DNA of 64,000 nt from Arthrobacter sp. MYb229 (GTDB lineage Bacteria > Actinomycetota > Actinomycetes > Actinomycetales > Micrococcaceae): the NCBI RefSeq assembly GCF_002975405.1, contig NZ_PCPS01000001.1:806001-870000 (forward strand). The letters run 5' to 3'. The stretch's first letter is position 1. The number at the start of each line of letters is the position of its first letter. Positions 1 to 64,000 of the stretch are shown here, in pieces. The notes under the pieces were generated by a model, which saw only the letters and a list, made by a program, of their open reading frames with translations, had not been told where the DNA came from and ran no database searches. Made by a program: the position numbers and the translations under genes.

Positions 1-1
1 A

Positions 2-412
2 ACGCAGTGGAGCAACGGCGGCGACATTAGCTACGACACCGCCTTCGCGGTGGTCACCGACAACAGCGGGGTAAGCCTCGCAGATCAGGTTGGAGCTTCG
101 GGTGTCGCGTTCAACCAGGCGCGCGGATTGAACTACACAGCTTTCGGATACCCTGCCGCGACTCCGTTCAACGGTGAAACTTTGCAGTCCTGCAGCGGAA
201 CTGCCACAGCTGATCCCTACGGACAGTCGCAGTCTCAGGGTATTCCCTGCGACATGACGGGCGGTTCCTCCGGCGGCCCATGGTTCCTCGGCGGTTCCGA
301 TGGATACCAGAACTCCGTCAACAGCTTCGGCTACAGTGGAGTGCGCAACACGATGTTCGGCCCCTACTGGGGATCGGTCGTTGAGCAGGCATATAACGCA
401 GCTCAGAACTAG
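2..412 (+). CDS. Secreted trypsin/V8-like serine protease, C-terminal part (cut by window edge)
   Basis: The reading frame is open from base 2, so the 5' part (signal peptide and catalytic His) lies outside the window. The visible 136 residues contain YDTAFAVV, which fits the Asp of a chymotrypsin-fold triad, and TGGSSGGPW, the nucleophile-Ser and oxyanion-hole motif of the glutamyl-endopeptidase/trypsin-like family. Two cysteines (in LQSCSG and IPCDMT) bracket a loop before the Ser and could form a disulfide. The protein ends with a Tyr/Asn-rich stretch and is followed at once by a strong hairpin, so it is the last gene of its transcript. Family members are exported proteases; the substrate cannot be told from this. 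The GTG at 50 is internal and not a real start. Confidence 0.85.
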   Translation, partial: TQWSNGGDISYDTAFAVVTDNSGVSLADQVGASGVAFNQARGLNYTAFGYPAATPFNGETLQSCSGTATADPYGQSQSQGIPCDMTGGSSGGPWFLGGSDGYQNSVNSFGYSGVRNTMFGPYWGSVVEQAYNAAQN

Positions 413-422
413 CAAGACGTGA

Positions 423-458
423 TTTGGGCGGAATGTCAGCGACGACATTCCGCCCAAA
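423..458 (+). terminator. Rho-independent-type terminator of the protease gene
   Basis: A perfect 15-bp inverted repeat (arms 423-437 and 444-458, loop AGCGAC) begins 10 bases after the protease stop codon. No long T run follows, as is common in high-GC actinobacteria. Confidence 0.8.
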
Positions 459-685
459 CCCGTTTAGGAGCAGGGGATGCAAGCAGAGGATGACGCTGCT
501 GGCGAATGCGCCAGCGGAAAGAGCAGTAGGCAAAAGTTGGATCAAACGGTCAGCGAACAGCTTTCATATTTTAACGATACGCGGAAGCAGGATGCTAAGC
601 CGATGCAGGTAGTAATACCAAGCCCAACCGGGCAAAGCAAGGATGAGGACGGCGGCTGACCCTGCCGCTGGGCATTCTGGTTAAC

Positions 686-725
686 GCATACTGCTCTCGA
701 ACCGACAGGTTCGAGAGCAGTATGC
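686..725 (-). terminator. Terminator hairpin downstream of the DUF4870 gene
   Basis: A perfect 18-bp inverted repeat (686-703 and 708-725) with a GACA tetraloop lies 30 bases past the stop of the leftward gene at 755-1243. It can act in both directions and may back up the hairpin at 423-458. Confidence 0.75.
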
Positions 726-754
726 TAGGTATCGCTCGCAACGCGGCTATTTGG

Positions 755-1243
755 CTAGCTCACGAACGTGAAATTGAATGGATACCTGTAAGAACGACCT
801 GCCTGATATTCGTTTGGAGCATTAACTGCGGCCACGATGGCCACCACGAAGCAGATGAGGCCGCCGAGCAGACCGATGACCCAACCGACCACGGGCAGGA
901 GCGCCAATAAAGCGATGATCGCGCGGATGATGCTGAAGTTCAGGGTATCTCGATGGAAGTCTCGCACTATCGGGTTGGTGCGTTCCTTATCGATGATGAA
1001 GAAGATCAGCGCTGGAATAATTCCGAAGAATGCAGATAGCCAGCCGTTGAGCTGGATCCGTTGGAGGTTCTCATCCGGGCTTTGCCCCTGGTAGCTCTGT
1101 TGCGGGTCATTCACCCGCCCCGGATATGGTCCAGCCGGTTCTGAACTGGAAGGGGGCGTCGTTGATTCGCCAGACGAGGGAGTCGAGCGATTGCCCTCGC
1201 GGAGCGGATCGGAGTCATTTGGGTCTTCCGGTGTGGTAGTCAT
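755..1243 (-). CDS. DUF4870 domain membrane protein
   Basis: This 162-residue protein has a hydrophilic N-terminal half rich in Pro, Ser and Thr (residues 1-60), then a Tic20-like DUF4870 domain. The visible pattern is a helix containing LNGWLSAFFGIIPALIFF, the conserved segment NPIVRDFHRDTLNFSI, and a last helix pair LLALLPVVGWVIGLLG/LICFVVAIVAA, so three to four membrane segments. Family members are small bacterial membrane proteins of unknown role. The ATG start is preceded by an AGAGAGG-type ribosome site. It is a single gene ending in its own hairpin. Family assignment is confident; function is unknown. Confidence 0.8.
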   Translation of the reverse strand: MTTTPEDPNDSDPLREGNRSTPSSGESTTPPSSSEPAGPYPGRVNDPQQSYQGQSPDENLQRIQLNGWLSAFFGIIPALIFFIIDKERTNPIVRDFHRDTLNFSIIRAIIALLALLPVVGWVIGLLGGLICFVVAIVAAVNAPNEYQAGRSYRYPFNFTFVS

Positions 1244-1390
1244 ACGAGCCTCTCTAGAGAGTAGCTTGAATATGTAGTATGAGCGTACCCCTCGACTCTA
1301 AGCCATGAATAAATAATATCAAGGCGTCGAGAACCAACAATTGACTTCGGCATCGTCTTCGAAGACCGATTCAAGGAACGGTTGAGAAAT

Positions 1391-1427
1391 GAGGAAGGCC
1401 GTCGAGAGATTCTCGACGGCCTTCCTC
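1391..1427 (-). terminator. Terminator of valS
   Basis: A 17-bp perfect inverted repeat (1391-1407 and 1411-1427) with a 3-base loop sits 18 bases past the valS stop. Read on the minus strand it is followed by a T-rich stretch (ATTTCTC). Confidence 0.85.
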
Positions 1428-1445
1428 ACAGACTGTTTTCGAAGA

Positions 1446-4064
1446 CTAGGCTTCTTCTGCGGGTGCCAATTCCACGTTCACTACGCTCAGCTCGCCTTCG
1501 GCCTCAACCAAAGTCAGTTCGCGTGCGTTGCCAGCCGACTTGAGGTCGGCGAAGCCGGCTCGCAGCTGTTCAACCTGAGCCGCTGGTGCATGGATCTCAC
1601 CGGAAAGGACCTCGGTGCGCTGCTTGACCTTCGCGTCCGACTTGGCCTTACGGATGCCAGAAAGTGCCATGCCGACGGTTGGGAGAACCGTTGCGTCGGC
1701 ACCTTCGGTAGCGGCAGCCAGGTGAGTGGAACTAGGCCACTGCGACAGGTGCACGGAACCGGTGCGCCACCAGCCCCAAACCTCCTCGGTAGCGAACGGC
1801 AGGAATGGTGCGAACAAACGCAGCACCGAATCCAAGGTCGTAGCAAGAGTCGCCAGCACGCTAGCCTGCTCCGCTGCACCATGACCGCCGTAGGCGCGGT
1901 CCTTGACCAATTCGACGTAATCGTCGGTGAATGACCAGAAGAAGGACTCGGTGATGTCCAGGGCGCGGGCATAGTCGTAGTTCTCGAAGGCACGCTGTGC
2001 GTCCTGGATGACCGTGGACAGACGCAGAAGCAGCGAGCGGTCCAGGCCGTTGGCCACCACCGATGCGTCGTCGGTGAGCACATTGGTCTCGGTGGCGCCC
2101 AGGTTCAAGACGAACTTCGAGGCGTTGAGAATCTTGATCGCTAGGCGGCGACCGATCTTCATCTGGTTGATCTCGTAGGCGGTGTCCGCGCCCAGCTTGG
2201 CGCTGGCTGCCCAGTAGCGCACGGCGTCAGAACCGAACTTCTCCAGAACCTCGTTCGGAACCACAACGTTGCCCTTGGACTTGGACATCTTCTTGCGATC
2301 CGGATCCAGGATCCATCCGGAGATGGCCGCATGCTTCCATGGGACATCATTGTGCAGCGCATCTGCGCGCACGGCGGTGGAGAACAGCCAGGTGCGGATG
2401 ATGTCGTGGCCCTGCGGGCGCAGATCGAAGGGATAGACCTTGGAGAAGAACTGGTCGTCGCGTCCCCAGCGGCCCGCGATCTGTGGAGTCAGCGAGCTGG
2501 TAGCCCAGGTATCGAGCACATCTGCGTCACCGATGAAGCCGCCGGCCACGCCGCGCTGATCCTCGGTGAATCCTGCCGGAGCGTCGGCAGCCGGGTCAAC
2601 CGGAAGCTGCGCTATCTCGGGCAAGATCGGAGCATCGAAATCCGGTTCGCCATGTTCGTCGACCTTGTACCAAACAGGTACCGGCACGCCGAAGAAGCGC
2701 TGGCGGGAAACCAGCCAGTCGCCATTTAGTCCCGAGACCCAGTTCTCGTAGCGCGAGCGCATGAACGAAGGATGGAAATCGATCTGCTCGCCGCGCGCGA
2801 TCATCTGGGTGCGGCGCTCTTCGTCGCGCCCGCCATTGCGGATGTACCACTGACGCGAGGTGACGATCTCCAGTGGCTTGTCGCCCTTTTCAAAGAAGTT
2901 CACCGGACGGGAGACCTTCTTCGGCTCGCCATCGAGCAGATCCGCCTCGGTGAGCATCTTGACGACGCTTTCCTTGGCGGAGAATACGGTCTTGGCCGCG
3001 ATCTCTGCGTAGGCGGCCTGGCCGGCTTCGGTGCTGATCCACTCCGGGGTGTCGGCCAGGATTCGGCCGTCTCGGCCGATGATGGCACGGGTTGGAAGCT
3101 GCAGTTCGCGCCACCAGGTGACGTCGGTCAGGTCGCCGAAGGTGCAGACCATGGCGATACCCGAACCCTTGTCTGGCTGGGCCAGCGGGTGCGGGTAGAC
3201 GGTCACCGGTACGCCGAAGATTGGCGAGGTGACGGTCTTGCCGAAGAGGTGCTTGTAACGCTCGTCTTCGGGGTGGGCCACAAGACCTGCGCAGGCCGCG
3301 AGCAGCTCCGGGCGGGTGGTCTCGATGAAAACCTGCTCGCCGCCTTCGGCATTGAATGCGTAGCGGTAGTAGGCACCGGGCATTTCGCGGTCTTCGAGTT
3401 CCGCCTGGGCCACCGCGGTGCGGAAAGTAACATCCCACAGGGTAGGCGCCTCTGCCATGTAGGCATCGCCCTCCGCCAGGTTTTCCAGGAAGGCGCGCTG
3501 CGATACGGCGCGGGAATTGTCATCGATGGTGCGGTAGGTCATGCGCCAGTCCACGGACAGGCCCAAGGTGCTGAACAGGTGCTCGAAGACCTTCTCGTCT
3601 TCGACCGCCAATTCTTCGCAGAGTTCAATGAAGTTCTTGCGGCTCACCACATCCCAGTCGCGCTGGTTCTTCGCCGGGGACTCCGGCGGGCGGTAGCCCT
3701 CGATGTACGGCTTGGTCGGATCGCAGCGAACGCCATAGTAGTTCTGCACGCGACGCTCGGTGGGCAGGCCGTTGTCATCCCAGCCCAACGGGTAGAACAC
3801 GTTCTTGCCGCTCATGCGCTGGAAGCGAGCCAACACGTCGGTCTGCGTGTAGGAGAACATGTGTCCTACGTGCAGGGAACCCGAAGCGGTCGGTGGGGGA
3901 GTGTCGATGGAGTAAACGGCCTCGCGGGTCGTGTCCTCGTTGAAGTGATAGGTGCCCTCGGTGCGCCACCGGGACGAAAGACGTTCCTCCAAGCCTTCCA
4001 AAGCGGGCTTGTCAGGAACGGAAACCGTTGCGGGCGTGTCTGTGCCCAAGTTGTCTTCTGCCAT
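1446..4064 (-). CDS. valS: Valyl-tRNA synthetase
   Basis: This cytoplasmic class I aminoacyl-tRNA synthetase charges tRNA-Val with valine. With the start chosen here it is about 872 residues. The HIGH-type signature is HVGH near residues 65-68, preceded by DTPPPTASGSL, and the second signature KMSKS is near residues 592-596. Between them lies the CP1 editing domain; the C-terminal part carries the anticodon-binding domain. The frame stays open to a GTG at 4124, with an in-frame ATG at 4112, but homologues usually start shortly before the PDKPALEGLE segment. I therefore prefer ATG 4064, preceded by GGAAGAAT; the ribosome site is weak, so 4112 or 4124 remain possible. It is transcribed alone, divergently from the operon at 4398, and ends in a strong hairpin. 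No T-box is visible upstream. Confidence 0.95.
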   Translation of the reverse strand: MAEDNLGTDTPATVSVPDKPALEGLEERLSSRWRTEGTYHFNEDTTREAVYSIDTPPPTASGSLHVGHMFSYTQTDVLARFQRMSGKNVFYPLGWDDNGLPTERRVQNYYGVRCDPTKPYIEGYRPPESPAKNQRDWDVVSRKNFIELCEELAVEDEKVFEHLFSTLGLSVDWRMTYRTIDDNSRAVSQRAFLENLAEGDAYMAEAPTLWDVTFRTAVAQAELEDREMPGAYYRYAFNAEGGEQVFIETTRPELLAACAGLVAHPEDERYKHLFGKTVTSPIFGVPVTVYPHPLAQPDKGSGIAMVCTFGDLTDVTWWRELQLPTRAIIGRDGRILADTPEWISTEAGQAAYAEIAAKTVFSAKESVVKMLTEADLLDGEPKKVSRPVNFFEKGDKPLEIVTSRQWYIRNGGRDEERRTQMIARGEQIDFHPSFMRSRYENWVSGLNGDWLVSRQRFFGVPVPVWYKVDEHGEPDFDAPILPEIAQLPVDPAADAPAGFTEDQRGVAGGFIGDADVLDTWATSSLTPQIAGRWGRDDQFFSKVYPFDLRPQGHDIIRTWLFSTAVRADALHNDVPWKHAAISGWILDPDRKKMSKSKGNVVVPNEVLEKFGSDAVRYWAASAKLGADTAYEINQMKIGRRLAIKILNASKFVLNLGATETNVLTDDASVVANGLDRSLLLRLSTVIQDAQRAFENYDYARALDITESFFWSFTDDYVELVKDRAYGGHGAAEQASVLATLATTLDSVLRLFAPFLPFATEEVWGWWRTGSVHLSQWPSSTHLAAATEGADATVLPTVGMALSGIRKAKSDAKVKQRTEVLSGEIHAPAAQVEQLRAGFADLKSAGNARELTLVEAEGELSVVNVELAPAEEA

Positions 4065-4397
4065 GGTTCCATTCTTCCATGCTTTGCCGGGGAGCCGGGC
4101 ATTGTGATCCATGGTCTCCGCCACGCAGGAGTCTCAAAAAATCTAAATCTTTGAAGTGGGTCGAAATTCAACCTAGGCAGCGTGTGGAACGTATTCTAAG
4201 TAAAAGACTCTAAGCCAATTCATTCATAATCGCTATAGTGGTGCATGCCAAATAAATCTTTGATTTGTAACCGGAATCAAGTACGCAACTGTTGGTATAA
4301 TAGTGACAAAGGGTTCGGGAATTTACAGCTACGGTATCGGGAATATTTTCTCAGTTTCGACCTGAGCGACCTAAAATTTTAAGGAAGGTATGGATCT
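4065..4397. other. Divergent intergenic region between valS and the three-gene operon
   Basis: This AT-rich stretch must hold the leftward valS promoter and the rightward promoter of the operon at 4398-8055. An extended -10 element at 4293-4301 is the only clear signal. A run of short A/T-rich words at 4340-4380 leads into an AAGGAAGG ribosome site at 4381-4388. Confidence 0.5.
4293..4301 (+). promoter_or_regulatory. Extended -10 promoter of the three-gene operon
   Basis: TGGTATAAT is a perfect consensus -10 hexamer with the TGn extension, about 97 bases upstream of the first start codon. No good -35 box lies at 17 bases, consistent with an extended -10 promoter. It implies a 5' leader of about 90 bases. 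Confidence 0.6.
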
Positions 4398-5093
4398 TTG
4401 AGTTCCAGTGCACCCAATCGAGATGATAAAGGCAACCGGGTAGCGCAGGCAATCGAGACCAACGAACGTTATCGCGGCAGAGCGCGATCTATTGCTACGA
4501 TTACGGCTGCTAGCACAGTGGCCCTGGCGGCTGGGCTGGTCATTGCGCCGGATACGAATATAAGCCTTATTTCAAGAATATTGGGTCTCTTCGCGATACT
4601 CGCGATGATATGTTCGACATGCTTCTTAATTGGAGCGAGTGCAACTCGGACATCACAAAATGGGCCGAAAATTAGGAATAAGTTTCTTAGAAGGCTAATG
4701 ATTTGGCATCACATTGTGGAAAAGCCTGATGATGGTACTTCAATCGATCTTAAAACGGCGGCGCGCAGTTTAGGGAAGAGGATATCCTCATTGACGGATG
4801 TGGGCATGATTCTTTCTTTACTTTCCGTCTTTATCTTGATTATTTCTCTGATCACCATATCTTTTTCTAGCGTCAATAGTGAATTTATCCATGTGAAAAT
4901 CATGGGAGATTTAGAAATTGAAGGTTGTTCGAAGATCCGAAGCTCAGTTCTTGCGACAGTTGAGTCATCAGCCTTAGACAAGTACACCGAGCGAATTGCC
5001 GCGAGGATTGATCCGGAGCAATGCGATGGCAAGGATTTATACTTTTACCCGGACATGAAATCAATTTCGATTGAATTGGCGCTAGACAATTGA
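4398..5093 (+). CDS. Three-helix membrane protein of unknown function (operon gene 1)
   Basis: I do not recognise this 231-residue protein. It starts at a TTG placed 9 bases after AAGGAAGG; the nearby ATG at 4390 runs into a stop within four codons. A basic N-terminus (residues 8-30) is followed by membrane helices at about 32-50 and 60-80, a basic loop of about 55 residues, a third helix at about 135-157, and a 74-residue polar C-terminal domain with two cysteines (177 and 209) that could pair if exported. The stop overlaps the next start (TTGA), so translation is probably coupled. Codon use is clearly more AT-rich than in valS or the cys genes. A membrane effector or sensor subunit is conceivable but is only inference from layout. 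Confidence 0.65.
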   Translation: MSSSAPNRDDKGNRVAQAIETNERYRGRARSIATITAASTVALAAGLVIAPDTNISLISRILGLFAILAMICSTCFLIGASATRTSQNGPKIRNKFLRRLMIWHHIVEKPDDGTSIDLKTAARSLGKRISSLTDVGMILSLLSVFILIISLITISFSSVNSEFIHVKIMGDLEIEGCSKIRSSVLATVESSALDKYTERIAARIDPEQCDGKDLYFYPDMKSISIELALDN

Positions 5094-5617
5094 TAATTGA
5101 TGTTAGAAGCCTTGGCGCCTTCGACGTGTCCATGTGGCAAAGTAGATTTCTACTAATAATTAATGAATTTTCAAAATCTGGAATAAATAATGTATTTACT
5201 GCGGATGAGAATGCAGATAAAGTGGATATATTGTTCATATTATATGATTTATCTAATCATCAATGGATAGAGTCTGATCGACTTTTGGAACTGGAAATAT
5301 CTAAGGCGCGGTATAGGATTGACACCATTTATGTCGTAGGTTGTGGATTAACAGCAGGTTCAGGAGCATCGGATAAGAGTGAGGTGAGTAAGATGGTCGT
5401 TTCTCAAACGGCTCACTTCTCAGGCACGTCTTTGTGCGAATTGATCGTATCACCACCAGGCCTGGATAAACCGATTTACGAGTTATTTAATGCGAGGGCA
5501 GGGTGGAGTCAACTTGGTCGTAGCTCTGATTTCGTTCATGATGAATACAGCGCCGTTGCCAGTGAGCTAAGCACCACTAATCTGAATTCATTTAGTCAAG
5601 AGATCGAGGATTTGTGA
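5090..5617 (+). CDS. Small alpha/beta protein, possibly TIR-like (operon gene 2)
   Basis: This 175-residue soluble protein is not assigned to a family with confidence. It starts at a TTG overlapping the stop of the previous gene and ends overlapping the GTG of the next, so all three proteins are probably made together. A buried strand (VDILFILYDLS, residues 45-55), then a segment with Trp59 and Glu61 leading into an acidic/basic helix (LLELEISKAR), then a second strand (IDTIYVVG, 78-85), recall the second half of a TIR or similar Rossmann-like domain. The similarity is by eye only and no active site can be claimed. The C-terminal 70 residues are polar. Base composition is low-GC like its neighbours. 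Confidence 0.6.
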   Translation: MIIDVRSLGAFDVSMWQSRFLLIINEFSKSGINNVFTADENADKVDILFILYDLSNHQWIESDRLLELEISKARYRIDTIYVVGCGLTAGSGASDKSEVSKMVVSQTAHFSGTSLCELIVSPPGLDKPIYELFNARAGWSQLGRSSDFVHDEYSAVASELSTTNLNSFSQEIEDL

Positions 5618-8055
5618 GTACCAAAAATTTTCTTGAAACTGAATGGATAGTTTCAATCCTGGCCCCGTGGACAATATCGCCGCATCCAAACTTTAGATCC
5701 CAGCAACTTGAAGGTGCTGCCGCACTTGCGTTGATAGCTGAGTGTCGGCAGATGCCGCTTTCGTTGGACGAACTAGGTGCAACGTGGCGTACGTGGGAGC
5801 TTGAGCTGGTTCAAAGTGCTGCAGATTCGCTCGACAATAGCAGCCAGTACACGGCTACGGGGAGATTGGTTGAGCTAGCCTCGGATTTAAATATTCCATT
5901 CGGTGCACGAGCTGCTGCTGCTGGATTCGCGAGTCTAGGCCTAATGGAGATGGAGCAGGCAAATGAAGCCGTCGCGCTCCTCTTGAACTTGCTGCAGGAC
6001 ATGGAACTCTGCCATGGAAATGAACCGTCAAAAAATTCTAGCTCTGAACGGTTGCTTCGAGCGTACGCTATGCAGCAATTGGCCTTGAGGAGTATCGACT
6101 CTTGCCAGTTTGATCTAGCCCGAGAATCGATTAGTGGCGTTTTAAAGTGGTTACCAAATTTATCAAGTCGTGATTTCAATAAATTTGAAACATCAGAAGG
6201 GATAAGTTGGGGATCAATTTCAGTTCTACAAGATATTACTAAATCAATAAAGTACCACGCCTTGAGCACTAGGGTATTTTTGGAGTCGATTCGAGGTAAA
6301 ACTTGGGTCCAGGTTGTAAGGTCGAAATCTAGTTGGGTTGATTTACGTCGGTATCTGGCCTCGTCGAAACGGGATGAATTGGTCGTCCGGGACTTATTTG
6401 AGGATACGATCGAAGCAAACTCTGGTACACAGCATTTCATGCGAGAAACACCCGAGTCTGCAAGCTACGCGTCATTACTTTTGGCCGAGCTATCTGGGTC
6501 ATATCGGTTAGTAGCCCGGGAACGTGAAAATCACGCAAAAGTTCTTCTGCTCAAGCGTAGTGAGCACGAGTTTGAAACCGGTGAGGCCTTGAGGCTCCTT
6601 CGTAACTCGGGTGCCATTAAGACGATGAGATCGGCTCTAATCTGGTTCCGTAACCAAGGTCCTACTGCGGCAATTGTTTTCGACGCATTGCGAGTCTTGG
6701 ATCGGATTGAGAAGTACCGATGGCGCACCGAAACAGACTTGCTCCTTTTTGAGCTTTCTGCTGATTTTCTTCCGGTAGCCGTTAGGGAGCGTGCACTGAA
6801 TGCGATTTTTTCCGATTGGAATATGGAATTGCCACCGCAAGGGGCAGATTGGGTTTATCAAAATCGTATTTGGAAAGCTGCCGCTAGGCTGGTTCCTAAG
6901 ACTTCGCTCCTTGACTCAGTCCTATCTAGGGCTCTGGAGATGCTTGGAGCGGCGACTGATATTGAGCGTCAGCTTGCCGAGACCATAGCAAGAATAGTGG
7001 ATAAGACGAATTGGAAGTCCATAGACTCTGACTTGGCGCTTAGTTGGAAAACATGGGCGCGCGAAAATGAGGCAATTGATTCAAGCAGTCTGATGCCTAT
7101 CGTGAATTCAATTTTACGATCTACTAGTGATAATTCTTCTAGCAACGAGCGGGTCTTGGACTTGGAAGATGTAGCGAAACTAGTTGATTCTACAACAAGC
7201 GATCTCGACGGAGTCACTCTGTCTGGATGCGGAATTATCTTGGTCGAGTCTTTGCGGACTGAAATGAAGGCGAGTAAAGGGGGAGCGTTTAGTCAAGGAG
7301 GTCTCTCAGCCTCCAATGTTGCTTCTGCCTTTGTTCTAAAGTTTGGTTCGGAACCTTTATGGGGCGAGTTGATTTCCTTTCTAGGTGATCCCGATGTATT
7401 TGCTGAACTTAAAACGTTGGCGGTAGAAAGGCTCGCGAGAGAACCAGAACGGATTCCCGCCCGTGAAAAAAGACAATTAGTGTCCGTCTATAGGTCTCTA
7501 CTTGCGTCAAAAAATTCTGGCGGGTTTTTTGGGGATTCCAGTCCAAAATATTTTACGTCGGCGATCAGGCTGGGGATTGCTATCGATGCGATAGGTTTTG
7601 ATGATTCGCTGGGGATGATATTGGATTTGGCGAGCGCTATGGTAAGTGACCGTATTGAGGCTGCTAAGACGATTCCTTTTGAACTAGCCCGCAGCAAGGA
7701 TCCTGTTTGGGGGCAAGTGCTACTACTGCAATTATCGCATGACTCGGATCCTTCCGTTCGTGCCGAGGCCGGGAAATCGCTCGCACAGTCACTGAATTAT
7801 CAGAGTGGGTTGCATGCCCAAGTAGTTGCGAGAATCGAAGAACTACTAAGGTGTGATGGAATCCAAGTTCCGCTTGCGACGCTGCACGGATTACAAATGA
7901 TCGCTGCGCGCAATGTCCGCTCAGTTCTAAATGTTTCAACCATTGTTTATGACGTAGTTCGCGATACCAAAAGTAGCGTCGTATGCGAAGCGGCCGAAGT
8001 CGTATTGAGTTTACTGGGTAGAGAAACCAATGGTGAGCTGGAACCTTTCAACTGA
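5614..8055 (+). CDS. Large helical-repeat protein, TPR/HEAT-like solenoid (operon gene 3)
   Basis: This 813-residue protein has no signal peptide, no membrane helix and no P-loop that I can find, so it looks like a cytoplasmic scaffold or sensor. Residues of about 90-190 show TPR-like helix pairs (AVALLLNLLQDM; LLRAYAMQQLALRSIDSCQFDLARESI). About 690-725 carries a clear HEAT-type repeat containing the core DSDPSVRAEAGKSLAQSL, followed by similar helices to the end. The GTG start overlaps the previous stop by four bases (GTGA). It closes the operon: a coding gap of 60 bases follows, then an ordinary dehydrogenase gene of higher GC. The combination of membrane protein, small alpha/beta protein and repeat protein resembles bacterial conflict modules in outline only. 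Confidence 0.65.
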   Translation: MSTKNFLETEWIVSILAPWTISPHPNFRSQQLEGAAALALIAECRQMPLSLDELGATWRTWELELVQSAADSLDNSSQYTATGRLVELASDLNIPFGARAAAAGFASLGLMEMEQANEAVALLLNLLQDMELCHGNEPSKNSSSERLLRAYAMQQLALRSIDSCQFDLARESISGVLKWLPNLSSRDFNKFETSEGISWGSISVLQDITKSIKYHALSTRVFLESIRGKTWVQVVRSKSSWVDLRRYLASSKRDELVVRDLFEDTIEANSGTQHFMRETPESASYASLLLAELSGSYRLVARERENHAKVLLLKRSEHEFETGEALRLLRNSGAIKTMRSALIWFRNQGPTAAIVFDALRVLDRIEKYRWRTETDLLLFELSADFLPVAVRERALNAIFSDWNMELPPQGADWVYQNRIWKAAARLVPKTSLLDSVLSRALEMLGAATDIERQLAETIARIVDKTNWKSIDSDLALSWKTWARENEAIDSSSLMPIVNSILRSTSDNSSSNERVLDLEDVAKLVDSTTSDLDGVTLSGCGIILVESLRTEMKASKGGAFSQGGLSASNVASAFVLKFGSEPLWGELISFLGDPDVFAELKTLAVERLAREPERIPAREKRQLVSVYRSLLASKNSGGFFGDSSPKYFTSAIRLGIAIDAIGFDDSLGMILDLASAMVSDRIEAAKTIPFELARSKDPVWGQVLLLQLSHDSDPSVRAEAGKSLAQSLNYQSGLHAQVVARIEELLRCDGIQVPLATLHGLQMIAARNVRSVLNVSTIVYDVVRDTKSSVVCEAAEVVLSLLGRETNGELEPFN

Positions 8056-8115
8056 TTGCCGAAATGAATTGGGGCGTTGCCGATCTTCGTCCCTAGACCC
8101 GAATAGTGTTAGTAC

Positions 8116-8880
8116 ATGACTACTTCGCAAAATACTGAAATCTCCCGTTCGGCCCTCGTCACCGGCGCGTCCAGCGGCATCGGACAGGCAACGGTGCGCG
8201 CGCTTCGCGCACAAGGCTGGAAGGTCTTCGCCGTGGCCCGCCGTGCCGAGCGGCTCAACGCCCTCGCCGCAGAGTGCGGCGCGATTGCCTTGGCCGCCGA
8301 CGTGAGCGTGCAGTCCGAGGTGGACGCACTGGTACTGAGCCTTGCCGAACAAGGCGGTGCGGACACGCTGGTAAATTGCGCAGGCGGCGCTCGCGGCAGC
8401 GACTACTGGGCCGAGGCCAAAGACGAAGACTGGGAATTCATGTGGCAGTCGAACGTCATGGGCACCATGCGGCTGACCCGAGCGCTGCTGCCGTCGCTGC
8501 GCACCACCGGCGGCACAATCCTGAATGTCACCTCCACCGCGGCCTTGGCAAGCTACGAAGGCGGCAGCGGATACAACGCCGCCAAGGCGGCGCAGCGCGC
8601 CATGAGCCAGGCGCTGCGCCTGGAGGAAGTCGAAAACGGGATTCGCGTCATCGAGATCCTTCCGGGTCTGGTGCAGACCGAAGAGTTCGCATTACGCCGG
8701 CTGGGAAGCAAGGAAGCCGCGGAGAACGTCTACGCCGGGGTCGCCGAACCACTGACCGCCGAAGACGTAGCCGAGGTGATCCGCTACGCAGTCAGCGCGC
8801 CGGCGCATGTGAACCTCGACGAAATCGTGATCCGTCCGCAGGCCCAGGCCGCCAACCACAAGCTGATCCGCAAGGGCTAG
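8116..8880 (+). CDS. Short-chain dehydrogenase/reductase (SDR family)
   Basis: This 254-residue cytoplasmic oxidoreductase has the classical SDR signatures: the nucleotide-binding TGASSGIGQ at residues 17-24, the NCAGG strand, and the active-site YNAAK at 153-157 with the upstream conserved Ser in NVTSTA. The Arg residues after the second strand (VARRAERL) suggest a preference for NADP(H). Spacing and length resemble the YdfG/serine-3-dehydrogenase subgroup, but the substrate cannot be told. It lies just before the sulfur cluster in the same direction, 10 bases upstream of the chelatase-like gene, so it may be cotranscribed. Confidence 0.85.
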   Translation: MTTSQNTEISRSALVTGASSGIGQATVRALRAQGWKVFAVARRAERLNALAAECGAIALAADVSVQSEVDALVLSLAEQGGADTLVNCAGGARGSDYWAEAKDEDWEFMWQSNVMGTMRLTRALLPSLRTTGGTILNVTSTAALASYEGGSGYNAAKAAQRAMSQALRLEEVENGIRVIEILPGLVQTEEFALRRLGSKEAAENVYAGVAEPLTAEDVAEVIRYAVSAPAHVNLDEIVIRPQAQAANHKLIRKG

Positions 8881-8890
8881 GACACCGAAT

Positions 8891-9583
8891 ATGGGACGAA
8901 TACACGTACTCGCCGCCTCGCACGGCACCGATAATGAACGCGGCCAGCAGCTGATCCACGAGCTGCGCGCACAGCTCGAAGAGCTGGCACGCGACGCCGG
9001 GCTCACCGAGCTGGTGTGGCATGAAGCCTATGTAGATGTCCAGCATCCGCGGCTTCCCGAAGTGCTCGACTCGCTGCCCGCAGATGAACCGGCAGTGGTC
9101 TTGCCGCTGCTGGTAGCCGACGGCGTGCATACGACATATGACATCGCCGGCGCGGTAGCAGCAAGAGCCAACAGCACCGCGGCCGCCCCGCTTGGCTCCT
9201 TGCCGGATCTTGCCCAAGTCTTGGCGCAACGCGCGCAAGCTCATCTTGATTCACACCCCAGCGTTGTTCTAGCCGCTGCCGGAACCAGGCTTGAAAAAGG
9301 CCAGCAACAGGTCCGGAAGCTGGCAGAACGGCTCTCGGACGAACTTGGACGGGAAGTGCAGGTCGCTTACTGCGCGGGCGCCAAGCCGCTGATCCAGGAT
9401 CTGCTCTCCACCGAAATCCAGCCACCGGTGCTCGTGCTGAGCGCGCTGCTCGCCGATGGTCTATTCCAAACCCGGCTCGCTAGCACGGGTGCCTCGGTGA
9501 TTACAAGCCCGCTGTTGCCGGACGTCATGATCGCTAAATGTTTCTTCGTAAGACTCCAAGAGGCGCTCAAAGCGGCCGGTTAG
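8891..9583 (+). CDS. CbiX/SirB-type chelatase-like protein
   Basis: This 230-residue protein begins with LAASHGT, the typical CbiX first strand bearing the metal-coordinating His, followed by the glutamate-rich helix and a second half-domain starting at VVLAAAGT. The two tandem domains match the long form of sirohydrochlorin chelatase, which inserts iron into sirohydrochlorin to form siroheme (or cobalt in B12 synthesis). The context decides for siroheme: a siroheme-dependent sulfite reductase follows at once and a uroporphyrinogen methyltransferase closes the cluster. In the second domain the SHG His is replaced (AAAGT), so probably only the first half carries the metal-binding residue. The gene could be called sirB, but I leave the symbol open. 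Confidence 0.8.
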   Translation: MGRIHVLAASHGTDNERGQQLIHELRAQLEELARDAGLTELVWHEAYVDVQHPRLPEVLDSLPADEPAVVLPLLVADGVHTTYDIAGAVAARANSTAAAPLGSLPDLAQVLAQRAQAHLDSHPSVVLAAAGTRLEKGQQQVRKLAERLSDELGREVQVAYCAGAKPLIQDLLSTEIQPPVLVLSALLADGLFQTRLASTGASVITSPLLPDVMIAKCFFVRLQEALKAAG

Positions 9584-9648
9584 CTTTCCTTAGATGACGA
9601 AGTGCATCGTGATTGAGTAAAGCGCGTTCATGTGACTACTCGTGGTTG

Positions 9649-9666
9649 CCAGCCCCCCGGGGCTGG
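9649..9666. promoter_or_regulatory. Palindrome upstream of the sulfite reductase gene, possible operator
   Basis: CCAGCCCC and GGGGCTGG form a perfect 8-bp inverted repeat with a 2-base spacer, 18 bases before the likely sir start. The position fits an operator or a short hairpin in the leader. The regulator is unknown. Confidence 0.45.
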
Positions 9667-9683
9667 TTTCTACGCTGGCTTAC

Positions 9684-11384
9684 ATGACGCAATCAACCGC
9701 ACCCGTTCGCCCCAAGCGGGCAGCTAAACCTCAAGGTCAATGGAAGATCGACGGCCACGAGCCGTTGAACCATAACGAGGAACTCAAAGCCGCCGACGAC
9801 GGACTGAACGTCCGGGAACGTATCGAACAGATCTACGCGCTCAAAGGCTTCGACTCGATAGATCCAGATGACCTGCACGGTCGTTTCCGTTGGTGGGGCC
9901 TATACACCCAACGCGCCCAGGGCATTCCCGGCGGGAAGACCGCCACCCTTGAGCCGCACGAACTTGAAGACAAGTACTTCATGCTTCGAGTGCGCATCGA
10001 CGGCGGGGCGCTGAGCACCGAGCAGCTGCGCGTCATCGCCGGGATCTCCACCGAATTCGCCCGCGACACGGCCGACTTCACCGACCGGCAGAATATTCAG
10101 CTGCACTGGGTGGACGTGGTTGATGTGCCAGAAATCTGGCGCCGCCTCGAAGCGGTGGGCCTGAACACCACCGAAGCCTGCGGAGACGTCCCGCGCGTCA
10201 TCCTGGGCTCACCGGTGGCCGGCATCGCCAAGAATGAGATCATCGACCCCACCCCGGTGATCCAAGAGATCGCCCGACGCTATGTGGGCAACCCGGAATT
10301 CTCCAACCTGCCGCGCAAGTACAAGACCGCCATTACCGGTCACCCGAATCAGGATGTTGTCCACGAAATCAACGACTTCGCGCTGATCGGCGTCGTGCAC
10401 CCGGAACTCGGTGCCGGATATGACCTCTGGGTGGGCGGCGGATTATCTGCCAACCCGCGCCTCGGCGAACGGCTCGGCACCTTCGTCAGCGAAGCGAAGG
10501 CGGCCGAAGTATGGGAGGGCGTCACCTCCATCTTCCGCGACTACGGTTTCCGCCGCCTGCGCAACCGGGCCCGCTTGAAGTTCCTGCTCGCCGAATGGGG
10601 AACCGAGAAGTTCCGCCAGATCCTCCAAGACGAATACCTCGGCTATGAGCTTCCAGATGGCCCGCCAGCGGCCAAACCGGAAGAATCAGGTGACCACTCC
10701 GGGGTCCATGAGCAAAAGGACGGCCGGTTCTATATCGGTCTCACCCCACCGGTGGGCCGGGTCTCGGGAAGCATCCTGAACAAGCTCGCAGACCTCGTCG
10801 AAGCAGCCGGATCCACCAGGCTGCGCACCACCCCGCACCAAAAGGTGATCGCCCTGGATATTCCCGCAGATCAGGTGGATGCCTTCACCGCCGCGGTGCA
10901 GGAACTGGGGCTGGATCCCTTCCCCGGGCTGATCAAGCGCTCGGCAATCGCCTGCACCGGCATCGAATTCTGCAAGCTGGCCATCGTCGACACCAAGGAC
11001 ACCACCATCGACGCGGTCAAAAAAATCGAATCAAGGCTAGCGGACCACGAAGGAAAGCTCCCCAAGGCCCTGTCCCTGCATGTCAACGGTTGCCCAAACT
11101 CCTGCGCCCGCATCCAGACCGCAGACATCGGGCTGAAGGGACAGCTGATTACCAACGCCGAAGGCGAACAGGTCTCCGGATTCCAGGTGCACCTCGGCGG
11201 AACGCTAGCCGGCTTCGAGAACGGCGAGGCTGGACTGGGCCGCACCGTGCGCGGGCTGAAGGTCGCCGCCGATGAGCTGCCCGAATATGTGGAACGCGTC
11301 GTCAAAAGCTATTCAACCCACGCCGAAGAGAACGAGTCATTCGCCGCCTGGGCACACCGCGCGGAGGAGGAAAAACTGGTATGA
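9684..11384 (+). CDS. sir: Ferredoxin-dependent sulfite reductase (NirA/Sir family)
   Basis: This 566-residue hemoprotein reduces sulfite to sulfide with six electrons from ferredoxin. The siroheme/4Fe-4S ligands are visible as two cysteine pairs: Cys424 and Cys430 in ACTGIEFCKLA, and Cys470 and Cys474 in NGCPNSCAR. Two ferredoxin-reductase-like repeats precede them; TDRQNIQLHWV is typical. An earlier GTG at 9642 would add 14 residues, but it overlaps the palindrome and lacks a ribosome site, so ATG 9684 is preferred, perhaps leaderless. NirA nitrite reductases share the fold; the adjacent cysH, cysD and cysN settle it as sulfite reductase. The stop overlaps the cysH start by four bases. Confidence 0.93.
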   Translation: MTQSTAPVRPKRAAKPQGQWKIDGHEPLNHNEELKAADDGLNVRERIEQIYALKGFDSIDPDDLHGRFRWWGLYTQRAQGIPGGKTATLEPHELEDKYFMLRVRIDGGALSTEQLRVIAGISTEFARDTADFTDRQNIQLHWVDVVDVPEIWRRLEAVGLNTTEACGDVPRVILGSPVAGIAKNEIIDPTPVIQEIARRYVGNPEFSNLPRKYKTAITGHPNQDVVHEINDFALIGVVHPELGAGYDLWVGGGLSANPRLGERLGTFVSEAKAAEVWEGVTSIFRDYGFRRLRNRARLKFLLAEWGTEKFRQILQDEYLGYELPDGPPAAKPEESGDHSGVHEQKDGRFYIGLTPPVGRVSGSILNKLADLVEAAGSTRLRTTPHQKVIALDIPADQVDAFTAAVQELGLDPFPGLIKRSAIACTGIEFCKLAIVDTKDTTIDAVKKIESRLADHEGKLPKALSLHVNGCPNSCARIQTADIGLKGQLITNAEGEQVSGFQVHLGGTLAGFENGEAGLGRTVRGLKVAADELPEYVERVVKSYSTHAEENESFAAWAHRAEEEKLV

Positions 11385-12091
11385 GCACCGTACAGCGCAG
11401 CGAAGCAGAGCTCCGGCAGATTGCCGCCTTAGGGGCCGAAGAACTCGGCTGGGACGCAACCGCCGGGCAGGTCATCAAATTCGCCGCCAGGCATTTTGAA
11501 CTACGTGAGGTTGCGGTCGCCTGTTCCATGGCCGATGCGGTACTCCCGCACCTGGTCTCCGAAACGATTCCGGAGGTGGACGTGCTGTTCCTGGAAACCG
11601 GGTACCACTTCGCCGAAACCATTGCGACCCGGGACGAGGTCGCCCGAGCCCTGCCGGTACGCATCATCGACGTCCTGCCCGAGCTCACGGTGGCCGAGCA
11701 AGACGCCAAATTCGGCAAGGAGCTATTCGCCCGCGATGCAGCGTCCTGCTGCCAGATGCGAAAAATGGATCCGCTGAAGAAAGCCCTGAACGGATACGGG
11801 GCTTGGTTCACCGGGGTGCGCCGCGACGAGGCACCCACCAGGGTGAACACCCCGCTGGTGGCCTTCGACGAAGCCCACGGGTTGGTGAAGTTCAACCCGC
11901 TGGCCGCCTGGACCTTCGATGAACTCATCGGCTACGCCACGGAGCACACGGTTCCGGTGAATATGCTGCTCGCCCACGGGTATCCATCCATTGGCTGCCA
12001 ACCATGCACCCGGCCGGTGGCCGAAGGCGAAGACCCCCGCGCAGGTCGCTGGGCGGGGCTGGCGAAAACCGAATGCGGCATACACATCTAG
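11381..12091 (+). CDS. cysH: Assimilatory adenylyl-sulfate (APS) reductase, CysH family
   Basis: This 236-residue enzyme reduces activated sulfate to sulfite with thioredoxin. Two cysteine pairs, Cys123-Cys124 in SCCQMRK and Cys206-x-x-Cys209 in IGCQPC, are those that bind the 4Fe-4S cluster of APS-using enzymes; they are absent from PAPS-type CysH. The catalytic C-terminal motif ECGIH is intact five residues from the end. Since no APS kinase domain is seen in the cluster, the route sulfate to APS to sulfite is consistent. The ATG overlaps the sir stop (ATGA), indicating coupling; cysD follows after 16 bases. Confidence 0.93.
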   Translation: MSTVQRSEAELRQIAALGAEELGWDATAGQVIKFAARHFELREVAVACSMADAVLPHLVSETIPEVDVLFLETGYHFAETIATRDEVARALPVRIIDVLPELTVAEQDAKFGKELFARDAASCCQMRKMDPLKKALNGYGAWFTGVRRDEAPTRVNTPLVAFDEAHGLVKFNPLAAWTFDELIGYATEHTVPVNMLLAHGYPSIGCQPCTRPVAEGEDPRAGRWAGLAKTECGIHI

Positions 12092-12107
12092 TCGAGGAGA
12101 GAAGCAA

Positions 12108-13031
12108 ATGACCATTACAGCCAATGCGCCCACCCAAGCGCGGCGCAGCGTCCTTGACGCCTTAGAAGCCGAATCAATTCACATCATCCGCGAGGTGCTT
12201 GCCGAATTCGAGAATCCCGGATTGCTGTTCTCCGGAGGAAAAGACTCGGTCGTCGTACTGCACCTGCTGGCCAAGGCCGTATTCCCCGCCCGAGTGCCGA
12301 TCCCGGTAGTTCATATCGACACCGGCCACAACTTCGGTGAGGTACTCAAATTCCGTGACCAGGTGGTGGCCCGCTACGGACTGAACCTGGTCGTCGGCTC
12401 GGTGCAGGACTATATCGACCGCGGTGAATTGACCGAGCTGGCCGATGGCACACGCAACCGGTTGCAGACCCGGGTCCTGCTGGACACCATCGAGGCCAAC
12501 CGCTTCGACGTCGTCTTCGGCGGGGCCCGCCGCGACGAAGACAAGGCCCGCGCCAAGGAACGGATCTTGTCCCTCCGCGATGAATTCGGGGTGTGGGATC
12601 CGCGCAACCAGCGCCCGGAAATCTGGAGCTTGTACAACGGACGGCACGCCCCCGGGGGACATGTGCGCGCCTTCCCGATCTCCAACTGGACCGAACGCGA
12701 CATCTGGGCCTATATCGAGCAAGAACAAATCGAGCTCCCACCCATCTACTTCGCCCACAAGCGCCAGGTCTTCGAACGCGACGGCATGTGGCGGGCGGTC
12801 ACCTCCGTCTCGCAGCCGGCCAAGGGAGAGATCGTGAGCATCCGGCAGGTGCGCTACCGCACCGTGGGAGACGCAAGCTGCACCGGCGCGGTGCTTTCCG
12901 CGGCGGATACGGTGCCCAAGGTACTGGATGAACTAGCCCTGGCAACCTTGACCGAACGCGGCGCCACCCGTGCAGATGACCGAATTTCCGCTGCGGGAAT
13001 GGAAGACCGCAAGACCGAAGGGTACTTCTAA
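12108..13031 (+). CDS. cysD: Sulfate adenylyltransferase subunit 2
   Basis: CysD is the catalytic half of ATP sulfurylase, making APS from sulfate and ATP together with the GTPase CysN. The 307-residue protein shows the PP-loop SGGKDS at residues 42-47, the segment VVFGGARRDEDKARAKER, and the RYRTVGDASCTG region near the C-terminus, all conserved in the family. ATG 12108 is preceded by GAGGAGAG about 6 bases away; the frame is open further upstream into cysH but without a start signal. cysN begins one base after the stop. Confidence 0.95.
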   Translation: MTITANAPTQARRSVLDALEAESIHIIREVLAEFENPGLLFSGGKDSVVVLHLLAKAVFPARVPIPVVHIDTGHNFGEVLKFRDQVVARYGLNLVVGSVQDYIDRGELTELADGTRNRLQTRVLLDTIEANRFDVVFGGARRDEDKARAKERILSLRDEFGVWDPRNQRPEIWSLYNGRHAPGGHVRAFPISNWTERDIWAYIEQEQIELPPIYFAHKRQVFERDGMWRAVTSVSQPAKGEIVSIRQVRYRTVGDASCTGAVLSAADTVPKVLDELALATLTERGATRADDRISAAGMEDRKTEGYF

Positions 13032-13032
13032 A

Positions 13033-14328
13033 ATGACCACCACACTGCTCCGCATCGCCACCGCAGGCTCGGTAGACGACGGAAAGTCAACGCTCGTGGG
13101 CCGGCTGCTGCATGACGCCAAAGCCATCCTCGCCGACTCCCTGGACGACATCGCCCGGACCAGCGCCGAACGCGGCTTCGGAGGAGAGACCCCGGCCCTG
13201 GACCTGGCGCTGGTCACCGACGGGCTGCGTGCCGAACGGGAACAGGGCATCACCATCGACGTGGCCTACCGGTACTTCTCCACCCAGAACCGCTCCTTCA
13301 TCCTGGCCGACTGCCCGGGCCACGTGCAGTACACGCGCAATACCGTCACCGGGGCATCCACCGCAGATGCGGCGATCGTGCTGGTCGACGCGCGGCACGG
13401 AGTGCTGGAGCAAACCCGCCGCCACCTCGGGGTGCTTGCCTTGCTGCGGGTGCCGCAGCTGGTGGTGGCCGTGAACAAGATGGATCTGGTCGGCTGGGAC
13501 GAGCAACGCTTCAGCGACATCGAAACCGACATTCTGCAGATCGCGGCCGGCCTTGGAATCACGCAGAGCGCGGTCATCCCGGTCTCGGCACTGAACGGCG
13601 ACAACATCGTCGACGCTTCGTCGCTCAGCGACTGGTATGCCGGCCCCACCCTGCTCGGGCTCCTCGAAAGTCTCGAACCGGGCAGCGGCCAGGGCGCCGG
13701 CCGGCTCGATGTGCAGTACGTCATCCGCCCGCAGGGGGCGCTTGCCGCCGGACTGGACGCCGAAGAATACCGCGACTTCCGCGGTTACGCCGGCACCCTG
13801 GTCGACGGGAGACTATCGGTCGGCGATTCGGTAGCCATCCTGTCCAACGGCCAGCCGGCCAGCAGCCGGATCAAGGCCATCCGGACCCCGGCCGGCATGG
13901 TGGAAACCGCGCTCGCCGGAGCCGCGGTGGTCGTGCAGCTGAGCGAAGAGATCGATATTGCCCGCGGCGACACGATCATCGCGGGGGAGCTCGATGCCGC
14001 GGTGCGCGAGATCGAAGCCAATATTTGCGTGCTGGCTCCGGCGAAGCTCACCGCCGGACAGCAGCTGCTCATCAAGCACGGCACGAAGGTGGCCAAGGCG
14101 AAGATCCAAAGCCTGGATCACGTGATCAACGTGGCCGACTTCTCGCGCAGCGCGGCCACCGAGCTGAATCTGAACGACCTGGCTCGCGTGACGGTGCGCA
14201 GTTCGGCGGCCTTGGCCGTCTCCGAGTACCAAGACTCACGCACCGCCGGTTCATTCCTGCTGATCGATCCGAGCAGCGGGCAGACCTTGGCAGCGGGAAT
14301 TATCGAGGCCCAGAATGCAGCCGCCTGA
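13033..14328 (+). CDS. cysN: Sulfate adenylyltransferase subunit 1 (GTPase)
   Basis: This 431-residue EF-Tu-like GTPase drives APS synthesis by CysD. The G1 motif GSVDDGKST lies at residues 12-20, EQGITIDVAYRYF is switch II-adjacent, DCPGH is G3 and NKMD is G4, followed by beta-barrel domains. It stops without a fused CysC kinase domain, agreeing with an APS-type CysH downstream step. ATG 13033 lies directly after the cysD stop. The end overlaps the start of the solute-binding protein gene by 14 bases. Confidence 0.95.
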   Translation: MTTTLLRIATAGSVDDGKSTLVGRLLHDAKAILADSLDDIARTSAERGFGGETPALDLALVTDGLRAEREQGITIDVAYRYFSTQNRSFILADCPGHVQYTRNTVTGASTADAAIVLVDARHGVLEQTRRHLGVLALLRVPQLVVAVNKMDLVGWDEQRFSDIETDILQIAAGLGITQSAVIPVSALNGDNIVDASSLSDWYAGPTLLGLLESLEPGSGQGAGRLDVQYVIRPQGALAAGLDAEEYRDFRGYAGTLVDGRLSVGDSVAILSNGQPASSRIKAIRTPAGMVETALAGAAVVVQLSEEIDIARGDTIIAGELDAAVREIEANICVLAPAKLTAGQQLLIKHGTKVAKAKIQSLDHVINVADFSRSAATELNLNDLARVTVRSSAALAVSEYQDSRTAGSFLLIDPSSGQTLAAGIIEAQNAAA

Positions 14329-15394
14329 GCACCAATCCTCCGAACGCCAACGCTTCACCTCGCTGGTCGAGCAGCCCAATCACCGGGCGCGTTTTGCCGG
14401 GGTTGTGCTCGTTGGAGTGCTGGCGGCATTGGCGCTGACCACGACCGTCGTTCCGCCGCCGAGCACGGAACGAAGTGCGGCGGCCGGCCCAAGCCCGGCA
14501 GCGGAGTTGCGCCTGGGGTACTTTGCCAATGTCACCCATGCCCCGGCGCTCATCGCAGATCAGCGCGGCATCTTGGAATCGGCGCTGGAGACGGATTCCA
14601 CGGCCTTGGAGACGCAAATCTTCAATGCCGGTCCGGCTGCGATCGAAGCGCTGAATAGCGGGGCGCTGGACGCAGCCTATCTGGGGCCGGCTCCTGCGCT
14701 GAATAGCTACCTCTCCAGTGGTGGATCCTCGTTGCAGGTCGTCGCCGGGGCAACGAATGGGGGAGCGAGCCTGGTGGTTTCCGAAGATATTGCTTCGGTT
14801 GAACAGCTGGCCGGTACCGAGCTTGCCACGCCGCAGTTCGGCGGGACCCAGGATGTGGCCTTGCGGAACTATCTGCAAGAACGCGGGATCCAAGACTCCG
14901 TGATCGTGACACCAAGCTCGAATGGCACGGTTCCACAGTTGTTCGCTCGCGAGGCCATCGATGGAGCGTGGCTTCCGGAACCGCATGCCTCGCTGCTTGT
15001 CGAGCAATACGGCGCCCACCGGCTGGTGGACGAAGCGACGCTGTGGCCCGATGGCAAGTTCCCCACGACCGTATTAGTGGTCAACCAAGACTTCTTGGAA
15101 GAACACCCGCAAACGGTCAAGGAACTTGTTGCCGCCAACGCCGAAGCAATCAGCTGGTTGAACACGGCCGAAACCGCCGAACGCTTGGCCGCGGTGCAGG
15201 AGGCCTTGACCGGGATCAACGGGAGCAGCCTGCCGGATACGGTCATCGGTGCGGCGCTTGGCGAGGTCGGCTTCGATGAGAATCCGTTGGAAAGTACCTT
15301 CCCGACGCTGATGGAACATCTCGAATCCGTAGGCTTGGGCGATTCTGGAGATCTTTCCAAGATCGTAAACGACCAATGGATCGGGACAGACTGA
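14315..15394 (+). CDS. ABC transporter substrate-binding protein (sulfonate/nitrate/taurine type)
   Basis: This 359-residue protein has a positively charged N-terminus and a hydrophobic segment (ARFAGVVLVGVLAALALTTTVV, about residues 29-50) without an obvious lipobox Cys, so it may be membrane-anchored or cleaved. The mature part starts ELRLGYFANVTHAPALI, the hallmark of SsuA/TauA-like type II binding proteins, and has the expected AAYLGPAPALNSYL segment. It feeds the ATPase and permease encoded next. Its place after cysN suggests that the ligand is a sulfur source such as a sulfonate or sulfate; the exact ligand is inference. Confidence 0.88.
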   Translation: MQPPEHQSSERQRFTSLVEQPNHRARFAGVVLVGVLAALALTTTVVPPPSTERSAAAGPSPAAELRLGYFANVTHAPALIADQRGILESALETDSTALETQIFNAGPAAIEALNSGALDAAYLGPAPALNSYLSSGGSSLQVVAGATNGGASLVVSEDIASVEQLAGTELATPQFGGTQDVALRNYLQERGIQDSVIVTPSSNGTVPQLFAREAIDGAWLPEPHASLLVEQYGAHRLVDEATLWPDGKFPTTVLVVNQDFLEEHPQTVKELVAANAEAISWLNTAETAERLAAVQEALTGINGSSLPDTVIGAALGEVGFDENPLESTFPTLMEHLESVGLGDSGDLSKIVNDQWIGTD

Positions 15395-16134
15395 TGGGTG
15401 TGGAACTCCACGAAGTTTCGCTGAGCTACGAAGGCTCGGATCTGGTGATAGAGAATCTCAGCGCACAGATCGAAGACGGTGAATTCATTGCCATTCTCGG
15501 GGCCTCGGGCTGCGGTAAATCTTCGCTGCTGAACCTGATTGCCGGACTGCTCCAGCCCACCTCCGGGTGGCTCGAAGTCCCCAAAGACGGCGCCGCCTTC
15601 ATGTTCCAAGATGCAAATCTACTCCCGTGGCTCAGCGCAGCGGAGAACATTTCTCTGGCGTTGAAACTTGGGGGATACCCGGCCGAGCAACGTGACGTGC
15701 GAGTTGCGGAACTGCTCCGACTGGTGCAGTTGGGGCAAGCCGGAAAGAAAAAGCCGCATGAACTCTCCGGAGGCATGCGGCAGCGCGTGGCGCTGGCCCG
15801 TGCCCTCGCCCAGGACCGTCAGGTGCTGTTGATGGACGAACCGTTCGCCGCATTGGATGCGATCACCCGAGACATGCTGCATGAAGAATTGCGGAATCTC
15901 TGGCAACAGACGGGTAAGACGATCATCTTCGTCACCCACAATGTGCGCGAAGCGATTCGGCTCTCCGGCCGGATCCTGGTGCTTTCTTCCCATCCGGGGC
16001 GAATCCTGGAGACCCGGCGTATCTCCACCCAGTTAAGAAACGACCCCGCCCAGTCGGCCGCCCTCGCCGACGAGCTCACAACAATCCTCAGGAAGGAGCA
16101 GCGAAAGCATGAGCACTTTGACTCAGCGAGCTAG
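15394..16134 (+). CDS. ABC transporter ATP-binding protein (SsuB/TauB type)
   Basis: This roughly 246-residue importer ATPase has Walker A GASGCGKSS, signature LSGGMRQR, Walker B VLLMDEPF and the switch His in FVTHN. ATG 15394 overlaps the preceding stop by one base (TGATG) and is preferred over ATG 15376, which lies inside the binding-protein gene. It powers the permease encoded next, whose start lies within its last 26 bases. Confidence 0.9.
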   Translation: MGVELHEVSLSYEGSDLVIENLSAQIEDGEFIAILGASGCGKSSLLNLIAGLLQPTSGWLEVPKDGAAFMFQDANLLPWLSAAENISLALKLGGYPAEQRDVRVAELLRLVQLGQAGKKKPHELSGGMRQRVALARALAQDRQVLLMDEPFAALDAITRDMLHEELRNLWQQTGKTIIFVTHNVREAIRLSGRILVLSSHPGRILETRRISTQLRNDPAQSAALADELTTILRKEQRKHEHFDSAS

Positions 16135-16966
16135 CCGGCCTGCGGCCAACGCCGCACGCCAGGGCAGGGCGAAGAAAACATTGGATGCGTTCATCGCGCC
16201 AATCATCACGGTGGTTGTGCTCATTAGCCTGTGGCAGATAGCTTCGTGGGCTGTTCCGATCCGCGAAGACCTCTTCCCAGGTCCCGGAGCCGTTGCCGCG
16301 AAGCTGCCTGAAGTGTTGGCCAACGGATCGCTGGCTGCTGCCGTAGGCACCTCACTGTTTCGAGCCTTGACGGGATTTCTGCTCGCGGTGGTCATCGCGA
16401 CTCCGATTGCCTTGCTGCTGGCGCATCAGCCACTGGCCCGCCAGGGCATCGGGCCGCTGATTTCGGCGATGCAGGTGCTTCCATCCATCGCCTGGGTTCC
16501 AGCGGCCATCATTCTCTTCGGGTTGAGCAATGCGACCATCTACACGGTTCTCTTGCTGGGCGCGGTTCCCTCGATTATTAACGGGTTGCTCTCCGGAATC
16601 GACCTGATCCCGCGGCAGTACCGCGCGCTGTCCACGGTGCTCGGCGCAAACAAACGCCAGCATATCTGGCACGTTGAACTGCCTGCCGCATTGCCAGGAT
16701 ATGTTGCCGGGCTCCGGCAAGGGTGGGCTTTCGCCTGGCGGTCATTGATGGCCGCGGAACTCATCGCAGTGGGCGGATCGCTGGCACTCGGGGTGGGCTC
16801 GTTGCTGCAACGAGGCCGCGATCTGGCAGACCTGCCCTTGGTGATGTTGGTCATATTGGTGATCTTGCTCGTCGGCATACTCATCGAACTTTTATGCTTT
16901 GCCCCCTTGGAGCGCAAGCTCTTGCGCGACCGGGGAATGAATCGAACTGGAGGAAAAAATGGCTAA
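16109..16966 (+). CDS. ABC transporter permease (SsuC/TauC type)
   Basis: This 285-residue integral membrane protein has about six helices, for example IAPIITVVVLISLWQIAS and LPLVMLVILVILLVGILIELL, and an EAA-like loop around LSTVLGANKRQHIWHVELPAALPGYVAGLRQG typical of BPD_transp_1 permeases. It starts at an ATG with AGGAAGGAG upstream, inside the 3' end of the ATPase gene, and its stop overlaps the methyltransferase start by 8 bases. Together with the two previous genes it forms a complete importer. Confidence 0.9.
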   Translation: MSTLTQRASRPAANAARQGRAKKTLDAFIAPIITVVVLISLWQIASWAVPIREDLFPGPGAVAAKLPEVLANGSLAAAVGTSLFRALTGFLLAVVIATPIALLLAHQPLARQGIGPLISAMQVLPSIAWVPAAIILFGLSNATIYTVLLLGAVPSIINGLLSGIDLIPRQYRALSTVLGANKRQHIWHVELPAALPGYVAGLRQGWAFAWRSLMAAELIAVGGSLALGVGSLLQRGRDLADLPLVMLVILVILLVGILIELLCFAPLERKLLRDRGMNRTGGKNG

Positions 16967-17738
16967 GGGAAAAATAACCCTGATTGGTGGCGGCCCGGGG
17001 GATCCCGAGCTGATCACCGTGGCCGGATATAAGGCACTTTTGGCAGCGGATGTGGTGCTCGCCGATCGGCTTGGTCCCACCGCGCTGTTGGCGGACCTTG
17101 CCGAGGGCGTCAAAGTTATTGATGTCGGAAAAGCCCCCGGTTGCCACGTCAAAACCCAGAATGAAATCAACGAACTACTAGTCAAGTACGCTTCCGAAGG
17201 GCTTGATGTGGTTCGCTTGAAGGGCGGCGACCCGTTCGTTCTGGGCCGCGGCGGTGAAGAAATGCTATTCGCCGCGGAGCATGGAATTTCGACTCGTGTC
17301 ATTCCGGGAATTACCAGTTCCATTTCGGTGCCTGCCGCGGCGGGAATTCCGGTGACGCATCGGGGCGTGGCTGCCGGGTTCACGGTGATCAGCGGCCATG
17401 ACGATCTCACCGACGTCCCGCTGCGCGCCGATCACACGCTGGTAGTGCTGATGGGGGTGTCTAATCTGCCACAAATCGTTGAGGCTTTGCTTACCCGTGG
17501 CTTAGCGTCAAGTACGCCAATTGGGATAGTTGAGCGAGGTTACTCACAGACGCAGCGGACAACTATCGGTACGCTAGAAGAGATTGTAGTGCGCGCCCGC
17601 AAGGCCGCCGTGGCGAATCCGGCCGTCATCGTGATCGGTGACGTTGTTCGTCTGGCACCTGAAGCTTCAACCCAGTTGGTTGGACTTCAGCCGCTGGACA
17701 CCGTCGACGCCGCAGCGTCGGCCTCATTCGCTGACTAA
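16959..17738 (+). CDS. cobA: Uroporphyrinogen-III C-methyltransferase
   Basis: SUMT methylates uroporphyrinogen III at C2 and C7 using S-adenosylmethionine, giving precorrin-2 on the way to siroheme. The 259-residue protein carries the N-terminal LIGGGPGDPELIT motif, VVRLKGGDPFVLGRGGEE and VIPGITSSISVPAAAGIPVTHRG, all family signatures. It lacks a CysG-type ferrochelatase/dehydrogenase fusion, so a separate enzyme (perhaps the CbiX protein at 8891) must finish siroheme. It is translated in overlap with the permease gene. Confidence 0.93.
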   Translation: MAKGKITLIGGGPGDPELITVAGYKALLAADVVLADRLGPTALLADLAEGVKVIDVGKAPGCHVKTQNEINELLVKYASEGLDVVRLKGGDPFVLGRGGEEMLFAAEHGISTRVIPGITSSISVPAAAGIPVTHRGVAAGFTVISGHDDLTDVPLRADHTLVVLMGVSNLPQIVEALLTRGLASSTPIGIVERGYSQTQRTTIGTLEEIVVRARKAAVANPAVIVIGDVVRLAPEASTQLVGLQPLDTVDAAASASFAD

Positions 17739-17756
17739 GAAAGTAGATGTTGTTTG

Positions 17757-19211
17757 ATGAGTGAAATTCACGTACCTGGACATTTGACCTCCCGCGCCCT
17801 GCGCGTTGCCATTGTCGGTGCCGGTCCTGCAGGCATCTACGCAGCAGACCTGCTCAATAAGAGCCAGCCTGTTTCCTCCGGCGAGTTGTCCCTCAAGGTG
17901 GACCTCTTCGATGAGCTTCCCACCCCGTTCGGCTTGATTCGCTATGGCGTATCCCCGGACCACCCGCGCATTAAGGGCATCATCACCGCCCTGCACAAGG
18001 TGCTGAATAATGACTGGATCAACTTCTACGGAAATGTTGGTCTGGGTCGCGACATCAGCCTGGAAGAACTCCAGGAACGCTATGACGCGGTCATTATTTC
18101 AACCGGCGCCCAGAAGGACGCAGACCTGAACATCCCAGGTGTTGAACTTGCTGGTTCCCATGGTGGCGCGGACTTCGTTTCCTGGTACGACGCACACCCG
18201 GATGCGGATAAGGACTGGGACCTGTCGGCCAAGGAAGTTGCCGTGATCGGCAACGGCAACGTCGCGTTGGACGTGGCCCGTATCCTCTCCAAGCATGCGG
18301 ACCAGCTGCTGGAAACCGAAATCCCGGCACATATTTTCGAACAGCTCAATGACTCGGCAGTCACCGACGTGCACGTCTTCGGTCGCCGTGGCCCGGCACA
18401 GGTGAAGTTCACCCCGTTGGAACTGCGCGAACTGTCGCACTCCAAGGATGTGGATATTGTCCTGTACGAAGAAGACTTCGACTTTGACGAAGGTTCGGAG
18501 GAAGCAATCCGAACCAGCAACCAGACCAAGACCATGGTTGCGACCCTGACCAACTGGTTGATTGAACAGGAGGAACGCGAGGAAGCCAGCAGCGCTTCTC
18601 GCCGCCTGCACCTGCACTTCTTGCAGTCTCCGGTTGAAATCCTCGGCGAAGATGGCAAGGTCACCGGCCTGAAGCTTGAACGCAATGAACTCGACGGAAC
18701 CGGTAACGTCAAGGGCACCGGCGAATTCGTCGAGTACCCGGTCCAGTCCGTTTACCGTGCGGTGGGCTACTTCGGCTCTGCCGTGGATGGCATCGAATAC
18801 GATGGCAAGCGCGGCGTGCTGCCAAACGTCGAAGGCCGTGTGCTGGATGCTAGCGGCACCCACATCGACGGCTTGTACGCGACCGGATGGATCAAGCGCG
18901 GTCCAATTGGCTTGATCGGCCACACCAAGGGCGATGCCCTGGAGACCATCAACCACCTGCTTTCGGACCTGGGCAGCCTTCCGGTCCCAACCTCCGAGCA
19001 GAGTGCAGCCGAACTCCTGGAATCCCGTGGCGTGGACTACGCAGACTGGGAGGGCTGGATGAACCTGGACGAACAGGAAAAGGCTCTGGGCGCTGCCGCA
19101 GGCACCCTCGAAACTCGCTTCGGTGAAATCACCCGCGACCGCATCAAGCTCGTCGAGCGCAACGACATGCTGGAGTTTGCTCGAGCAAAAAAATTAGCTA
19201 AGAGCCTGTAG
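17757..19211 (+). CDS. fprA: NADPH-ferredoxin reductase of the FprA (adrenodoxin reductase) type
   Basis: This 484-residue flavoprotein would pass electrons from NADPH to ferredoxin, the donor needed by the sulfite reductase upstream. It has an FAD-binding GAGPAGIYAADLL at residues 21 onward, FDELPTPFGLIRYGVSPDHP, an NADP-binding GNGNVALDVARIL and the C-terminal segment ATGWIKRGPIGLIGHTKGDA, all strongly conserved in the family. ATG 17757 directly follows a TTG codon in the same frame; ATG is taken as the start. It may belong to the sulfur operon (18-base gap) and ends in a clear terminator. Confidence 0.92.
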   Translation: MSEIHVPGHLTSRALRVAIVGAGPAGIYAADLLNKSQPVSSGELSLKVDLFDELPTPFGLIRYGVSPDHPRIKGIITALHKVLNNDWINFYGNVGLGRDISLEELQERYDAVIISTGAQKDADLNIPGVELAGSHGGADFVSWYDAHPDADKDWDLSAKEVAVIGNGNVALDVARILSKHADQLLETEIPAHIFEQLNDSAVTDVHVFGRRGPAQVKFTPLELRELSHSKDVDIVLYEEDFDFDEGSEEAIRTSNQTKTMVATLTNWLIEQEEREEASSASRRLHLHFLQSPVEILGEDGKVTGLKLERNELDGTGNVKGTGEFVEYPVQSVYRAVGYFGSAVDGIEYDGKRGVLPNVEGRVLDASGTHIDGLYATGWIKRGPIGLIGHTKGDALETINHLLSDLGSLPVPTSEQSAAELLESRGVDYADWEGWMNLDEQEKALGAAAGTLETRFGEITRDRIKLVERNDMLEFARAKKLAKSL

Positions 19212-19235
19212 TACGCAGACAGGTTCAGGAATAAC

Positions 19236-19273
19236 TGGCACTCGATGATCTTTTGATCATCGAGTGCCATTTT
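19236..19273 (+). terminator. Terminator after the ferredoxin reductase gene
   Basis: A perfect 15-bp inverted repeat (19236-19250 and 19255-19269) with a TTTT loop is followed by TTTT. It closes the whole sulfur cluster. Confidence 0.9.
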
Positions 19274-19345
19274 CCTTTAACCAGCAAAAGCAAGAAAGCG
19301 ATCCGGCGGATCTTGATCGTGCCCGAAGCAAGGCGTCTGCCGGGG

Positions 19346-20715
19346 CTACCCGGGCCCCAGGCTAAAACGGAAATGGGAGAGGCGGTTGCCCGTTATGTCG
19401 TTGACAGCTCCTAAACTCCGAGGAACATAGGAGCTGCCGGCCGAACCACGGCCTGGCCCGACAAGGATTGGTTCTTTGCGTTCGCGGCGTTCCTCATCGA
19501 CATTCCCGCCAGCCTGCTTGGCAATCCAATCCGCAGACAGGTAATTAGATTCCGCCCACTTGATCATGTCCCAAGTGATCAAGAAGTAAGAGGCGAACCT
19601 CATCGAGTTGATGATGTTCAGCCCGATGCGCAGACGATCTCCGACCTCTTTAGCGACGCGCCCGTCACCGCGGTCTTTTGCTCCATTTTTAACCAGCTTA
19701 TACAAGAATTCTTCCGCAGTGCCTTCACCCTCCGGGATCGGGAAATCGGGGAGGCGCTGCCGGTCGTCAGGAATGGTCCGATCAGCAACCTGATCAGCGA
19801 CCAGCTGGGTGTTGGCACATGCCTCTCCCCATGCGGAAGCTGCGGCTTCATTTTGGGGTTGCCAAGTACGGCTAGCATCTCGTCCTCGGACTTGATGTAG
19901 TAGTCCGGGGTGCCGTTGGAACTGAACCGTTCGGGATCATCTAACGTTTTCTTCACGACGGCTAGGAATGCATCGTACGCGTGGGCGTCCTCTTGGTGTT
20001 CGTAGTGGCAGTCGTTGGTAGCGACCAGTGGGATGCCGGTTTCCTCAGACAATGCGCGGATCTCACGGAATGCATGCACCTCGGCGCCAATGCCGTGGTA
20101 CATGACTTCAAGGAATACATGCTCGCGTCCCACCGCATCGATGAGGATATCGAGGTTCTTGCGAGCTTCAGTCCGAAATAGCTCTGCGGTTTGCGCATCG
20201 CCTCGCTTCTCAGTTGCCCCCGCGCGGGACAGCGGCCCGGCGACTGGCCCACCCAAGCAGCCGGTGAGGATGGTCAGTCCTTCCCGGTGCTTTTTGATCA
20301 GGTCAAAATCAATTCTCGGCTTATACCGAAAGTAATCTTCGGCTTTGTTGTGCAGGGCGAGCAGGTTCTTCCAGCCAGTTTCATTGCGCGCCACCACGGT
20401 AAGGTGCATGTACTTCTTGGATTTTTCTTTGCCGTCATCAGCATCAGTGGCGTTGTCGTCATCGTTGGCTACCGTCTCGGAGTTCTTCTCGGAACGCGAG
20501 CCGATCGCCAAATAGAACTCCACACCGATGATTGGCCTGATGCCCTCGTGCAGGCTTGCTTTACGGAACGCGTAGGCGCCAGTGAGATCTGCGTGATCGG
20601 TGATCGCCATAGCTTCCTGGCCTAGAGCCGTGGCACGCTTCGGACCGGCTTCATCACGACGCAGGCCATCTAGGGATCTCATCTCCGAGTGGACATGCGG
20701 ATGGGTGAACGCCAT
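19346..20715 (-). pseudogene. Remnant of a DNA polymerase III alpha subunit (dnaE-like), frameshifted and truncated
   Basis: The minus-strand frame from ATG 20715 encodes the PHP domain (FTHPHVHSEMRSLDG; MAITDHADLTGAYAF; VATNDCHYEHQEDA) and the start of the polymerase domain. Near 19850 the frame breaks; the same homology continues in the next frame (ACANTQLVAD; EGTAEEFLYKLVKNGAKDR; SMRFASYFLITWDMIKWA; ILVGPGRGSAGSS) and then ends at about 19415. The palm active-site aspartates (PDFDIDF region) and everything beyond are missing. The acidic insert (ANDDDNATDADDG) in the PHP domain recalls dnaE copies carried on phages or islands. It cannot make a working polymerase. Confidence 0.85.
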
Positions 20716-20941
20716 TGTGGCTGCCTTTCGACGATTGGTATTTCGGGGAACGATCCCCGTAATCCTGTCTATGCAAGGGAGAGCTCCACAGGGCTTGGAA
20801 CCCATTTGTGCGGGAGATTCCGGACAGCTCCCCGGACGCACCAAACCGCACCGAGGTAGCACGGTGCGGTTTTTACCGGCTTCACGCCGTTTTAGGTCAC
20901 TGCTGCAGCGCTCCGGTGCTCTGAACCTCCCGGCTGAAGTC

Positions 20942-20962
20942 GGGAGCACGCCGCACTAAAGG
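20942..20962 (+). repeat. 21-bp direct repeat, copy 1
   Basis: The 21 bases beginning GGGAGCACGCCGCAC are identical to 22665-22685, 1.72 kb away in the same orientation. The flanks differ, so the match is exactly this core. It brackets the secreted-protein gene pair. Confidence 0.85.
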
Positions 20963-21450
20963 TCGGAGTCAGCTGCTTCTCGCTGGCGGTATAAACCTTG
21001 CCGGTTTTCGAACGAGAATACGCTTCGAATCCTTCGCCGACTCAGGTAGACGCGGCACAATAGGTGTCTCCATGGGGGAGAAGCCCCGCTTCATCAAGGT
21101 GCTCGGAATCGCCGAATTAGTTATCTTCCGCGGTACCCTGGCCGGCTTCCTCCGGGGTGGCCTTGTCCTGGCTCCAGGGGATTGCGCCGAAAGTGGCAGC
21201 AAGCACGCCTGTGGTGAGGATGGCGGCAACAGCTACGCCGGTCATGATGCAGGGGAGGTCAAAGGAGCCGGATTGTCGGTGCAGCCGCGCGCGGCAGCAC
21301 GCTGAAGTTCTTGGAGGTATATGCGTTGGAACATGCACAGAAAGGCGGCAGTCTAAGCTCAGATTGCCCTACTCCTCGATCGCAGGGTCTTCGGTGAACC
21401 AACTCGCGCAACGATGAGGTCTTGTTCTACGGTGCACCCCGCGAACAGAA

Positions 21451-21485
21451 AAGCACCCCGCTTCCGTGGTGGAAGCGGGGTGCTT
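21451..21485. terminator. Strong hairpin terminator
   Basis: A perfect 15-bp inverted repeat (21451-21465 and 21471-21485, loop GTGGT) precedes the secreted-protein gene. It insulates that gene from upstream transcription and may once have served a gene now lost on either side. Confidence 0.75.
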
Positions 21486-21657
21486 CTAGGTTATTGTTTC
21501 AGCAATCTATCGGGTCGTACGCCAGCGTCAGTCCAATTGATTTTTTGTGCGTGTCGCAGCAGTTCGTCGCCGTAAATGATCAAACGATTGTGTAGATTTA
21601 TTTTTGCCTCCCCATCTAATGGGTATCTACTAGTAAATCGAAAGTTAAGGTGAAGTA

Positions 21658-22332
21658 GTGACTAAACTCTTAAAGCGTATTGTGGCTTCAACTGGAGCAG
21701 CAGTTTTGGCCACGTCACTATTGGTGACTCCTTCATTCGGCGCACCCATTACTCCGGAGCTCCAGATAGATACAAGTGATCAAACGTTCGAAACTCTTCG
21801 GTCCAACATGCCACAGGGTGACCGTGTCAAGTTCGACCGCCTATCCGGGGCGCAACAGCAAGAACTTTTAATAGCAGCTCTCGACCCGGAATCCACGTTC
21901 AATGCTGGGACCGGGAAGTGGAAAAATGTAAAGGAAACAGATTCCAGCGGTGCGGTAGCAGCCGTAGCTCAGCCTGCTGATCTAAATTTTGGGCAGATGG
22001 CGGCTACTAAGCGTAAAACGGATTCGCACAAAAAATCGTGGAAAATGTTTGGAATCACCTACGCCTCAGTTGAAGCACGAATGACTTACCAGTACAACGG
22101 TAAGACTGTTACCAGCATCAACAGCTGCGGAGGTTTCTATACGAACCTGATTCCACTCAGAACCATTCAATCGATACCTTCGCAGTACTTCGAGAGCAAG
22201 AAGACAAAAGCAGTTTGCGAAATCACTTGGCATGTGACCAAGAGCGGCGGTATACAAGAAGGTAAAGCTGTTCAAGGATTGCGTGTAAGCGGGAAAGGAG
22301 TTCGCATTGGGTATTGGGACTACGATGCTTGA
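21658..22332 (+). CDS. Secreted protein of unknown function
   Basis: This 224-residue protein starts at a GTG. It has a typical signal peptide: basic KLLKR, the hydrophobic core STGAAVLATSLLV, and a likely cut after SFG-A near residue 29. The mature protein is Lys- and Thr-rich, has two cysteines (in SINSCGGFY and AVCEITW) about 50 residues apart that could form a disulfide, and a predicted beta-rich C-terminal half ending WDYDA. I do not recognise a family. The next gene, for a small membrane protein, starts inside its last codons. Composition is more AT-rich than flanking core genes, and both lie between the 21-bp direct repeats. Confidence 0.7.
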   Translation: MTKLLKRIVASTGAAVLATSLLVTPSFGAPITPELQIDTSDQTFETLRSNMPQGDRVKFDRLSGAQQQELLIAALDPESTFNAGTGKWKNVKETDSSGAVAAVAQPADLNFGQMAATKRKTDSHKKSWKMFGITYASVEARMTYQYNGKTVTSINSCGGFYTNLIPLRTIQSIPSQYFESKKTKAVCEITWHVTKSGGIQEGKAVQGLRVSGKGVRIGYWDYDA

Positions 22333-22543
22333 GATAAATCTATTTGAAGCCATATTCCTCTTCGTGTGGCTTGCTGTGATTGTGATGACTGCTTGGAATC
22401 TATGGGTGGAAAGATCTTTCAAAAACCTTGTTGTCTTACTTGCATCAGCAATAATTCCCGTACTGGGCACAGTTGTTGGAATTGTCGTAGGTGGCCTCGA
22501 ATGGGCCAGACGCGTAAAGGCTCACCGAGAAAGTAAGGCTTGA
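22325..22543 (+). CDS. Small two-helix membrane protein
   Basis: This 72-residue protein has two membrane segments (about 6-26 and 36-57) separated by WNLWVERSFKNL, and a basic tail (ARRVKAHRESKA) that should stay in the cytoplasm. ATG 22325 overlaps the end of the secreted-protein gene by 8 bases, so the two are made together. The function is unknown; a partner, export or self-protection role toward the secreted protein is possible but unproven. An in-frame TTG at 22307 is a less likely start. A strong terminator follows. Confidence 0.65.
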   Translation: MLEINLFEAIFLFVWLAVIVMTAWNLWVERSFKNLVVLLASAIIPVLGTVVGIVVGGLEWARRVKAHRESKA

Positions 22544-22571
22544 TCACGCCCGCTCTCTCACTGTCTTGGAG

Positions 22572-22622
22572 AACAAAAGATCGGCCTCGAACCAAAGTAG
22601 GGTTCGAGGCCGATCTTTTGTT
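22572..22622 (+). terminator. Terminator after the small membrane protein gene
   Basis: A 22-bp perfect inverted repeat (22572-22593 and 22601-22622) including A-rich and T-rich ends, the layout of a bidirectional intrinsic terminator. Confidence 0.88.
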
Positions 22623-23306
22623 AGAAGATTCCTGAATATCGACGTCATTTGGATCGGTGGTGATGGGAGCACGCCGCACTAAAGGACGTGCGACATCCGG
22701 CTCGGAAACCGCCGGGACTGCGAGGCCTTCCAAACAATGCCGTTCAAGCAAGTCCTTCGGCTGACCGTATTGCTGGCATGACTCATAGTTCATCAAGCGA
22801 AATCGAAAGCCTTATCCGACAAGATGCCCTGGGGAAGCCCGGTCGGGTCTACGATCCCCATTTCCTTCGACTCATCAGCCCTCCGTTTGCAACCTCCGTA
22901 GAGAGCTAACCGAGGCGATATCTTTCGCCTAAGGCCAGCAGGGCTGCATGGCCCACTTCTTGCCGTGCATCAGGAGCCGCGGTGAAAACTTCATGAAACT
23001 CTTTGACGACATCTTTCCAGAGGGCGGATCTTCTGCCCCGACGAGGGCAGTCGATCATCTGGGTTGTCAGGCCAGTCAACCAGAGACAACCGGTACCGGC
23101 CAATGACATTGTGTCTACGTTCGCTGTCCAGAACAGAATCGATGCAAGGTACGCGCGCGGTAACCCCTTGGCGTCCGCATGCTTCGGACGTGTTTCGTGC
23201 CATGATTCGGGATCTGAAAATCGAAATAGGTTCTGACTTGAGGATTTAGCATCCAAGTGGTGCTGATGTGGTTACTAAAAATCCGTGTTTCGGTACGCTA
23301 AAGAGC
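22623..23306. other. Gene-poor stretch before the IS remnant
   Basis: It contains the second 21-bp repeat copy. Short frames on both strands (for example 22906-23256 minus) lack a ribosome site or recognisable motifs. It probably consists of decayed sequence; I cannot name the source. Confidence 0.45.
22665..22685 (+). repeat. 21-bp direct repeat, copy 2
   Basis: Identical to 20942-20962 over 21 bases, same orientation. It lies 43 bases past the terminator of the gene pair it flanks. Confidence 0.85.
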
Positions 23307-24864
23307 ATGGAATCACGATTCATTCGCAAAGTTCGCACCGCGTCCGGCGTGGTTGCAGTGCAAACCGTGGTGAAAAATGGCCGGACCATGACCGGCGTTG
23401 AACACCTGGGCTCTGCGAACACCGACCAAGACCTTGCGGCCCTACTGGCAACAGCGAAAGATCGGCTGCTTCCCGGCCCGGACACCCTCGATTTCAGCGT
23501 AGAGCAAGAGCCCGTGACCATAGGCGATATCCCGAACTGGACCGTGCAATAGCTTCCTGAAGAAACACGCTCCGTAGGCCGACCACGCAGCGCCCCAGCC
23601 ACTGTCCTCTGGGAGATTTTTGAAGCAGCTTGCGACCGGCTCGGGTTCAGCATCCTAGACGCTCCGGCGTTCAAAGCCATGGTGCTGGCGCGGCTGATCG
23701 AGCCGACCTCGAAGGCACAGAGCATTCGTGTCCTCAAGCAGGTTGATGCACCCCATCTTTCCTTGCGCACGTTGTTCCGCAGCTTGGGCACCTGCATCGA
23801 CAAGGACTACCGCGACCTGCTGGCCAAAGCCCTGGCGCCTGCCGACCGGCAACCGCCGGACTGGCTTCTTTAGTCATGTACGACGTAGCCACACTTCATT
23901 TTTGAAGCGAAAGCCGAAGAAAAACTGCGCAAAGGTCGGCATGAGCAAGGAACGCCGCGTCGACCCGCAAATCCAGGTCGGACTGCTCGTCGACCCGGCA
24001 GGGTTCCCGCTGGAACTGCTTATGTTCGAAGGGAACAAGGCCGAAACCACCGCGATCATCCTCGTGCTCGAAGCGTTCCAGGAACGCCACGGCATCACCG
24101 ACCTGGTGGTCGTGGCCGACGCCGGGATGCTCTCGGCCAACAACCTGAACGTGATCGAGGATGCCGGGTTCACGTTCATTGTCGGCTCCCGGCTTACCAA
24201 GGCACCTTACGACTTTCAAGAATATTTTGATGCCAAAGGCAACAGGTTCACCAATGGGGAGGTACTCGAATCCACCCGCCTGATGGGTACCGGGAAAAAT
24301 GCCTGGGAACTCAGGGTGGTGTACCAGCGGTCGGCCAAACGCTTGGCCAGGGACAACCGCAATATTAACCTCATGGAACGCAAGGCTCTAGCGGTGGCCG
24401 AGGGGAAGTCCCTGTTGAAGAAGATGCGGTTCCTGAAAGTGACTGGAGCCGAGAAAGAGCTGAACGAGAAGATCATCGAACGAGCCAGGATGCTGGCCGG
24501 ACTCAAAGGCTACGTCACGAATCTGCCAATCGAAGCTGTGCCTGCCACCAAAGTGATTAGTGCTTATCACGACCTGTGGCAGGTTAAAGCGTCTTTCAGG
24601 ATGACGAAATCAGACCTGCGTGCCAGGCCGATCTTCCACCGTGAAGTGGATTCCCTTGACGCGCATTTGACCGTGGTATTCGCTGCACTGGCTATCGGTC
24701 GGCATCTGCAGAAACTGACCGGATTGCCGTTAAAGCGGCTGATCACCGATCTGAAGGCTGTCCGATCAGCGAAGGTGCTGATCAATGGGCAAGTGGTGAC
24801 CTTCGTTGCGCAGATTACGGAAGGGGTGGGAGAAGTACTTTCCAGACTTCGTGGTGGTTACTAA
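23268..24864 (+). mobile_element. Degenerate IS1634-type insertion sequence
   Basis: This is the span around the broken transposase. GTGGTTACTAA occurs at 23268-23278 and again at 24854-24864, where it includes the transposase stop, but in direct, not inverted, orientation. True terminal inverted repeats could not be found by eye, so the exact ends are uncertain. Confidence 0.5.
23307..24864 (+). pseudogene. IS1634 family transposase, inactivated
   Basis: The coding sequence begins at ATG 23307 (ESRFIRKVRTASG) and is broken by an in-frame TAG at 23550-23552. The same frame then resumes recognisable family sequence (AFKAMVLARLIEPTSKAQSI) until a second stop at 23871-23873. After that two frameshifts occur within 80 bases (MYDVATLHF then FEAKAEEKLRK then KVGMSKERRVDPQ). 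The remaining C-terminal 300 residues, including the DDE-like segment VVVADAGMLSANNL and AYHDLWQVKASFRMTKSDL, are intact to the stop at 24864. No active transposase can be made. Confidence 0.88.
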
Positions 24865-24934
24865 GGAATTTGGCACGACTCAGGGAAGGGAAAATTGCCC
24901 CTCCCATGAGCTCCAGTCCTTGCACAGACTACCT

Positions 24935-25381
24935 TTAGGCGGTGATCTTTTCGACCGGCTCAGCCCCGGCGCCTGCCGGAACGCTGCGGCGAAGCATGAC
25001 GAACAGCAAGATCATTCCTGCGGTCAGGGCCATGTGTCCAAGCCCGGCGATGCCGGAGATCATCTTGGATGATTCAAGGCCCAGCACGGTGAGCATGCCG
25101 TGGGTGACCTGCATTCCTGCGGTCAGGATTACTCCGGCGTTGTAGATGCCAAGGAACCAGGCATACAGCTTGCGGTGGGCACTGAGGTTGAAGGCCTTCT
25201 CCAGCAGCAGGACCAGCAAGGTGACGATGAATCCAAGGACCAGCAAGTGGGTGTGAACCACCGACAGCTGCGTCCAGCCGCCTTCGGGGAATTCATTGAT
25301 CTTGGTGAATTCGCGGTAGAAGAGTCCGGAAGCAACGCCTACGAGCATGTAGGCAAAGGCGATGTTGATGAGCTTACGCAT
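24935..25381 (-). CDS. DUF2871 family membrane protein
   Basis: This 148-residue protein with four predicted helices starts MRKLINIAFAYM. It has paired His residues in VVHTHLLVLGF, another in QVTHGML and one in LGHMALTAG. These recall the helix layout of heme-copper oxidase subunit I-like or NnrS-like proteins, so heme or metal binding is possible. The ATG at 25381 overlaps the end of the MMPL transporter gene by 8 bases, so the two are cotranslated. A longer upstream frame has no start signal. Exact function is unknown. Confidence 0.8.
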   Translation of the reverse strand: MRKLINIAFAYMLVGVASGLFYREFTKINEFPEGGWTQLSVVHTHLLVLGFIVTLLVLLLEKAFNLSAHRKLYAWFLGIYNAGVILTAGMQVTHGMLTVLGLESSKMISGIAGLGHMALTAGMILLFVMLRRSVPAGAGAEPVEKITA

Positions 25382-27479
25382 GGGTTTCACTTTCAATGAG
25401 TTCGGCATTCGAAGAATTTTCGGGGGTAATGCTGGTGCCGCGGTATCCGAAGACCGGCGACTTGGCGCGGCCCAGCAAGATGAACAGCGCCGGCAGGAGC
25501 AAGGTTCGCACCACGAAGGTGTCCAACAGAACCCCGAGGCCAACGATGAGGCCAAGCTGGCCAAGAACCATCAGGGGCAGACTGGACAGGGCGGCGAAAA
25601 CGCCGGCCAAGACCACGCCAGCACTGGTGATCACGGCGCCGGTCCGGCTCGTTGCGTTGACGATCGCTTCATCCAGTGGCAGCCGGGCCGCATCTTGCTT
25701 GACGCGTTGGGTCAAGAAGATCGTGTAGTCAACACCCAGCGCGACCAGGAAGACGAAGGCCAGCAGCGGCACCTGGACATCCAAGGCGGCCGTGTCGAAG
25801 ACCATGGAACCGAGCAAGGAACCCAAGCCAACCGCGGCCGCAGCGCTGAGCAAGTTAGTCAGCGACAACACCAGCGCTGTGCGGAATTTGCCGGTAACTA
25901 CCCAGAGCATCGCCAGGCACACAAGCACGATCAGCGGAGCGATGACCGCGAAGTCACGAAGGTGGCTTTGGTGCGCGTCATAGGCTTCGGCAATGGATCC
26001 GCCGACCAACGCCTCGGCGCCGGAAACCTGATTCAATTCGTTGCGCAGCGACTCGATCAGTTCAAAGCTCTGGGGAGAGCCGGATTCGCTGTTGCCGACA
26101 ACCATCAAGCGTTCGAGCCCGGAATCCGGTAGCGCGGGCAGCAGGGTGGCGCGCTCCACGCCTGGCAAATTTCCGGCTACCGCGGTGACCGCTTCTCCGG
26201 TACCAGGTTCTGCCAGTACCGTGATCGGGGCGGTTTCACCGATCGGGAAGTGCTCGGCGAGCCGTTCGGTGGCGGAAGAGGATTCGGTGGCGCTCCGGAA
26301 CTGCTCGGTCTGGCGCAATCCCACGTTGGTTGCCCCGAGCGCCGAAGCGAGGACCACCAAGATCAAGACCAGTGCCGACAGGTTCACTACCGGACGCTTG
26401 ATGACCGCGGCGGCGGCCTTGCCCCATAGGGAGCGCTTTGCCGCAGCCTGATCCGGTCGAGGGATCAACGGCCAGAACACCTTCCGGCCACAGAGCGCCA
26501 GCAGCGGGGTGAGTACGAACAGGTTGAACGCGGCGGCCACCAGCAGCCCGGCGGCGCAGGCAATTCCCAATCCGCGCGTGTCATCCATAACCGCCAGTGC
26601 CAACGACGCCAGGGCGAAAACCACGGTCAGGTTCGAGGAGGCAATCGCTTCGAAGCTATTGCGCCAGGCGCTCGCAAGCGCCGCACGGTGATCGGCATGC
26701 TGATGCAGTTCATCGCGGTAGCGCGAAATCAGCAGCAGGGCATAGTTGGTGCCGGCGCCAAAGACCAAGACGCTCAGTACACCAGAGTCGAAGTGCAGAT
26801 TCAATGGCTGGCTCAGTGCGTTGGCAATGAGACTCGCGCTGCGGTCGGCCATGGCCACCACGATCAGTGGAATCAGCCAGAGAACCGGGGAGCGGTAGGT
26901 CAGGATCAGCAGCACCGCAACGATGCCGATGGTCACCGCAAGTAGCGTGAAGTCGGCTCCGGCGAAGGTGGCCGACAGGTCGAGCCCGAATGCTGGAGCG
27001 CCGGAGACCTCGATCAAGAATCCCGAATGATTGTGTGCGCTGATCTGTTCGCGCAGCTCGGCAACGAGCTGCCGATCGGCGTCGGTTCCCGCGCTCTCCC
27101 AGGAAGCTGTGAGCAAGGAGAGCCGGCCGTCTTCGCTGGGCAGCGGCTGGGAGATCTCCACGGGAAGCGCGGTGGTCAGTTGGCCCGAGATTGTCTCAAG
27201 GCCCTTGAGGTCGTTGCTGCTGAGCTTGTGCTGATCGCCGTGGCCGGCGACGAGCAAAGCGGATTCCTTTCCGGAGTCGGGAATCTCTTCCAGAAGCTTT
27301 TCTACCTGGGCCGAATCGGAGCCGGTGACCAGAGTGCTGGTGCTGCGTTCGGCTGCCGGCGCGGAGCTGAGCAAACCGAAAACTGCGAGGATGGCTGCGA
27401 GCGCTCCGAGCAACCACAGGCGCGCACCGCGCCGTGAGCTGAGCGAGTTCGCTAACGAACTGAGGACTGGATGTTTCAT
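25374..27479 (-). CDS. MMPL/RND family transporter
   Basis: This 701-residue inner-membrane protein has the MmpL/YdfJ layout: one N-terminal helix, a large extracytoplasmic domain (about residues 40-160), a helix bundle including FTLLAVTIGIVAVLLILTYRS, a cytoplasmic break, then the same arrangement again ending with GLIVGLGVLLDTFVVRTLLLPA. The motif GVDYTIFL in the second half and GTNYALLL in the first are typical proton-relay segments. Members export lipids or drugs using the proton gradient; the substrate is unknown. ATG 27479 is preferred over the frame's first start 18 bases upstream. The two-component genes lie upstream in the same direction, suggesting that they control it. Confidence 0.9.
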   Translation of the reverse strand: MKHPVLSSLANSLSSRRGARLWLLGALAAILAVFGLLSSAPAAERSTSTLVTGSDSAQVEKLLEEIPDSGKESALLVAGHGDQHKLSSNDLKGLETISGQLTTALPVEISQPLPSEDGRLSLLTASWESAGTDADRQLVAELREQISAHNHSGFLIEVSGAPAFGLDLSATFAGADFTLLAVTIGIVAVLLILTYRSPVLWLIPLIVVAMADRSASLIANALSQPLNLHFDSGVLSVLVFGAGTNYALLLISRYRDELHQHADHRAALASAWRNSFEAIASSNLTVVFALASLALAVMDDTRGLGIACAAGLLVAAAFNLFVLTPLLALCGRKVFWPLIPRPDQAAAKRSLWGKAAAAVIKRPVVNLSALVLILVVLASALGATNVGLRQTEQFRSATESSSATERLAEHFPIGETAPITVLAEPGTGEAVTAVAGNLPGVERATLLPALPDSGLERLMVVGNSESGSPQSFELIESLRNELNQVSGAEALVGGSIAEAYDAHQSHLRDFAVIAPLIVLVCLAMLWVVTGKFRTALVLSLTNLLSAAAAVGLGSLLGSMVFDTAALDVQVPLLAFVFLVALGVDYTIFLTQRVKQDAARLPLDEAIVNATSRTGAVITSAGVVLAGVFAALSSLPLMVLGQLGLIVGLGVLLDTFVVRTLLLPALFILLGRAKSPVFGYRGTSITPENSSNAELIESETHA

Positions 27480-27575
27480 ACTTCTAGTCAATGCCAAATA
27501 TGGGTCTGGCGAATCGTGGAAGCGTTCGAATTGCTTGTCAACCGTTCGGTTGATACCGCAGGAGGTTGCGGGTTG

Positions 27576-28193
27576 CTAAATTAGTCCGTGATTGCGTGCG
27601 GCCTGCACCGCCGCGGTGCGGGTAGGGGCCTGGAGCTTGTCGAAAATATGCACCAAATGGGTCTTCACCGTCGCTTCGGAAACGAAGAGCGTACGCGCAA
27701 TTTCGCGGTTGCTCGAACCGGTGGCCAGATGCTTGAGCACTTCTGTTTCCCTGCTGGTCAAGGTAATTTTTGGTTTACGCAGACCGGCAACGACGCGTTG
27801 AGCCATCTCGGGAGCCAGTACCGTGTATCCGGCTGCCGCTTGGCGTACCGAGTCGATGATGGTTTGCGCGGCGACGTCCTTGAGCAGATACCCCGCGGCT
27901 CCGGCTTCGATGCACTGCAGGATCTCGGCATCTTTGTCGAAGGTGGTCAAGATGATCACCTGTGGCGGATTGGGCAGTGCACGCAAGGCAACGGTGGTCG
28001 CGACGCCGTTCATTCCCTCACCCAGACGGAGGTCGCACAACACGACGTCCACCGGATTTTTGGTGGCCAAGCCGACCGCTTCTTCTCCACTGCCTGCCTC
28101 GCAACGTACGGTAATTTCGTCGTAGTTCGCGAATAGCGCGCGCAGCCCGGTGCGCACGATCGGATGGTCGTCAACCAGCATCAGATTAATCAA
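27576..28193 (-). CDS. LuxR/NarL-type response regulator
   Basis: This 205-residue DNA-binding regulator has a receiver domain with the acidic pair Asp8-Asp9, the phospho-acceptor Asp54 in VVLCDLRLGEG and the conserved Lys in YLLKD. The C-terminal LuxR helix-turn-helix is LTSRETEVLKHLATGSSNREIA followed by SEATVKTHL. Its start overlaps the kinase stop by four bases, so it partners that kinase. The MMPL gene starts about 100 bases downstream and is its likely target. Confidence 0.93.
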   Translation of the reverse strand: MINLMLVDDHPIVRTGLRALFANYDEITVRCEAGSGEEAVGLATKNPVDVVLCDLRLGEGMNGVATTVALRALPNPPQVIILTTFDKDAEILQCIEAGAAGYLLKDVAAQTIIDSVRQAAAGYTVLAPEMAQRVVAGLRKPKITLTSRETEVLKHLATGSSNREIARTLFVSEATVKTHLVHIFDKLQAPTRTAAVQAARNHGLI

Positions 28194-29470
28194 TTGCCCG
28201 CCTCCGGGTTCTTCAATGGGACGTAGGCCGACAGTGCCGTGCCTTCGCCCAAGGTGCTTTCAATGTCCAGCCCGCCACCTAGTTCGCGAAGCCGTTGGCG
28301 CATGGCGGGCAGTCCGAATCCTCCGGATTCGAGGTTCTTGCCGAGGGTGGATTGCCAGTTGCTCAGGTTGAATCCAATGCCATCATCAACGATATCGAGT
28401 CTGATGGCGTCTCCCGTGTCGACTAGCGAAACGACGGTTTTAGCGGCTTTCGCATGCCGGCGTACGTTGGCGAGCGCGGACTGAGCGGTGCGCAGCAGCG
28501 CCACCTGTATGCCCGGATCCAGTACGGGGAGTTCGGCATCTACGCGCAGTTCGCTGGATACCGAGCTGTCCTTTTCGAAATCTACCAGCATGCGCCGCAA
28601 GGCCCCGGCCAGGGCTTGCGCATCGAGTTCGCTGGGCGACATCGCGGTAATGATTCTACGCAGGTCGGTGAGCCCTTGCCCGGAGAGCGCCTCGATCCGG
28701 TCCAGGGCCTGGAAAGCCTGCGGGGCTTGTTGGGAATCCAGGGCGGCCTTCGCGTGGAGGCCGATGGAGGAGAGCTGCTGGGCTATGGTGTCGTGAATTT
28801 CGCGGGCTACGCGGGTGCGTTCGGCTAGGGCGCCGGCTTCATGCTGGGAGCGGGCCAGCTCTTCTTGGAGGTCCGCCATTTCCTGATGGGCGCGCAGCAG
28901 TGAGGAGACCAGTTCGTTGCGCTCGGCGATGTCGCTTTCCAGCTGCAGGTAACCGCGCGAGATGCCCCAGGCGAAGGTTCCGCCGACTAGCGGGCCGACA
29001 ATTCCAGAAGCCGTGGTTTGCCCCTGATGGAGGAACGGGGCTACGACCGTCACCACGTAAACCGCAGCCGACCACAGCACAGAGAGCCCCAGGGCCAGCT
29101 GGTGCCCGATGAGCAGCCAGAGGCTGAACGCCAGCCACATGAATTCCGGTGAGGCCACCATGCCTAAAGCCCAGATGGCCAACAGGACCGCCAACCAGTA
29201 TCCGGGGAGCCTCGTGCTTCCCTTGGACCGCAATACGACAAACCCGAAAAGATACCACAGGCCGAAGAGCGTGCTCGCTGCGACGGACAGCCAGGTGCCG
29301 GAGGTTGGACTGGAGATGGCTCGCAGCAGTGCGACGAGCAGGAGCACCGCGGTGATCAGGTGCTGGCCCCAACGCAGCGCGCGCACCGAGAGGACGCGTT
29401 GCTTGGAGATCCTTTCCGAAGATTTCCCCCTGCCCAATGCCGAAGTTGCGGTGCCTTCAGCGGTGTCCAT
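28190..29470 (-). CDS. Sensor histidine kinase (HisKA_3 type)
   Basis: This roughly 426-residue membrane kinase has an N-terminal block of about five or six helices without a large external domain, a short coiled coil (LRAHQEMADLQEELARSQHE), the phospho-acceptor box with His near residue 226 in REIHDTIAQQLSSIGLHA, and a HATPase domain with NVRRHAKA and the D-x-G-x-G segment DDGIGF, then GFGLPAMRQR. It belongs to the NarX/DesK-like group, which may sense the membrane state. ATG 29470 is preferred to an in-frame codon at 29506. It is transcribed together with the regulator. Confidence 0.92.
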   Translation of the reverse strand: MDTAEGTATSALGRGKSSERISKQRVLSVRALRWGQHLITAVLLLVALLRAISSPTSGTWLSVAASTLFGLWYLFGFVVLRSKGSTRLPGYWLAVLLAIWALGMVASPEFMWLAFSLWLLIGHQLALGLSVLWSAAVYVVTVVAPFLHQGQTTASGIVGPLVGGTFAWGISRGYLQLESDIAERNELVSSLLRAHQEMADLQEELARSQHEAGALAERTRVAREIHDTIAQQLSSIGLHAKAALDSQQAPQAFQALDRIEALSGQGLTDLRRIITAMSPSELDAQALAGALRRMLVDFEKDSSVSSELRVDAELPVLDPGIQVALLRTAQSALANVRRHAKAAKTVVSLVDTGDAIRLDIVDDGIGFNLSNWQSTLGKNLESGGFGLPAMRQRLRELGGGLDIESTLGEGTALSAYVPLKNPEAGN

Positions 29471-29702
29471 AGTTGGCCCACCGCCTCGACAACATCTGCC
29501 TTGCACAAGAATTCATGTCTTTGACTCTATCTAAACGCAGGGCCACGCGGGCTTAAGGCGCGATGTTGATTCCGCGGACGCCAGCGCTCGATTCGGGCTC
29601 GATCAGTTCTTTAGTTCCGATTCATACCGCGTTTGGCAGCGCGTGGTTTCCATCAGGGATCGTGGCAGAAGTCCCGTTGAGAAAACTAAGGAGATATCTG
29701 AG

Positions 29703-30905
29703 ATGAAACTACGTTCCCTCGCAGTAGGCGCGTTGGCCGCCTGCTTAGCCACCACCGCACTCAGCCCGGCCATGGCAGCGCCCAAGGGTGATCAGGACGA
29801 GACTATCTTGATCGGCCACCGTGGCGCCGCCGGGGTGGCCCCGGAAAACACCCTTGCAGCGATCGACGCCGGCAGCCGTTCAGGTGCCCAATTCGTTGAG
29901 ATCGATATCCAGCTCTCCGCCGACGGGGTTCCGTTCATCTTCCACGACAATACCCCCGCCCGCACCACCAATGTGGCCGAGGTCTTCCCCGGCCGCGAAG
30001 CTGACCCCATCACCTCCTTCACCTGGGCTGAGCTGCAGCAGCTGGACGCGGGTTCATACTTCTCCGCGGAGTTCACCGGCGAAGGAATCCCGCACTTCGA
30101 CGCGGTTGCAGATGCGCTGAACGGCGAAACCGGTGTGTTTATCGAGATCAAGTCGCCAGCTAATTCTCCCGGGGTCGAGCAAGTGGTCGCCGATTACCTG
30201 GCCACCGATCCGCAGTGGAGCGCATTGGAAGACGCCGGAAAGATCGAGGTGCTCAGCTTCGATGCGACGTCGAACAAGAAGTTCGCAGAAATCGCTCCGG
30301 AGGTTCCCTTGCAGCAGTTGGTCGGAACCGTTCCAAGCGAATCCGAGTTGGCAGAAATTTCCGCTTTCGCCGATTCCTTCGGAACCAACTACCGCACCCT
30401 GGATGAAGCCGGCGCGCAGCGTGTGAAGGCTGCAGGTCTGGGCTTGGGCGTGTATACGGTGAACTCTGCCGAAGCCGCGCAGGCTTCGTTGGATCTGGGC
30501 GTGGAACGCCTGACCGGTGATTTCCCCCGGGAGATTCAGCGTCATTTGAAGGGGCAGAAGATTTTCCCATCGAATAACGGCGTGGTCATCGGCGATTCGG
30601 TCAACGACGTTCCGGGCAATGATCTCCAGGCCGAGACCGGCGAGCATGTGGTACTGAGCAACACCGGCAAGCGCACCATCGACGTCTCCGGCTACCTCGT
30701 TCGAGATGCTGGAAACAACCTGTTGCCGGTTGGTCAGGGATACTTGCTGGAACCAGGCGACGAGCTGCGCGTTTACACCGGTCCGGGCACCAACGCTGAG
30801 GACGCCTACTATAACGGTGGCACCGCTAACGTGCTGAACAACGGTGGCGATTCGCTGGCCCTGTGGACCGCGGACGGCAAGCTGGCCGATACCTTCTCCA
30901 ACTAA
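29703..30905 (+). CDS. Secreted glycerophosphodiester phosphodiesterase with C-terminal lamin-tail domain
   Basis: This 400-residue exported enzyme cleaves glycerophosphodiesters to glycerol-3-phosphate and an alcohol. The signal peptide covers residues 1-25 (cut near AMA-AP). The GDPD TIM-barrel shows the catalytic HRG at 39-41, ENT, the metal-binding VEIDIQLS and FHDNTPART. Residues from about 290 to the end form a second domain beginning VVIGDSVNDVPGND and containing VVLSNTGKRTIDVSGYLVRD, the pattern of an extracellular lamin-tail (LTD) domain, perhaps for attachment. ATG 29703 follows AAGGAGATATCTGAG; the upstream extension is not used. The gene stands alone. Confidence 0.9.
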   Translation: MKLRSLAVGALAACLATTALSPAMAAPKGDQDETILIGHRGAAGVAPENTLAAIDAGSRSGAQFVEIDIQLSADGVPFIFHDNTPARTTNVAEVFPGREADPITSFTWAELQQLDAGSYFSAEFTGEGIPHFDAVADALNGETGVFIEIKSPANSPGVEQVVADYLATDPQWSALEDAGKIEVLSFDATSNKKFAEIAPEVPLQQLVGTVPSESELAEISAFADSFGTNYRTLDEAGAQRVKAAGLGLGVYTVNSAEAAQASLDLGVERLTGDFPREIQRHLKGQKIFPSNNGVVIGDSVNDVPGNDLQAETGEHVVLSNTGKRTIDVSGYLVRDAGNNLLPVGQGYLLEPGDELRVYTGPGTNAEDAYYNGGTANVLNNGGDSLALWTADGKLADTFSN

Positions 30906-30919
30906 TTCCGGGAGTGGCT

Positions 30920-30960
30920 GTTCTCCGGGCCGCGCAGGAGGCATGCTCCGCCCGGGGAAC
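30920..30960. terminator. Hairpin between convergent genes
   Basis: GTTCTCCGGGC (30920-30930) pairs with GCCCGGGGAAC (30950-30960) with one G-U pair, and an inner GGAG/CTCC helix. It lies between the converging phosphodiesterase and exonuclease genes and can serve both. Confidence 0.6.
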
Positions 30961-30968
30961 GGCGCCGT

Positions 30969-32213
30969 TTAATTAGTGAGCACGTGGTCCCAGAGATACT
31001 GTTCGCCGACTACCGGAAGTCCATAGTCGCGTGCCTTGCGCGCCTTGCCGGATAGCGAATCCGGGTCGGCTGCCACCAGCATGCCGACTTTCTTCGTCAC
31101 CGCTGGGTGCGGCTTGAAACCAGCTTGGGTTAATAGGGATTCCATCTCCGCGCGCGGACGGCTCATCTCGCCGGTCAACACAATGAGGCTCCCGGGTTCC
31201 AATCGCTTGTGAATCGCACCGGGACCTTGCACGGTGGCCACCGAATCACCGCGGGCCGGAGGGCGCAACGCCTGCTCTAGCGTGGCTTGACCGATGCCCA
31301 GCAGTTTGGCTACCTGTTGCAGATCCGAGCGTTCGGCACCGGTGAGCACCCCGTCATGCCAGGCCGCAGTCGCCAATGAAGCGAAGTAATCCAGGTGTAG
31401 TTCCACCGCCCGAGCCCGATCGATTCCCAAGGAGCCTGCCAGCTCAACAAGTTGCGCCTGCTCATGGGCCGAGAGGTAGCGGTCGATCAAAGCTTGATCC
31501 AGCACGGCAAAATAGTCGTCGAATTGCTCCGCACCGGTCATTTCGGGCAGGCGCTGGACCAAGCGCTCTAAAAAGTGCTCCGCCGAAGCGCTATCGCCGA
31601 CGCTTCGCTTCGCCGGGGCGAGCAGGACTTCCGGAGCCTGCGTCCGCCATCTTGCGCCGGCGGCTTGCTCCAGGCACTGGTCCCAGTCGGGCAGCGTTGG
31701 CTCTAGCTCCAGGTACCGTGAGAGCAATACCGCCGTTGCTTCGGCATCACCCGCGGCGCTGTGCGCCTGCTGCAAGGTAATGCCAAAGGAGTCACAGCAG
31801 TCTTGCAGGGATCGTCCGGCGCCTTGCAGGAACTGGTGGGACATGCGCATGGTGCACAGTCCCCGGGGCAAGTAGAAGTCTGGAAGCGAGCGCCCTGCTC
31901 GGGCAAACTCTGCTTCGAGGAATCGCGCGTCGAAGGACAAATTGTGGGCGACCGCCACGGTGCCCGAAAGCCGCCACTCCAACTCGTCTGCAATCTGCTC
32001 AAAGCTGGGAGCCTGCAGCACGTCGCGTGCCTGAATTCCATGGATGCTTTGCTTGCCAAGGTCACGTCCGGGATTGACCAGTGTTTCCCAACGGTCAACG
32101 ATCTGTCCTTGGCGATCCATTCTCAGCACCGCAATCTCGGCGATTCGATCGTGCGCACCGGGAAATAGCCCGGTGGTTTCCGTGTCTATAACCGCGAAAA
32201 GCCCGTGATCCAT
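30969..32213 (-). CDS. DnaQ-like 3'-5' exonuclease with C-terminal BRCT domain
   Basis: This 414-residue protein has an N-terminal DEDD exonuclease domain: motif I is VIDTETTG (Asp10, Glu12), IHGI and AHNLSFDARFL form motif II, and the H-x-A-x-x-D motif III is HSAAGDAEAT. A helical middle section follows (about 190-320). The last 80 residues (LIVLTGEMSRPRAEMESLLTQAG, then the closing W in YLWDHVLTN) look like a BRCT domain, as in other actinobacterial exonuclease-BRCT fusions. A role in DNA repair or editing is likely. The start ATG is at 32213. Confidence 0.87.
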   Translation of the reverse strand: MDHGLFAVIDTETTGLFPGAHDRIAEIAVLRMDRQGQIVDRWETLVNPGRDLGKQSIHGIQARDVLQAPSFEQIADELEWRLSGTVAVAHNLSFDARFLEAEFARAGRSLPDFYLPRGLCTMRMSHQFLQGAGRSLQDCCDSFGITLQQAHSAAGDAEATAVLLSRYLELEPTLPDWDQCLEQAAGARWRTQAPEVLLAPAKRSVGDSASAEHFLERLVQRLPEMTGAEQFDDYFAVLDQALIDRYLSAHEQAQLVELAGSLGIDRARAVELHLDYFASLATAAWHDGVLTGAERSDLQQVAKLLGIGQATLEQALRPPARGDSVATVQGPGAIHKRLEPGSLIVLTGEMSRPRAEMESLLTQAGFKPHPAVTKKVGMLVAADPDSLSGKARKARDYGLPVVGEQYLWDHVLTN

Positions 32214-32305
32214 TTCCCGCCCCTAAATTTTGTGTCCTGCTTTCAAACTAGCCGGAGACATGGAGGGAATGCTAGTGCAGGCTGCTCCGGCCAACCACGG
32301 GCTCG

Positions 32306-34465
32306 CTAGCCCGGCTGGTCGGTGAGGATGACCAATTGAGCGGTGGCACGGGTCATCGCAATGTACCTGTGCACTGCTCCGGAAATTCCCGGGTCGAAAT
32401 TTTCCGGACGGTTCAGGACCACCAGGTCAAATTCAAGTCCCTTCGCTTGTTCCGGGCTCAACGCGCGGATCCGGTCCGTGTCGTTAAAGCTCGGGTCGCC
32501 AATGACCACGCCGACCCCGAGCGGATGTTCGTCTTGCCACTGGCGCAAAAGGTCCTGTTGCCGTTCAGGCCTGGCGTAAATGACCGCCGCACCATCGGTC
32601 CGGATCGAGGAGGGCACGTTTGCATCTGGCAGCTGCTCACGAATCGCCGATTCGGCTGCGTCCATGATCTGTTCGGTGGTGCGGTAGTTCACGCTTAGCG
32701 AGGCAACACGGCAACGGGAAATGCCCGCGTGCGCCAGACGCTGTTCCCATGTTTCGGTAAACCCGCCAGCGGCTTGGGCTCGGTCGCCGACGATCGTCAG
32801 GCTCCCGGAAGGGCAGCGCCGCAGCACCATGGCCCACTGCGCTTCGGTGAGATCCTGCGCCTCGTCGATGATGATATGCGCGAAAGGCCCAGCCAAGGCG
32901 TCGGGGGACGGGTCGGCTTCGGTGCGCTGGCGAATCAAGGTGTCTTGAAGGTCCGCATGGCGCAACTGAGAGGAGAGATCTTCCATATCGTCTGCGGCAG
33001 AAATCAGATCATCGATAACCTGGCTCATCAGGTCCCGTTCGGCGACCAGCCGGGCCTCGCGTCGACGCGCCGCTGCCTCAAGCTCCGGATCGCCCACCAG
33101 AAAACGCGCGGCATCCAGCAGCGGCCCGTCTTCGACGGTGAATGCGCTCGGGTCCTTGCGGAACAAGAGTTCGGATTGCTCATTGGTGAGCCACGGTGCG
33201 CTGTAGCGCAGCAGCGCCGGAATGGAGTACAGCGCGCTCAGCAGTTTTGCCGGACCCAATAGCGGCCAGTGCGCTTCGAAGGCTTGTGCCAACTGAACGT
33301 TCTGGGCCAGTTCGCTGCGGACTTGCTTCTCGGGCGCGCAGCCTTCGGGAAGCTGTTCGAGCAGGATTTCTTCGAGCGCCTCTCGAATCTGCAGCCGGGA
33401 CTCGTTGTGGTTGGTGCCCGGCTCGACCGCCGCGAAGGCATGCTCCCAGTGCCGCACCGTCAACCGCAGATCGGCCCACTGGGTCTCGACGAGCAGGTCT
33501 TGGGCTGGCGGTTGCTCGAATACGCTCACCGCCCGGCGCAGGGCAGCCAGCATGGCTCCCGAGGTCTTCAGCGTCGCTACCTCGCTGGAGGCCTCCGGTT
33601 GCGCCGCGCGAATTTCGGGGACCATTGCCTGCAAGGTGGAAATGAGCACATCTTCCTCGCCCAGGTTTGGCAGGATATCCGAGACATAGGCGGTGTAGGC
33701 ATTGTGCGGGCCGAGCACCAGCACGCGACCGCCACGGCCTTGCAGCTGCGCGTCGGCATGCAATAGGTAGGCGGCGCGGTGCAGCGCAACGACGGTCTTG
33801 CCGGTTCCGGGTCCGCCGTCCACCACTAGTGCTCCCTTGGCAGCGGAACGGATGATGGCGTCCTGATCCGCCTGGATGGTTGAGAGCACATCCTGCATTT
33901 TTCCAATCCGGTTGGCACCGAGAGAGGCCAGGAATGCGGAATGTTCGTCCAAGGAGGGGCTCGCGGTGAGCTGCGCCAGGTCGAAGACCTCATCCCAGAA
34001 GTCGATAATGGCCCCTTGGCGCCAACGATAGCGCCGCCTGCTGGAGAGATTCATCGGATGAGCGTGCGTTGCAGCGAAGAATGGTTCGGCGGCCGGCGCA
34101 CGCCAGTCCACCAGCAATTGCGCGGAGTTTTCATCGGAGAGTCCGGCTCTTCCCACGTAAGTGCGCCGTCCGGTGCTTGCCTCAACCATGAACCCCAAGC
34201 ATGCCTCTGGGCCTAAGCGTTCGAGCGCGTGCAGCCTGCGGGCTAGCTGGTGCAAGTCAACATCGCGATCCAGGGACTGCTGCAGGTTTCCGGCCCTGTC
34301 TTGACCGCGCAAGGCGATGCGCTGAGCCGCTTCCTGACGCTGCGCATCCACGCGCTGAGCGATGCGGCGAAGCTGATGCTGATCTTCAAAAATTTGCTCG
34401 ATTATTTGCTGGTTCTCCATAGGCTCGGATAGGCGGAAATAGCCGTGAATCGGATCGGTGCGCAT
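32306..34465 (-). CDS. helR: HelR-type RNA polymerase recycling ATPase (HelD family), rifamycin-response protein
   Basis: This 719-residue UvrD-like superfamily 1 helicase relative has Walker A GGPGTGKTVV at about residues 217-226, IIDEAQDLTEAQW as Walker B, and the C-terminal motifs SVNYRTTEQIMDAA and QAKGLEFDLVVLN. The N-terminal coiled coil (FEDQHQLRRIAQRVDAQRQEA) is the part that in HelD/HelR enters RNA polymerase. Known HelR proteins displace rifamycins from RNA polymerase. The assignment is supported by the palindrome at 34526-34556, which matches the rifamycin-associated element found upstream of such genes. ATG 34465 has GGAG at 8 bases; ATG 34471 would leave only 2 bases. Confidence 0.88.
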   Translation of the reverse strand: MRTDPIHGYFRLSEPMENQQIIEQIFEDQHQLRRIAQRVDAQRQEAAQRIALRGQDRAGNLQQSLDRDVDLHQLARRLHALERLGPEACLGFMVEASTGRRTYVGRAGLSDENSAQLLVDWRAPAAEPFFAATHAHPMNLSSRRRYRWRQGAIIDFWDEVFDLAQLTASPSLDEHSAFLASLGANRIGKMQDVLSTIQADQDAIIRSAAKGALVVDGGPGTGKTVVALHRAAYLLHADAQLQGRGGRVLVLGPHNAYTAYVSDILPNLGEEDVLISTLQAMVPEIRAAQPEASSEVATLKTSGAMLAALRRAVSVFEQPPAQDLLVETQWADLRLTVRHWEHAFAAVEPGTNHNESRLQIREALEEILLEQLPEGCAPEKQVRSELAQNVQLAQAFEAHWPLLGPAKLLSALYSIPALLRYSAPWLTNEQSELLFRKDPSAFTVEDGPLLDAARFLVGDPELEAAARRREARLVAERDLMSQVIDDLISAADDMEDLSSQLRHADLQDTLIRQRTEADPSPDALAGPFAHIIIDEAQDLTEAQWAMVLRRCPSGSLTIVGDRAQAAGGFTETWEQRLAHAGISRCRVASLSVNYRTTEQIMDAAESAIREQLPDANVPSSIRTDGAAVIYARPERQQDLLRQWQDEHPLGVGVVIGDPSFNDTDRIRALSPEQAKGLEFDLVVLNRPENFDPGISGAVHRYIAMTRATAQLVILTDQPG

Positions 34466-34525
34466 AATCATTGCTCCGGTCTTTTGCTGCGAAAGCGGTG
34501 GGGGACAAGTACCTATTGTGAGCCT

Positions 34526-34556
34526 TGCAGGGGGTCTTGCGGCAAGACCCCCTGCA
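34526..34556. promoter_or_regulatory. Rifamycin-associated element (RAE)-like palindrome upstream of helR
   Basis: A perfect 31-nt odd palindrome (15-base arms around base 34541) with the core GGTCTTGCGGCAAGACC, close to the 19-bp RAE consensus from actinobacterial rifamycin-response genes. It lies 61 bases upstream of the helR start, a promoter-proximal position. Confidence 0.85.
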
Positions 34557-34802
34557 GGCTATATTCTGAAAATGTAGGGACAATTGATGTTCCACTTTCA
34601 CTGGGCATTCCGGCCCTGGCTCAACCTGCTTTCGATGCTCCGCCTCTTGTTTCTCCGAACGGCTAGCTCGCCTTGCTCGCAAATTTGGGGGAAACGCATA
34701 TTTTCGTAATTGACCTATTGGTTGTTTCTCTAATCCTTGATGTTTATCGCAAAATTTGATTAGCTGGGAGTCCTATCCAGATGCCAAGGGCGGAAGCGGC
34801 CG

Positions 34803-35189
34803 ATGACTCAAGAGCTGAACATTCGACGAAGCGCGGCGGGTACTGCCCTGATCATGTTCATTGCCGGGCAGGCCGGAACTCTGAGTTGGCCTTGGGCGTT
34901 TGGCCTGGCCGGCTCTTTGGCGGTCATTGGAGTTCTGCGTCTGGCGATCGAGCGCAAGGCAGGGCCGAACTTGCGGCGTATCACGATGAAACCGGGTCTG
35001 CTCCTTTGCATGGTGCTCATGATGCTCGCTTCGGGATTGCTTTCCGAGCTGGACCCCGTGGTGCGATTGCTGCTTGGTGCCGGCGCGGCCGTATTGCTCT
35101 ACCGCATCGCGCTGCGCGATGGCGAAAAGCAGATCCAGCGGTACGTTGAAGACGTTGAGAGTGATCCAGCTTTCATCGCGGTGAATTGA
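34803..35189 (+). CDS. Small membrane protein
   Basis: This 128-residue protein has about four helices: two near residues 14-48 (TALIMFIAGQAG, FGLAGSLAVIGVLRLAI), one at about 63-80 (GLLLCMVLMMLASGLLS) and one at about 86-102 (VVRLLLGAGAAVLLYRI), with a charged C-terminal tail (DGEKQIQRYVEDVESD). I do not recognise a family. It sits just before the ileS leader and reads in the same direction, but the ileS T-box has its own promoter region, so cotranscription is doubtful. The ribosome site is weak. Confidence 0.6.
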   Translation: MTQELNIRRSAAGTALIMFIAGQAGTLSWPWAFGLAGSLAVIGVLRLAIERKAGPNLRRITMKPGLLLCMVLMMLASGLLSELDPVVRLLLGAGAAVLLYRIALRDGEKQIQRYVEDVESDPAFIAVN

Positions 35190-35224
35190 GTTTTCAGCGC
35201 CTGCCAGACGCGCTAGACTGGAAA

Positions 35225-35452
35225 GCATACGACGTTGATCCGGATATCGCCGGGGAGTCCTTGGAAGAACCCTCGGGATGACTCTTTTGCTCCCGAATTA
35301 GTAGAACCAAGCGGGACCAGCCCGTCACAGCTGATGAGAAGCGGTTCGCCACTTGTGTGCGCAAGCATCACGGTGGCGGATAAGCGGGGTGGTACCGCGG
35401 CCAAGTGCCGTCCTCGTAGGCAAGATTTTCGACCCTACGCTTGAAGGATGGC
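35225..35452 (+). promoter_or_regulatory. Ile-specific translational T-box leader of ileS
   Basis: The leader senses uncharged tRNA-Ile. The short Stem I is visible as CCGG/CCGG (35240-35243 and 35250-35253) closing a loop with the Ile specifier ATC at 35246-35248. The T-box GGGTGGTACCGCGG ends at 35400. Downstream, GCCGTCCT (35407-35414) can pair with AGGATGGC (35445-35452), enclosing a CGTAGG/CCTACG hairpin (35415-35439). That helix buries the Shine-Dalgarno AGGA, so control is at translation initiation, as known for actinobacterial ileS T-boxes with an ultrashort Stem I. No terminator with a T run is present. The RNA start near 35225 is a guess from a weak TAGACT box. Confidence 0.9.
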
Positions 35453-35459
35453 CATTTCG

Positions 35460-38400
35460 ATGAGCTTCTACCCAAAGGTCACCACCGACCCGACCGGTTC
35501 AACCCCGGCTTCACCGCGTTTCCCAGAAATTGAGAAGCGCGTCCTCGAATACTGGAAGAACGATGATACCTTCCAGGCCTCCATCGACCAGCGCGAGGGC
35601 GAAGAATTCGTCTTCTACGACGGTCCGCCCTTCGCCAATGGCCTGCCGCACTACGGACACCTGCTCACCGGCTACGTCAAGGACCTGGTAGCCCGCTACC
35701 AGACCCAGCGCGGCAAGCGCGTCGAACGCCGCTTCGGCTGGGATACCCACGGCCTGCCGGCCGAGCTGGAAGCCATGAAGCAGCTGGGCATGACCGACAA
35801 GCAGCAGATCGAATCCATGGGCATCGACAAGTTTAATGACGCCTGCCGCACCTCGGTGATGAAGTATGCCGACGAATGGCAGAACTACGTCACCCGCCAG
35901 GCACGCTGGGTCGACTTCGAAAACGACTACAAGACGCTGAACGTCGAGTACATGGAATCGGTCATCTGGGCCTTCAAGCAGCTCAGCGACAAGGGGCTGA
36001 CCTACCAGGGCTTCCGCGTCCTGCCGTACTGCTGGAAGGACGAGACCCCGCTGTCCAACCATGAGCTGCGCATGGATGACGACGTCTATAAGAACCGCCA
36101 GGACCAGACCGTCACCGTGGGCTTTACCGTTCTTGCCGGTGAAACCGAGGCATCCCAGGCGCTGGCCGGTGTGCAGGCCCTGGCCTGGACGACTACCCCG
36201 TGGACCCTGCCAACCAACGCGGCGCTGGCGGTTCACCCAAGCATCGAGTACGTGGTGGTTCCGGCAGGCGAGGCCGGAGTGAAAGCCTCCGCGGCAGCCG
36301 GGCCGTTCCTGCTGGCCCGCGACCTGCTCGGCTCCTACGCCAAGGAGCTTGGCTACAAGGATGTGAAGGAAGCGGCCGCCGCCATCACCGCCAGCTACCA
36401 GGGCTCCGAGCTTGCAGGCGTGCGCTACGCGCCACTGTGGGACACCTTCGCCGACGTGGAGAAGTACGAAACGCAGAACGCCTGGCAGATCGTCACCGCG
36501 GACTACGTCACCGTCGCCGACGGTACCGGCATCGTGCACCAGGCCCCGGCCTACGGTGAAGATGACCAGAAGGTCTGCGAAGAGCACGGCATCCCGGTGA
36601 TCCTCTCGGTGGATGAGGGAGCGAAGTTCCTGCCGCTGTTCGCCGGCGGACCGCTGAACGACATCGCGGGCGTGCAGGTCTTCGAGGCCAACAAGACCAT
36701 CACCAATGTGCTCAAGGAAGACGGCAAGCTAGTCAAGCAGGCCTCCTACGAGCACTCCTACCCGCACTGCTGGCGTTGCCGCACTCCGCTGATCTACCGT
36801 GCCGTCTCCTCGTGGTACGTGGAAGTCACCAAGATCAAGGACCGCATGGTCGAGCTCAACGAGCAGATCAACTGGATCCCGGGCAATGTCAAGCACGGTC
36901 AGTTCGGCAAGTGGCTGGAAAACGCCCGCGACTGGTCCATCTCGCGCAACCGCTACTGGGGTTCGCCGATCCCGGTCTGGGAATGCTCGGGAGCCGAATG
37001 CACGCACCGCGAGGTCTTCGGTTCGCTGGAAGAAATCAAGAACTTCTTCGGCCGCCTGCCGCTGAACCACGAGGGCCAGCCGGATCTGCACCGCCCATTC
37101 ATCGACGAGCTGACCCGCGCCCACGAAGGCTGCGCCGAGTCCGGCACCCTCACCCGTGTCGAAGACGTGCTGGATGTCTGGTTCGACTCCGGGTCGATGC
37201 CTTACGCCCAGGCGCACTACCCCTTCGAAAACAGCGAATGGTTTGATTCCGGGCACCACCCGGCGGACTTCATCGTGGAGTACATCGGGCAGACCCGCGG
37301 CTGGTTCTACACCATGCACGTGCTGTCCACCGCGCTCTTCGACCGCCCCGCCTACACGAACGTGATCTCCCATGGCATCGTGCTCGGCTCGGACGGGCAG
37401 AAGATGAGCAAGTCGCTGCAGAACTACCCGAACGTCACCGAGGTCCTGGACCGCGACGGCGCGGACGCCATGCGCTGGTTCCTGATGTCCTCCCCGATCC
37501 TGCGCGGCGGCAACCTGGTTGTCACCGAACAGGGAATCCGTGACGGCGTGCGCCAGGTGCTGCTGCCCTTGTGGAACGTGTGGCACTTCTTCAACCTGTA
37601 CACCAACTCCGCGAATAACGGGGCCGGCTACGAGGCGAAGCGCTCGCACAGCTCCACCGATCCGCTGGACCAGTACATGCTGGCCGCCACCGGGGCACTG
37701 GTCCGCGAGGTCACCGAGGCGCTGGACGGCTACGAGGTCTCGGAAGCCACCGAAGCGGTGCGCCACTACATGGACACGCTGACCAACTGGTATGTGCGCC
37801 GGTCCCGCCAGCGCTTCTTCGAAGAAGACACCCAGGCCTTCGACACCCTGTACACGGCGCTCGAAACCCTGGTGAAGGTCGCCGCCTCGCTGCTGCCGCT
37901 GGCCAGCGAGGAGATCTACCGCGGGCTGACCGGGAAACGCTCGGTGCACCTGACCGATTGGCCAGAGGCCGCGGATTTCCCGGCAGATGCCCAATTGCTC
38001 GAAACCATGGAAACCACCCGCAGAATCTGCTCGGTGGGCTCCTCGCTGCGCAAGGCGAAGAACCTGCGCGTGCGCCTGCCGCTGGCGGAGTTGAAGGTGG
38101 TGCTCACCGACGCTGCCCGACTGGAAGGCACCTACGCTTCGATCATCAAGGATGAGCTGAACCTGAAGCGCGTCACGCTGATCGACGCCGAAGGCGTGGA
38201 CACCGCCAGCTACGGCATCAGCCAGCAGCTGGTGGTCAACGCCCGCGCCGCCGGCCCGCGCCTGGGCAAGTCCGTGCAGCAGGCCATCAAGGGGGCGAAG
38301 TCCGGTGACTGGTCGGTGACCGACGGTGTGGTTACCGCCGGCGGCCTGGAACTGGCCGAGGGCGAATACGCCTTGGACACCGTGGTGGATGAGGCAGCCG

Positions 38401-38699
38401 AAATCGCCGCCGCGGTCATCGACGGAGGCTTCCTGGTGCTCGATACCGAGGTCACCACCGAGCTGGCCGCCGAGGGCACCGCCCGCGATATGATCCGTGC
38501 GATCCAGTCCGCCCGCAAGGAAGCGGATCTGCAGGTCTCGGACCGTATCCGCACGGTCATCACCGCCTCCGCCGAGGTGGTGGCGGCGCTGGAATTGAAC
38601 CGCGAACTGCTGAGCAGCGAAACCTTAACCGCCCAGCTGGACCTAGTTGCCAACGGGGCGCTAACCGAAGCGAAGATCGAAGTGGAGCCCACCGTATGA
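35460..38699 (+). CDS. ileS: Isoleucyl-tRNA synthetase
   Basis: This 1079-residue class I synthetase charges tRNA-Ile. The first signature is HYGH at residues 64-67 after [11 protein letters not shown], and KMSKS is at 648-652 ([11 protein letters not shown]). The large size, long editing domain and C-terminal tail fit the eukaryotic-like type found in actinobacteria, a class often less sensitive to mupirocin. The ORF also opens at ATG 35448, but that codon lies inside the SD (GAAGGATGG), so ATG 35460 is preferred. Regulation is through the T-box just upstream. The stop overlaps the folC start by four bases. Confidence 0.96.
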
Positions 38700-40051
38700 G
38701 CGATCTAGAACGCGTTTACGCGCAACTGCTGGCGCGCGCGCCGGAAAATAAGATTGAACCGCGCATGGAACCGATGTTCCGTGCCATGGAGATCCTCGGC
38801 GAACCGCAGAAGTCCTCCCCGGTCATCCACATCACCGGTACCAACGGGAAGACCTCCACCGCGCGGATGATCGAGTCCCTGCTGCAGGCCCACGATATCC
38901 GCACCGGCCGGTACTCCTCGCCGCATCTGGTGAAGGTCACCGAGCGGATCAGCATCGATGGGGAACCCGTCGACGATGAGACTTTCGTCCGCGTTTGGGA
39001 TGAGATTTCACCGTTCCTGGACCTGGTGGATGCCGAATTGACCGAGCAGGGCGAAAACCGGTTGACCTACTTCGAAGCGGTGACCATCCTGGCCTTCGCG
39101 ATCTTCGCCGAAGTTCCGGTGGAGGTGGTGGTGCTGGAGGTAGGCCTCGGCGGAATCACGGACGCGACCAACGTGTCCGATGCCGAAGTTTCGGTGATCA
39201 CCCCGATTTCCTTGGACCACACCGACCTGCTGGGGGATACCCCGGGACTGATTGCCGAAGAAAAGATCGGGATCCTCAAGCCCGGCGGTTACCTGGTCTC
39301 CGCGGTCCAGCCGGTGGACGCGGCGGATGTGCTGCTCGCCAAGGTGCGCGAGCTTGAAGTTCCCGTGGCTTTCGAATCGCTGGACTTCAAGCTCATCGAG
39401 CGCACCATGGGCGTTGGCGGCCAGGTATTGGCCATCGAGGGGCAGGCGGCTCGCTACGAGGAGATTTATCTTCCGCTCTACGGCGCGCACCAGGCACAGA
39501 ACGCCGTCGTGGCGCTGGCAGCGGTCGAGGCCTTCCTCGGCGGCGGAGAACGTGAACTGAATATCGAGCTGGTCCGCAACGGATTCGCCGCAACGACCAG
39601 CCCGGGCCGCCTGGAACTGGTGCGCAGCGCGCCCAGCGTCCTGGTTGATGCGGGGCACAACACGGACGGCCTCAAAGCCAGCGCCGAAGCCATCAAGGAA
39701 TCCTTCGGGTTCTCCCGCCTGGTGCTCATGGTGGGGATCCTGCGCGAGAAGGACGCCGAAGCGATGCTCTACACCATGCGTGAAGAGTACGGCGATCTGG
39801 TTGATGACCTGTGCCTGACCCAGTCTTCCTCGCCGCGGGCCATTCCCGCGGGGGAGCTGGCCACCCTGGCAGTCGATGCCGGGTGGCCCGAAGAAGACCT
39901 GCATGTCACCGAGAATCTTGAAGACGCCGTGGAATGGTGCGTTGGCCGTGCAGAGGCCGGGGAAGACCTGGCCGGCGGCGTCCTGGTGACCGGTTCGATT
40001 ACACTGGTGGGCGAAATCTCACTACTGCTCAAGGGAGGGCAGAACTCCTAA
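38696..40051 (+). CDS. folC: Bifunctional folylpolyglutamate synthase / dihydrofolate synthase
   Basis: FolC adds glutamate to dihydropteroate and later to folates. The 451-residue Mur-ligase-like protein has the P-loop TGTNGKTST at about 46-54, [12 protein letters not shown], the metal-binding [12 protein letters not shown] and VDAGHNTDG in the C-terminal domain. The start ATG overlaps the ileS stop (ATGA). The stop codon shares one base with the next ATG (TAATG), so the ileS-folC-DUF4233 genes are translated as a chain and folC probably follows ileS transcription. Confidence 0.95.
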
Positions 40052-40485
40052 TGGCCAAGCTAACTAGGGCGCAACGCGAATGGCACCCGGGGATGAAGAA
40101 GAAGCAACGTTCCACCAAGGTGATGTTTGCTTCGACCGTATTGACTTGCGAGGCGTTCCTGGCAATCTTCGTCACCTTGGCCGCCTTCGGGCTCAAGCGT
40201 GCCGAACCAGCACTGGTGCTCAGCCTCGGCGCCGCAGTGGCGGTACTGTGCATCATCACCTGTGCGTTGCTCCGCAAACCGGCAGGATACCTGATCGGCT
40301 GGATCCTGCAGGTGGTCTTCTTCCTGTGCGGGTTCATCTTGGTGGACATGTTCTACCTGTCGGTCTTCTTCGGACTGTGCTGGTGGTACGCGCTGAAGAA
40401 GGGCGGGGAAATCGACGTGGAGAATAAGCGTCGCGCGGCCGCTCAGCAGGAGTGGGACCGCGCTCATCCGAACGTAGAATCTTAA
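40051..40485 (+). CDS. DUF4233 membrane protein
   Basis: This 144-residue protein has a basic cytoplasmic N-terminus (AKLTRAQREWHPGMKKKQRS) and four helices (about 27-46, 52-70, 77-94, 96-110), ending with a charged tail (ENKRRAAAQQEWDRAHP). Proteins of this family sit between folC and ndk throughout Actinobacteria; no function is known. ATG 40051 shares a base with the folC stop, and the longer upstream frame is ignored. Confidence 0.85.
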   Translation: MAKLTRAQREWHPGMKKKQRSTKVMFASTVLTCEAFLAIFVTLAAFGLKRAEPALVLSLGAAVAVLCIITCALLRKPAGYLIGWILQVVFFLCGFILVDMFYLSVFFGLCWWYALKKGGEIDVENKRRAAAQQEWDRAHPNVES

Positions 40486-40522
40486 ACAGACCAAAAGTAT
40501 CAAAGAACGAAGAGGTAGAAAC

Positions 40523-40939
40523 ATGACCGAACGTACTCTCATTCTCGTCAAGCCAGACGGTGTGAAGCGCGGCCTGACCGGCCAGATCCTTGCCCGCGTC
40601 GAAGCGAAGGGCTACAGCATCGCCGAGCTGAAGCAGCTGAACGCTTCGCGCGAGGTGCTCGCCGAACACTATGCCGAGCACGAAGGCAAGCCATTCTACG
40701 AGCCACTGGTTGAGTTCATGCTCTCGGGACCGATCGTCGCCATCGTTGCCGAAGGCCACGGCGTGATCCCAGGTTTCCGTTCGCTGGCGGGAACCACCGA
40801 TCCAACCACCGCCGCACCGGGCACCATCCGCGGTGACTTCGGCCGCGATTGGGGCCTGAAGGTTCAGCAGAACCTGGTTCACGGTTCGGACTCCGTCGAG
40901 TCCGCGGAACGTGAGATCGGCATCTGGTTCGGTAAGTAG
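40523..40939 (+). CDS. ndk: Nucleoside diphosphate kinase
   Basis: Ndk equilibrates nucleoside tri- and diphosphates by a phospho-histidine intermediate. The 138-residue protein starts TERTLILVKPDGVKRGL, carries the catalytic His120 in NLVHGSDS and ends WFGK; length and motifs match the family exactly. An AAGAGGTAG-like site precedes the ATG. It is the last gene of the ileS transcript, followed by a strong terminator. Confidence 0.96.
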   Translation: MTERTLILVKPDGVKRGLTGQILARVEAKGYSIAELKQLNASREVLAEHYAEHEGKPFYEPLVEFMLSGPIVAIVAEGHGVIPGFRSLAGTTDPTTAAPGTIRGDFGRDWGLKVQQNLVHGSDSVESAEREIGIWFGK

Positions 40940-40970
40940 ACCGCTCAAGTCCCTCTCGCACGAGAGAAGG

Positions 40971-41018
40971 AAATCCCCGTGGGGATCCACTAGTGACGTG
41001 GATCCCTACGGGGATTTT
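40971..41018 (+). terminator. Terminator after ndk
   Basis: An inverted repeat with 20-base arms (40971-40990 and 40998-41017, one mismatch, loop TAGTGAC) ending in TTTTT. It closes the ileS-folC-ndk unit. Confidence 0.92.
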
Positions 41019-41185
41019 TCGGTTCCGGAAACGCTGGACAGCAAATCGGTGGAGCAGCCTGAGGGGGCTTGGCGGCGCGGAGCATGGCGGACGTGGAGTC
41101 TATCCGATGGATCCGGCGGGACACTATGTGTAGCTGATCAATAAGCCGCATCTCTGGGCAGCTGGCCCGAGTGCGTGGCAGGGCC

Positions 41186-41437
41186 CTAGAACCAGTCGTC
41201 GAGGGAGTTGTGCGCATGCGGCAGCAGGGCCGCACCGGTGGCCGGCGAAGAGCCCCATAAGGTTTCCGTTGAAGGACGCAGCGAAGACTGGCGGATCGAA
41301 TCATAATCATCTTTGGAGATCATGACGACAGATTCTCTCGGGGACCTGGAAACGGAGACGACAGCATGCTCGGAGACTACGTTGTCGACAAGACTCGAGA
41401 AATTCTTTAGTGCTTCCTCATAGCTGAAATTCAGCAT
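41186..41437 (-). CDS. Phd/YefM-type antitoxin, apparently unpaired
   Basis: This 83-residue protein starts MLNFSYEEALKNFSSLVDNV with GGGAGG 6 bases upstream. The N-terminal half matches Phd/YefM antitoxins: two helices, then VVSVSRSPRESVVMISKDDYDSI, the hallmark segment. The C-terminal tail (HAHNSLDDWF) would be the toxin-binding part. Normally a RelE/YoeB or Doc toxin gene follows directly, but the minus strand downstream (40940-41185) shows no such frame, and the next minus-strand gene upstream is over 200 bases away. Confidence 0.8.
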   Translation of the reverse strand: MLNFSYEEALKNFSSLVDNVVSEHAVVSVSRSPRESVVMISKDDYDSIRQSSLRPSTETLWGSSPATGAALLPHAHNSLDDWF

Positions 41438-41660
41438 GAGTACCTCCCAAATATCGCGGTGAGCGCCTGACGGCACTTCGAGTTTGAGTAGAAGTGTGTC
41501 CCGAACTAGCGCTTCGTGCTCCCTGCTGATCGAGCGACGGGGCAGTGGCAAGAATTCTCAAGGAGTTGCTCTTGCCACTTCAATACACATCTTTCACTTG
41601 AGTCACATTAAACACATCCGTCTATGAAAGCGCAATGTTGCGCGTCATCATGTGGCGGCT

Positions 41661-42191
41661 TCAGTCGGTAGCAAGCCGTGCAAAGAGCAAGGAATCGCGG
41701 CGTCGATCGCGAACGAGTTTATGCTCGCGCAAATGCCCTTCGTAGGCGAACCCGGCCTTTTCCAGCACGCGTCGGGAGGCCAAATTCTCGGGGGCGCAAG
41801 TGGCTGTGATGCGGTGCAGATCCAGGGAAGAAAATCCAAGATCGAGCAGCATCTTCGTTGCCAGCGTGGCGTAGCCGCGACCCCAGAATTTGCGATTCAG
41901 GCTATAGCCCAGTTCACCGCGGCGGTGGTCCGCATCGGTGCTCCACACCGCCGCGCCTCCGATCACCTGTTCATCGACGAGGACCGCCAACGTCAGCGCT
42001 TGGCTGTTGGGCAGGCTGGCTTCTAAGAGATACTGCCGGGTCTGCTCTGCGGAATTCGGACCCCACTCGGCATATCGGTAGACCATGGGGTCCGTGGCGT
42101 ACTCGTGGACCGCTGCGAAATCCGAAGCCCGGTATCGCCCCAACGACACCCCCTCGCGTGTGGCGATCACTTCTCGATCGGGTAAAGTCAC
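41661..42191 (-). CDS. GNAT family N-acetyltransferase (RimJ/RimL-like)
   Basis: This 176-residue cytoplasmic protein has the GNAT acetyl-CoA-binding region GRGYATLATKMLLDLGF after the strand GELGYSLNRKFWG, and HRITATCAPENLASRRVLEKAGFAYEG, which is typical of ribosomal-protein or small-molecule acetyltransferases of the RimJ/RimL group. The substrate is unknown. It lies on the minus strand next to another acetyltransferase (43753-44337) of the same broad group but different sequence. Confidence 0.85.
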   Translation of the reverse strand: MTLPDREVIATREGVSLGRYRASDFAAVHEYATDPMVYRYAEWGPNSAEQTRQYLLEASLPNSQALTLAVLVDEQVIGGAAVWSTDADHRRGELGYSLNRKFWGRGYATLATKMLLDLGFSSLDLHRITATCAPENLASRRVLEKAGFAYEGHLREHKLVRDRRRDSLLFARLATD

Positions 42192-42220
42192 CGAAATTCC
42201 TTTCTGGAGGGGAAGAAAAA

Positions 42221-42255
42221 GGTCTTGGCCTCATCCAAGGGATGAGGCCAAGACC
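42221..42255 (-). terminator. Terminator of the AI-2E transporter gene
   Basis: A perfect 16-bp inverted repeat (42221-42236 and 42240-42255, loop AAG). On the minus strand it is followed by TTTTTCTTCC. It lies between this gene and the acetyltransferase that follows. Confidence 0.9.
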
Positions 42256-42270
42256 GGAGGCAAGGAAACG

Positions 42271-43566
42271 CTAGCTATTGTCTGCGCTAGGCGCAGGCTC
42301 TGGGTTAGCGGTTTCTTTGGCTTTTTCTACGAGGCTTGGCTTCTCCTCGGGTTTGACCTTCTCTCGGATGTCTTTTTTCGCGTCATCCACCGCATCCGAA
42401 TTATCGCGATCGGTCCACACCTTGATCACTGCCCACGCTGCGGCGGTCAGCGGCACGGACAGCACGGCGCCGATAATACCTGCAAGTACGGTACCAGCGG
42501 TCAAGGCCATCAAGACCACCAGCGCGTGCAAGTTCAGTGCGTTTGCCATCACCACCGGCTGCAGGAAGTTGCCCTCCAGCTGATTGACCAGGATGACTGC
42601 GGCCAGCACGATCAGGGCTACCACAGGACCGTTGGTGACCAAGGCGATCAGGGTAGCCAAAATGCCTGCCACGGTGGCACCAACCATCGGAATGAACGAA
42701 CCGAGGAACACGATGACGCCCAGGGGAAGCGCTAGCGGAACCTGCAGGATCAGCAAGGTTGCGGTAATGCCCAAGGTGTCCACCGCGGCCACAGTAGCGG
42801 TTCCTCGAATATAGCCGCCGAAGGTGCGCAGCGCCCGGTCACCGGAAAGGATCCACTTATTGCGGTAGTGCTTGGGCGTCCAAGACACTGCAAAGGCCCA
42901 GATCCGGTCGCCATCTTTCAGGAAGAAGAACAAGATCACCAGGAGCAAGATCAAGCCCGTCACGAAGCTACCTGCGGCACTGAGCGTGTTCAGAGCGCCG
43001 GTGCCGAATTGGGAACTGGTCAGGAACGAGGTCACCGTGTCCACGACGCCGTCGATCTGGCTCTGATCGATGGACAATGGCATATTGCCGATGATTCCCT
43101 GCGCCATGTCGTTGAGCTGATTGAAGCCTTCGACCGCTTGGTCGACCAGCTTTGGCCATTCCTTAATGACCGAGAAGACCAACCCGGTGCCGATGCCGCC
43201 GAGCACCAACAGGGAGCTGAGGAAGACGATCCAGGCGGAGATCAAAGGAGAAAAGACCTTGCGAAGCTTCAGCACCAAGGGCCACAGCGCGCACGAGATA
43301 ATCACTGCAAGCAACGTTGGAATGACGATCATCGTCAGACGCAAGAGTCCGATGATGAAGAAGGTGGTTAAGGTGCCAACGATCAAGACCTGGGCGCTGC
43401 GGATACCGAGGCGCCCGAGCATGTCCGTCCACAGGGAATGCACGGTGAAGTTTGGCTTGGTAACCTCTGACTCGCTGAGCAATTCACCTACCGGAGGTTC
43501 CGGGGTCGGTGCCGGAGCAGCCGGTGGCTTGCGCTTGGGTAGCTTTAGTTTGCGGAGAAAATCCAT
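42271..43566 (-). CDS. AI-2E family transporter (PerM-like)
   Basis: This 431-residue membrane protein has charged termini (LRKLKLPKRKPPAAPAP at the start; a Lys/Glu-rich, Pro-containing tail after about residue 385) and about seven helices. The family hallmarks are LVILFFFLKDGDRIW in the middle and LGSFIPMVGATVAGILATLIAL, with LEGNFLQPVVMANALNLHALVV near the end. Members export autoinducer-2 or act in sodium/proton exchange; here the role is open. It has its own terminator and no close operon partner. Confidence 0.87.
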   Translation of the reverse strand: MDFLRKLKLPKRKPPAAPAPTPEPPVGELLSESEVTKPNFTVHSLWTDMLGRLGIRSAQVLIVGTLTTFFIIGLLRLTMIVIPTLLAVIISCALWPLVLKLRKVFSPLISAWIVFLSSLLVLGGIGTGLVFSVIKEWPKLVDQAVEGFNQLNDMAQGIIGNMPLSIDQSQIDGVVDTVTSFLTSSQFGTGALNTLSAAGSFVTGLILLLVILFFFLKDGDRIWAFAVSWTPKHYRNKWILSGDRALRTFGGYIRGTATVAAVDTLGITATLLILQVPLALPLGVIVFLGSFIPMVGATVAGILATLIALVTNGPVVALIVLAAVILVNQLEGNFLQPVVMANALNLHALVVLMALTAGTVLAGIIGAVLSVPLTAAAWAVIKVWTDRDNSDAVDDAKKDIREKVKPEEKPSLVEKAKETANPEPAPSADNS

Positions 43567-43698
43567 TGGTGCTCCTTGAGGCTGATACTAACTAGCTCCA
43601 ACAATAGGCTAACGAGTTGATTAGGAATTGCCACAACGCCGAGGAAACGTCATTTCGGCGCTGGCTTTCGCTTTTACGCTCACAAAGCACATGAAAAA

Positions 43699-43734
43699 GG
43701 GGTGTTTCTCCACCTAAGGTTGAAGAAACACCCC
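43699..43734 (-). terminator. Terminator of the second GNAT gene
   Basis: GGGGTGTTTCT (43699-43709) pairs with AGAAACACCCC (43724-43734). On the minus strand the hairpin is followed by TTTTTC, 19 bases past the stop of the gene at 43753. Confidence 0.85.
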
Positions 43735-43752
43735 CATTTCCAAATTCCCGGA

Positions 43753-44337
43753 TTAGCGGCCGAAATACTCGTCAGCCAGCAGGCTCATCAGAATGCGGTC
43801 GTGGAACGCCCCATCGTGAAAACCAGCCTGGCGGTTTCGCCCTTCCTCGCGGAACCCGGCGCGGGAGAACGTGCGCAAAGCCCGCTCGTTATAGGCCCAG
43901 ATCCCTAGCCCGACCCGGTTCAGCCCCATTTCGCGGAAGCCGAAGTCCACGATCATCTTGGTTGCGACCGTGCCGTATCCCTGCCCAACATTGGAACCGC
44001 CGATCATCAGCATGAGATCCGCCGAACGGGCCGGGGCGTTGAAATTGTAGAGTGCGGTGTGGCCGATTAGCGTGTCGTCGGGCAACGTAATTGAAAGGCC
44101 TACACCATCCTTGGTGCCTCGGTTCAGGCTCCAGCTCTTGAATAGGTTTGCGGCTTCGACGCCGGGATGCGGAAGTACGATATTTCCCTGCAGCGCCATG
44201 AATTCCGGGCTATTCCACCATTGGGCCAGGATCGAGAGATCTTCATCCTGTAGTTCGCGTAGCCGGATCGTGTCCGAAGTCAGTAGATTGATGCCGTAAT
44301 CTTGGGCGTTTTCTGTATTCCATTTGTGGCTTCCCAT
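43753..44337 (-). CDS. GNAT family N-acetyltransferase
   Basis: This 194-residue protein has the GNAT core: TIRLRELQDEDLSILAQWWN at the start, DLMLMIGGSNVGQGYGTVATKMIVDFGF (acetyl-CoA site) and NRVGLGIWAYNERALRTFSRAGFREEG at the end. The pattern is that of RimJ/RimL or SpeG-like enzymes; the substrate is unknown. The start ATG has only a weak TAGGG ribosome site. It is a single gene on the minus strand with its own terminator. Confidence 0.85.
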   Translation of the reverse strand: MGSHKWNTENAQDYGINLLTSDTIRLRELQDEDLSILAQWWNSPEFMALQGNIVLPHPGVEAANLFKSWSLNRGTKDGVGLSITLPDDTLIGHTALYNFNAPARSADLMLMIGGSNVGQGYGTVATKMIVDFGFREMGLNRVGLGIWAYNERALRTFSRAGFREEGRNRQAGFHDGAFHDRILMSLLADEYFGR

Positions 44338-44496
44338 GACCCTAATCTAGTCGCTTTAGCTTGGAGCCGGGTGACCTGCCTCATTTTAAAGTCTCGTGCC
44401 TAGGCGTGGGATGCGGCGTAAAGTCATCGATAAATTGCGTGTTCATCAGGTTTCTAGCGGTACAGCTCCGCCGCGGCCTTTCGCTGATAGCGGGAA

Positions 44497-44877
44497 TTAG
44501 GTCCGGCGGCGTGCCGCTCGATCCGCCAGCGCAGCCGTCAGCGCCCCAACAATATAGGCCAGAAGATCCATCGCTGCGAAGCCAGTGCCCAGTACCAACC
44601 GCGAGGGAGGAAAGAGGGCCGCAGCCTCTCGCGGCAACGAGGTGAGCTGAAGCAGCTCTACCGCCACGCACCACCCTAGCGCCCAGGCCCCGACGGTGAG
44701 CCAAGAGCGCGTTGGGACAATGAAGGCGACTACTACGTAGATCAGCGCCGCGTATAGGACCCCGCCGGCCAGGTCGGCGACGAGCCCCCAAGGCAGAAAA
44801 CGCAGGAACAAGCCAAGGGGGACCAGCGCACAAGCGCTGATCCCCAAAATGATTCGGCGCCGGGTGAGGCTATCCAA
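44497..44877 (-). CDS. DUF2809 family membrane protein
   Basis: This roughly 126-residue protein has helices including IILGISACALVPLGLFLRF, LAGGVLYAALIYVVVAFIV, LTVGAWALGWCVAVELLQL and a last one around MDLLAYIVGALTAALA. The layout and the VELLQLTSLP segment match DUF2809 (VanZ-like small membrane proteins). The frame opens to 44937, but a TTG at 44877, overlapping the VKOR gene stop by 8 bases, gives the usual N-terminus. The start is uncertain; the function is unknown. Confidence 0.7.
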   Translation of the reverse strand: MDSLTRRRIILGISACALVPLGLFLRFLPWGLVADLAGGVLYAALIYVVVAFIVPTRSWLTVGAWALGWCVAVELLQLTSLPREAAALFPPSRLVLGTGFAAMDLLAYIVGALTAALADRAARRRT

Positions 44878-45490
44878 AGAATGCGTTCGGGAAGCGGAGG
44901 ACGATGGATGCGATAACCAAAACCCAAAGGATCGCAACGACGATCCAGCTCCATTCCTTGGCGAACTTCTTCACGCCTTCGGATGCGGGGATGACTCCGT
45001 TGACGATATTGCGCGACGTGGTGAAGACGAAGAGCGGAATCATCATCGCCCATACGACCATGCAGTAGGGGCACAAGGCGTTGATCTCATACAAAGCCTG
45101 GGACCATAGCCAGGCGATGAACGCCATGGCCAGCGTCACTCCGGACTGCACTCCAATCCAGAACCAGCGGTGGAACTTTGCGCCGGCCAGCAGCCCCATT
45201 CCGATGGTAATCAGCACGCCAAAGAGGACGATGCCCAAGAGCGGGTTCGGGAAACCGAGCAATTGAGCTTGGTCGGATTTCATGACGGTGCCGCAGGAAA
45301 CCCAGGGGTTGATATCGCACCCGGTGATGTAGTCGGGGTCTTTGTAAAGCTCGAGGCGTTCAAGGACTAGGATCCCCGAGGCGACCCAAGCAATCGTGCC
45401 GGTGAGCACGGCGAATATTCCGAAGCCGCGTTCTTTTGCCCACCAGGGCAACACGCCCGAGTTCTGAGGACTCTCAAGTGATGAAACCAT
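44870..45490 (-). CDS. Vitamin K epoxide reductase family protein
   Basis: This 206-residue membrane protein should reoxidise a periplasmic thiol oxidase (DsbA-like) using quinone. It has four to five helices and the VKOR cysteines: the loop pair Cys58 and Cys66 (GCDINPWVSC) and the active C-P-Y-C at 140-143. ATG 45490 is preferred over the frame's first Met 13 codons upstream because homologues begin with a short polar stretch before the first helix. It is followed by the DUF2809 gene in overlap. Confidence 0.9.
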   Translation of the reverse strand: MVSSLESPQNSGVLPWWAKERGFGIFAVLTGTIAWVASGILVLERLELYKDPDYITGCDINPWVSCGTVMKSDQAQLLGFPNPLLGIVLFGVLITIGMGLLAGAKFHRWFWIGVQSGVTLAMAFIAWLWSQALYEINALCPYCMVVWAMMIPLFVFTTSRNIVNGVIPASEGVKKFAKEWSWIVVAILWVLVIASIVLRFPNAFFG

Positions 45491-45985
45491 GTCTTGACTA
45501 TTCCATATGTTCAGACGAATGCGGGTCATTGCGCACCTTGCTTTTCACATACTATGAAGCTTTTCTGTGCAATATATATGAGCTGGTGAACTAGTGATGA
45601 ACGAACTATGAGAGAATGGAGGAGGTTGTTCGCGGATCCACAGTCTGCTTTCAACCCGACGACAGACTTTTGAAACGACAGATCGTCAAGCGATGCATCG
45701 CTTCGGTTGAGTGCCCATTACGTGCGCCTCCCGTAGGAATACCGCGGATCGTAGGGCTGCAAAGGAAAGCAGCCGGTTTTCAATGGCCACGTTGAACCGC
45801 AGCTAGTTCTCTTGAATCGGAAAATTGATTCAGGACAGAACCCAGATGCGGAACACACAAGGACTTTTGTGTCTGGCCGACTCACGAAGACGGCCGAAAG
45901 ACACGTGACGAATGTTGTTTCAGCCTAGGCACCGTCTGTGGAGGTCGCCGAAGCGGGAATTTAAACTAGGAGCACGCGAATTTAA
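45491..45985. other. Divergent intergenic region and long leader of the RNase E/G gene
   Basis: About 495 bases upstream of rne without a gene. The part at 45855-45904 can fold in two exclusive ways (see findings): ACACAA/TTGTGT, or GTGTCT-GGCCG/CGGCC-AGACAC. Near the start codon GAATTTAAA occurs twice (45957-45965 and 45978-45986). AGGAG at 45968-45972 is the likely ribosome site, 13 bases from the ATG. Long leaders are usual for rne genes. Confidence 0.55.
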
Positions 45986-48900
45986 ATGAGCGCATCAAAT
46001 CAGCGAAAAGGAGGGGCACAGGGAAGTAAGCGAGGCAATCGTTCAACACGAGCCCGCCGTACCACTGTAGCCACCACCCCATCACGTCCATTGCGGCGTG
46101 CGTTGACCCTGGCAGAGCTAAATGCCGCAGCCGGAGTCGAAGAAAGCCCATACCGTTGGCGCGCAACGCGTCGTACCCAGGTATCCACTCCTGACTCGGT
46201 CAAGCGCATGAGCCGCCAGGCCGAACGCCGTCAGCAGGTCGCCCGCGACACAGTCGAACAGGCAGCCGCGGCCTCCGAGGAAGTGGCTTCCACCGAGGCT
46301 CCGGTGACCACCGCAGCCCAGGCACCGGAAGAAACCGGCATCAAGCTGGCGCCCGCGGTGACCGAACCGGCAAAGGGTGCCGAGGTCTTCGAGTCTTCGG
46401 CCGAGGATCATACCGGTGCACTGCTAGCCGAACACGGCAGCTCCATGATCATGAACCCGTTTGCGATCCCGGAAGCAGCGCACACGGTGGTGCAGCATGT
46501 GGTGGCGAACACCGCCAAGCCGGAAACTGCACCCGCCTCGCGCCAGAAGGACGAGGATCTGGAAGCAGACGATGTGTCCTCGCGCCGCCGCCGTCGGCGC
46601 CGTCGCGGCGATGTCGATCTGGAGGTCGATGGTGGTTCGCAGGACGATCCGCCAAACACCGTCACCCGTGTGCGCGCTCCGCGTGCCAGCGCCGATGCGC
46701 ATATCCCCGCATCGGACCGGGTCACCTCGGTGCGCGGCTCCACCCGTTTGGAAGCCAAGCGCCAGCGCCGCCGCGAATCCCGCGAGACCGGCCGCCGCCG
46801 TCCGGTGATCACCGAGGCCGAGTTCTTGGCTCGCCGCGAATCGGTGGAACGCAAGATGATCGTGCGTCAGCGCGAGGACCGCATCCAGATCGGCGTATTG
46901 GAAGATGGCGTGCTCGCCGAGCACTTCGTCTCCAAAACCCAGCAGGATTCGCTGATCGGCAACGTGTACCTGGGCAAGGTGCAGAACGTGCTGCCATCCA
47001 TGGAAGCCGCCTTCGTCGATATTGGGCGCGGCCGCAACGCTGTGCTGTACGCCGGCGAAGTCAATTGGGATGTCGCAGGGCTGGAAGGCCAGCCGCGTCG
47101 TATCGAAAACGCGTTGAAGGCCGGGGACTCGGTTCTCGTGCAGGTCACCAAGGATCCGGTGGGCCACAAGGGCGCACGGCTCACCAGCCAGGTTTCCCTG
47201 CCTGGTCGTTACCTGGTCTACGTGCCGGGCGGTTCGATGACCGGCATTTCCCGCAAGCTTCCAGACGTGGAACGCCAGCGCCTGAAGAAGATCTTGAAGG
47301 ACCACTTGCCGGAGAACGCGGGCGTCATCGTCCGCACCGCCGCCGAAGGCGCCTCCGAAGAAGAGCTGACCAATGACATCAACCGGCTGCGCGCCCAGTG
47401 GGAAGGTATCGAGGCGCAATCTTCCTCGACCAAGACCCTGGCCCCGGAGCTGCTGTACTCGGAGCCGGATCTGACCATCAAGGTGGTGCGAGACGTCTTC
47501 AACGAAGACTTCACCAAGCTGATCGTCTCCGGCGAACAAGCTTGGGACACCATCGAGGCCTATGTCATGTACGTGGCCCCGGATTTGATGAGCCGCCTGG
47601 AGAAGTGGGAGCAGTCCGAAGATATCTTCAGCAACTTCCGCCTCGACGAGCAGATCAACAAGGCACTGGATCGCAAGGTTTTCCTGCCATCGGGTGGTTC
47701 GCTGGTTATCGACCGCACCGAAGCGATGACCGTGATCGATGTGAACACCGGAAAGTTCACCGGTTCCGGCGGCAACCTCGAAGAGACCGTGACCAAGAAC
47801 AACTTGGAAGCGGCCGAGGAAGTTGTCCGCCAGCTGCGCCTGCGCGATATCGGCGGCATCATCGTCATCGACTTCATCGACATGGTCCTGGAAGCCAACC
47901 GCGACCTCGTGTTGCGCCGTCTGGTCGAGTGCCTGGGCCGGGATCGGACCAAGCACCAGGTCGCCGAGGTCACCAGCCTTGGTCTGGTGCAGATGACCCG
48001 CAAGCGCATGGGCACCGGCCTGCTTGAGGTCTTCGGCGAGTCTTGCGAGGCATGTGCCGGCAGCGGCTTCGTCACGCACGAAGAGCCGGTCGAGCACCGC
48101 AAGTCCTTCAACGCTTCGGGCGAAGTGCACGCTAAGAAGTTCGCGGAGAAGTCTGCGGCTCCTCGCTCCGAGCGTCGTCGCCGTCGCGGCAACGAACGTG
48201 AAGAGCCGAAAGCCAACGAGCATGGAACCGAGAACGCCGAGGCAGAGGGCGGGGAGCAGCACGAGGCGACCCGCAACGCGCTGGCAAATATTGCTGCCGC
48301 TTCGCACCTCGATCAGCCAGCCGAATCGGGATTGAAGTTCGATGGGGCTACCGTGCCGGTCGCCAAGGCCGCAGCAGCACCTTCGGATGCCGCTGCCGAG
48401 GATGCCTCGGTGACCCTGGAAGCTCTGGAAGCAGCTTTGCCCGGGGGAGAGGAAGCCGAAGGCGCCGAGCAGCACGAGGGCGGGCGCAAGTCACGCCGTC
48501 GTTCACGTTCGCGTTCCCGTGGCCGCGGCCAGGGCGAGCAGGCGCAAGCCAGCGAGCAGAGCGCGGATGAATCCTCCACGCCGGAGGTCGAGCCTTCACC
48601 GGCGCAGGCCCCGGTTGCGGAAGAGCAGCCTGCACCAAGCGCACGCAAGCGCGGCTCCCGTCGAGCCACACGTGCTCAGAGCGAGTCGGTTGCGCCGTCA
48701 AGCGGTTCGGACCAGCCAACGCTGACCGGACTGGCGATGCCCGCCTCGCAGGCCGAGGTTGCCGCTGCTGCGGCCATCACGGAGGGCAAGCCGGCCGCAG
48801 CAGCTGCTGCGGCCCCACAGAGTTCCACGCAGCCAAAGCGTCGCAGTCGTCGGGCCACCTCGGTCCAGGGCGATGCGCATGCAGAGGTTCGCGTGGCGGA

Positions 48901-49027
48901 GGTATCCGCTGCCACCGGTTCGGTGGTCCAGATGGATACCAACAGTGCACGAAACGAAAAGCCAGCCGAGGCTGCCGGGCAACCGGTTATGCTCGGAGTT
49001 GGGGTTCCGGTTCGTGAACTGAAATAG
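45986..49027 (+). CDS. rne: Ribonuclease E/G family protein
   Basis: This 1013-residue endoribonuclease acts in mRNA turnover and rRNA maturation. A long low-complexity N-terminal part (1-275; Ala, Glu, and an RRRRRRR tract) precedes the catalytic core: S1 domain (NVYLGKVQNVLPSMEAAFVDIG), the metal-binding Asp585 in VIDVNTGK and Asp629 in VIDFIDM, and the zinc link Cys687-x-x-Cys690 (CEACAGSGF). The C-terminal 300 residues are Glu-, Ala- and Arg-rich and likely disordered. N- and C-terminal extensions on both sides of the core are the actinobacterial form. It stands upstream of the ribosomal genes rplU-rpmA. Confidence 0.95.
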   Translation: MSASNQRKGGAQGSKRGNRSTRARRTTVATTPSRPLRRALTLAELNAAAGVEESPYRWRATRRTQVSTPDSVKRMSRQAERRQQVARDTVEQAAAASEEVASTEAPVTTAAQAPEETGIKLAPAVTEPAKGAEVFESSAEDHTGALLAEHGSSMIMNPFAIPEAAHTVVQHVVANTAKPETAPASRQKDEDLEADDVSSRRRRRRRRGDVDLEVDGGSQDDPPNTVTRVRAPRASADAHIPASDRVTSVRGSTRLEAKRQRRRESRETGRRRPVITEAEFLARRESVERKMIVRQREDRIQIGVLEDGVLAEHFVSKTQQDSLIGNVYLGKVQNVLPSMEAAFVDIGRGRNAVLYAGEVNWDVAGLEGQPRRIENALKAGDSVLVQVTKDPVGHKGARLTSQVSLPGRYLVYVPGGSMTGISRKLPDVERQRLKKILKDHLPENAGVIVRTAAEGASEEELTNDINRLRAQWEGIEAQSSSTKTLAPELLYSEPDLTIKVVRDVFNEDFTKLIVSGEQAWDTIEAYVMYVAPDLMSRLEKWEQSEDIFSNFRLDEQINKALDRKVFLPSGGSLVIDRTEAMTVIDVNTGKFTGSGGNLEETVTKNNLEAAEEVVRQLRLRDIGGIIVIDFIDMVLEANRDLVLRRLVECLGRDRTKHQVAEVTSLGLVQMTRKRMGTGLLEVFGESCEACAGSGFVTHEEPVEHRKSFNASGEVHAKKFAEKSAAPRSERRRRRGNEREEPKANEHGTENAEAEGGEQHEATRNALANIAAASHLDQPAESGLKFDGATVPVAKAAAAPSDAAAEDASVTLEALEAALPGGEEAEGAEQHEGGRKSRRRSRSRSRGRGQGEQAQASEQSADESSTPEVEPSPAQAPVAEEQPAPSARKRGSRRATRAQSESVAPSSGSDQPTLTGLAMPASQAEVAAAAAITEGKPAAAAAAAPQSSTQPKRRSRRATSVQGDAHAEVRVAEVSAATGSVVQMDTNSARNEKPAEAAGQPVMLGVGVPVRELK

Positions 49028-49257
49028 ATGAACTTGATCACGCTTCACCCGCTGGGGCAGTTTGTATTTGCCCCAGTGGTGTGGACTAGCGTAATCTGGT
49101 TCATCGGTGCTAAACGCCAAGATCACGGATTTCTGATCCGCTCGGCGTCAAGGCACAAGCGCATGAGATCCCTGAATAAGGTGCCTGATTTATCAGGCGT
49201 CCGGGTTGATTTCTGCGCCGGTAAGACAATAAACGTCGAGTAGAAGCGAGTACCCAC
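49028..49257 (+). other. Intergenic region and probable rplU leader
   Basis: CTGGGGCA/TGCCCCAG (49052-49059 and 49069-49076) may end rne transcription. Further hairpins lie at ACGCC/GGCGT (49114-49148, with inner CGGAT/ATCCG) and a GCCTGA/TCAGGC loop at about 49183-49199. The last two look like leader structures before L21, where autoregulation by the ribosomal protein is known in other bacteria. Confidence 0.45.
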
Positions 49258-49566
49258 GTGGTGTACGCAATTGTCCGCGCAGGCGGCCACCAGGAGAAGG
49301 TTTCCGTTGGAGACCTCATCACCGTAGACCGTCTTCAGGCTGCCCTAGGTAGCTCTATTGACCTTCCAGCCTTGCTGTTGGTAGATGGCGAGAAGGTAAC
49401 TTCCGCCGCTGCCGACCTGGCTAAGGTCAAGGTCACCGCTGAGGTTGTAGAAAACCTTCGCGGCCAGAAGATTGTTATCCAGAAGTACAAGAACAAGACC
49501 GGTTACAAGAAGCGCCAGGGCTTCCGTGCCGCTCTGACCAAGGTCAAGGTCACCTCGATCGCCTAA
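49258..49566 (+). CDS. rplU: 50S ribosomal protein L21
   Basis: L21 is a 102-residue ribosomal protein that binds 23S rRNA. It starts at GTG ([18 protein letters not shown]) and shows the family end [17 protein letters not shown]. The charged pattern and length match L21 exactly. L27 follows after 49 bases, as in most bacteria. Confidence 0.97.
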
Positions 49567-49615
49567 TTTGGGCTGATCGTACTAACCATTTTTGTAGCGA
49601 AAGAGGCTAAAAGGC

Positions 49616-49870
49616 ATGGCACATAAGAAAGGTGCGAGTTCCACTCGCAACGGTCGCGATTCCAACGCACAGTACCTAGGCGTAAAGCGCTTTGGCGGTC
49701 AGGATGTCAAGGCAGGCGAAATCATCGTTCGCCAGCGCGGCACCCACTTCCACCCAGGCGCCGGCGTAGGCCGTGGCAAGGATGACACTCTGTTCGCTTT
49801 GGCTGCTGGCGCAGTCGAGTTCGGCACCCGTCGTGGTCGCCGCGTGGTGAACATTGTAACTGCTGCCTAA
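49616..49870 (+). CDS. rpmA: 50S ribosomal protein L27
   Basis: L27 is an 84-residue protein reaching the peptidyl-transferase centre. It begins [27 protein letters not shown], the family signature, and lacks the cleaved N-terminal extension found in Firmicutes. AAAGAGGC precedes the ATG. It is cotranscribed with rplU and ends in a hairpin. Confidence 0.98.
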
Positions 49871-49897
49871 TTTAGGCGACAGACAATTTTTTGAGTG

Positions 49898-49933
49898 CAC
49901 AAGGGGTGGGCCGATTTCGGTCCGCCCCTTGTG
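49898..49933 (+). terminator. Hairpin after rpmA
   Basis: CACAAGGGG (49898-49906) pairs with CCCCTTGTG (49925-49933), with further G-U-containing pairs inside. It may partly separate rplU-rpmA from obg. Confidence 0.75.
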
Positions 49934-49996
49934 TGCGTATAGATAGACTTTAAGCGAGTAGTAACTCGCACCCCCGTTATAGGAGAAGATGGCCCC

Positions 49997-51580
49997 GTGG
50001 CTGCATTCGTTGATCGCGTAACTCTAAATGTCACCGCAGGTAATGGTGGCCACGGTTGTGTGTCCATCAAGCGCGAGAAGTTCAAGCCCCTAGGCGGACC
50101 GGACGGGGCAAAGGGCGGAGACGGCGGAAATGTCATCTTGCGCGTTGACCCGCAGGTCACCACGCTGCTTGAATTCCACCACCTGCCACACCGCAAGGCC
50201 AACAACGGCGAGCCCGGCCAGGGCGGACTGCGCCCCGGCAAGCAGGGCGAAGACCTGATCCTCGGCGTGCCTGCGGGCACCGTGGTCAAATCCAAGGATG
50301 GCGACATCCTTGCGGACCTGGTCAAGACCGGCGATGAGTTCCTCGCCGCACAAGGCGGCATGGGCGGACTGGGCAACGCGGCCATCGCTTCCGATAAGCG
50401 CAAGGCCCCAGGGTTCGCCCTGCTCGGCACCCCGGGCACCGGCCAGGAAGTAGTCCTGGAACTTAAGTCCGTCGCAGATATCGCGCTGGTGGGTTACCCC
50501 TCGGCCGGTAAATCCTCGCTGATCGGCTCGATCTCCGCGGCACGTCCAAAGATTGCCGACTACCCATTCACCACGCTGGTACCCAACCTGGGCGTCGTGC
50601 AGGCCGGCGAAGTGCGCTTCACCGTCGCCGACGTGCCCGGGCTTATCCCAGGTGCCTCCGAAGGCAAGGGGTTGGGCCATGAGTTCCTGCGCCACGTCGA
50701 GCGTTGTGCCGCGATCGTGCACGTGCTGGACTGCGGCTCGCTGGAGACCGACCGCGACCCGATCCACGATTTGGAAACCATCGAAGCGGAACTGGCGGCC
50801 TATGAAGCCGACTCCAGCTTCGCTGGAACCGACGGCACTAGCGTTGCTTTGACCGAGCGCCCGAAGCTTATCGCGCTCAATAAAGTAGATATGCCCGACG
50901 GCTCCGACATGGCTGAATTCGTGCGCCCAGAGCTCGAAAAGCGCGGCTACCGCGTCTTTGAAATCTCCGCACTGGCACGTAACGGATTACGCGAATTGAC
51001 CTTCGCCATGGCTGAATTGGTAGAGCAGGCACGCTCCGAGCGTGTCGAAGAAGCCCCGATCGTGGAAGTTCCGATGCTGCGTCAGCGCACCGGCAAGAAG
51101 ACGGAATTCACCATCCGCCGCGAAGAGGTGAACTTCGAACCACTCTGGCGAGTGATCGGTGAAAAGCCTGAGCGCTGGATCGTGCAGACCGACTTCCGTA
51201 ACGACGAGGCCGTCGGCTACCTGGCAGACCGCCTGGCTAAGCTGGGTGTTGAAAACCAGTTGTTCAAGGCCGGCGCCAAGCCAGGCGACGCGGTTGTTAT
51301 CGGCGCCGAAGATAACTCGGTAGTCTTCGACTGGGAGCCAACCATGGCCGCCGGGGCCGAATTGCTCGGCTCGCGCCGTGGCGAGGACATCCGCCTGGAA
51401 GACCGAAACCGAAAGACGCGTGAAGAGAAGCGCGCCGAGCATGATGAGCGTCGCGCGGCGAAAGCCGCCGCACGCGAAGAGCTTGAAGCCGAGCGTCGGG
51501 CGGGCATTTGGACCGAATCGGTACATGCGAAGAACGCTGAACGCGCTGCTCAGAATCGGGCAGCAGATAAGGAAGACTAA
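49997..51580 (+). CDS. obg: Obg family GTPase
   Basis: This 527-residue GTPase takes part in large-subunit ribosome assembly and stress control. It starts GTG ([20 protein letters not shown]) with a glycine-rich Obg fold (residues 1-160), a G domain with GYPSAGKSS at about 166-174, [11 protein letters not shown] and NKVD, then an OCT domain around 345-430 and an Arg/Glu/Ala-rich basic tail. The three-domain form with the OCT region is that of Gram-positive Obg. proB begins two bases after the stop. Confidence 0.96.
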
Positions 51581-51582
51581 GT

Positions 51583-52728
51583 ATGAATGTGCGAGCAACT
51601 AAGACATTATCTTCAATTTCCTCACTTCGAGATCTACCCCAAGCAAGACGCGTCGTCGTAAAGGTGGGATCCAGCTCGTTGACAACTGTCAGCGGCGGGA
51701 TCTCCCACGAGCGGTTGAAGTTCTTGGCAGATACGCTCGCACACACGCTGCATGATGATACCGAAGTTATTTTGGTTTCCTCTGGCGCTATCGCCGCCGG
51801 ACTGTCGCCGCTAGGGCTGGAAAAGCGTCCAAAAGACCTTGCCACCCAGCAGGCGGCAGCGGCCGTAGGCCAGGGATTGCTGCTGGCGCAGTACACCCAA
51901 GAATTCGCAAGACACGACATCAATGTCGGTCAGGTGCTGCTGACGGCAGATGATCTGATGCACCGCAACACGTACACCAATGCGCTGCGCTCGCTCACGC
52001 GCTTGCTGAACCTGGGCGTGCTGCCAATCGTGAATGAAAATGATGCGGTAGCTACCCGCGAGATTCGTTTTGGCGACAATGACCGACTCGCCTCGCTGGT
52101 CGCCCACCTGATCAAGGCCGATGCGCTGTTGCTCTTCTCCGATGTTGACTCGGTTTATGACGCGCACCCGGAGGACGGTGGAAGCCGCATCTCGCATGTG
52201 GGCCATCCCGACGAGCTCGACGCTGTTGACTTGGGCACTCCGGGAGCGGCCGGCGTCGGCACCGGTGGCATGATCACCAAGGTCGACGCGGCCACCATGA
52301 GCGCCTCGGCGGGTATTCCGACGCTGGTGACCAGCACCGACAATGCCGCCAGGGCGCTGGCGGGCGAAGACGTGGGAACCTGGTTCGCCGCGCGCAACAC
52401 GCGCCGCTCGGCCCGTGACGTATGGTTGGCGCACCTAGCCTCCTCCGAAGGCCGCCTGGTCCTGGACGCCGGTGCGGTGCGTGCCGTGGCGGACGGAACA
52501 AATTCCTTGCTTGCCGCGGGCATCACGTCGATTCGCGGAGAGTTCGAAGCCGGGGACGCAGTGGAAATCTGCGATTCAGAGGGCAACATCATTGCTCGTG
52601 GGCTAGTGAACTACTCGGCCGAAGAACTTCCGGAAATGCTTGGACGCACTACCGTCGAACTGGCCGAGTTGCTCGGCGAGGGTTACGACAAAGCCGTAGT
52701 ACATGTCGATGATCTGGCCTTGATCTAA
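51583..52728 (+). CDS. proB: Glutamate 5-kinase
   Basis: ProB phosphorylates glutamate, the first step to proline. The 381-residue protein shows the amino-acid-kinase N-terminus VVVKVGSSSLTT, SSGAIAAG, the substrate-binding NENDAVAT and GTGGMITKVDAA, and a C-terminal PUA domain starting about residue 290 (EGRLVLDAGAVRAV). It may be inhibited by proline through the kinase domain. The ATG at 51583 is two bases past the obg stop. proA follows after 13 bases. Confidence 0.95.
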   Translation: MNVRATKTLSSISSLRDLPQARRVVVKVGSSSLTTVSGGISHERLKFLADTLAHTLHDDTEVILVSSGAIAAGLSPLGLEKRPKDLATQQAAAAVGQGLLLAQYTQEFARHDINVGQVLLTADDLMHRNTYTNALRSLTRLLNLGVLPIVNENDAVATREIRFGDNDRLASLVAHLIKADALLLFSDVDSVYDAHPEDGGSRISHVGHPDELDAVDLGTPGAAGVGTGGMITKVDAATMSASAGIPTLVTSTDNAARALAGEDVGTWFAARNTRRSARDVWLAHLASSEGRLVLDAGAVRAVADGTNSLLAAGITSIRGEFEAGDAVEICDSEGNIIARGLVNYSAEELPEMLGRTTVELAELLGEGYDKAVVHVDDLALI

Positions 52729-52741
52729 GGAGGCCAATAGA

Positions 52742-54046
52742 ATGGGAGATATGAGTCTAGATTCAGCCGAAACAAAGACCGAATCCACCACCGACGTATT
52801 CGCGTCGGTCAACCAGCTGGCAGATCGTGCCCGCCGGGCCTCGCGCACTCTGTCGCGGGCAAACCGTGATTGGAAAGACAAGGCTTTGCGTGCCATCGCA
52901 GAGACCATCGATAGCCATCGCCGGGAAATTAAGGCGGCCAACGCCAAAGACCTTGAAAATGGCCGGGAACGCGGCACCAGCGCCGCGCTGCTTGACCGCT
53001 TGAAACTTGATGACCAGCGTATCGACGGTTTGATCTCAGCCCTTGAAGAGCTCATCGGACTGCCCGATCCAGTCGGCCGCGTGGTACGCGGCGAAACGCT
53101 TCCCAACGGCTTGCGGATGCGGCAGATCAACGTCCCGATGGGCGTGATCGGCACCATCTACGAAGCCCGCCCCAACGTAACAGTCGATATCGCCGGTCTC
53201 TCGTTGAAAAGTGGCAACGCAGTATTGCTGCGCGGCGGCTCGGCGGCGCTGAACTCGAATGTAGCTCTGGTGGGATACATCCGCAATGCCCTCGAATCCG
53301 TTTCCTTGCCTCGTGACCTGGTAATCTCCGTGGACGAATACGGACGCGAAGGCGCAGACGCGATGATGGCAGCACGTGGACGCATCGACGTGCTGATTCC
53401 ACGAGGTGGCCGCGAGTTGATCCAGCGTGTGGTCACCACCGCGAAGGTTCCGGTCATCGAGACCGGAGAAGGCAACGTCCACATCTTCATGGGCGCCAGC
53501 GCCGATGAGAAAATGGCAACCGATATCCTGCTCAACGCCAAGACCCACCGTCCAAGCGTATGCAATACGGTAGAGACGCTGCTTGTCTCCAAGGATGCTC
53601 CGGCCGCACAGGGTGTGCTCAAGGCCTTGGCCAAGGCCGGGGTTACGCTGCACACCGACGCCCGCGCGGCGGCACTGGTCCCAGAACTGGAAACGATAGC
53701 CGCCGGTGAAGATGACTGGCGCAACGAGTATCTGGACCTGGACATCGCGGTGAAGCTGGTGGACACGATGGACGAAGCGCTGGAGCATATCCGCGAATAC
53801 TCCACCGGACACACCGAAGCAATCATTACCTCGTCTTTGGCCGAGTCCGAACGGTTCATCGCGGAAATCGAGTCTGCGGCAGTGATTGTCAATGCTTCGA
53901 CCCGCTTTACCGATGGTGGCGAGCTGGGGCTGGGTGCCGAGGTAGGCATCTCTACGCAGAAGATGCACGCACGTGGACCGATGGGCTTGTCGGAACTGAC
54001 GACCACCAAATGGATCGTTCAGGGCGACGGGCATATCCGTAAATAG
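52742..54046 (+). CDS. proA: Gamma-glutamyl phosphate reductase
   Basis: ProA reduces the ProB product with NADPH to glutamate semialdehyde, which cyclises on the way to proline. The 434-residue aldehyde-dehydrogenase-like enzyme has the catalytic Cys in RPSVCNTVETLLV and the family segments PNVTVDIAGLSLKSGNAVLLRGG and HARGPMGLSELTTTKW. The start ATG has AAGGAGG 7 bases upstream; a second ATG lies three codons on. Confidence 0.96.
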   Translation: MGDMSLDSAETKTESTTDVFASVNQLADRARRASRTLSRANRDWKDKALRAIAETIDSHRREIKAANAKDLENGRERGTSAALLDRLKLDDQRIDGLISALEELIGLPDPVGRVVRGETLPNGLRMRQINVPMGVIGTIYEARPNVTVDIAGLSLKSGNAVLLRGGSAALNSNVALVGYIRNALESVSLPRDLVISVDEYGREGADAMMAARGRIDVLIPRGGRELIQRVVTTAKVPVIETGEGNVHIFMGASADEKMATDILLNAKTHRPSVCNTVETLLVSKDAPAAQGVLKALAKAGVTLHTDARAAALVPELETIAAGEDDWRNEYLDLDIAVKLVDTMDEALEHIREYSTGHTEAIITSSLAESERFIAEIESAAVIVNASTRFTDGGELGLGAEVGISTQKMHARGPMGLSELTTTKWIVQGDGHIRK

Positions 54047-54152
54047 TTTCTGCCCCCTGTCTTCGGTAGGATGTAGAAGAATCGTACCGTTACTTTTCGG
54101 ACCTGAATTTGCGTCGCAGATTTGGTCTCGATAAAACGTCTGGAGAAATAAG

Positions 54153-54362
54153 TTGAACGCGCTGATTATGGCTTCTGAAGCTGCATCCACCGGTATTGAC
54201 CCACATACCATGGCAATCATCGTCGGTGGTGGCATCTTCGTCGCACTGATGGTTCTGCTGCTGGTCACGGTTTCCTACACCAACGTGGGCCTGCGTCACG
54301 CAGACCACGACGAAGTGGATGACATTCACCGTCAGTTTAAGGTCCACGGAGACAAGCACTAG
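54153..54362 (+). CDS. Small single-helix membrane protein upstream of nadD
   Basis: This 69-residue protein starts at TTG 54153 (TGGAGAA about 6 bases upstream); ATG 54168 is the alternative. One helix ([22 protein letters not shown], about 21-42) is followed by a polar, His/Asp-rich tail ([23 protein letters not shown]) that would bind metal or protein on one side. It is not assigned to a known family. It lies two bases before nadD and is probably cotranscribed with it. Confidence 0.7.
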
Positions 54363-54364
54363 TC

Positions 54365-54970
54365 TTGGCGGATCCACTGAACAAGAACCGCCCATTGCGC
54401 CTCGGCGTGATGGGCGGTACTTTTGATCCCATCCACCATGGTCACTTGGTCGCTGCCAGTGAAGTTGCGGCCGAGTACGACTTAGATGAAGTGGTCTTCG
54501 TGCCTACCGGCAAGCCCTGGCAGAAGGTTGCCCGAGATGTGACTGCCGCAGAGCACCGTTACCTGATGACGGTGGTCGCTACCGCGTCGAACCCGCGTTT
54601 CACCGTGAGCCGCGTCGACATCGACCGTGAGGGTGCAACCTATACGCACGACACGTTGCTTGATCTTCGGGCCGAACGGCCGGAGGCGGAGCTCTTCTTC
54701 ATCACTGGTGCTGACGCATTGAGCAAAATCGCCAGTTGGAAGGATGTCGATCAGGTCTGGGATCTGGCGCATTTTGTTGGCGTCAGCCGTCCAGGCCACG
54801 TTCTGCCAGAACTAGAGCAAGAGAACGTTTCACTATTAGAAATCCCAGCATTGGCGATTTCCTCCACGGATTGTCGTGGGCGCATAGCCCAAGGCAAGCC
54901 CGTTTGGTATCTGGTGCCGGACGGTGTGGTGCAGTACATTGCAAAATATGGGCTTTATACCGAGTCGTAA
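54365..54970 (+). CDS. nadD: Nicotinate-nucleotide adenylyltransferase
   Basis: NadD makes deamido-NAD from nicotinate mononucleotide and ATP. The 201-residue protein carries the nucleotidyltransferase motif [22 protein letters not shown], the second motif ISSTDCRGR and a family-typical end (YIAKYGLY). It starts at a TTG ([13 protein letters not shown]) two bases after the previous stop. Position before rsfS is conserved. Confidence 0.95.
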
Positions 54971-55051
54971 CCTCACATTGATGCGTCCAACACGGCATAA
55001 TCTCTAGGTAAGGGTGACGGTATTTGTCTAAGCGGTCGGGAGAAGAACAGG

Positions 55052-56641
55052 ATGAGCGATAACACGCAGCCGGCTTCAAGCCGGCGAGCTTTGCGTGAAA
55101 AGCGGCGCGCTGAAATGGAAGCCATGCTGGCGAGCAGTAAAGCCGAGCAGGACGCCAAGCAGCTCGCTGATCAGAAGGCAACTGAAAAGAAGGATGCAAA
55201 GCCTTCGGCAGGTGCCAGCCCAGCTGACCCGAAAACTTCCTCCCCTGCCCCAAAAGCCCCTGCAAAGCCGGTAGCTGGCGCGCAGCAAGGCCAAGGTTCG
55301 AATAAGCCGGCAGCGGCGAAGACCCCGTCCGCGACGCCGGCGAATGCTCCGACCGCGGCCGGCAAGGCTGCCGAGCCGAAGCAGGCCGCCGAGAAACCCG
55401 CCGAACAGGCGAAGACCGTAGCGCCGGCTAAAAAGACCGCACAAGCCAAGGCCGCACCGTCGCCGGCCAAGCCTGGACAGGCTAAGGGGACGCCAACTCC
55501 GGCAAGGCCGACTTCCAGCGCTCCGAAGGCCAAGCCCGCGGCTGGTTCAGTACCGGCTGCCGACACGTCGCACGATGCAGCGGATAAGCCAATGGGGGAG
55601 CGCGCTTCCTTGCGCCGCGCTCGCGACCGAGAAGCGCTACGTGAGCGTCGACGCCTTGAAGAAGAAGTCGGCGCACTCACCACAAACATTCCAACGGTCG
55701 AACCAGCCGAAGATCCGAAGCCACTGACTCGCCGTCAGCTACGACTTCAGTCGCTAGCGGAACAGAATCCGGACGCTGCAGATCAGAAGCAGGGCGCCGC
55801 TAAGCCGGTGGCCAAGCCAAAGCCTACAGACGACTCGCCGGAAACCACCGTGATGAGTGTGGAGGAAGCGCTAGCCGCACGGCGTTCACATGCGCCCGAA
55901 ACACTTGTTGATCCGAATCTTTTGAATGATGATGACGGTGAGATTGATCTCGAAGTTCTTGCCCATCAGCGCGAGATGGCGGCACGTGCAGCCATCATTT
56001 CTCGCCGGGCCGCAGAACGCGAACGGCTCCGGATTGAGAACGCCAAGAGTGGCAAGGAACAGGCCCTGTCTGATCCGTTCACCGGGGCTCTGGGCAATAT
56101 TCGCGAAGTCGAAGACCGCATCGCCAAGACCGGCGTGCGGGGCCCGCAGACCGAAAGTGTTTCGCTAGATCTTGATTCCAGCGGCAAATTATCTGACAAA
56201 CTGAAGCACAATTCGCAGGCTGCCAAGAAGCCAAGCAATGCGAAAGCTCCGCTAAAACCAGCGCCAAAAACTGTAAAGCCTGTAGTCAAGTCCGAGTTGA
56301 AGGCTGGAACTGGCAAAACTTCGCCGGCAGCGCCCAAGCCTCAGGCGATGCCAGCGCCGAAACCTGCAGCAAAATCCGCAAGCAAGCCAGCATCGGGTTC
56401 AAAGCCCAAGGCACCGGCCTCATCGGTTCCCGCTCCAGCTGAAGCTGGGGCCACACAAGGGAATGTGGAAATGCCGCGCATCGATGCGGTGAATGCCCAA
56501 GGCCTGCAGCCTCTGGACGCTCAGACCCACGGTGTGCGACGAGCAAATAACAGGCTGATTGCTATGATCGCGGCGCTCAGCGTCGGCGGTGCAGCGCTTG
56601 TTGCGGGCATCGTCATGTTGATCAGTTCGCTTACTTCGTAG
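55052..56641 (+). CDS. Low-complexity, C-terminally membrane-anchored protein
   Basis: This 529-residue protein is Ala/Pro/Lys-rich for most of its length (15-190), with short charged helices such as EALREKRRAEMEAML-like segments at the start and RRARDREALRERRRLEEEV near 190. It has one membrane helix at the very end (LIAMIAALSVGGAALVAGIVMLI, then a short SSLTS tail), so it is a cytoplasmic tail-anchored protein. The Ala/Pro-rich stretches look disordered. It lies between nadD and rsfS, where related actinobacteria also have such genes. Function is unknown. Confidence 0.75.
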   Translation: MSDNTQPASSRRALREKRRAEMEAMLASSKAEQDAKQLADQKATEKKDAKPSAGASPADPKTSSPAPKAPAKPVAGAQQGQGSNKPAAAKTPSATPANAPTAAGKAAEPKQAAEKPAEQAKTVAPAKKTAQAKAAPSPAKPGQAKGTPTPARPTSSAPKAKPAAGSVPAADTSHDAADKPMGERASLRRARDREALRERRRLEEEVGALTTNIPTVEPAEDPKPLTRRQLRLQSLAEQNPDAADQKQGAAKPVAKPKPTDDSPETTVMSVEEALAARRSHAPETLVDPNLLNDDDGEIDLEVLAHQREMAARAAIISRRAAERERLRIENAKSGKEQALSDPFTGALGNIREVEDRIAKTGVRGPQTESVSLDLDSSGKLSDKLKHNSQAAKKPSNAKAPLKPAPKTVKPVVKSELKAGTGKTSPAAPKPQAMPAPKPAAKSASKPASGSKPKAPASSVPAPAEAGATQGNVEMPRIDAVNAQGLQPLDAQTHGVRRANNRLIAMIAALSVGGAALVAGIVMLISSLTS

Positions 56642-56689
56642 GACAATTAAGTTCTTGATCTATACCTCTAAAAGGAGACACCCCACTTC

Positions 56690-57058
56690 ATGGGAGCACA
56701 CGCAGACTCTATCGCCCTCGTTAACGTTGCAGCATTGGCCGCATCGGACAAGTTGGCAGAAGACATTGTGGCACTTGATGTCGCCGAACGACTGGGCGTA
56801 ACCGACGCGTTCCTTATCGTCTCCGGTGGCTCTGAGCCACAGGTAAACGCAATTGTTGATGAGATCCAGGCCAAAGTACTCGAAAAGTTTGAGATGCGCC
56901 CGGTACGTCGCGAGGGATTCGGCAGGGGGCGTTGGGTCCTTCTGGATTACGGCGACGTTGTTGTTCACGTACAGCACCAGGAAGACCGCGTTTTTTACGC
57001 TCTAGAGCGACTATGGTCGGACTGCCCAGTCATTGAACTTGCTACGGAAGCCAAATAA
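56690..57058 (+). CDS. rsfS: Ribosomal silencing factor RsfS
   Basis: RsfS binds L14 on the large subunit and blocks joining when nutrients are low. The 122-residue protein has the family segments ASDKLAEDIVALDVAERLGVTDAFLIVSGGSE and GRWVLLDYGDVVVHVQHQEDRVFYALERLWSDCP. AAAGGAGACA precedes the ATG. Its place after nadD is conserved. Confidence 0.95.
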   Translation: MGAHADSIALVNVAALAASDKLAEDIVALDVAERLGVTDAFLIVSGGSEPQVNAIVDEIQAKVLEKFEMRPVRREGFGRGRWVLLDYGDVVVHVQHQEDRVFYALERLWSDCPVIELATEAK

Positions 57059-57140
57059 AGCCCTAGTAGCATGGGATTTGCTTCCTGATTCGGCATTCAT
57101 CTATGATTAGTGAGTTGCCTTATCGGGTAGCAATCCTTTT

Positions 57141-57213
57141 GGGGGTATGGCGCAGTTGGTAGCGCGTCTGCATGGCATGCAGAAGGTCAGGGGTTCGAAT
57201 CCCCTTATCTCCA
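57141..57213 (+). tRNA. tRNA-Ala (anticodon GGC)
   Basis: A 73-nt cloverleaf: acceptor GGGGGTA/TATCTCC with the G3-U70 pair that marks tRNA-Ala, D-arm GGCGCAGTTGGTAGCGC, anticodon stem TCTGC/GCAGA around ATGGCAT (GGC), T-arm AGGGG-TTCGAAT-CCCCT and discriminator A. CCA is not encoded. The 3' end is repeated downstream. Confidence 0.97.
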
Positions 57214-57242
57214 CACCTTATCTCCACACCCTTATCTCCACA
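57203..57242 (+). repeat. Three tandem copies of the tRNA-Ala 3' end
   Basis: The 13-mer CCTTATCTCCACA occurs at 57203-57215 (in the tRNA end), 57216-57228 (immediately after) and 57230-57242 (with one extra C). Such copies are typical attachment-site scars left by elements that integrated in a tRNA gene. Confidence 0.9.
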
Positions 57243-57250
57243 AATGTGAA

Positions 57251-57293
57251 GAGTCGAGACATGGTTTACATCTGAGTCGCGACATGCTTTACA
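57251..57293 (+). repeat. Tandem 20-bp repeat resembling an IS end
   Basis: GAGTCGAGACATGGTTTACA (57251-57270) and GAGTCGCGACATGCTTTACA (57274-57293) are alike at 18 of 20 bases with a 23-bp period. The pattern recalls the tandem repeats at the ends of IS481-type elements; this is by memory, not a search. No transposase is nearby, so only an end remains. Confidence 0.6.
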
Positions 57294-57564
57294 AATCTTC
57301 ATCGGAATCCCTCGGCCAGCGGTCGGGGGTTTTCTGTTTTCGATCCCGTTGCCAAGAATCGGCCGCGAAATGACCTGCTCCATTGTGCCTTCAGGGATTG
57401 TTGGAACGCTAGGCAGTTTCACGCCAACGGGCCGTATCTGGAAGTAGTGGATAGATTGCTGCCTGACAGGGTGAGATTCCGAAATAACTCAGCCTATGCC
57501 GTTTTAAGCGTTGATTGATCTAGCGAGTAGAGTCGGTCTCAGAAGTTACTAGAGGAGAAAAGCC
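57294..57564. other. Intergenic stretch after the repeats
   Basis: Between the IS-like repeats and the YqeY-like gene I see no gene. The minus-strand frame at 57120-57422 is mostly antisense to the tRNA and is not real. Confidence 0.5.
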
Positions 57565-58023
57565 ATGAGCTTAAAAGAACGCCTTCGCGATGACAGCATT
57601 ATTCACCTGAAAGCAGGGAATGAGCTGGAAAAGACCACCTTGCGAAATATCTTGAGTGCCATCGGCACCAGAGAGAAATCTGGTAAGAATCCAACGGAGA
57701 TGACCGACCAGGATGTCGAGAACCTTCTCCGTAAAGAGGTCGCCAATCGAGAAGAAACTGCAAAAGTTGCGTCCGCGGATAGCCGCGAGGAGATGGCCAA
57801 GCGAGAATTGGCCGAAGCTGCATTCATCTCGACGTACTTGCCGAAGGTACTGACCGAGGATGAGGCTCAGGGCATCGTGGATCGGATTATGGCGGAACTT
57901 TCCGCCGATCATGCACTCACCATGAAAGATATGGGCTCTGCGATGAAGGCGGTAGGCGCTGAAATCGCTGGACGTTTTGATGGTAAGGCTGTATCGCAAA
58001 TGGTGCGCGCCAAACTTAGCTAA
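57565..58023 (+). CDS. GatB/YqeY domain-containing protein
   Basis: This 152-residue cytoplasmic protein matches the stand-alone YqeY domain: SLKERLRDDSIIHLKAGNELEKTTLRNILSAI at the start and MKAVGAEIAGRFDGKAVSQMVRAKL at the end. YqeY-like proteins resemble the tail of GatB and may help tRNA-dependent amidation or bind tRNA; the role is not settled. AGAGGAGAAAAG precedes the ATG. It is a single gene with its own terminator, between two tRNA-Ala genes. Confidence 0.9.
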   Translation: MSLKERLRDDSIIHLKAGNELEKTTLRNILSAIGTREKSGKNPTEMTDQDVENLLRKEVANREETAKVASADSREEMAKRELAEAAFISTYLPKVLTEDEAQGIVDRIMAELSADHALTMKDMGSAMKAVGAEIAGRFDGKAVSQMVRAKLS

Positions 58024-58399
58024 TTGGCCCCCCATGGTCTACCTTGGGGTCAATCCAGGGAGATTACGGTAGAAACACTGCCTGCAGACCGCAATGGCAA
58101 TTGAAATTCGGGGTACCAAGCCGTGAACGTGGCTTGGTACCCCGAATTTTCCATTTACGCACGTATTGCAATGCTCGTTCGTGAAAACACACGTCAAGCA
58201 TTGCCTGACGTCAGGATTTGCATTAATCAGCGACAGAATATTGGCAATGAGAACGGTTGTTCCTCGACGCCGACTTAAGCGATCGCCCGGAGCTCTACCT
58301 GCGTGGTCAATCCTTGATGGTAATCCTCAAATTTTACAGACCCGCGAATGCATTATTCTGCTCCTCGAAGATGCAGGGGAGTAGGATCATTGGTGTTGA
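58024..58399. other. Intergenic region between the YqeY gene and tRNA-Ala(CGC)
   Basis: It contains the terminator at 58104-58149 and, after that, about 250 bases in which short frames have no supporting signals. The promoter of the tRNA must lie here. Confidence 0.5.
58104..58149 (+). terminator. Terminator after the YqeY-like gene
   Basis: A perfect 19-bp inverted repeat (58104-58122 and 58131-58149, loop GTGAACGT) with A-rich and T-rich outer ends. Confidence 0.9.
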
Positions 58400-58475
58400 G
58401 GGGCTATAGCTCAGTTGGTAGAGCGCTTCGTTCGCAACGAAGAGGTCAGGGGTTCGATTCCCCTTAGCTCCACCA
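58400..58475 (+). tRNA. tRNA-Ala (anticodon CGC), integration target
   Basis: A 76-nt cloverleaf with encoded CCA: acceptor GGGGCTA/TAGCTCC with G3-U70, D-arm AGCTCAGTTGGTAGAGC, anticodon stem CTTCG/CGAAG around TTCGCAA (CGC), T-arm AGGGG/CCCCT, discriminator A. The antisense strand of nearly all of it is read as the end of the recombinase gene at 58411-60174, so the mobile element starts at its 3' end. Confidence 0.97.
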
Positions 58476-60174
58476 AAGAAGTATCATTCCAACGAATTGC
58501 CGAGTGCACGTCGAAAGACGAAAGCACTCGGCAATTTTGGTTTTCAGACCCTTTTTCACCGGGTCCGCGCAGATTAGTGGTTTCGGCGCTTTTCCCTTGT
58601 CTTAGGGCGTTCTGTGTCGTTTGGGCGGCGTAAAATTGCCTGAATGGTTCGGCAACCAGGATCGACGCATCATCGTCTTCGTTGACGAAGAACTTTTCGA
58701 CGAATGTCTTGTTGACGGTTCGACGCATCTCGTCTGTCGCGAGGTCATAGTACCGTGACACGCTTTGCAGGAGAGCAAAGACGTGATGCATGGTGCGGAA
58801 GCCAAGATCCAACGTTGTATCGATATTGGCAAGCTTTTCCTGTAGCGCTCCACGATGAATTGAGATCGCGAGCATACGCTCACGGATCTTATCCTTCGAC
58901 AACAGTCCTTCGGTTGCCAGGTCGAGAAGACGCTCTTCCTTGTCATTTTCTTCCTGGATTTTCGCCTGAAGGTCTTTCTTGGTTTCGCGAACAGACGATT
59001 GCTCGTCTGCTACAGCTACTTCCAGCTGTCGCTTCACTTCTTCTATATAGCCTTCTGGTAGGTCAAGGCGCGTGAAGGCAGCATGGATTGAGTCCTCTAC
59101 TCTGCAGACCGGTAGGTAGGATAGATCGCAGTTGCCGCGTTTCCGCTCGTTACAGAAGTAATAGGCGTAACGATCTCCCCGGCCTTTGGCCAGTGTGTAG
59201 GTCAGGACAGACTCGCGTCCTTGTGCATGGCATCGAGCGCAGTACAGCATGCCGCGGAGGTAATGGGAATGCACTCTGTCCTTCTGAGTACTTCCGCTGC
59301 GATTGTTCATAACCTCTTGCACACGATCGAACAACTCGATGCTGACGATCGGTTCGTGCCGTCCTGGAATATGTTGACCTTCGTAGAGCACGAAGCCCGC
59401 GTAGTACTGCTCACGGAGCATCTTGTGCAGGGTTGAGATCTTGAGCGGCGTGGATGGAAACTTGGCGGTACGGCGGGTTGTGAGTCCGAACATGGTCATT
59501 TCATCGAGCAATGCCGTGACTGAGTATTGCCCCGTCGCGTAAAGCTCAAAAGCCTTTCTGACGAGCGGAGCCCGCTCAGAATCCAACGCAATGGAGTTGA
59601 CCAGGTAACCGTCCACGTCCTTACGGACATTGAGGTAGCCAAGCTTGGCCTTGCCGATCGTGCCGCCGTTCTTGGCCTTGTTACGCATCTTGAGCTTGAT
59701 GTCTTCACCGGAGAGCTGGTTCTGGACTTGGTTCATAATGTCCGTAAAGGCTTCCATCGCGTCGGCGTAGACGCCTTCGCCGAAGTCTTCGCGAACAGAG
59801 ATGAGCTTTATTCCCATATCTTCGAGTGATCGGCGGGTAATGGCCGCATCGGTGAAGTTACGGAAGGCACGGGAACGGGCATAGATAATGACGTAGTCAA
59901 TGCCGGGGTTCTCTTTGAGGTACGTGAGCATACTGCGGAAGGCTTTGCGTTTGGTAATCGTCTGGGCGCTGACACCCGGCTCGACGAACTCTTCGACAAC
60001 TTCTGCGTTGAGGTCGGAAGCCTTTTGCAGGCCGTACTCGCGCTGGGTGGCAATGGAGTTTCCGTCCTTGTCGATATCCGTGGCGGTCTTCGTCTGCGCG
60101 GCTGAGGAGACGCGCAGGTACAGGACGGCTTTCTTTGGGGCGGCGGTATCTGGGGTTTGGGATTTTCGTGTCAT
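58411..60174 (-). CDS. Serine recombinase (large serine integrase) running into tRNA-Ala
   Basis: This 587-residue site-specific recombinase has the N-terminal resolvase domain with catalytic Ser23 ([10 protein letters not shown]) and [14 protein letters not shown], a recombinase domain ([15 protein letters not shown]), a zinc ribbon ([18 protein letters not shown] with [11 protein letters not shown]) and a coiled coil ([17 protein letters not shown]). The start ATG 60174 has AAAGGAG 8 bases upstream; the longer frame is not used. The last 21 codons, coding [17 protein letters not shown], are antisense to the tRNA, so the real C-terminus would change when the element leaves. It is the last gene of the XRE-ImmA-recombinase row. 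Confidence 0.92.
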
Positions 60175-60187
60175 GACGTTGGCTCCT

Positions 60188-60835
60188 TTAGGCGTGGATT
60201 GGCTGAGCTGAGAATGCTTGGGCTGCTGCTCGCGGCATCCAGCGCGAGCCTGACGTACGGCAACGCTGGGCGCGTTCGGTGATCCCGGTCTGCTCAAGAC
60301 GGATAGCCATGGCGGTTGGTGAAACACCGAAGAGCTGCGCGAGTTCGCTTGGTTTTTGGATGCCGCTGAAGAACGCTCGCTTGAGCAGCGCTTTCGGCAT
60401 GAGCAGGCACGCGGCGAAGTAGTCGGCAACGGATTCAGCATGCTTGCTTGACTGCGGTGCTGACTTGGACCCGTAGAGCTGCTGGGCGCGGCCGTGGTCG
60501 ATGATGTGCTTGTATTCGTGAGCGAGACTGAAGCGCTGGCGCGCCTTGTTCTCGTAGCGGTTAAGCTGGATGACCCACTCGGTGCCGTTCCAAAACGTTG
60601 CTCCGGAAACCGGCTGCTCGCAGTATTCGATACGGATCTTTGGCAACTGATCGATGATCATCTCGACCGGCACTGGCCATGTCGTGATGCCGTGCAGTGT
60701 TAGAAGCTTTGCAGCTTGGTGCTCGGCGATTCGTTTGGCCTCGTCGAAGTTCTCGATGTCCCGATCTGGGATAAGCGTGCGCAGGGTGGCCAGCACGCTG
60801 CGGTTGGTGTTTGGGGTGTGTGAAATATTGAACAT
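60188..60835 (-). CDS. ImmA/IrrE family metallo-endopeptidase
   Basis: This 215-residue protein carries the zinc-protease motif HEYKH at residues 106-110 (SLAHEYKHIIDHG) and the downstream helix ESVADYFAACLLMPKALL typical of DUF955/ImmA. In ICEs and phages such proteases cut a partner XRE repressor to release the element; the XRE gene lies directly upstream at 60885. The start ATG 60835 has GGAGGGC upstream. The gap to the recombinase gene is 13 bases, so the genes are cotranscribed. Confidence 0.92.
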   Translation of the reverse strand: MFNISHTPNTNRSVLATLRTLIPDRDIENFDEAKRIAEHQAAKLLTLHGITTWPVPVEMIIDQLPKIRIEYCEQPVSGATFWNGTEWVIQLNRYENKARQRFSLAHEYKHIIDHGRAQQLYGSKSAPQSSKHAESVADYFAACLLMPKALLKRAFFSGIQKPSELAQLFGVSPTAMAIRLEQTGITERAQRCRTSGSRWMPRAAAQAFSAQPIHA

Positions 60836-60884
60836 GCTGGATGCCCTCCTTTGTGGGTAGTGATAAAAAGTGATGGGTGAACGG

Positions 60885-61268
60885 TTACTCGTCGTCGCCA
60901 GGTGCAGGACCGTCGAAACCGGTGATGCCGTGTTTGGCTGCAATGGTTTCAAAGTGCGCTTCGATCTCACGGATAGCTTCGGGTGGCAGATCTTTGTACT
61001 TCGTGCGCAGGTACGGTGTCATGGCTGGGAAGTCTTGACCGTCAATGATCTTTGATTCGGTCAGTAGCTCGGTCAGGGGGATGCCCAATGCTTGAGCCAA
61101 GACGTGGACGGTTTCGATCTTTGCCTGAGTAATCTCACCAAGCTCGGTGCGCGTAATCGTGGCGGTATTTAGTCCAGTGCGCCGGGCAAGCTCGCTGGCG
61201 GAGATGCCAAGGCGTTGACGGTACTTGGTGACTGCTTTTCCGAGTTTTGTGGGATTGATATCTGACAT
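60885..61268 (-). CDS. XRE family regulator, ImmR-like
   Basis: This 127-residue DNA-binding protein has a helix-turn-helix at about 11-65 (LGKAVTKYRQRLGISASELARRTGLNTATITRTELGE) and a short acidic C-terminal part with ETIAAKHGI. Paired with the ImmA protease it probably represses the element. ATG 61268 is chosen (AAAAGGACG upstream) over a longer frame. Confidence 0.88.
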   Translation of the reverse strand: MSDINPTKLGKAVTKYRQRLGISASELARRTGLNTATITRTELGEITQAKIETVHVLAQALGIPLTELLTESKIIDGQDFPAMTPYLRTKYKDLPPEAIREIEAHFETIAAKHGITGFDGPAPGDDE

Positions 61269-61389
61269 GGTATTTCGTCCTTTTCTGTGCCGTATTATGA
61301 ACGGTTCGTTGCGACCGTGCAATGGGTTAAGACAAAACCACAACAGAATATTTGGCAAGGCAGGAAGTCCTACCTGACAAGTAGAAACG

Positions 61390-61412
61390 AGTATTCATCT
61401 GGTTCGAATACT
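61390..61412. promoter_or_regulatory. Inverted repeat upstream of the XRE gene, possible operator
   Basis: AGTATTC and GAATACT (7-bp arms, 9-base spacer) lie 122 bases before the XRE start and 27 bases after the ArdA gene end. The centre-to-centre spacing of 16 bases is plausible for a repressor operator; the binding protein is an inference. Confidence 0.4.
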
Positions 61413-61438
61413 GTCCTCTAAGGTCTATTCCCGGTGGC

Positions 61439-62035
61439 TCAGATATGGGAGTTGAAGACGAGTACTTGCCCATCGAAATCCATGTACCAGATGTCGCCGT
61501 ATTCCAAGTCGCGTACCAGGGCGTCGCGGTCGATTTTCACGTATGAGCGGAACGATTCAGGCACAGACTCATCGAGTGACGCCTCAAGATCGAGATCGTC
61601 CATCATTTGGTCAGCGTAGGCCTCGATACTGTCATAGGTACCAAGATAGGCATCTTCGAACTTGTGCCAGTCTTCGGGATCGAGTCCGGTGTGATCGATC
61701 CAGCAAGCGAAGGCTTCGCCGTGTTCCTTGATACCTTCAGCAATGGCTGCGATTCGTTCGATGTCTTCGTATTCTCCGAGCCGTAGGGTGCCGAATCCTT
61801 CGTAGTCATGAATGGCGTATTCTTCCGGTGTTTCACTTTTGGACGTGGCGAGCATGGCTTGGATTTCTTCGCGAATGGTGTCGATATCCTGAGTGGCATC
61901 GATCCATTCCCCGGTGAGATAGCCGTTGACGTAGTCAGCGAGCGATGCGACATAGATCGAGGGCGGTGTCTGCTCGATGCTTCGTTCATGGTCTTCGGGG
62001 CTGTTCCAAGTATTTGGCGTTTGTTCTGGATTCAT
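61439..62035 (-). CDS. ardA: ArdA-type antirestriction protein
   Basis: ArdA is a small acidic DNA mimic that inhibits type I restriction enzymes when an element enters a new host. The 198-residue protein is strongly acidic, begins PPSIYVASLADYVNGYLTGEWIDA, the ArdA hallmark, and contains EYAIHDYEGFG and EAYLGTYDS-like segments, with a typical end (YGDIWYMDFDGQVLVFNS). ATG 62035 with AAAGGAGG upstream is preferred to the long frame. Confidence 0.92.
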   Translation of the reverse strand: MNPEQTPNTWNSPEDHERSIEQTPPSIYVASLADYVNGYLTGEWIDATQDIDTIREEIQAMLATSKSETPEEYAIHDYEGFGTLRLGEYEDIERIAAIAEGIKEHGEAFACWIDHTGLDPEDWHKFEDAYLGTYDSIEAYADQMMDDLDLEASLDESVPESFRSYVKIDRDALVRDLEYGDIWYMDFDGQVLVFNSHI

Positions 62036-62135
62036 GAGGTGGTTCCTCCTTTCGGTTTGGTGGTAGTGATCCTGTGGCGGCAACGAGAAGCGAGATGCTT
62101 CGGTTGCCGCCACAGGGACCCAGAGAATGGTGCGG

Positions 62136-62423
62136 CTAGCGTGCTCTGCCCTGCGGGCGTGGCTTATCGCTGGTGCCGAAGAGCTGCGCGAGCACGTCAC
62201 GGCGTGCGGCTGCTTCACGTTCGATTTCCGCCATGGCTGATTCGGCTTGGGAGACTAAGTCGCTGCTGGCCTTTGCCTGCACCACGTGAGCGGCGAGGGC
62301 TTGGCGGATTTCTTCGGTGATGGTGCTGCCCTTCAGCTGTGCGATCAGCGTGAGCTGCATGTGGACGTCGTTCTCTAGGCGTATGGCAAGCGTCTTGACG
62401 CTGCCGGTGTTTTCGGTGGCCAT
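62136..62423 (-). CDS. Small DNA-binding-like protein (ribbon-helix-helix type)
   Basis: This 95-residue protein starts MATENTGSVKTLAIRLENDVHMQLTLIA, a pattern like a ribbon-helix-helix: a short strand, then helices to TEEIRQALAAHVVQA. The rest is a charged helix (AMAEIEREAAARRDVLAQLF) and a basic tail. Such proteins act in plasmid transfer or regulation; the family call is tentative. AAGGAG sits 8 bases before the ATG. Confidence 0.7.
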   Translation of the reverse strand: MATENTGSVKTLAIRLENDVHMQLTLIAQLKGSTITEEIRQALAAHVVQAKASSDLVSQAESAMAEIEREAAARRDVLAQLFGTSDKPRPQGRAR

Positions 62424-62536
62424 GATCTGGCTCCTTACCGGTTCGGCTGCGGACGATGTATCGGCGGATTTGCAGATACTGATGCTCGTTCTCGCAGCCC
62501 ACCGGCAATGAGCCTTGGTGGCCGCTTTCTGTGCGG

Positions 62537-63604
62537 TTAGGTTTTTCGTTCTCTCGCGATTCGTGCCAAGGATTCAAGCGCGAACTGTGCGTTCAGCTCG
62601 ATGCCTTCCCATCTACGGCCGATACCCTCGGCGACGACAGCGGTCGTGCCGGATCCCATGAATGGGTCGAGGACGACTCCTGGCTCTGTACCTGCATCGG
62701 TATGTGCGCAGGTTGGTGCGGCGGGTTCCCTGGTGGCGGTTCCGTCTTTGTGACGGATTAGCTGGCGGATATATGGTGCGCGGCATGCGCGGCAACGCTG
62801 TGCAGGGGTGGAAGCGGTGATGCAGCGAGTGGCCAGATCTTTCGGGAAGGTCGCGTGGTGCGTTCCCTGCGACGTACTGGAGGCCATGAGCCAGGAGTCT
62901 GTTGGGTTCTTACCTAACGGATGCGCCGTAATTCCGCGCTGTTTCATGGCTGCCAGTCCGGTGGTGGTGTCGGCGTTGGGGCCTCGCCATGATTCCCTAC
63001 CCTTTACAGACTTCCGGGGCGAGGCTCTGGGCTTTGCCGCCAGGATCTTGGGTGGAATACGGATGCTGTCCAGATCGAAGTAGTAGCCGCGTGACTGTTT
63101 CGCGAAGACGTAAATGACTTCGTGGGATGCCGTCAGTCGATCAGAGGCACTCGACGGCATGGGGTTGGTCTTGACCCACGCAATCTTATTACGCAGCACC
63201 CAGCCGCGCTTGAGCATGGCGCTAGCGATCCGTTCCGGGGCGAGCATGAGCGACTTGTACGGTGCGCCCTGATTCTGGTGCGCACTGTAGGTGTCGCCGA
63301 GGTTCAGCCACAAGGTGCCGGTGGGCACCAGGACGCGGTGCAGCTCGTCAGCGACAGCCAGAATGCCTTCTACCCAGTCCTGGATATGAGACTCCAATCC
63401 GATTTGATGCTTGTGGCCGTAGTTCCTCAGGGAGAAGTATGGCGGGCTGGTAACGCAGGAATCGACCGATCCGGCTTCAAGGGTTTTGAGGGTGGCCAGG
63501 GCGTCGCCGACGTGCAGCTTGCCGTGCTCCGTGAGATATACGGTCGGCTGACTGGAGTCAGGCGATGACCCAGGGCGCGGTGAGGGGTGAGTTGTTATGG
63601 TCAT
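62537..63604 (-). CDS. Orphan DNA methyltransferase (N4/N6, beta order)
   Basis: This 355-residue enzyme methylates a DNA base with S-adenosylmethionine. Motif IV (TSPPYF, residues 52-57) comes before the target part, and motif I (DPFMGSGTTAVVA, about 309-320) lies near the C-terminus, the beta-class order. TSPPY fits N4-cytosine or some N6-adenine enzymes; I cannot decide. A Cys-rich stretch (RCRACRAPY) before motif I may bind zinc. No restriction nuclease is seen next to it. The start ATG overlaps the stop of the next upstream gene by four bases. Confidence 0.9.
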   Translation of the reverse strand: MTITTHPSPRPGSSPDSSQPTVYLTEHGKLHVGDALATLKTLEAGSVDSCVTSPPYFSLRNYGHKHQIGLESHIQDWVEGILAVADELHRVLVPTGTLWLNLGDTYSAHQNQGAPYKSLMLAPERIASAMLKRGWVLRNKIAWVKTNPMPSSASDRLTASHEVIYVFAKQSRGYYFDLDSIRIPPKILAAKPRASPRKSVKGRESWRGPNADTTTGLAAMKQRGITAHPLGKNPTDSWLMASSTSQGTHHATFPKDLATRCITASTPAQRCRACRAPYIRQLIRHKDGTATREPAAPTCAHTDAGTEPGVVLDPFMGSGTTAVVAEGIGRRWEGIELNAQFALESLARIARERKT

Positions 63605-64000
63605 TCGTTGCTTGCCTCCTTTACGAGATACGCGGCTGCGTCTTTAGTGGTGATGATCGTGTGCAGATGGTGCGGGATCTGCGGGTGTTCTTCGAGCGCC
63701 CGGGAGAGCGCTTCGATGCGTCGCTGCGTGGTGGCGGACTTGGGGGAGTCCATAACCCAGACGATGCGCGGAAAGCCTCCGTATTGGCGTTGATCCTCTC
63801 CGCTGGCGCGGTACTGCTCGTAGGCCATCGCCTTATTGATCAGGGTTGGCAGTGATTCGTGGCCGAGGTCAATCTCGATGAAGAACGCGCTGATTGTTTC
63901 CGCTCCGGGCCGTGCGGCAAGTTCAACGGCAAGATCTGGTGCGAGTCGTCCGGTACCGCCGTGAGGTGCGGTGTAGCTGCGGCGCGGCTCCGGAGTGAGA
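63601..64000 (-). CDS. Replication-relaxation family protein, C-terminal part (cut by window edge)
   Basis: The frame is open from 63601 to base 63999, so the N-terminal part lies outside. The visible 132 residues read RLAPDLAVELAA, then FFIEIDLGHESLPTLINKAMAYEQY and an end with VWVMDSPKSATTQRRIEAL. The E-I-D with the following Lys is the core of Replic_Relax (PF13814) proteins, which act with plasmid or ICE replication and transfer. The ATG at 63828 is internal. Stop and the next start overlap (ATGA). Confidence 0.8.
   Translation of the reverse strand, partial: LTPEPRRSYTAPHGGTGRLAPDLAVELAARPGAETISAFFIEIDLGHESLPTLINKAMAYEQYRASGEDQRQYGGFPRIVWVMDSPKSATTQRRIEALSRALEEHPQIPHHLHTIITTKDAAAYLVKEASNE

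Follow-up and report, generated by a model that had tools for sequence, protein, structure and literature searches.

A perfect 31-nt palindrome before a helR gene of Arthrobacter sp. MYb229 is, as judged from its sequence, a rifamycin-associated element (RAE) that very probably controls this gene, and it would form the centre of a ~75-bp module in which two mirror-image promoters have overlapping -35 boxes inside the palindrome. All coordinates given without a locus name refer to the window, the whole 64,000-nt stretch analysed (contig NZ_PCPS01000001.1, positions 806,001 to 870,000).

The palindrome and the helR gene

34526..34556, no strand: perfect 31-nt palindrome, 15-bp arms plus one central base (direct reading; longest of the window, unmatched in 20 shuffles)
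34532..34550, no strand: RAE 19-mer core GGGTCTTGCGGCAAGACCC (unique in the genome; alignment of 144 non-redundant modules)
32306..34471, minus strand: helR (NCBIfam NF041254 motor_HelR; Mycobacterium smegmatis HelD in PDB, E=4e-89)

The palindrome reads TGCAGGGGGTCTTGC G GCAAGACCCCCTGCA and is centred at 34541, exactly as an earlier note on this DNA had described it. Its arm of 15 bases is the window maximum, followed by a runner-up of 11, and the maximum over 20 shuffled versions of the window was 10. The RAE-like element which the note placed inside it was recovered as well: the 17-mer GGTCTTGCGGCAAGACC was found as given, and the 19-mer at the core of the palindrome is the sole match in the 4.0-Mb genome to the loose RAE pattern GGNNCTTGCNGCAAGNNCC, with 0 matches in the reversed control. 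This 19-mer is an RAE-type inverted repeat that could be aligned with the 144 other modules, it lies upstream of a rifamycin-resistance gene (the 31-nt palindrome 55 bp and the 19-mer 60 bp before helR, whose start is at 34471), and by sequence it overlaps the -35 of the downstream promoter, as TTGCCG is located inside the palindrome and CACAAT 19 bp further on.

The gene downstream, reported as HelD-like, proved to be a bona fide HelR, with a score of 931 bits where the model's cut-off is 750. HelR protects RNA polymerase by freeing the enzyme from rifamycins. The window protein resembles HelR/class II HelD in this score and in its similarity to M. smegmatis HelD over nearly the full length, whereas it differs in having only 71% identity to the nearest congener found and ~50% to other HelR proteins. 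A Shine-Dalgarno GGAG is situated 2 nt from the first ATG (34471) and 8 nt from the second (34465), and the second is probably the start codon, judging by this sequence.

A HelR orthologue (at least 54% identity) was detected in 14 of 18 genomes of the genus, and in all 14 the module was directly upstream of it (12 exact, two with one core base changed); the four genomes that had no module match were all without a HelR orthologue. The source genome also has a second HelD paralogue (G000:C19:2234-4090) that is 34% identical to HelR, and such a paralogue (~34% identity) is present in 18/18 genomes of the genus. No RAE was found upstream of it in the six congener copies whose upstream DNA was inspected, which, together with the 14 module-bearing HelR orthologues, ties the RAE specifically to helR. 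A second HelD paralogue lacking an RAE is consistent with a housekeeping HelD.

The window copy shares with other actinobacterial RAEs, which stand before helR, rox, arr, rph or rgt, the 19-bp core, the position before helR and the downstream gene set, and differs from them in its unusually long perfect arms. The remark that the palindrome extends beyond the usual 19 bases thus holds for this genome, but not as a conserved extension. When the relatives' RAEs were aligned, as the note had suggested, the uninterrupted arms of the 11 congeners measured were only 5-10 bp, and pairing past the 19-mer in the 144 modules was close to the expectation from base composition, except that the third pair modestly exceeded it; long arms are therefore peculiar to the window genome among the congeners compared. 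In two congeners (L273 and L274), one outer RAE arm has GGG replaced by CCC, with the core, the spacers and both -10 boxes intact; these variants represent useful natural material for asking what the outer arms do.

Close to this locus, a T-box leader precedes ileS (35226-35418; RF00230, 44.7 bits, E 6e-9). It was missed by the default Rfam scan because its score is below the gathering score of 93, and actinobacterial ileS T-boxes may score low in general.

A mirror-symmetric module around the RAE

Palindromes were gathered by the core pattern alone from the named genomes, the family (Micrococcaceae) and the phylum, which gave matches in 65 of 245 family genomes (reversed control in 10) and in 38 of 396 phylum genomes. 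Loci near a HelR-like gene were oriented by the gene and aligned without gaps to build a profile. Clear conservation was found far beyond the 19-mer, in the gene-direction order CCACTYTCAANNTATAGCGCAC, RAE, TGCCGCANAATCG. A sense -10 element (CANAAT) occupies +21 to +26 from the palindrome centre and an antisense one (TANNNT) occupies -21 to -26 on the other strand, so that the two are mirror images about the centre, each 19 bp from a TTGCNG within the palindrome. The corresponding parts in the window are as follows.

34540..34545, minus strand: predicted sense (helR) -35 TTGCCG, inside the palindrome (alignment position; review on M. smegmatis helD promoter 2)
34515..34520, minus strand: predicted sense -10 CACAAT, 19 bp from the -35 (NANNNT in the gene-linked set below)
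34508, minus strand: predicted helR transcription start, about +/-2 (from the -10 position)
34537..34542, plus strand: predicted antisense -35 TTGCGG, 3-bp overlap with the sense -35 (palindrome symmetry; alignment)
34562-34567, plus strand: predicted antisense -10 TATTCT at 19 bp (TANNNT in the gene-linked set below)
34560-34565, plus strand: alternative antisense -10 TATATT at 17 bp, overlapping TATTCT
34568..34574, plus strand: antisense discriminator/start region GAAAATG, consensus GAAARTGG (information content, 59 non-redundant helR-linked modules)
near 34574, plus strand: predicted antisense transcription start (discriminator/start-region conservation)
34577..34593, plus strand: weak hairpin GGGACA-ATTGA-TGTTCC at the site of the relatives' antisense terminator

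The symmetry was also examined in 109 RAEs picked solely by the presence of helR, rox, arr, rph or rgt within 500 bp downstream and oriented by the gene alone, a set that is free of selection on the flanks. The sense -10 (NANNNT) was present in 109/109 and the antisense -10 (TANNNT) in 107/109, in both cases exactly 19 bp from TTGCNG, and the RAE therefore has the predicted form of a mirror-symmetric divergent promoter pair. The first base distinguishes the two sides: among the 144 modules it is C in 86% of sense -10 elements and T in 99% at the equivalent antisense position. A 17-bp antisense reading (TATANN) is retained as an overlapping alternative only, the 19-bp spacing being the invariant one in the alignment. 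A scan for sigma-70 promoters with 16-18-bp spacers detected none at the window locus, where both predicted spacers are 19 bp.

Flank-only scores of 214 palindrome loci exceeded 10 in 148 and were borderline in about ten, and most of the others fell below -14 and had no module, which argues against accepting a bare 19-mer palindrome as adequate proof of an RAE. The full ~75-bp module is a sharper search pattern, since flank scores drop most chance palindromes and leave few borderline. Clustering of 141 downstream proteins gave 58 helR, 56 rox, eight arr, eight rph and three rgt products; cluster representatives were confirmed with curated models, the Rgt representative matching at 508 bits, below the cut-off of 800. 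In Actinoplanes aureus, a module (L033:116-134) precedes an MFS drug-efflux gene (229-1794), outside the five usual rifamycin genes, and this gene may extend the regulon. On the sense side, the predicted mRNA leader starts with a small conserved hairpin 20-50 bp after the -10, near the ribosome-binding site (L220, L224 and others), with the sequence GGCCGAAGCC in Streptomyces and CCTGTCGAAACGGCAGG in Xanthomonadaceae.

Outside Actinobacteria, the search pattern required both -10 boxes and just CTTGCNGCAAG in the middle. It matched 25 of 149 genomes in the family of Stenotrophomonas maltophilia, with 0 matches in the reversed control, and 12 of 398 genomes Pseudomonadota-wide, several of them probably by chance. 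Wherever comparison identified the downstream protein in Xanthomonadaceae, it was Arr or Rox, and several loci were left without identification. In this family, S. maltophilia included, modules that have the two mirrored -10 boxes as well as a strong antisense terminator were observed before arr or rox (L214-L241; e.g., L111:1939-1957 and L220). The earlier note had mentioned that the organism is not known to make rifamycin; the RAE is indeed present here, but this is not unusual, since modules occur in numerous genera of Actinobacteria as well as in Xanthomonadaceae, and an RAE in rifamycin non-producers is the rule.

The antisense start is predicted ~24 bp upstream of the RAE. At this start, a stem followed by a T-run was found in 45 of the 141 modules from Actinobacteria and in 23 of the 27 from Pseudomonadota (mostly Xanthomonadaceae), whereas the sense side had none (0/141 and 0/27, respectively). 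When 5' halves were exchanged among sequences, the stem score fell from 7.69 to 5.26 +/- 0.24 in Actinobacteria and, more weakly, from 13.94 to 12.68 +/- 0.33 in Pseudomonadota, so the two sides of the stem covary. In many relatives, the antisense promoter would thus start directly on an intrinsic terminator, and its transcript would be a dead-ended RNA of ~30 nt. Such a terminator is absent in most congeners, and none is claimed for the window genome because the corresponding hairpin is weak (folding z-score -0.26). Taken as sequence evidence, these data support the RAE, HelR, mirror-symmetric -10 elements with the weaker one on the sense side and, for many relatives, a terminator of the antisense transcript.

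How the RAE may sense rifamycin

Rifampicin induction of helR via an RAE in related bacteria has been published (PMC10719064), and the mechanism by which RAEs sense rifamycins has been called unsolved (PMC12802891, PMC10719064). In M. smegmatis, the RAE lies over the -35 of promoter 2 of helD; two sense promoters have been reported there, and an antisense one is not mentioned (PMC10719064). Overlap of the RAE with the -35 of the nearer sense promoter is common to the window and this gene (MSMEG_2174), and the published P1 start, ~20 bp upstream of the RAE, is near the position of the predicted antisense start. In Bacillus subtilis, rifampicin turns on helD by arresting the antisense promoter that otherwise silences it, and moving both promoters into clashing proximity abolished induction (PMC12802891). 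The helD/pps dual-promoter alarm of that species resembles the window in combining a HelD-type gene with an antisense promoter that opposes it in the same regulatory region; however, its promoters are convergent and non-overlapping, whereas the predicted pair in the window is divergent and has 3 bp of the -35 boxes in common. The exact B. subtilis mechanism cannot apply to the RAE, because overlap of the RAE promoters corresponds to the clashing arrangement that abolished induction. No description of the mirror-image -10 pair, the antisense terminators or the occurrence in Xanthomonadaceae was found in the accessible RAE literature, founding papers aside, and a search on antisense or divergent promoters with rifampicin returned nothing relevant.

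The favoured explanation, to which we give an even chance, is a two-promoter direction switch, possibly with a factor that binds the palindrome. The helR-facing promoter would have a weak -10 (CACAAT), and the opposite one would combine a better -10 (TATATTCT) with an A-rich start region. Simultaneous occupation of both promoters by RNA polymerase would be impossible. In the absence of drug, the antisense promoter would dominate, producing RNA that goes nowhere and keeping helR low. Rifamycin would tip the shared element towards the sense promoter, after which HelR would build up and strip the drug. We infer activity of the two promoters, a restraining effect of the antisense one on helR and a reversal of this balance by rifamycin. 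The antisense promoter is probably functional, and its participation in the rifamycin switch is nearly an even bet, tilting slightly to the negative. Plain competition between polymerases is rejected as the full mechanism, since it predicts repression and not induction: polymerase that rifamycin has stalled on the antisense promoter would cover the shared -35 and block helR. An extra step would therefore be required, either clearing of the stalled polymerase or a palindrome-binding factor. The outer GGG...CCC ends of the palindrome, located outside the -35 boxes, are better explained by protein binding, and occurrence in different phyla with no companion gene points to polymerase alone. In its strictest form, the RAE would be a self-contained direction switch with RNA polymerase itself as the rifamycin sensor and a strong antisense promoter (often making a ~30-nt terminator RNA) holding the sense one off. 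This version appears rather unlikely; as it would need RNA polymerase only, it could function in both Actinobacteria and Xanthomonadaceae.

Somewhat less than evenly probable is the explanation that an undiscovered dimeric regulator has its operator in the palindrome, where it would bind GGGnCTTGCnGCAAGnCCC and activate or release transcription on sensing rifamycin or rifamycin-stalled polymerase, the antisense promoter being a by-product of the symmetry. Dyad symmetry with conserved outer GGG/CCC is more than sigma requires, the spacers are constant at 19 bp, a length typical of regulator-dependent promoters, and an unknown factor has been named in two papers. However, conservation of the better antisense -10 and start region, together with antisense terminators, is unexpected for a by-product, and in two congeners CCC replaces GGG on one side. 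The regulator would also have to occur in both Actinobacteria and Xanthomonadaceae, and no regulator gene appears to travel with the module: the 10 neighbours at seven Xanthomonadaceae loci sampled included no recurrent gene family and a single MmyB-like regulator.

An ordinary RAE, with a single rifamycin-inducible promoter in the sense direction, another sense promoter upstream and an unused antisense -10, would agree with the accessible published accounts, which give sense promoters only. It is improbable, because TANNNT at one exact position in nearly all gene-linked RAEs, as well as antisense terminators of varied sequence, would be unexpected if this -10 were unused. Least probable by far is an RNA hairpin or terminator, acting for example on read-through transcripts. 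The palindrome has a terminator-like score on the plus strand, but it is flanked by divergently oriented genes, and both predicted starts are downstream of it, so that it would be missing from the RNA of either promoter. Moreover, the R4/R16 pair is complementary in just 51 of the 144 modules, and the arms past the 19-mer lack covariation except for the one modest excess.

The mirror-image promoter pair supplies a concrete and testable anatomy for rifamycin sensing by RAEs, which it could help to explain. Its occurrence upstream of arr and rox in Xanthomonadaceae suggests that the same control of inducible rifamycin resistance exists outside Actinobacteria, and that other hosts are usable for its study.
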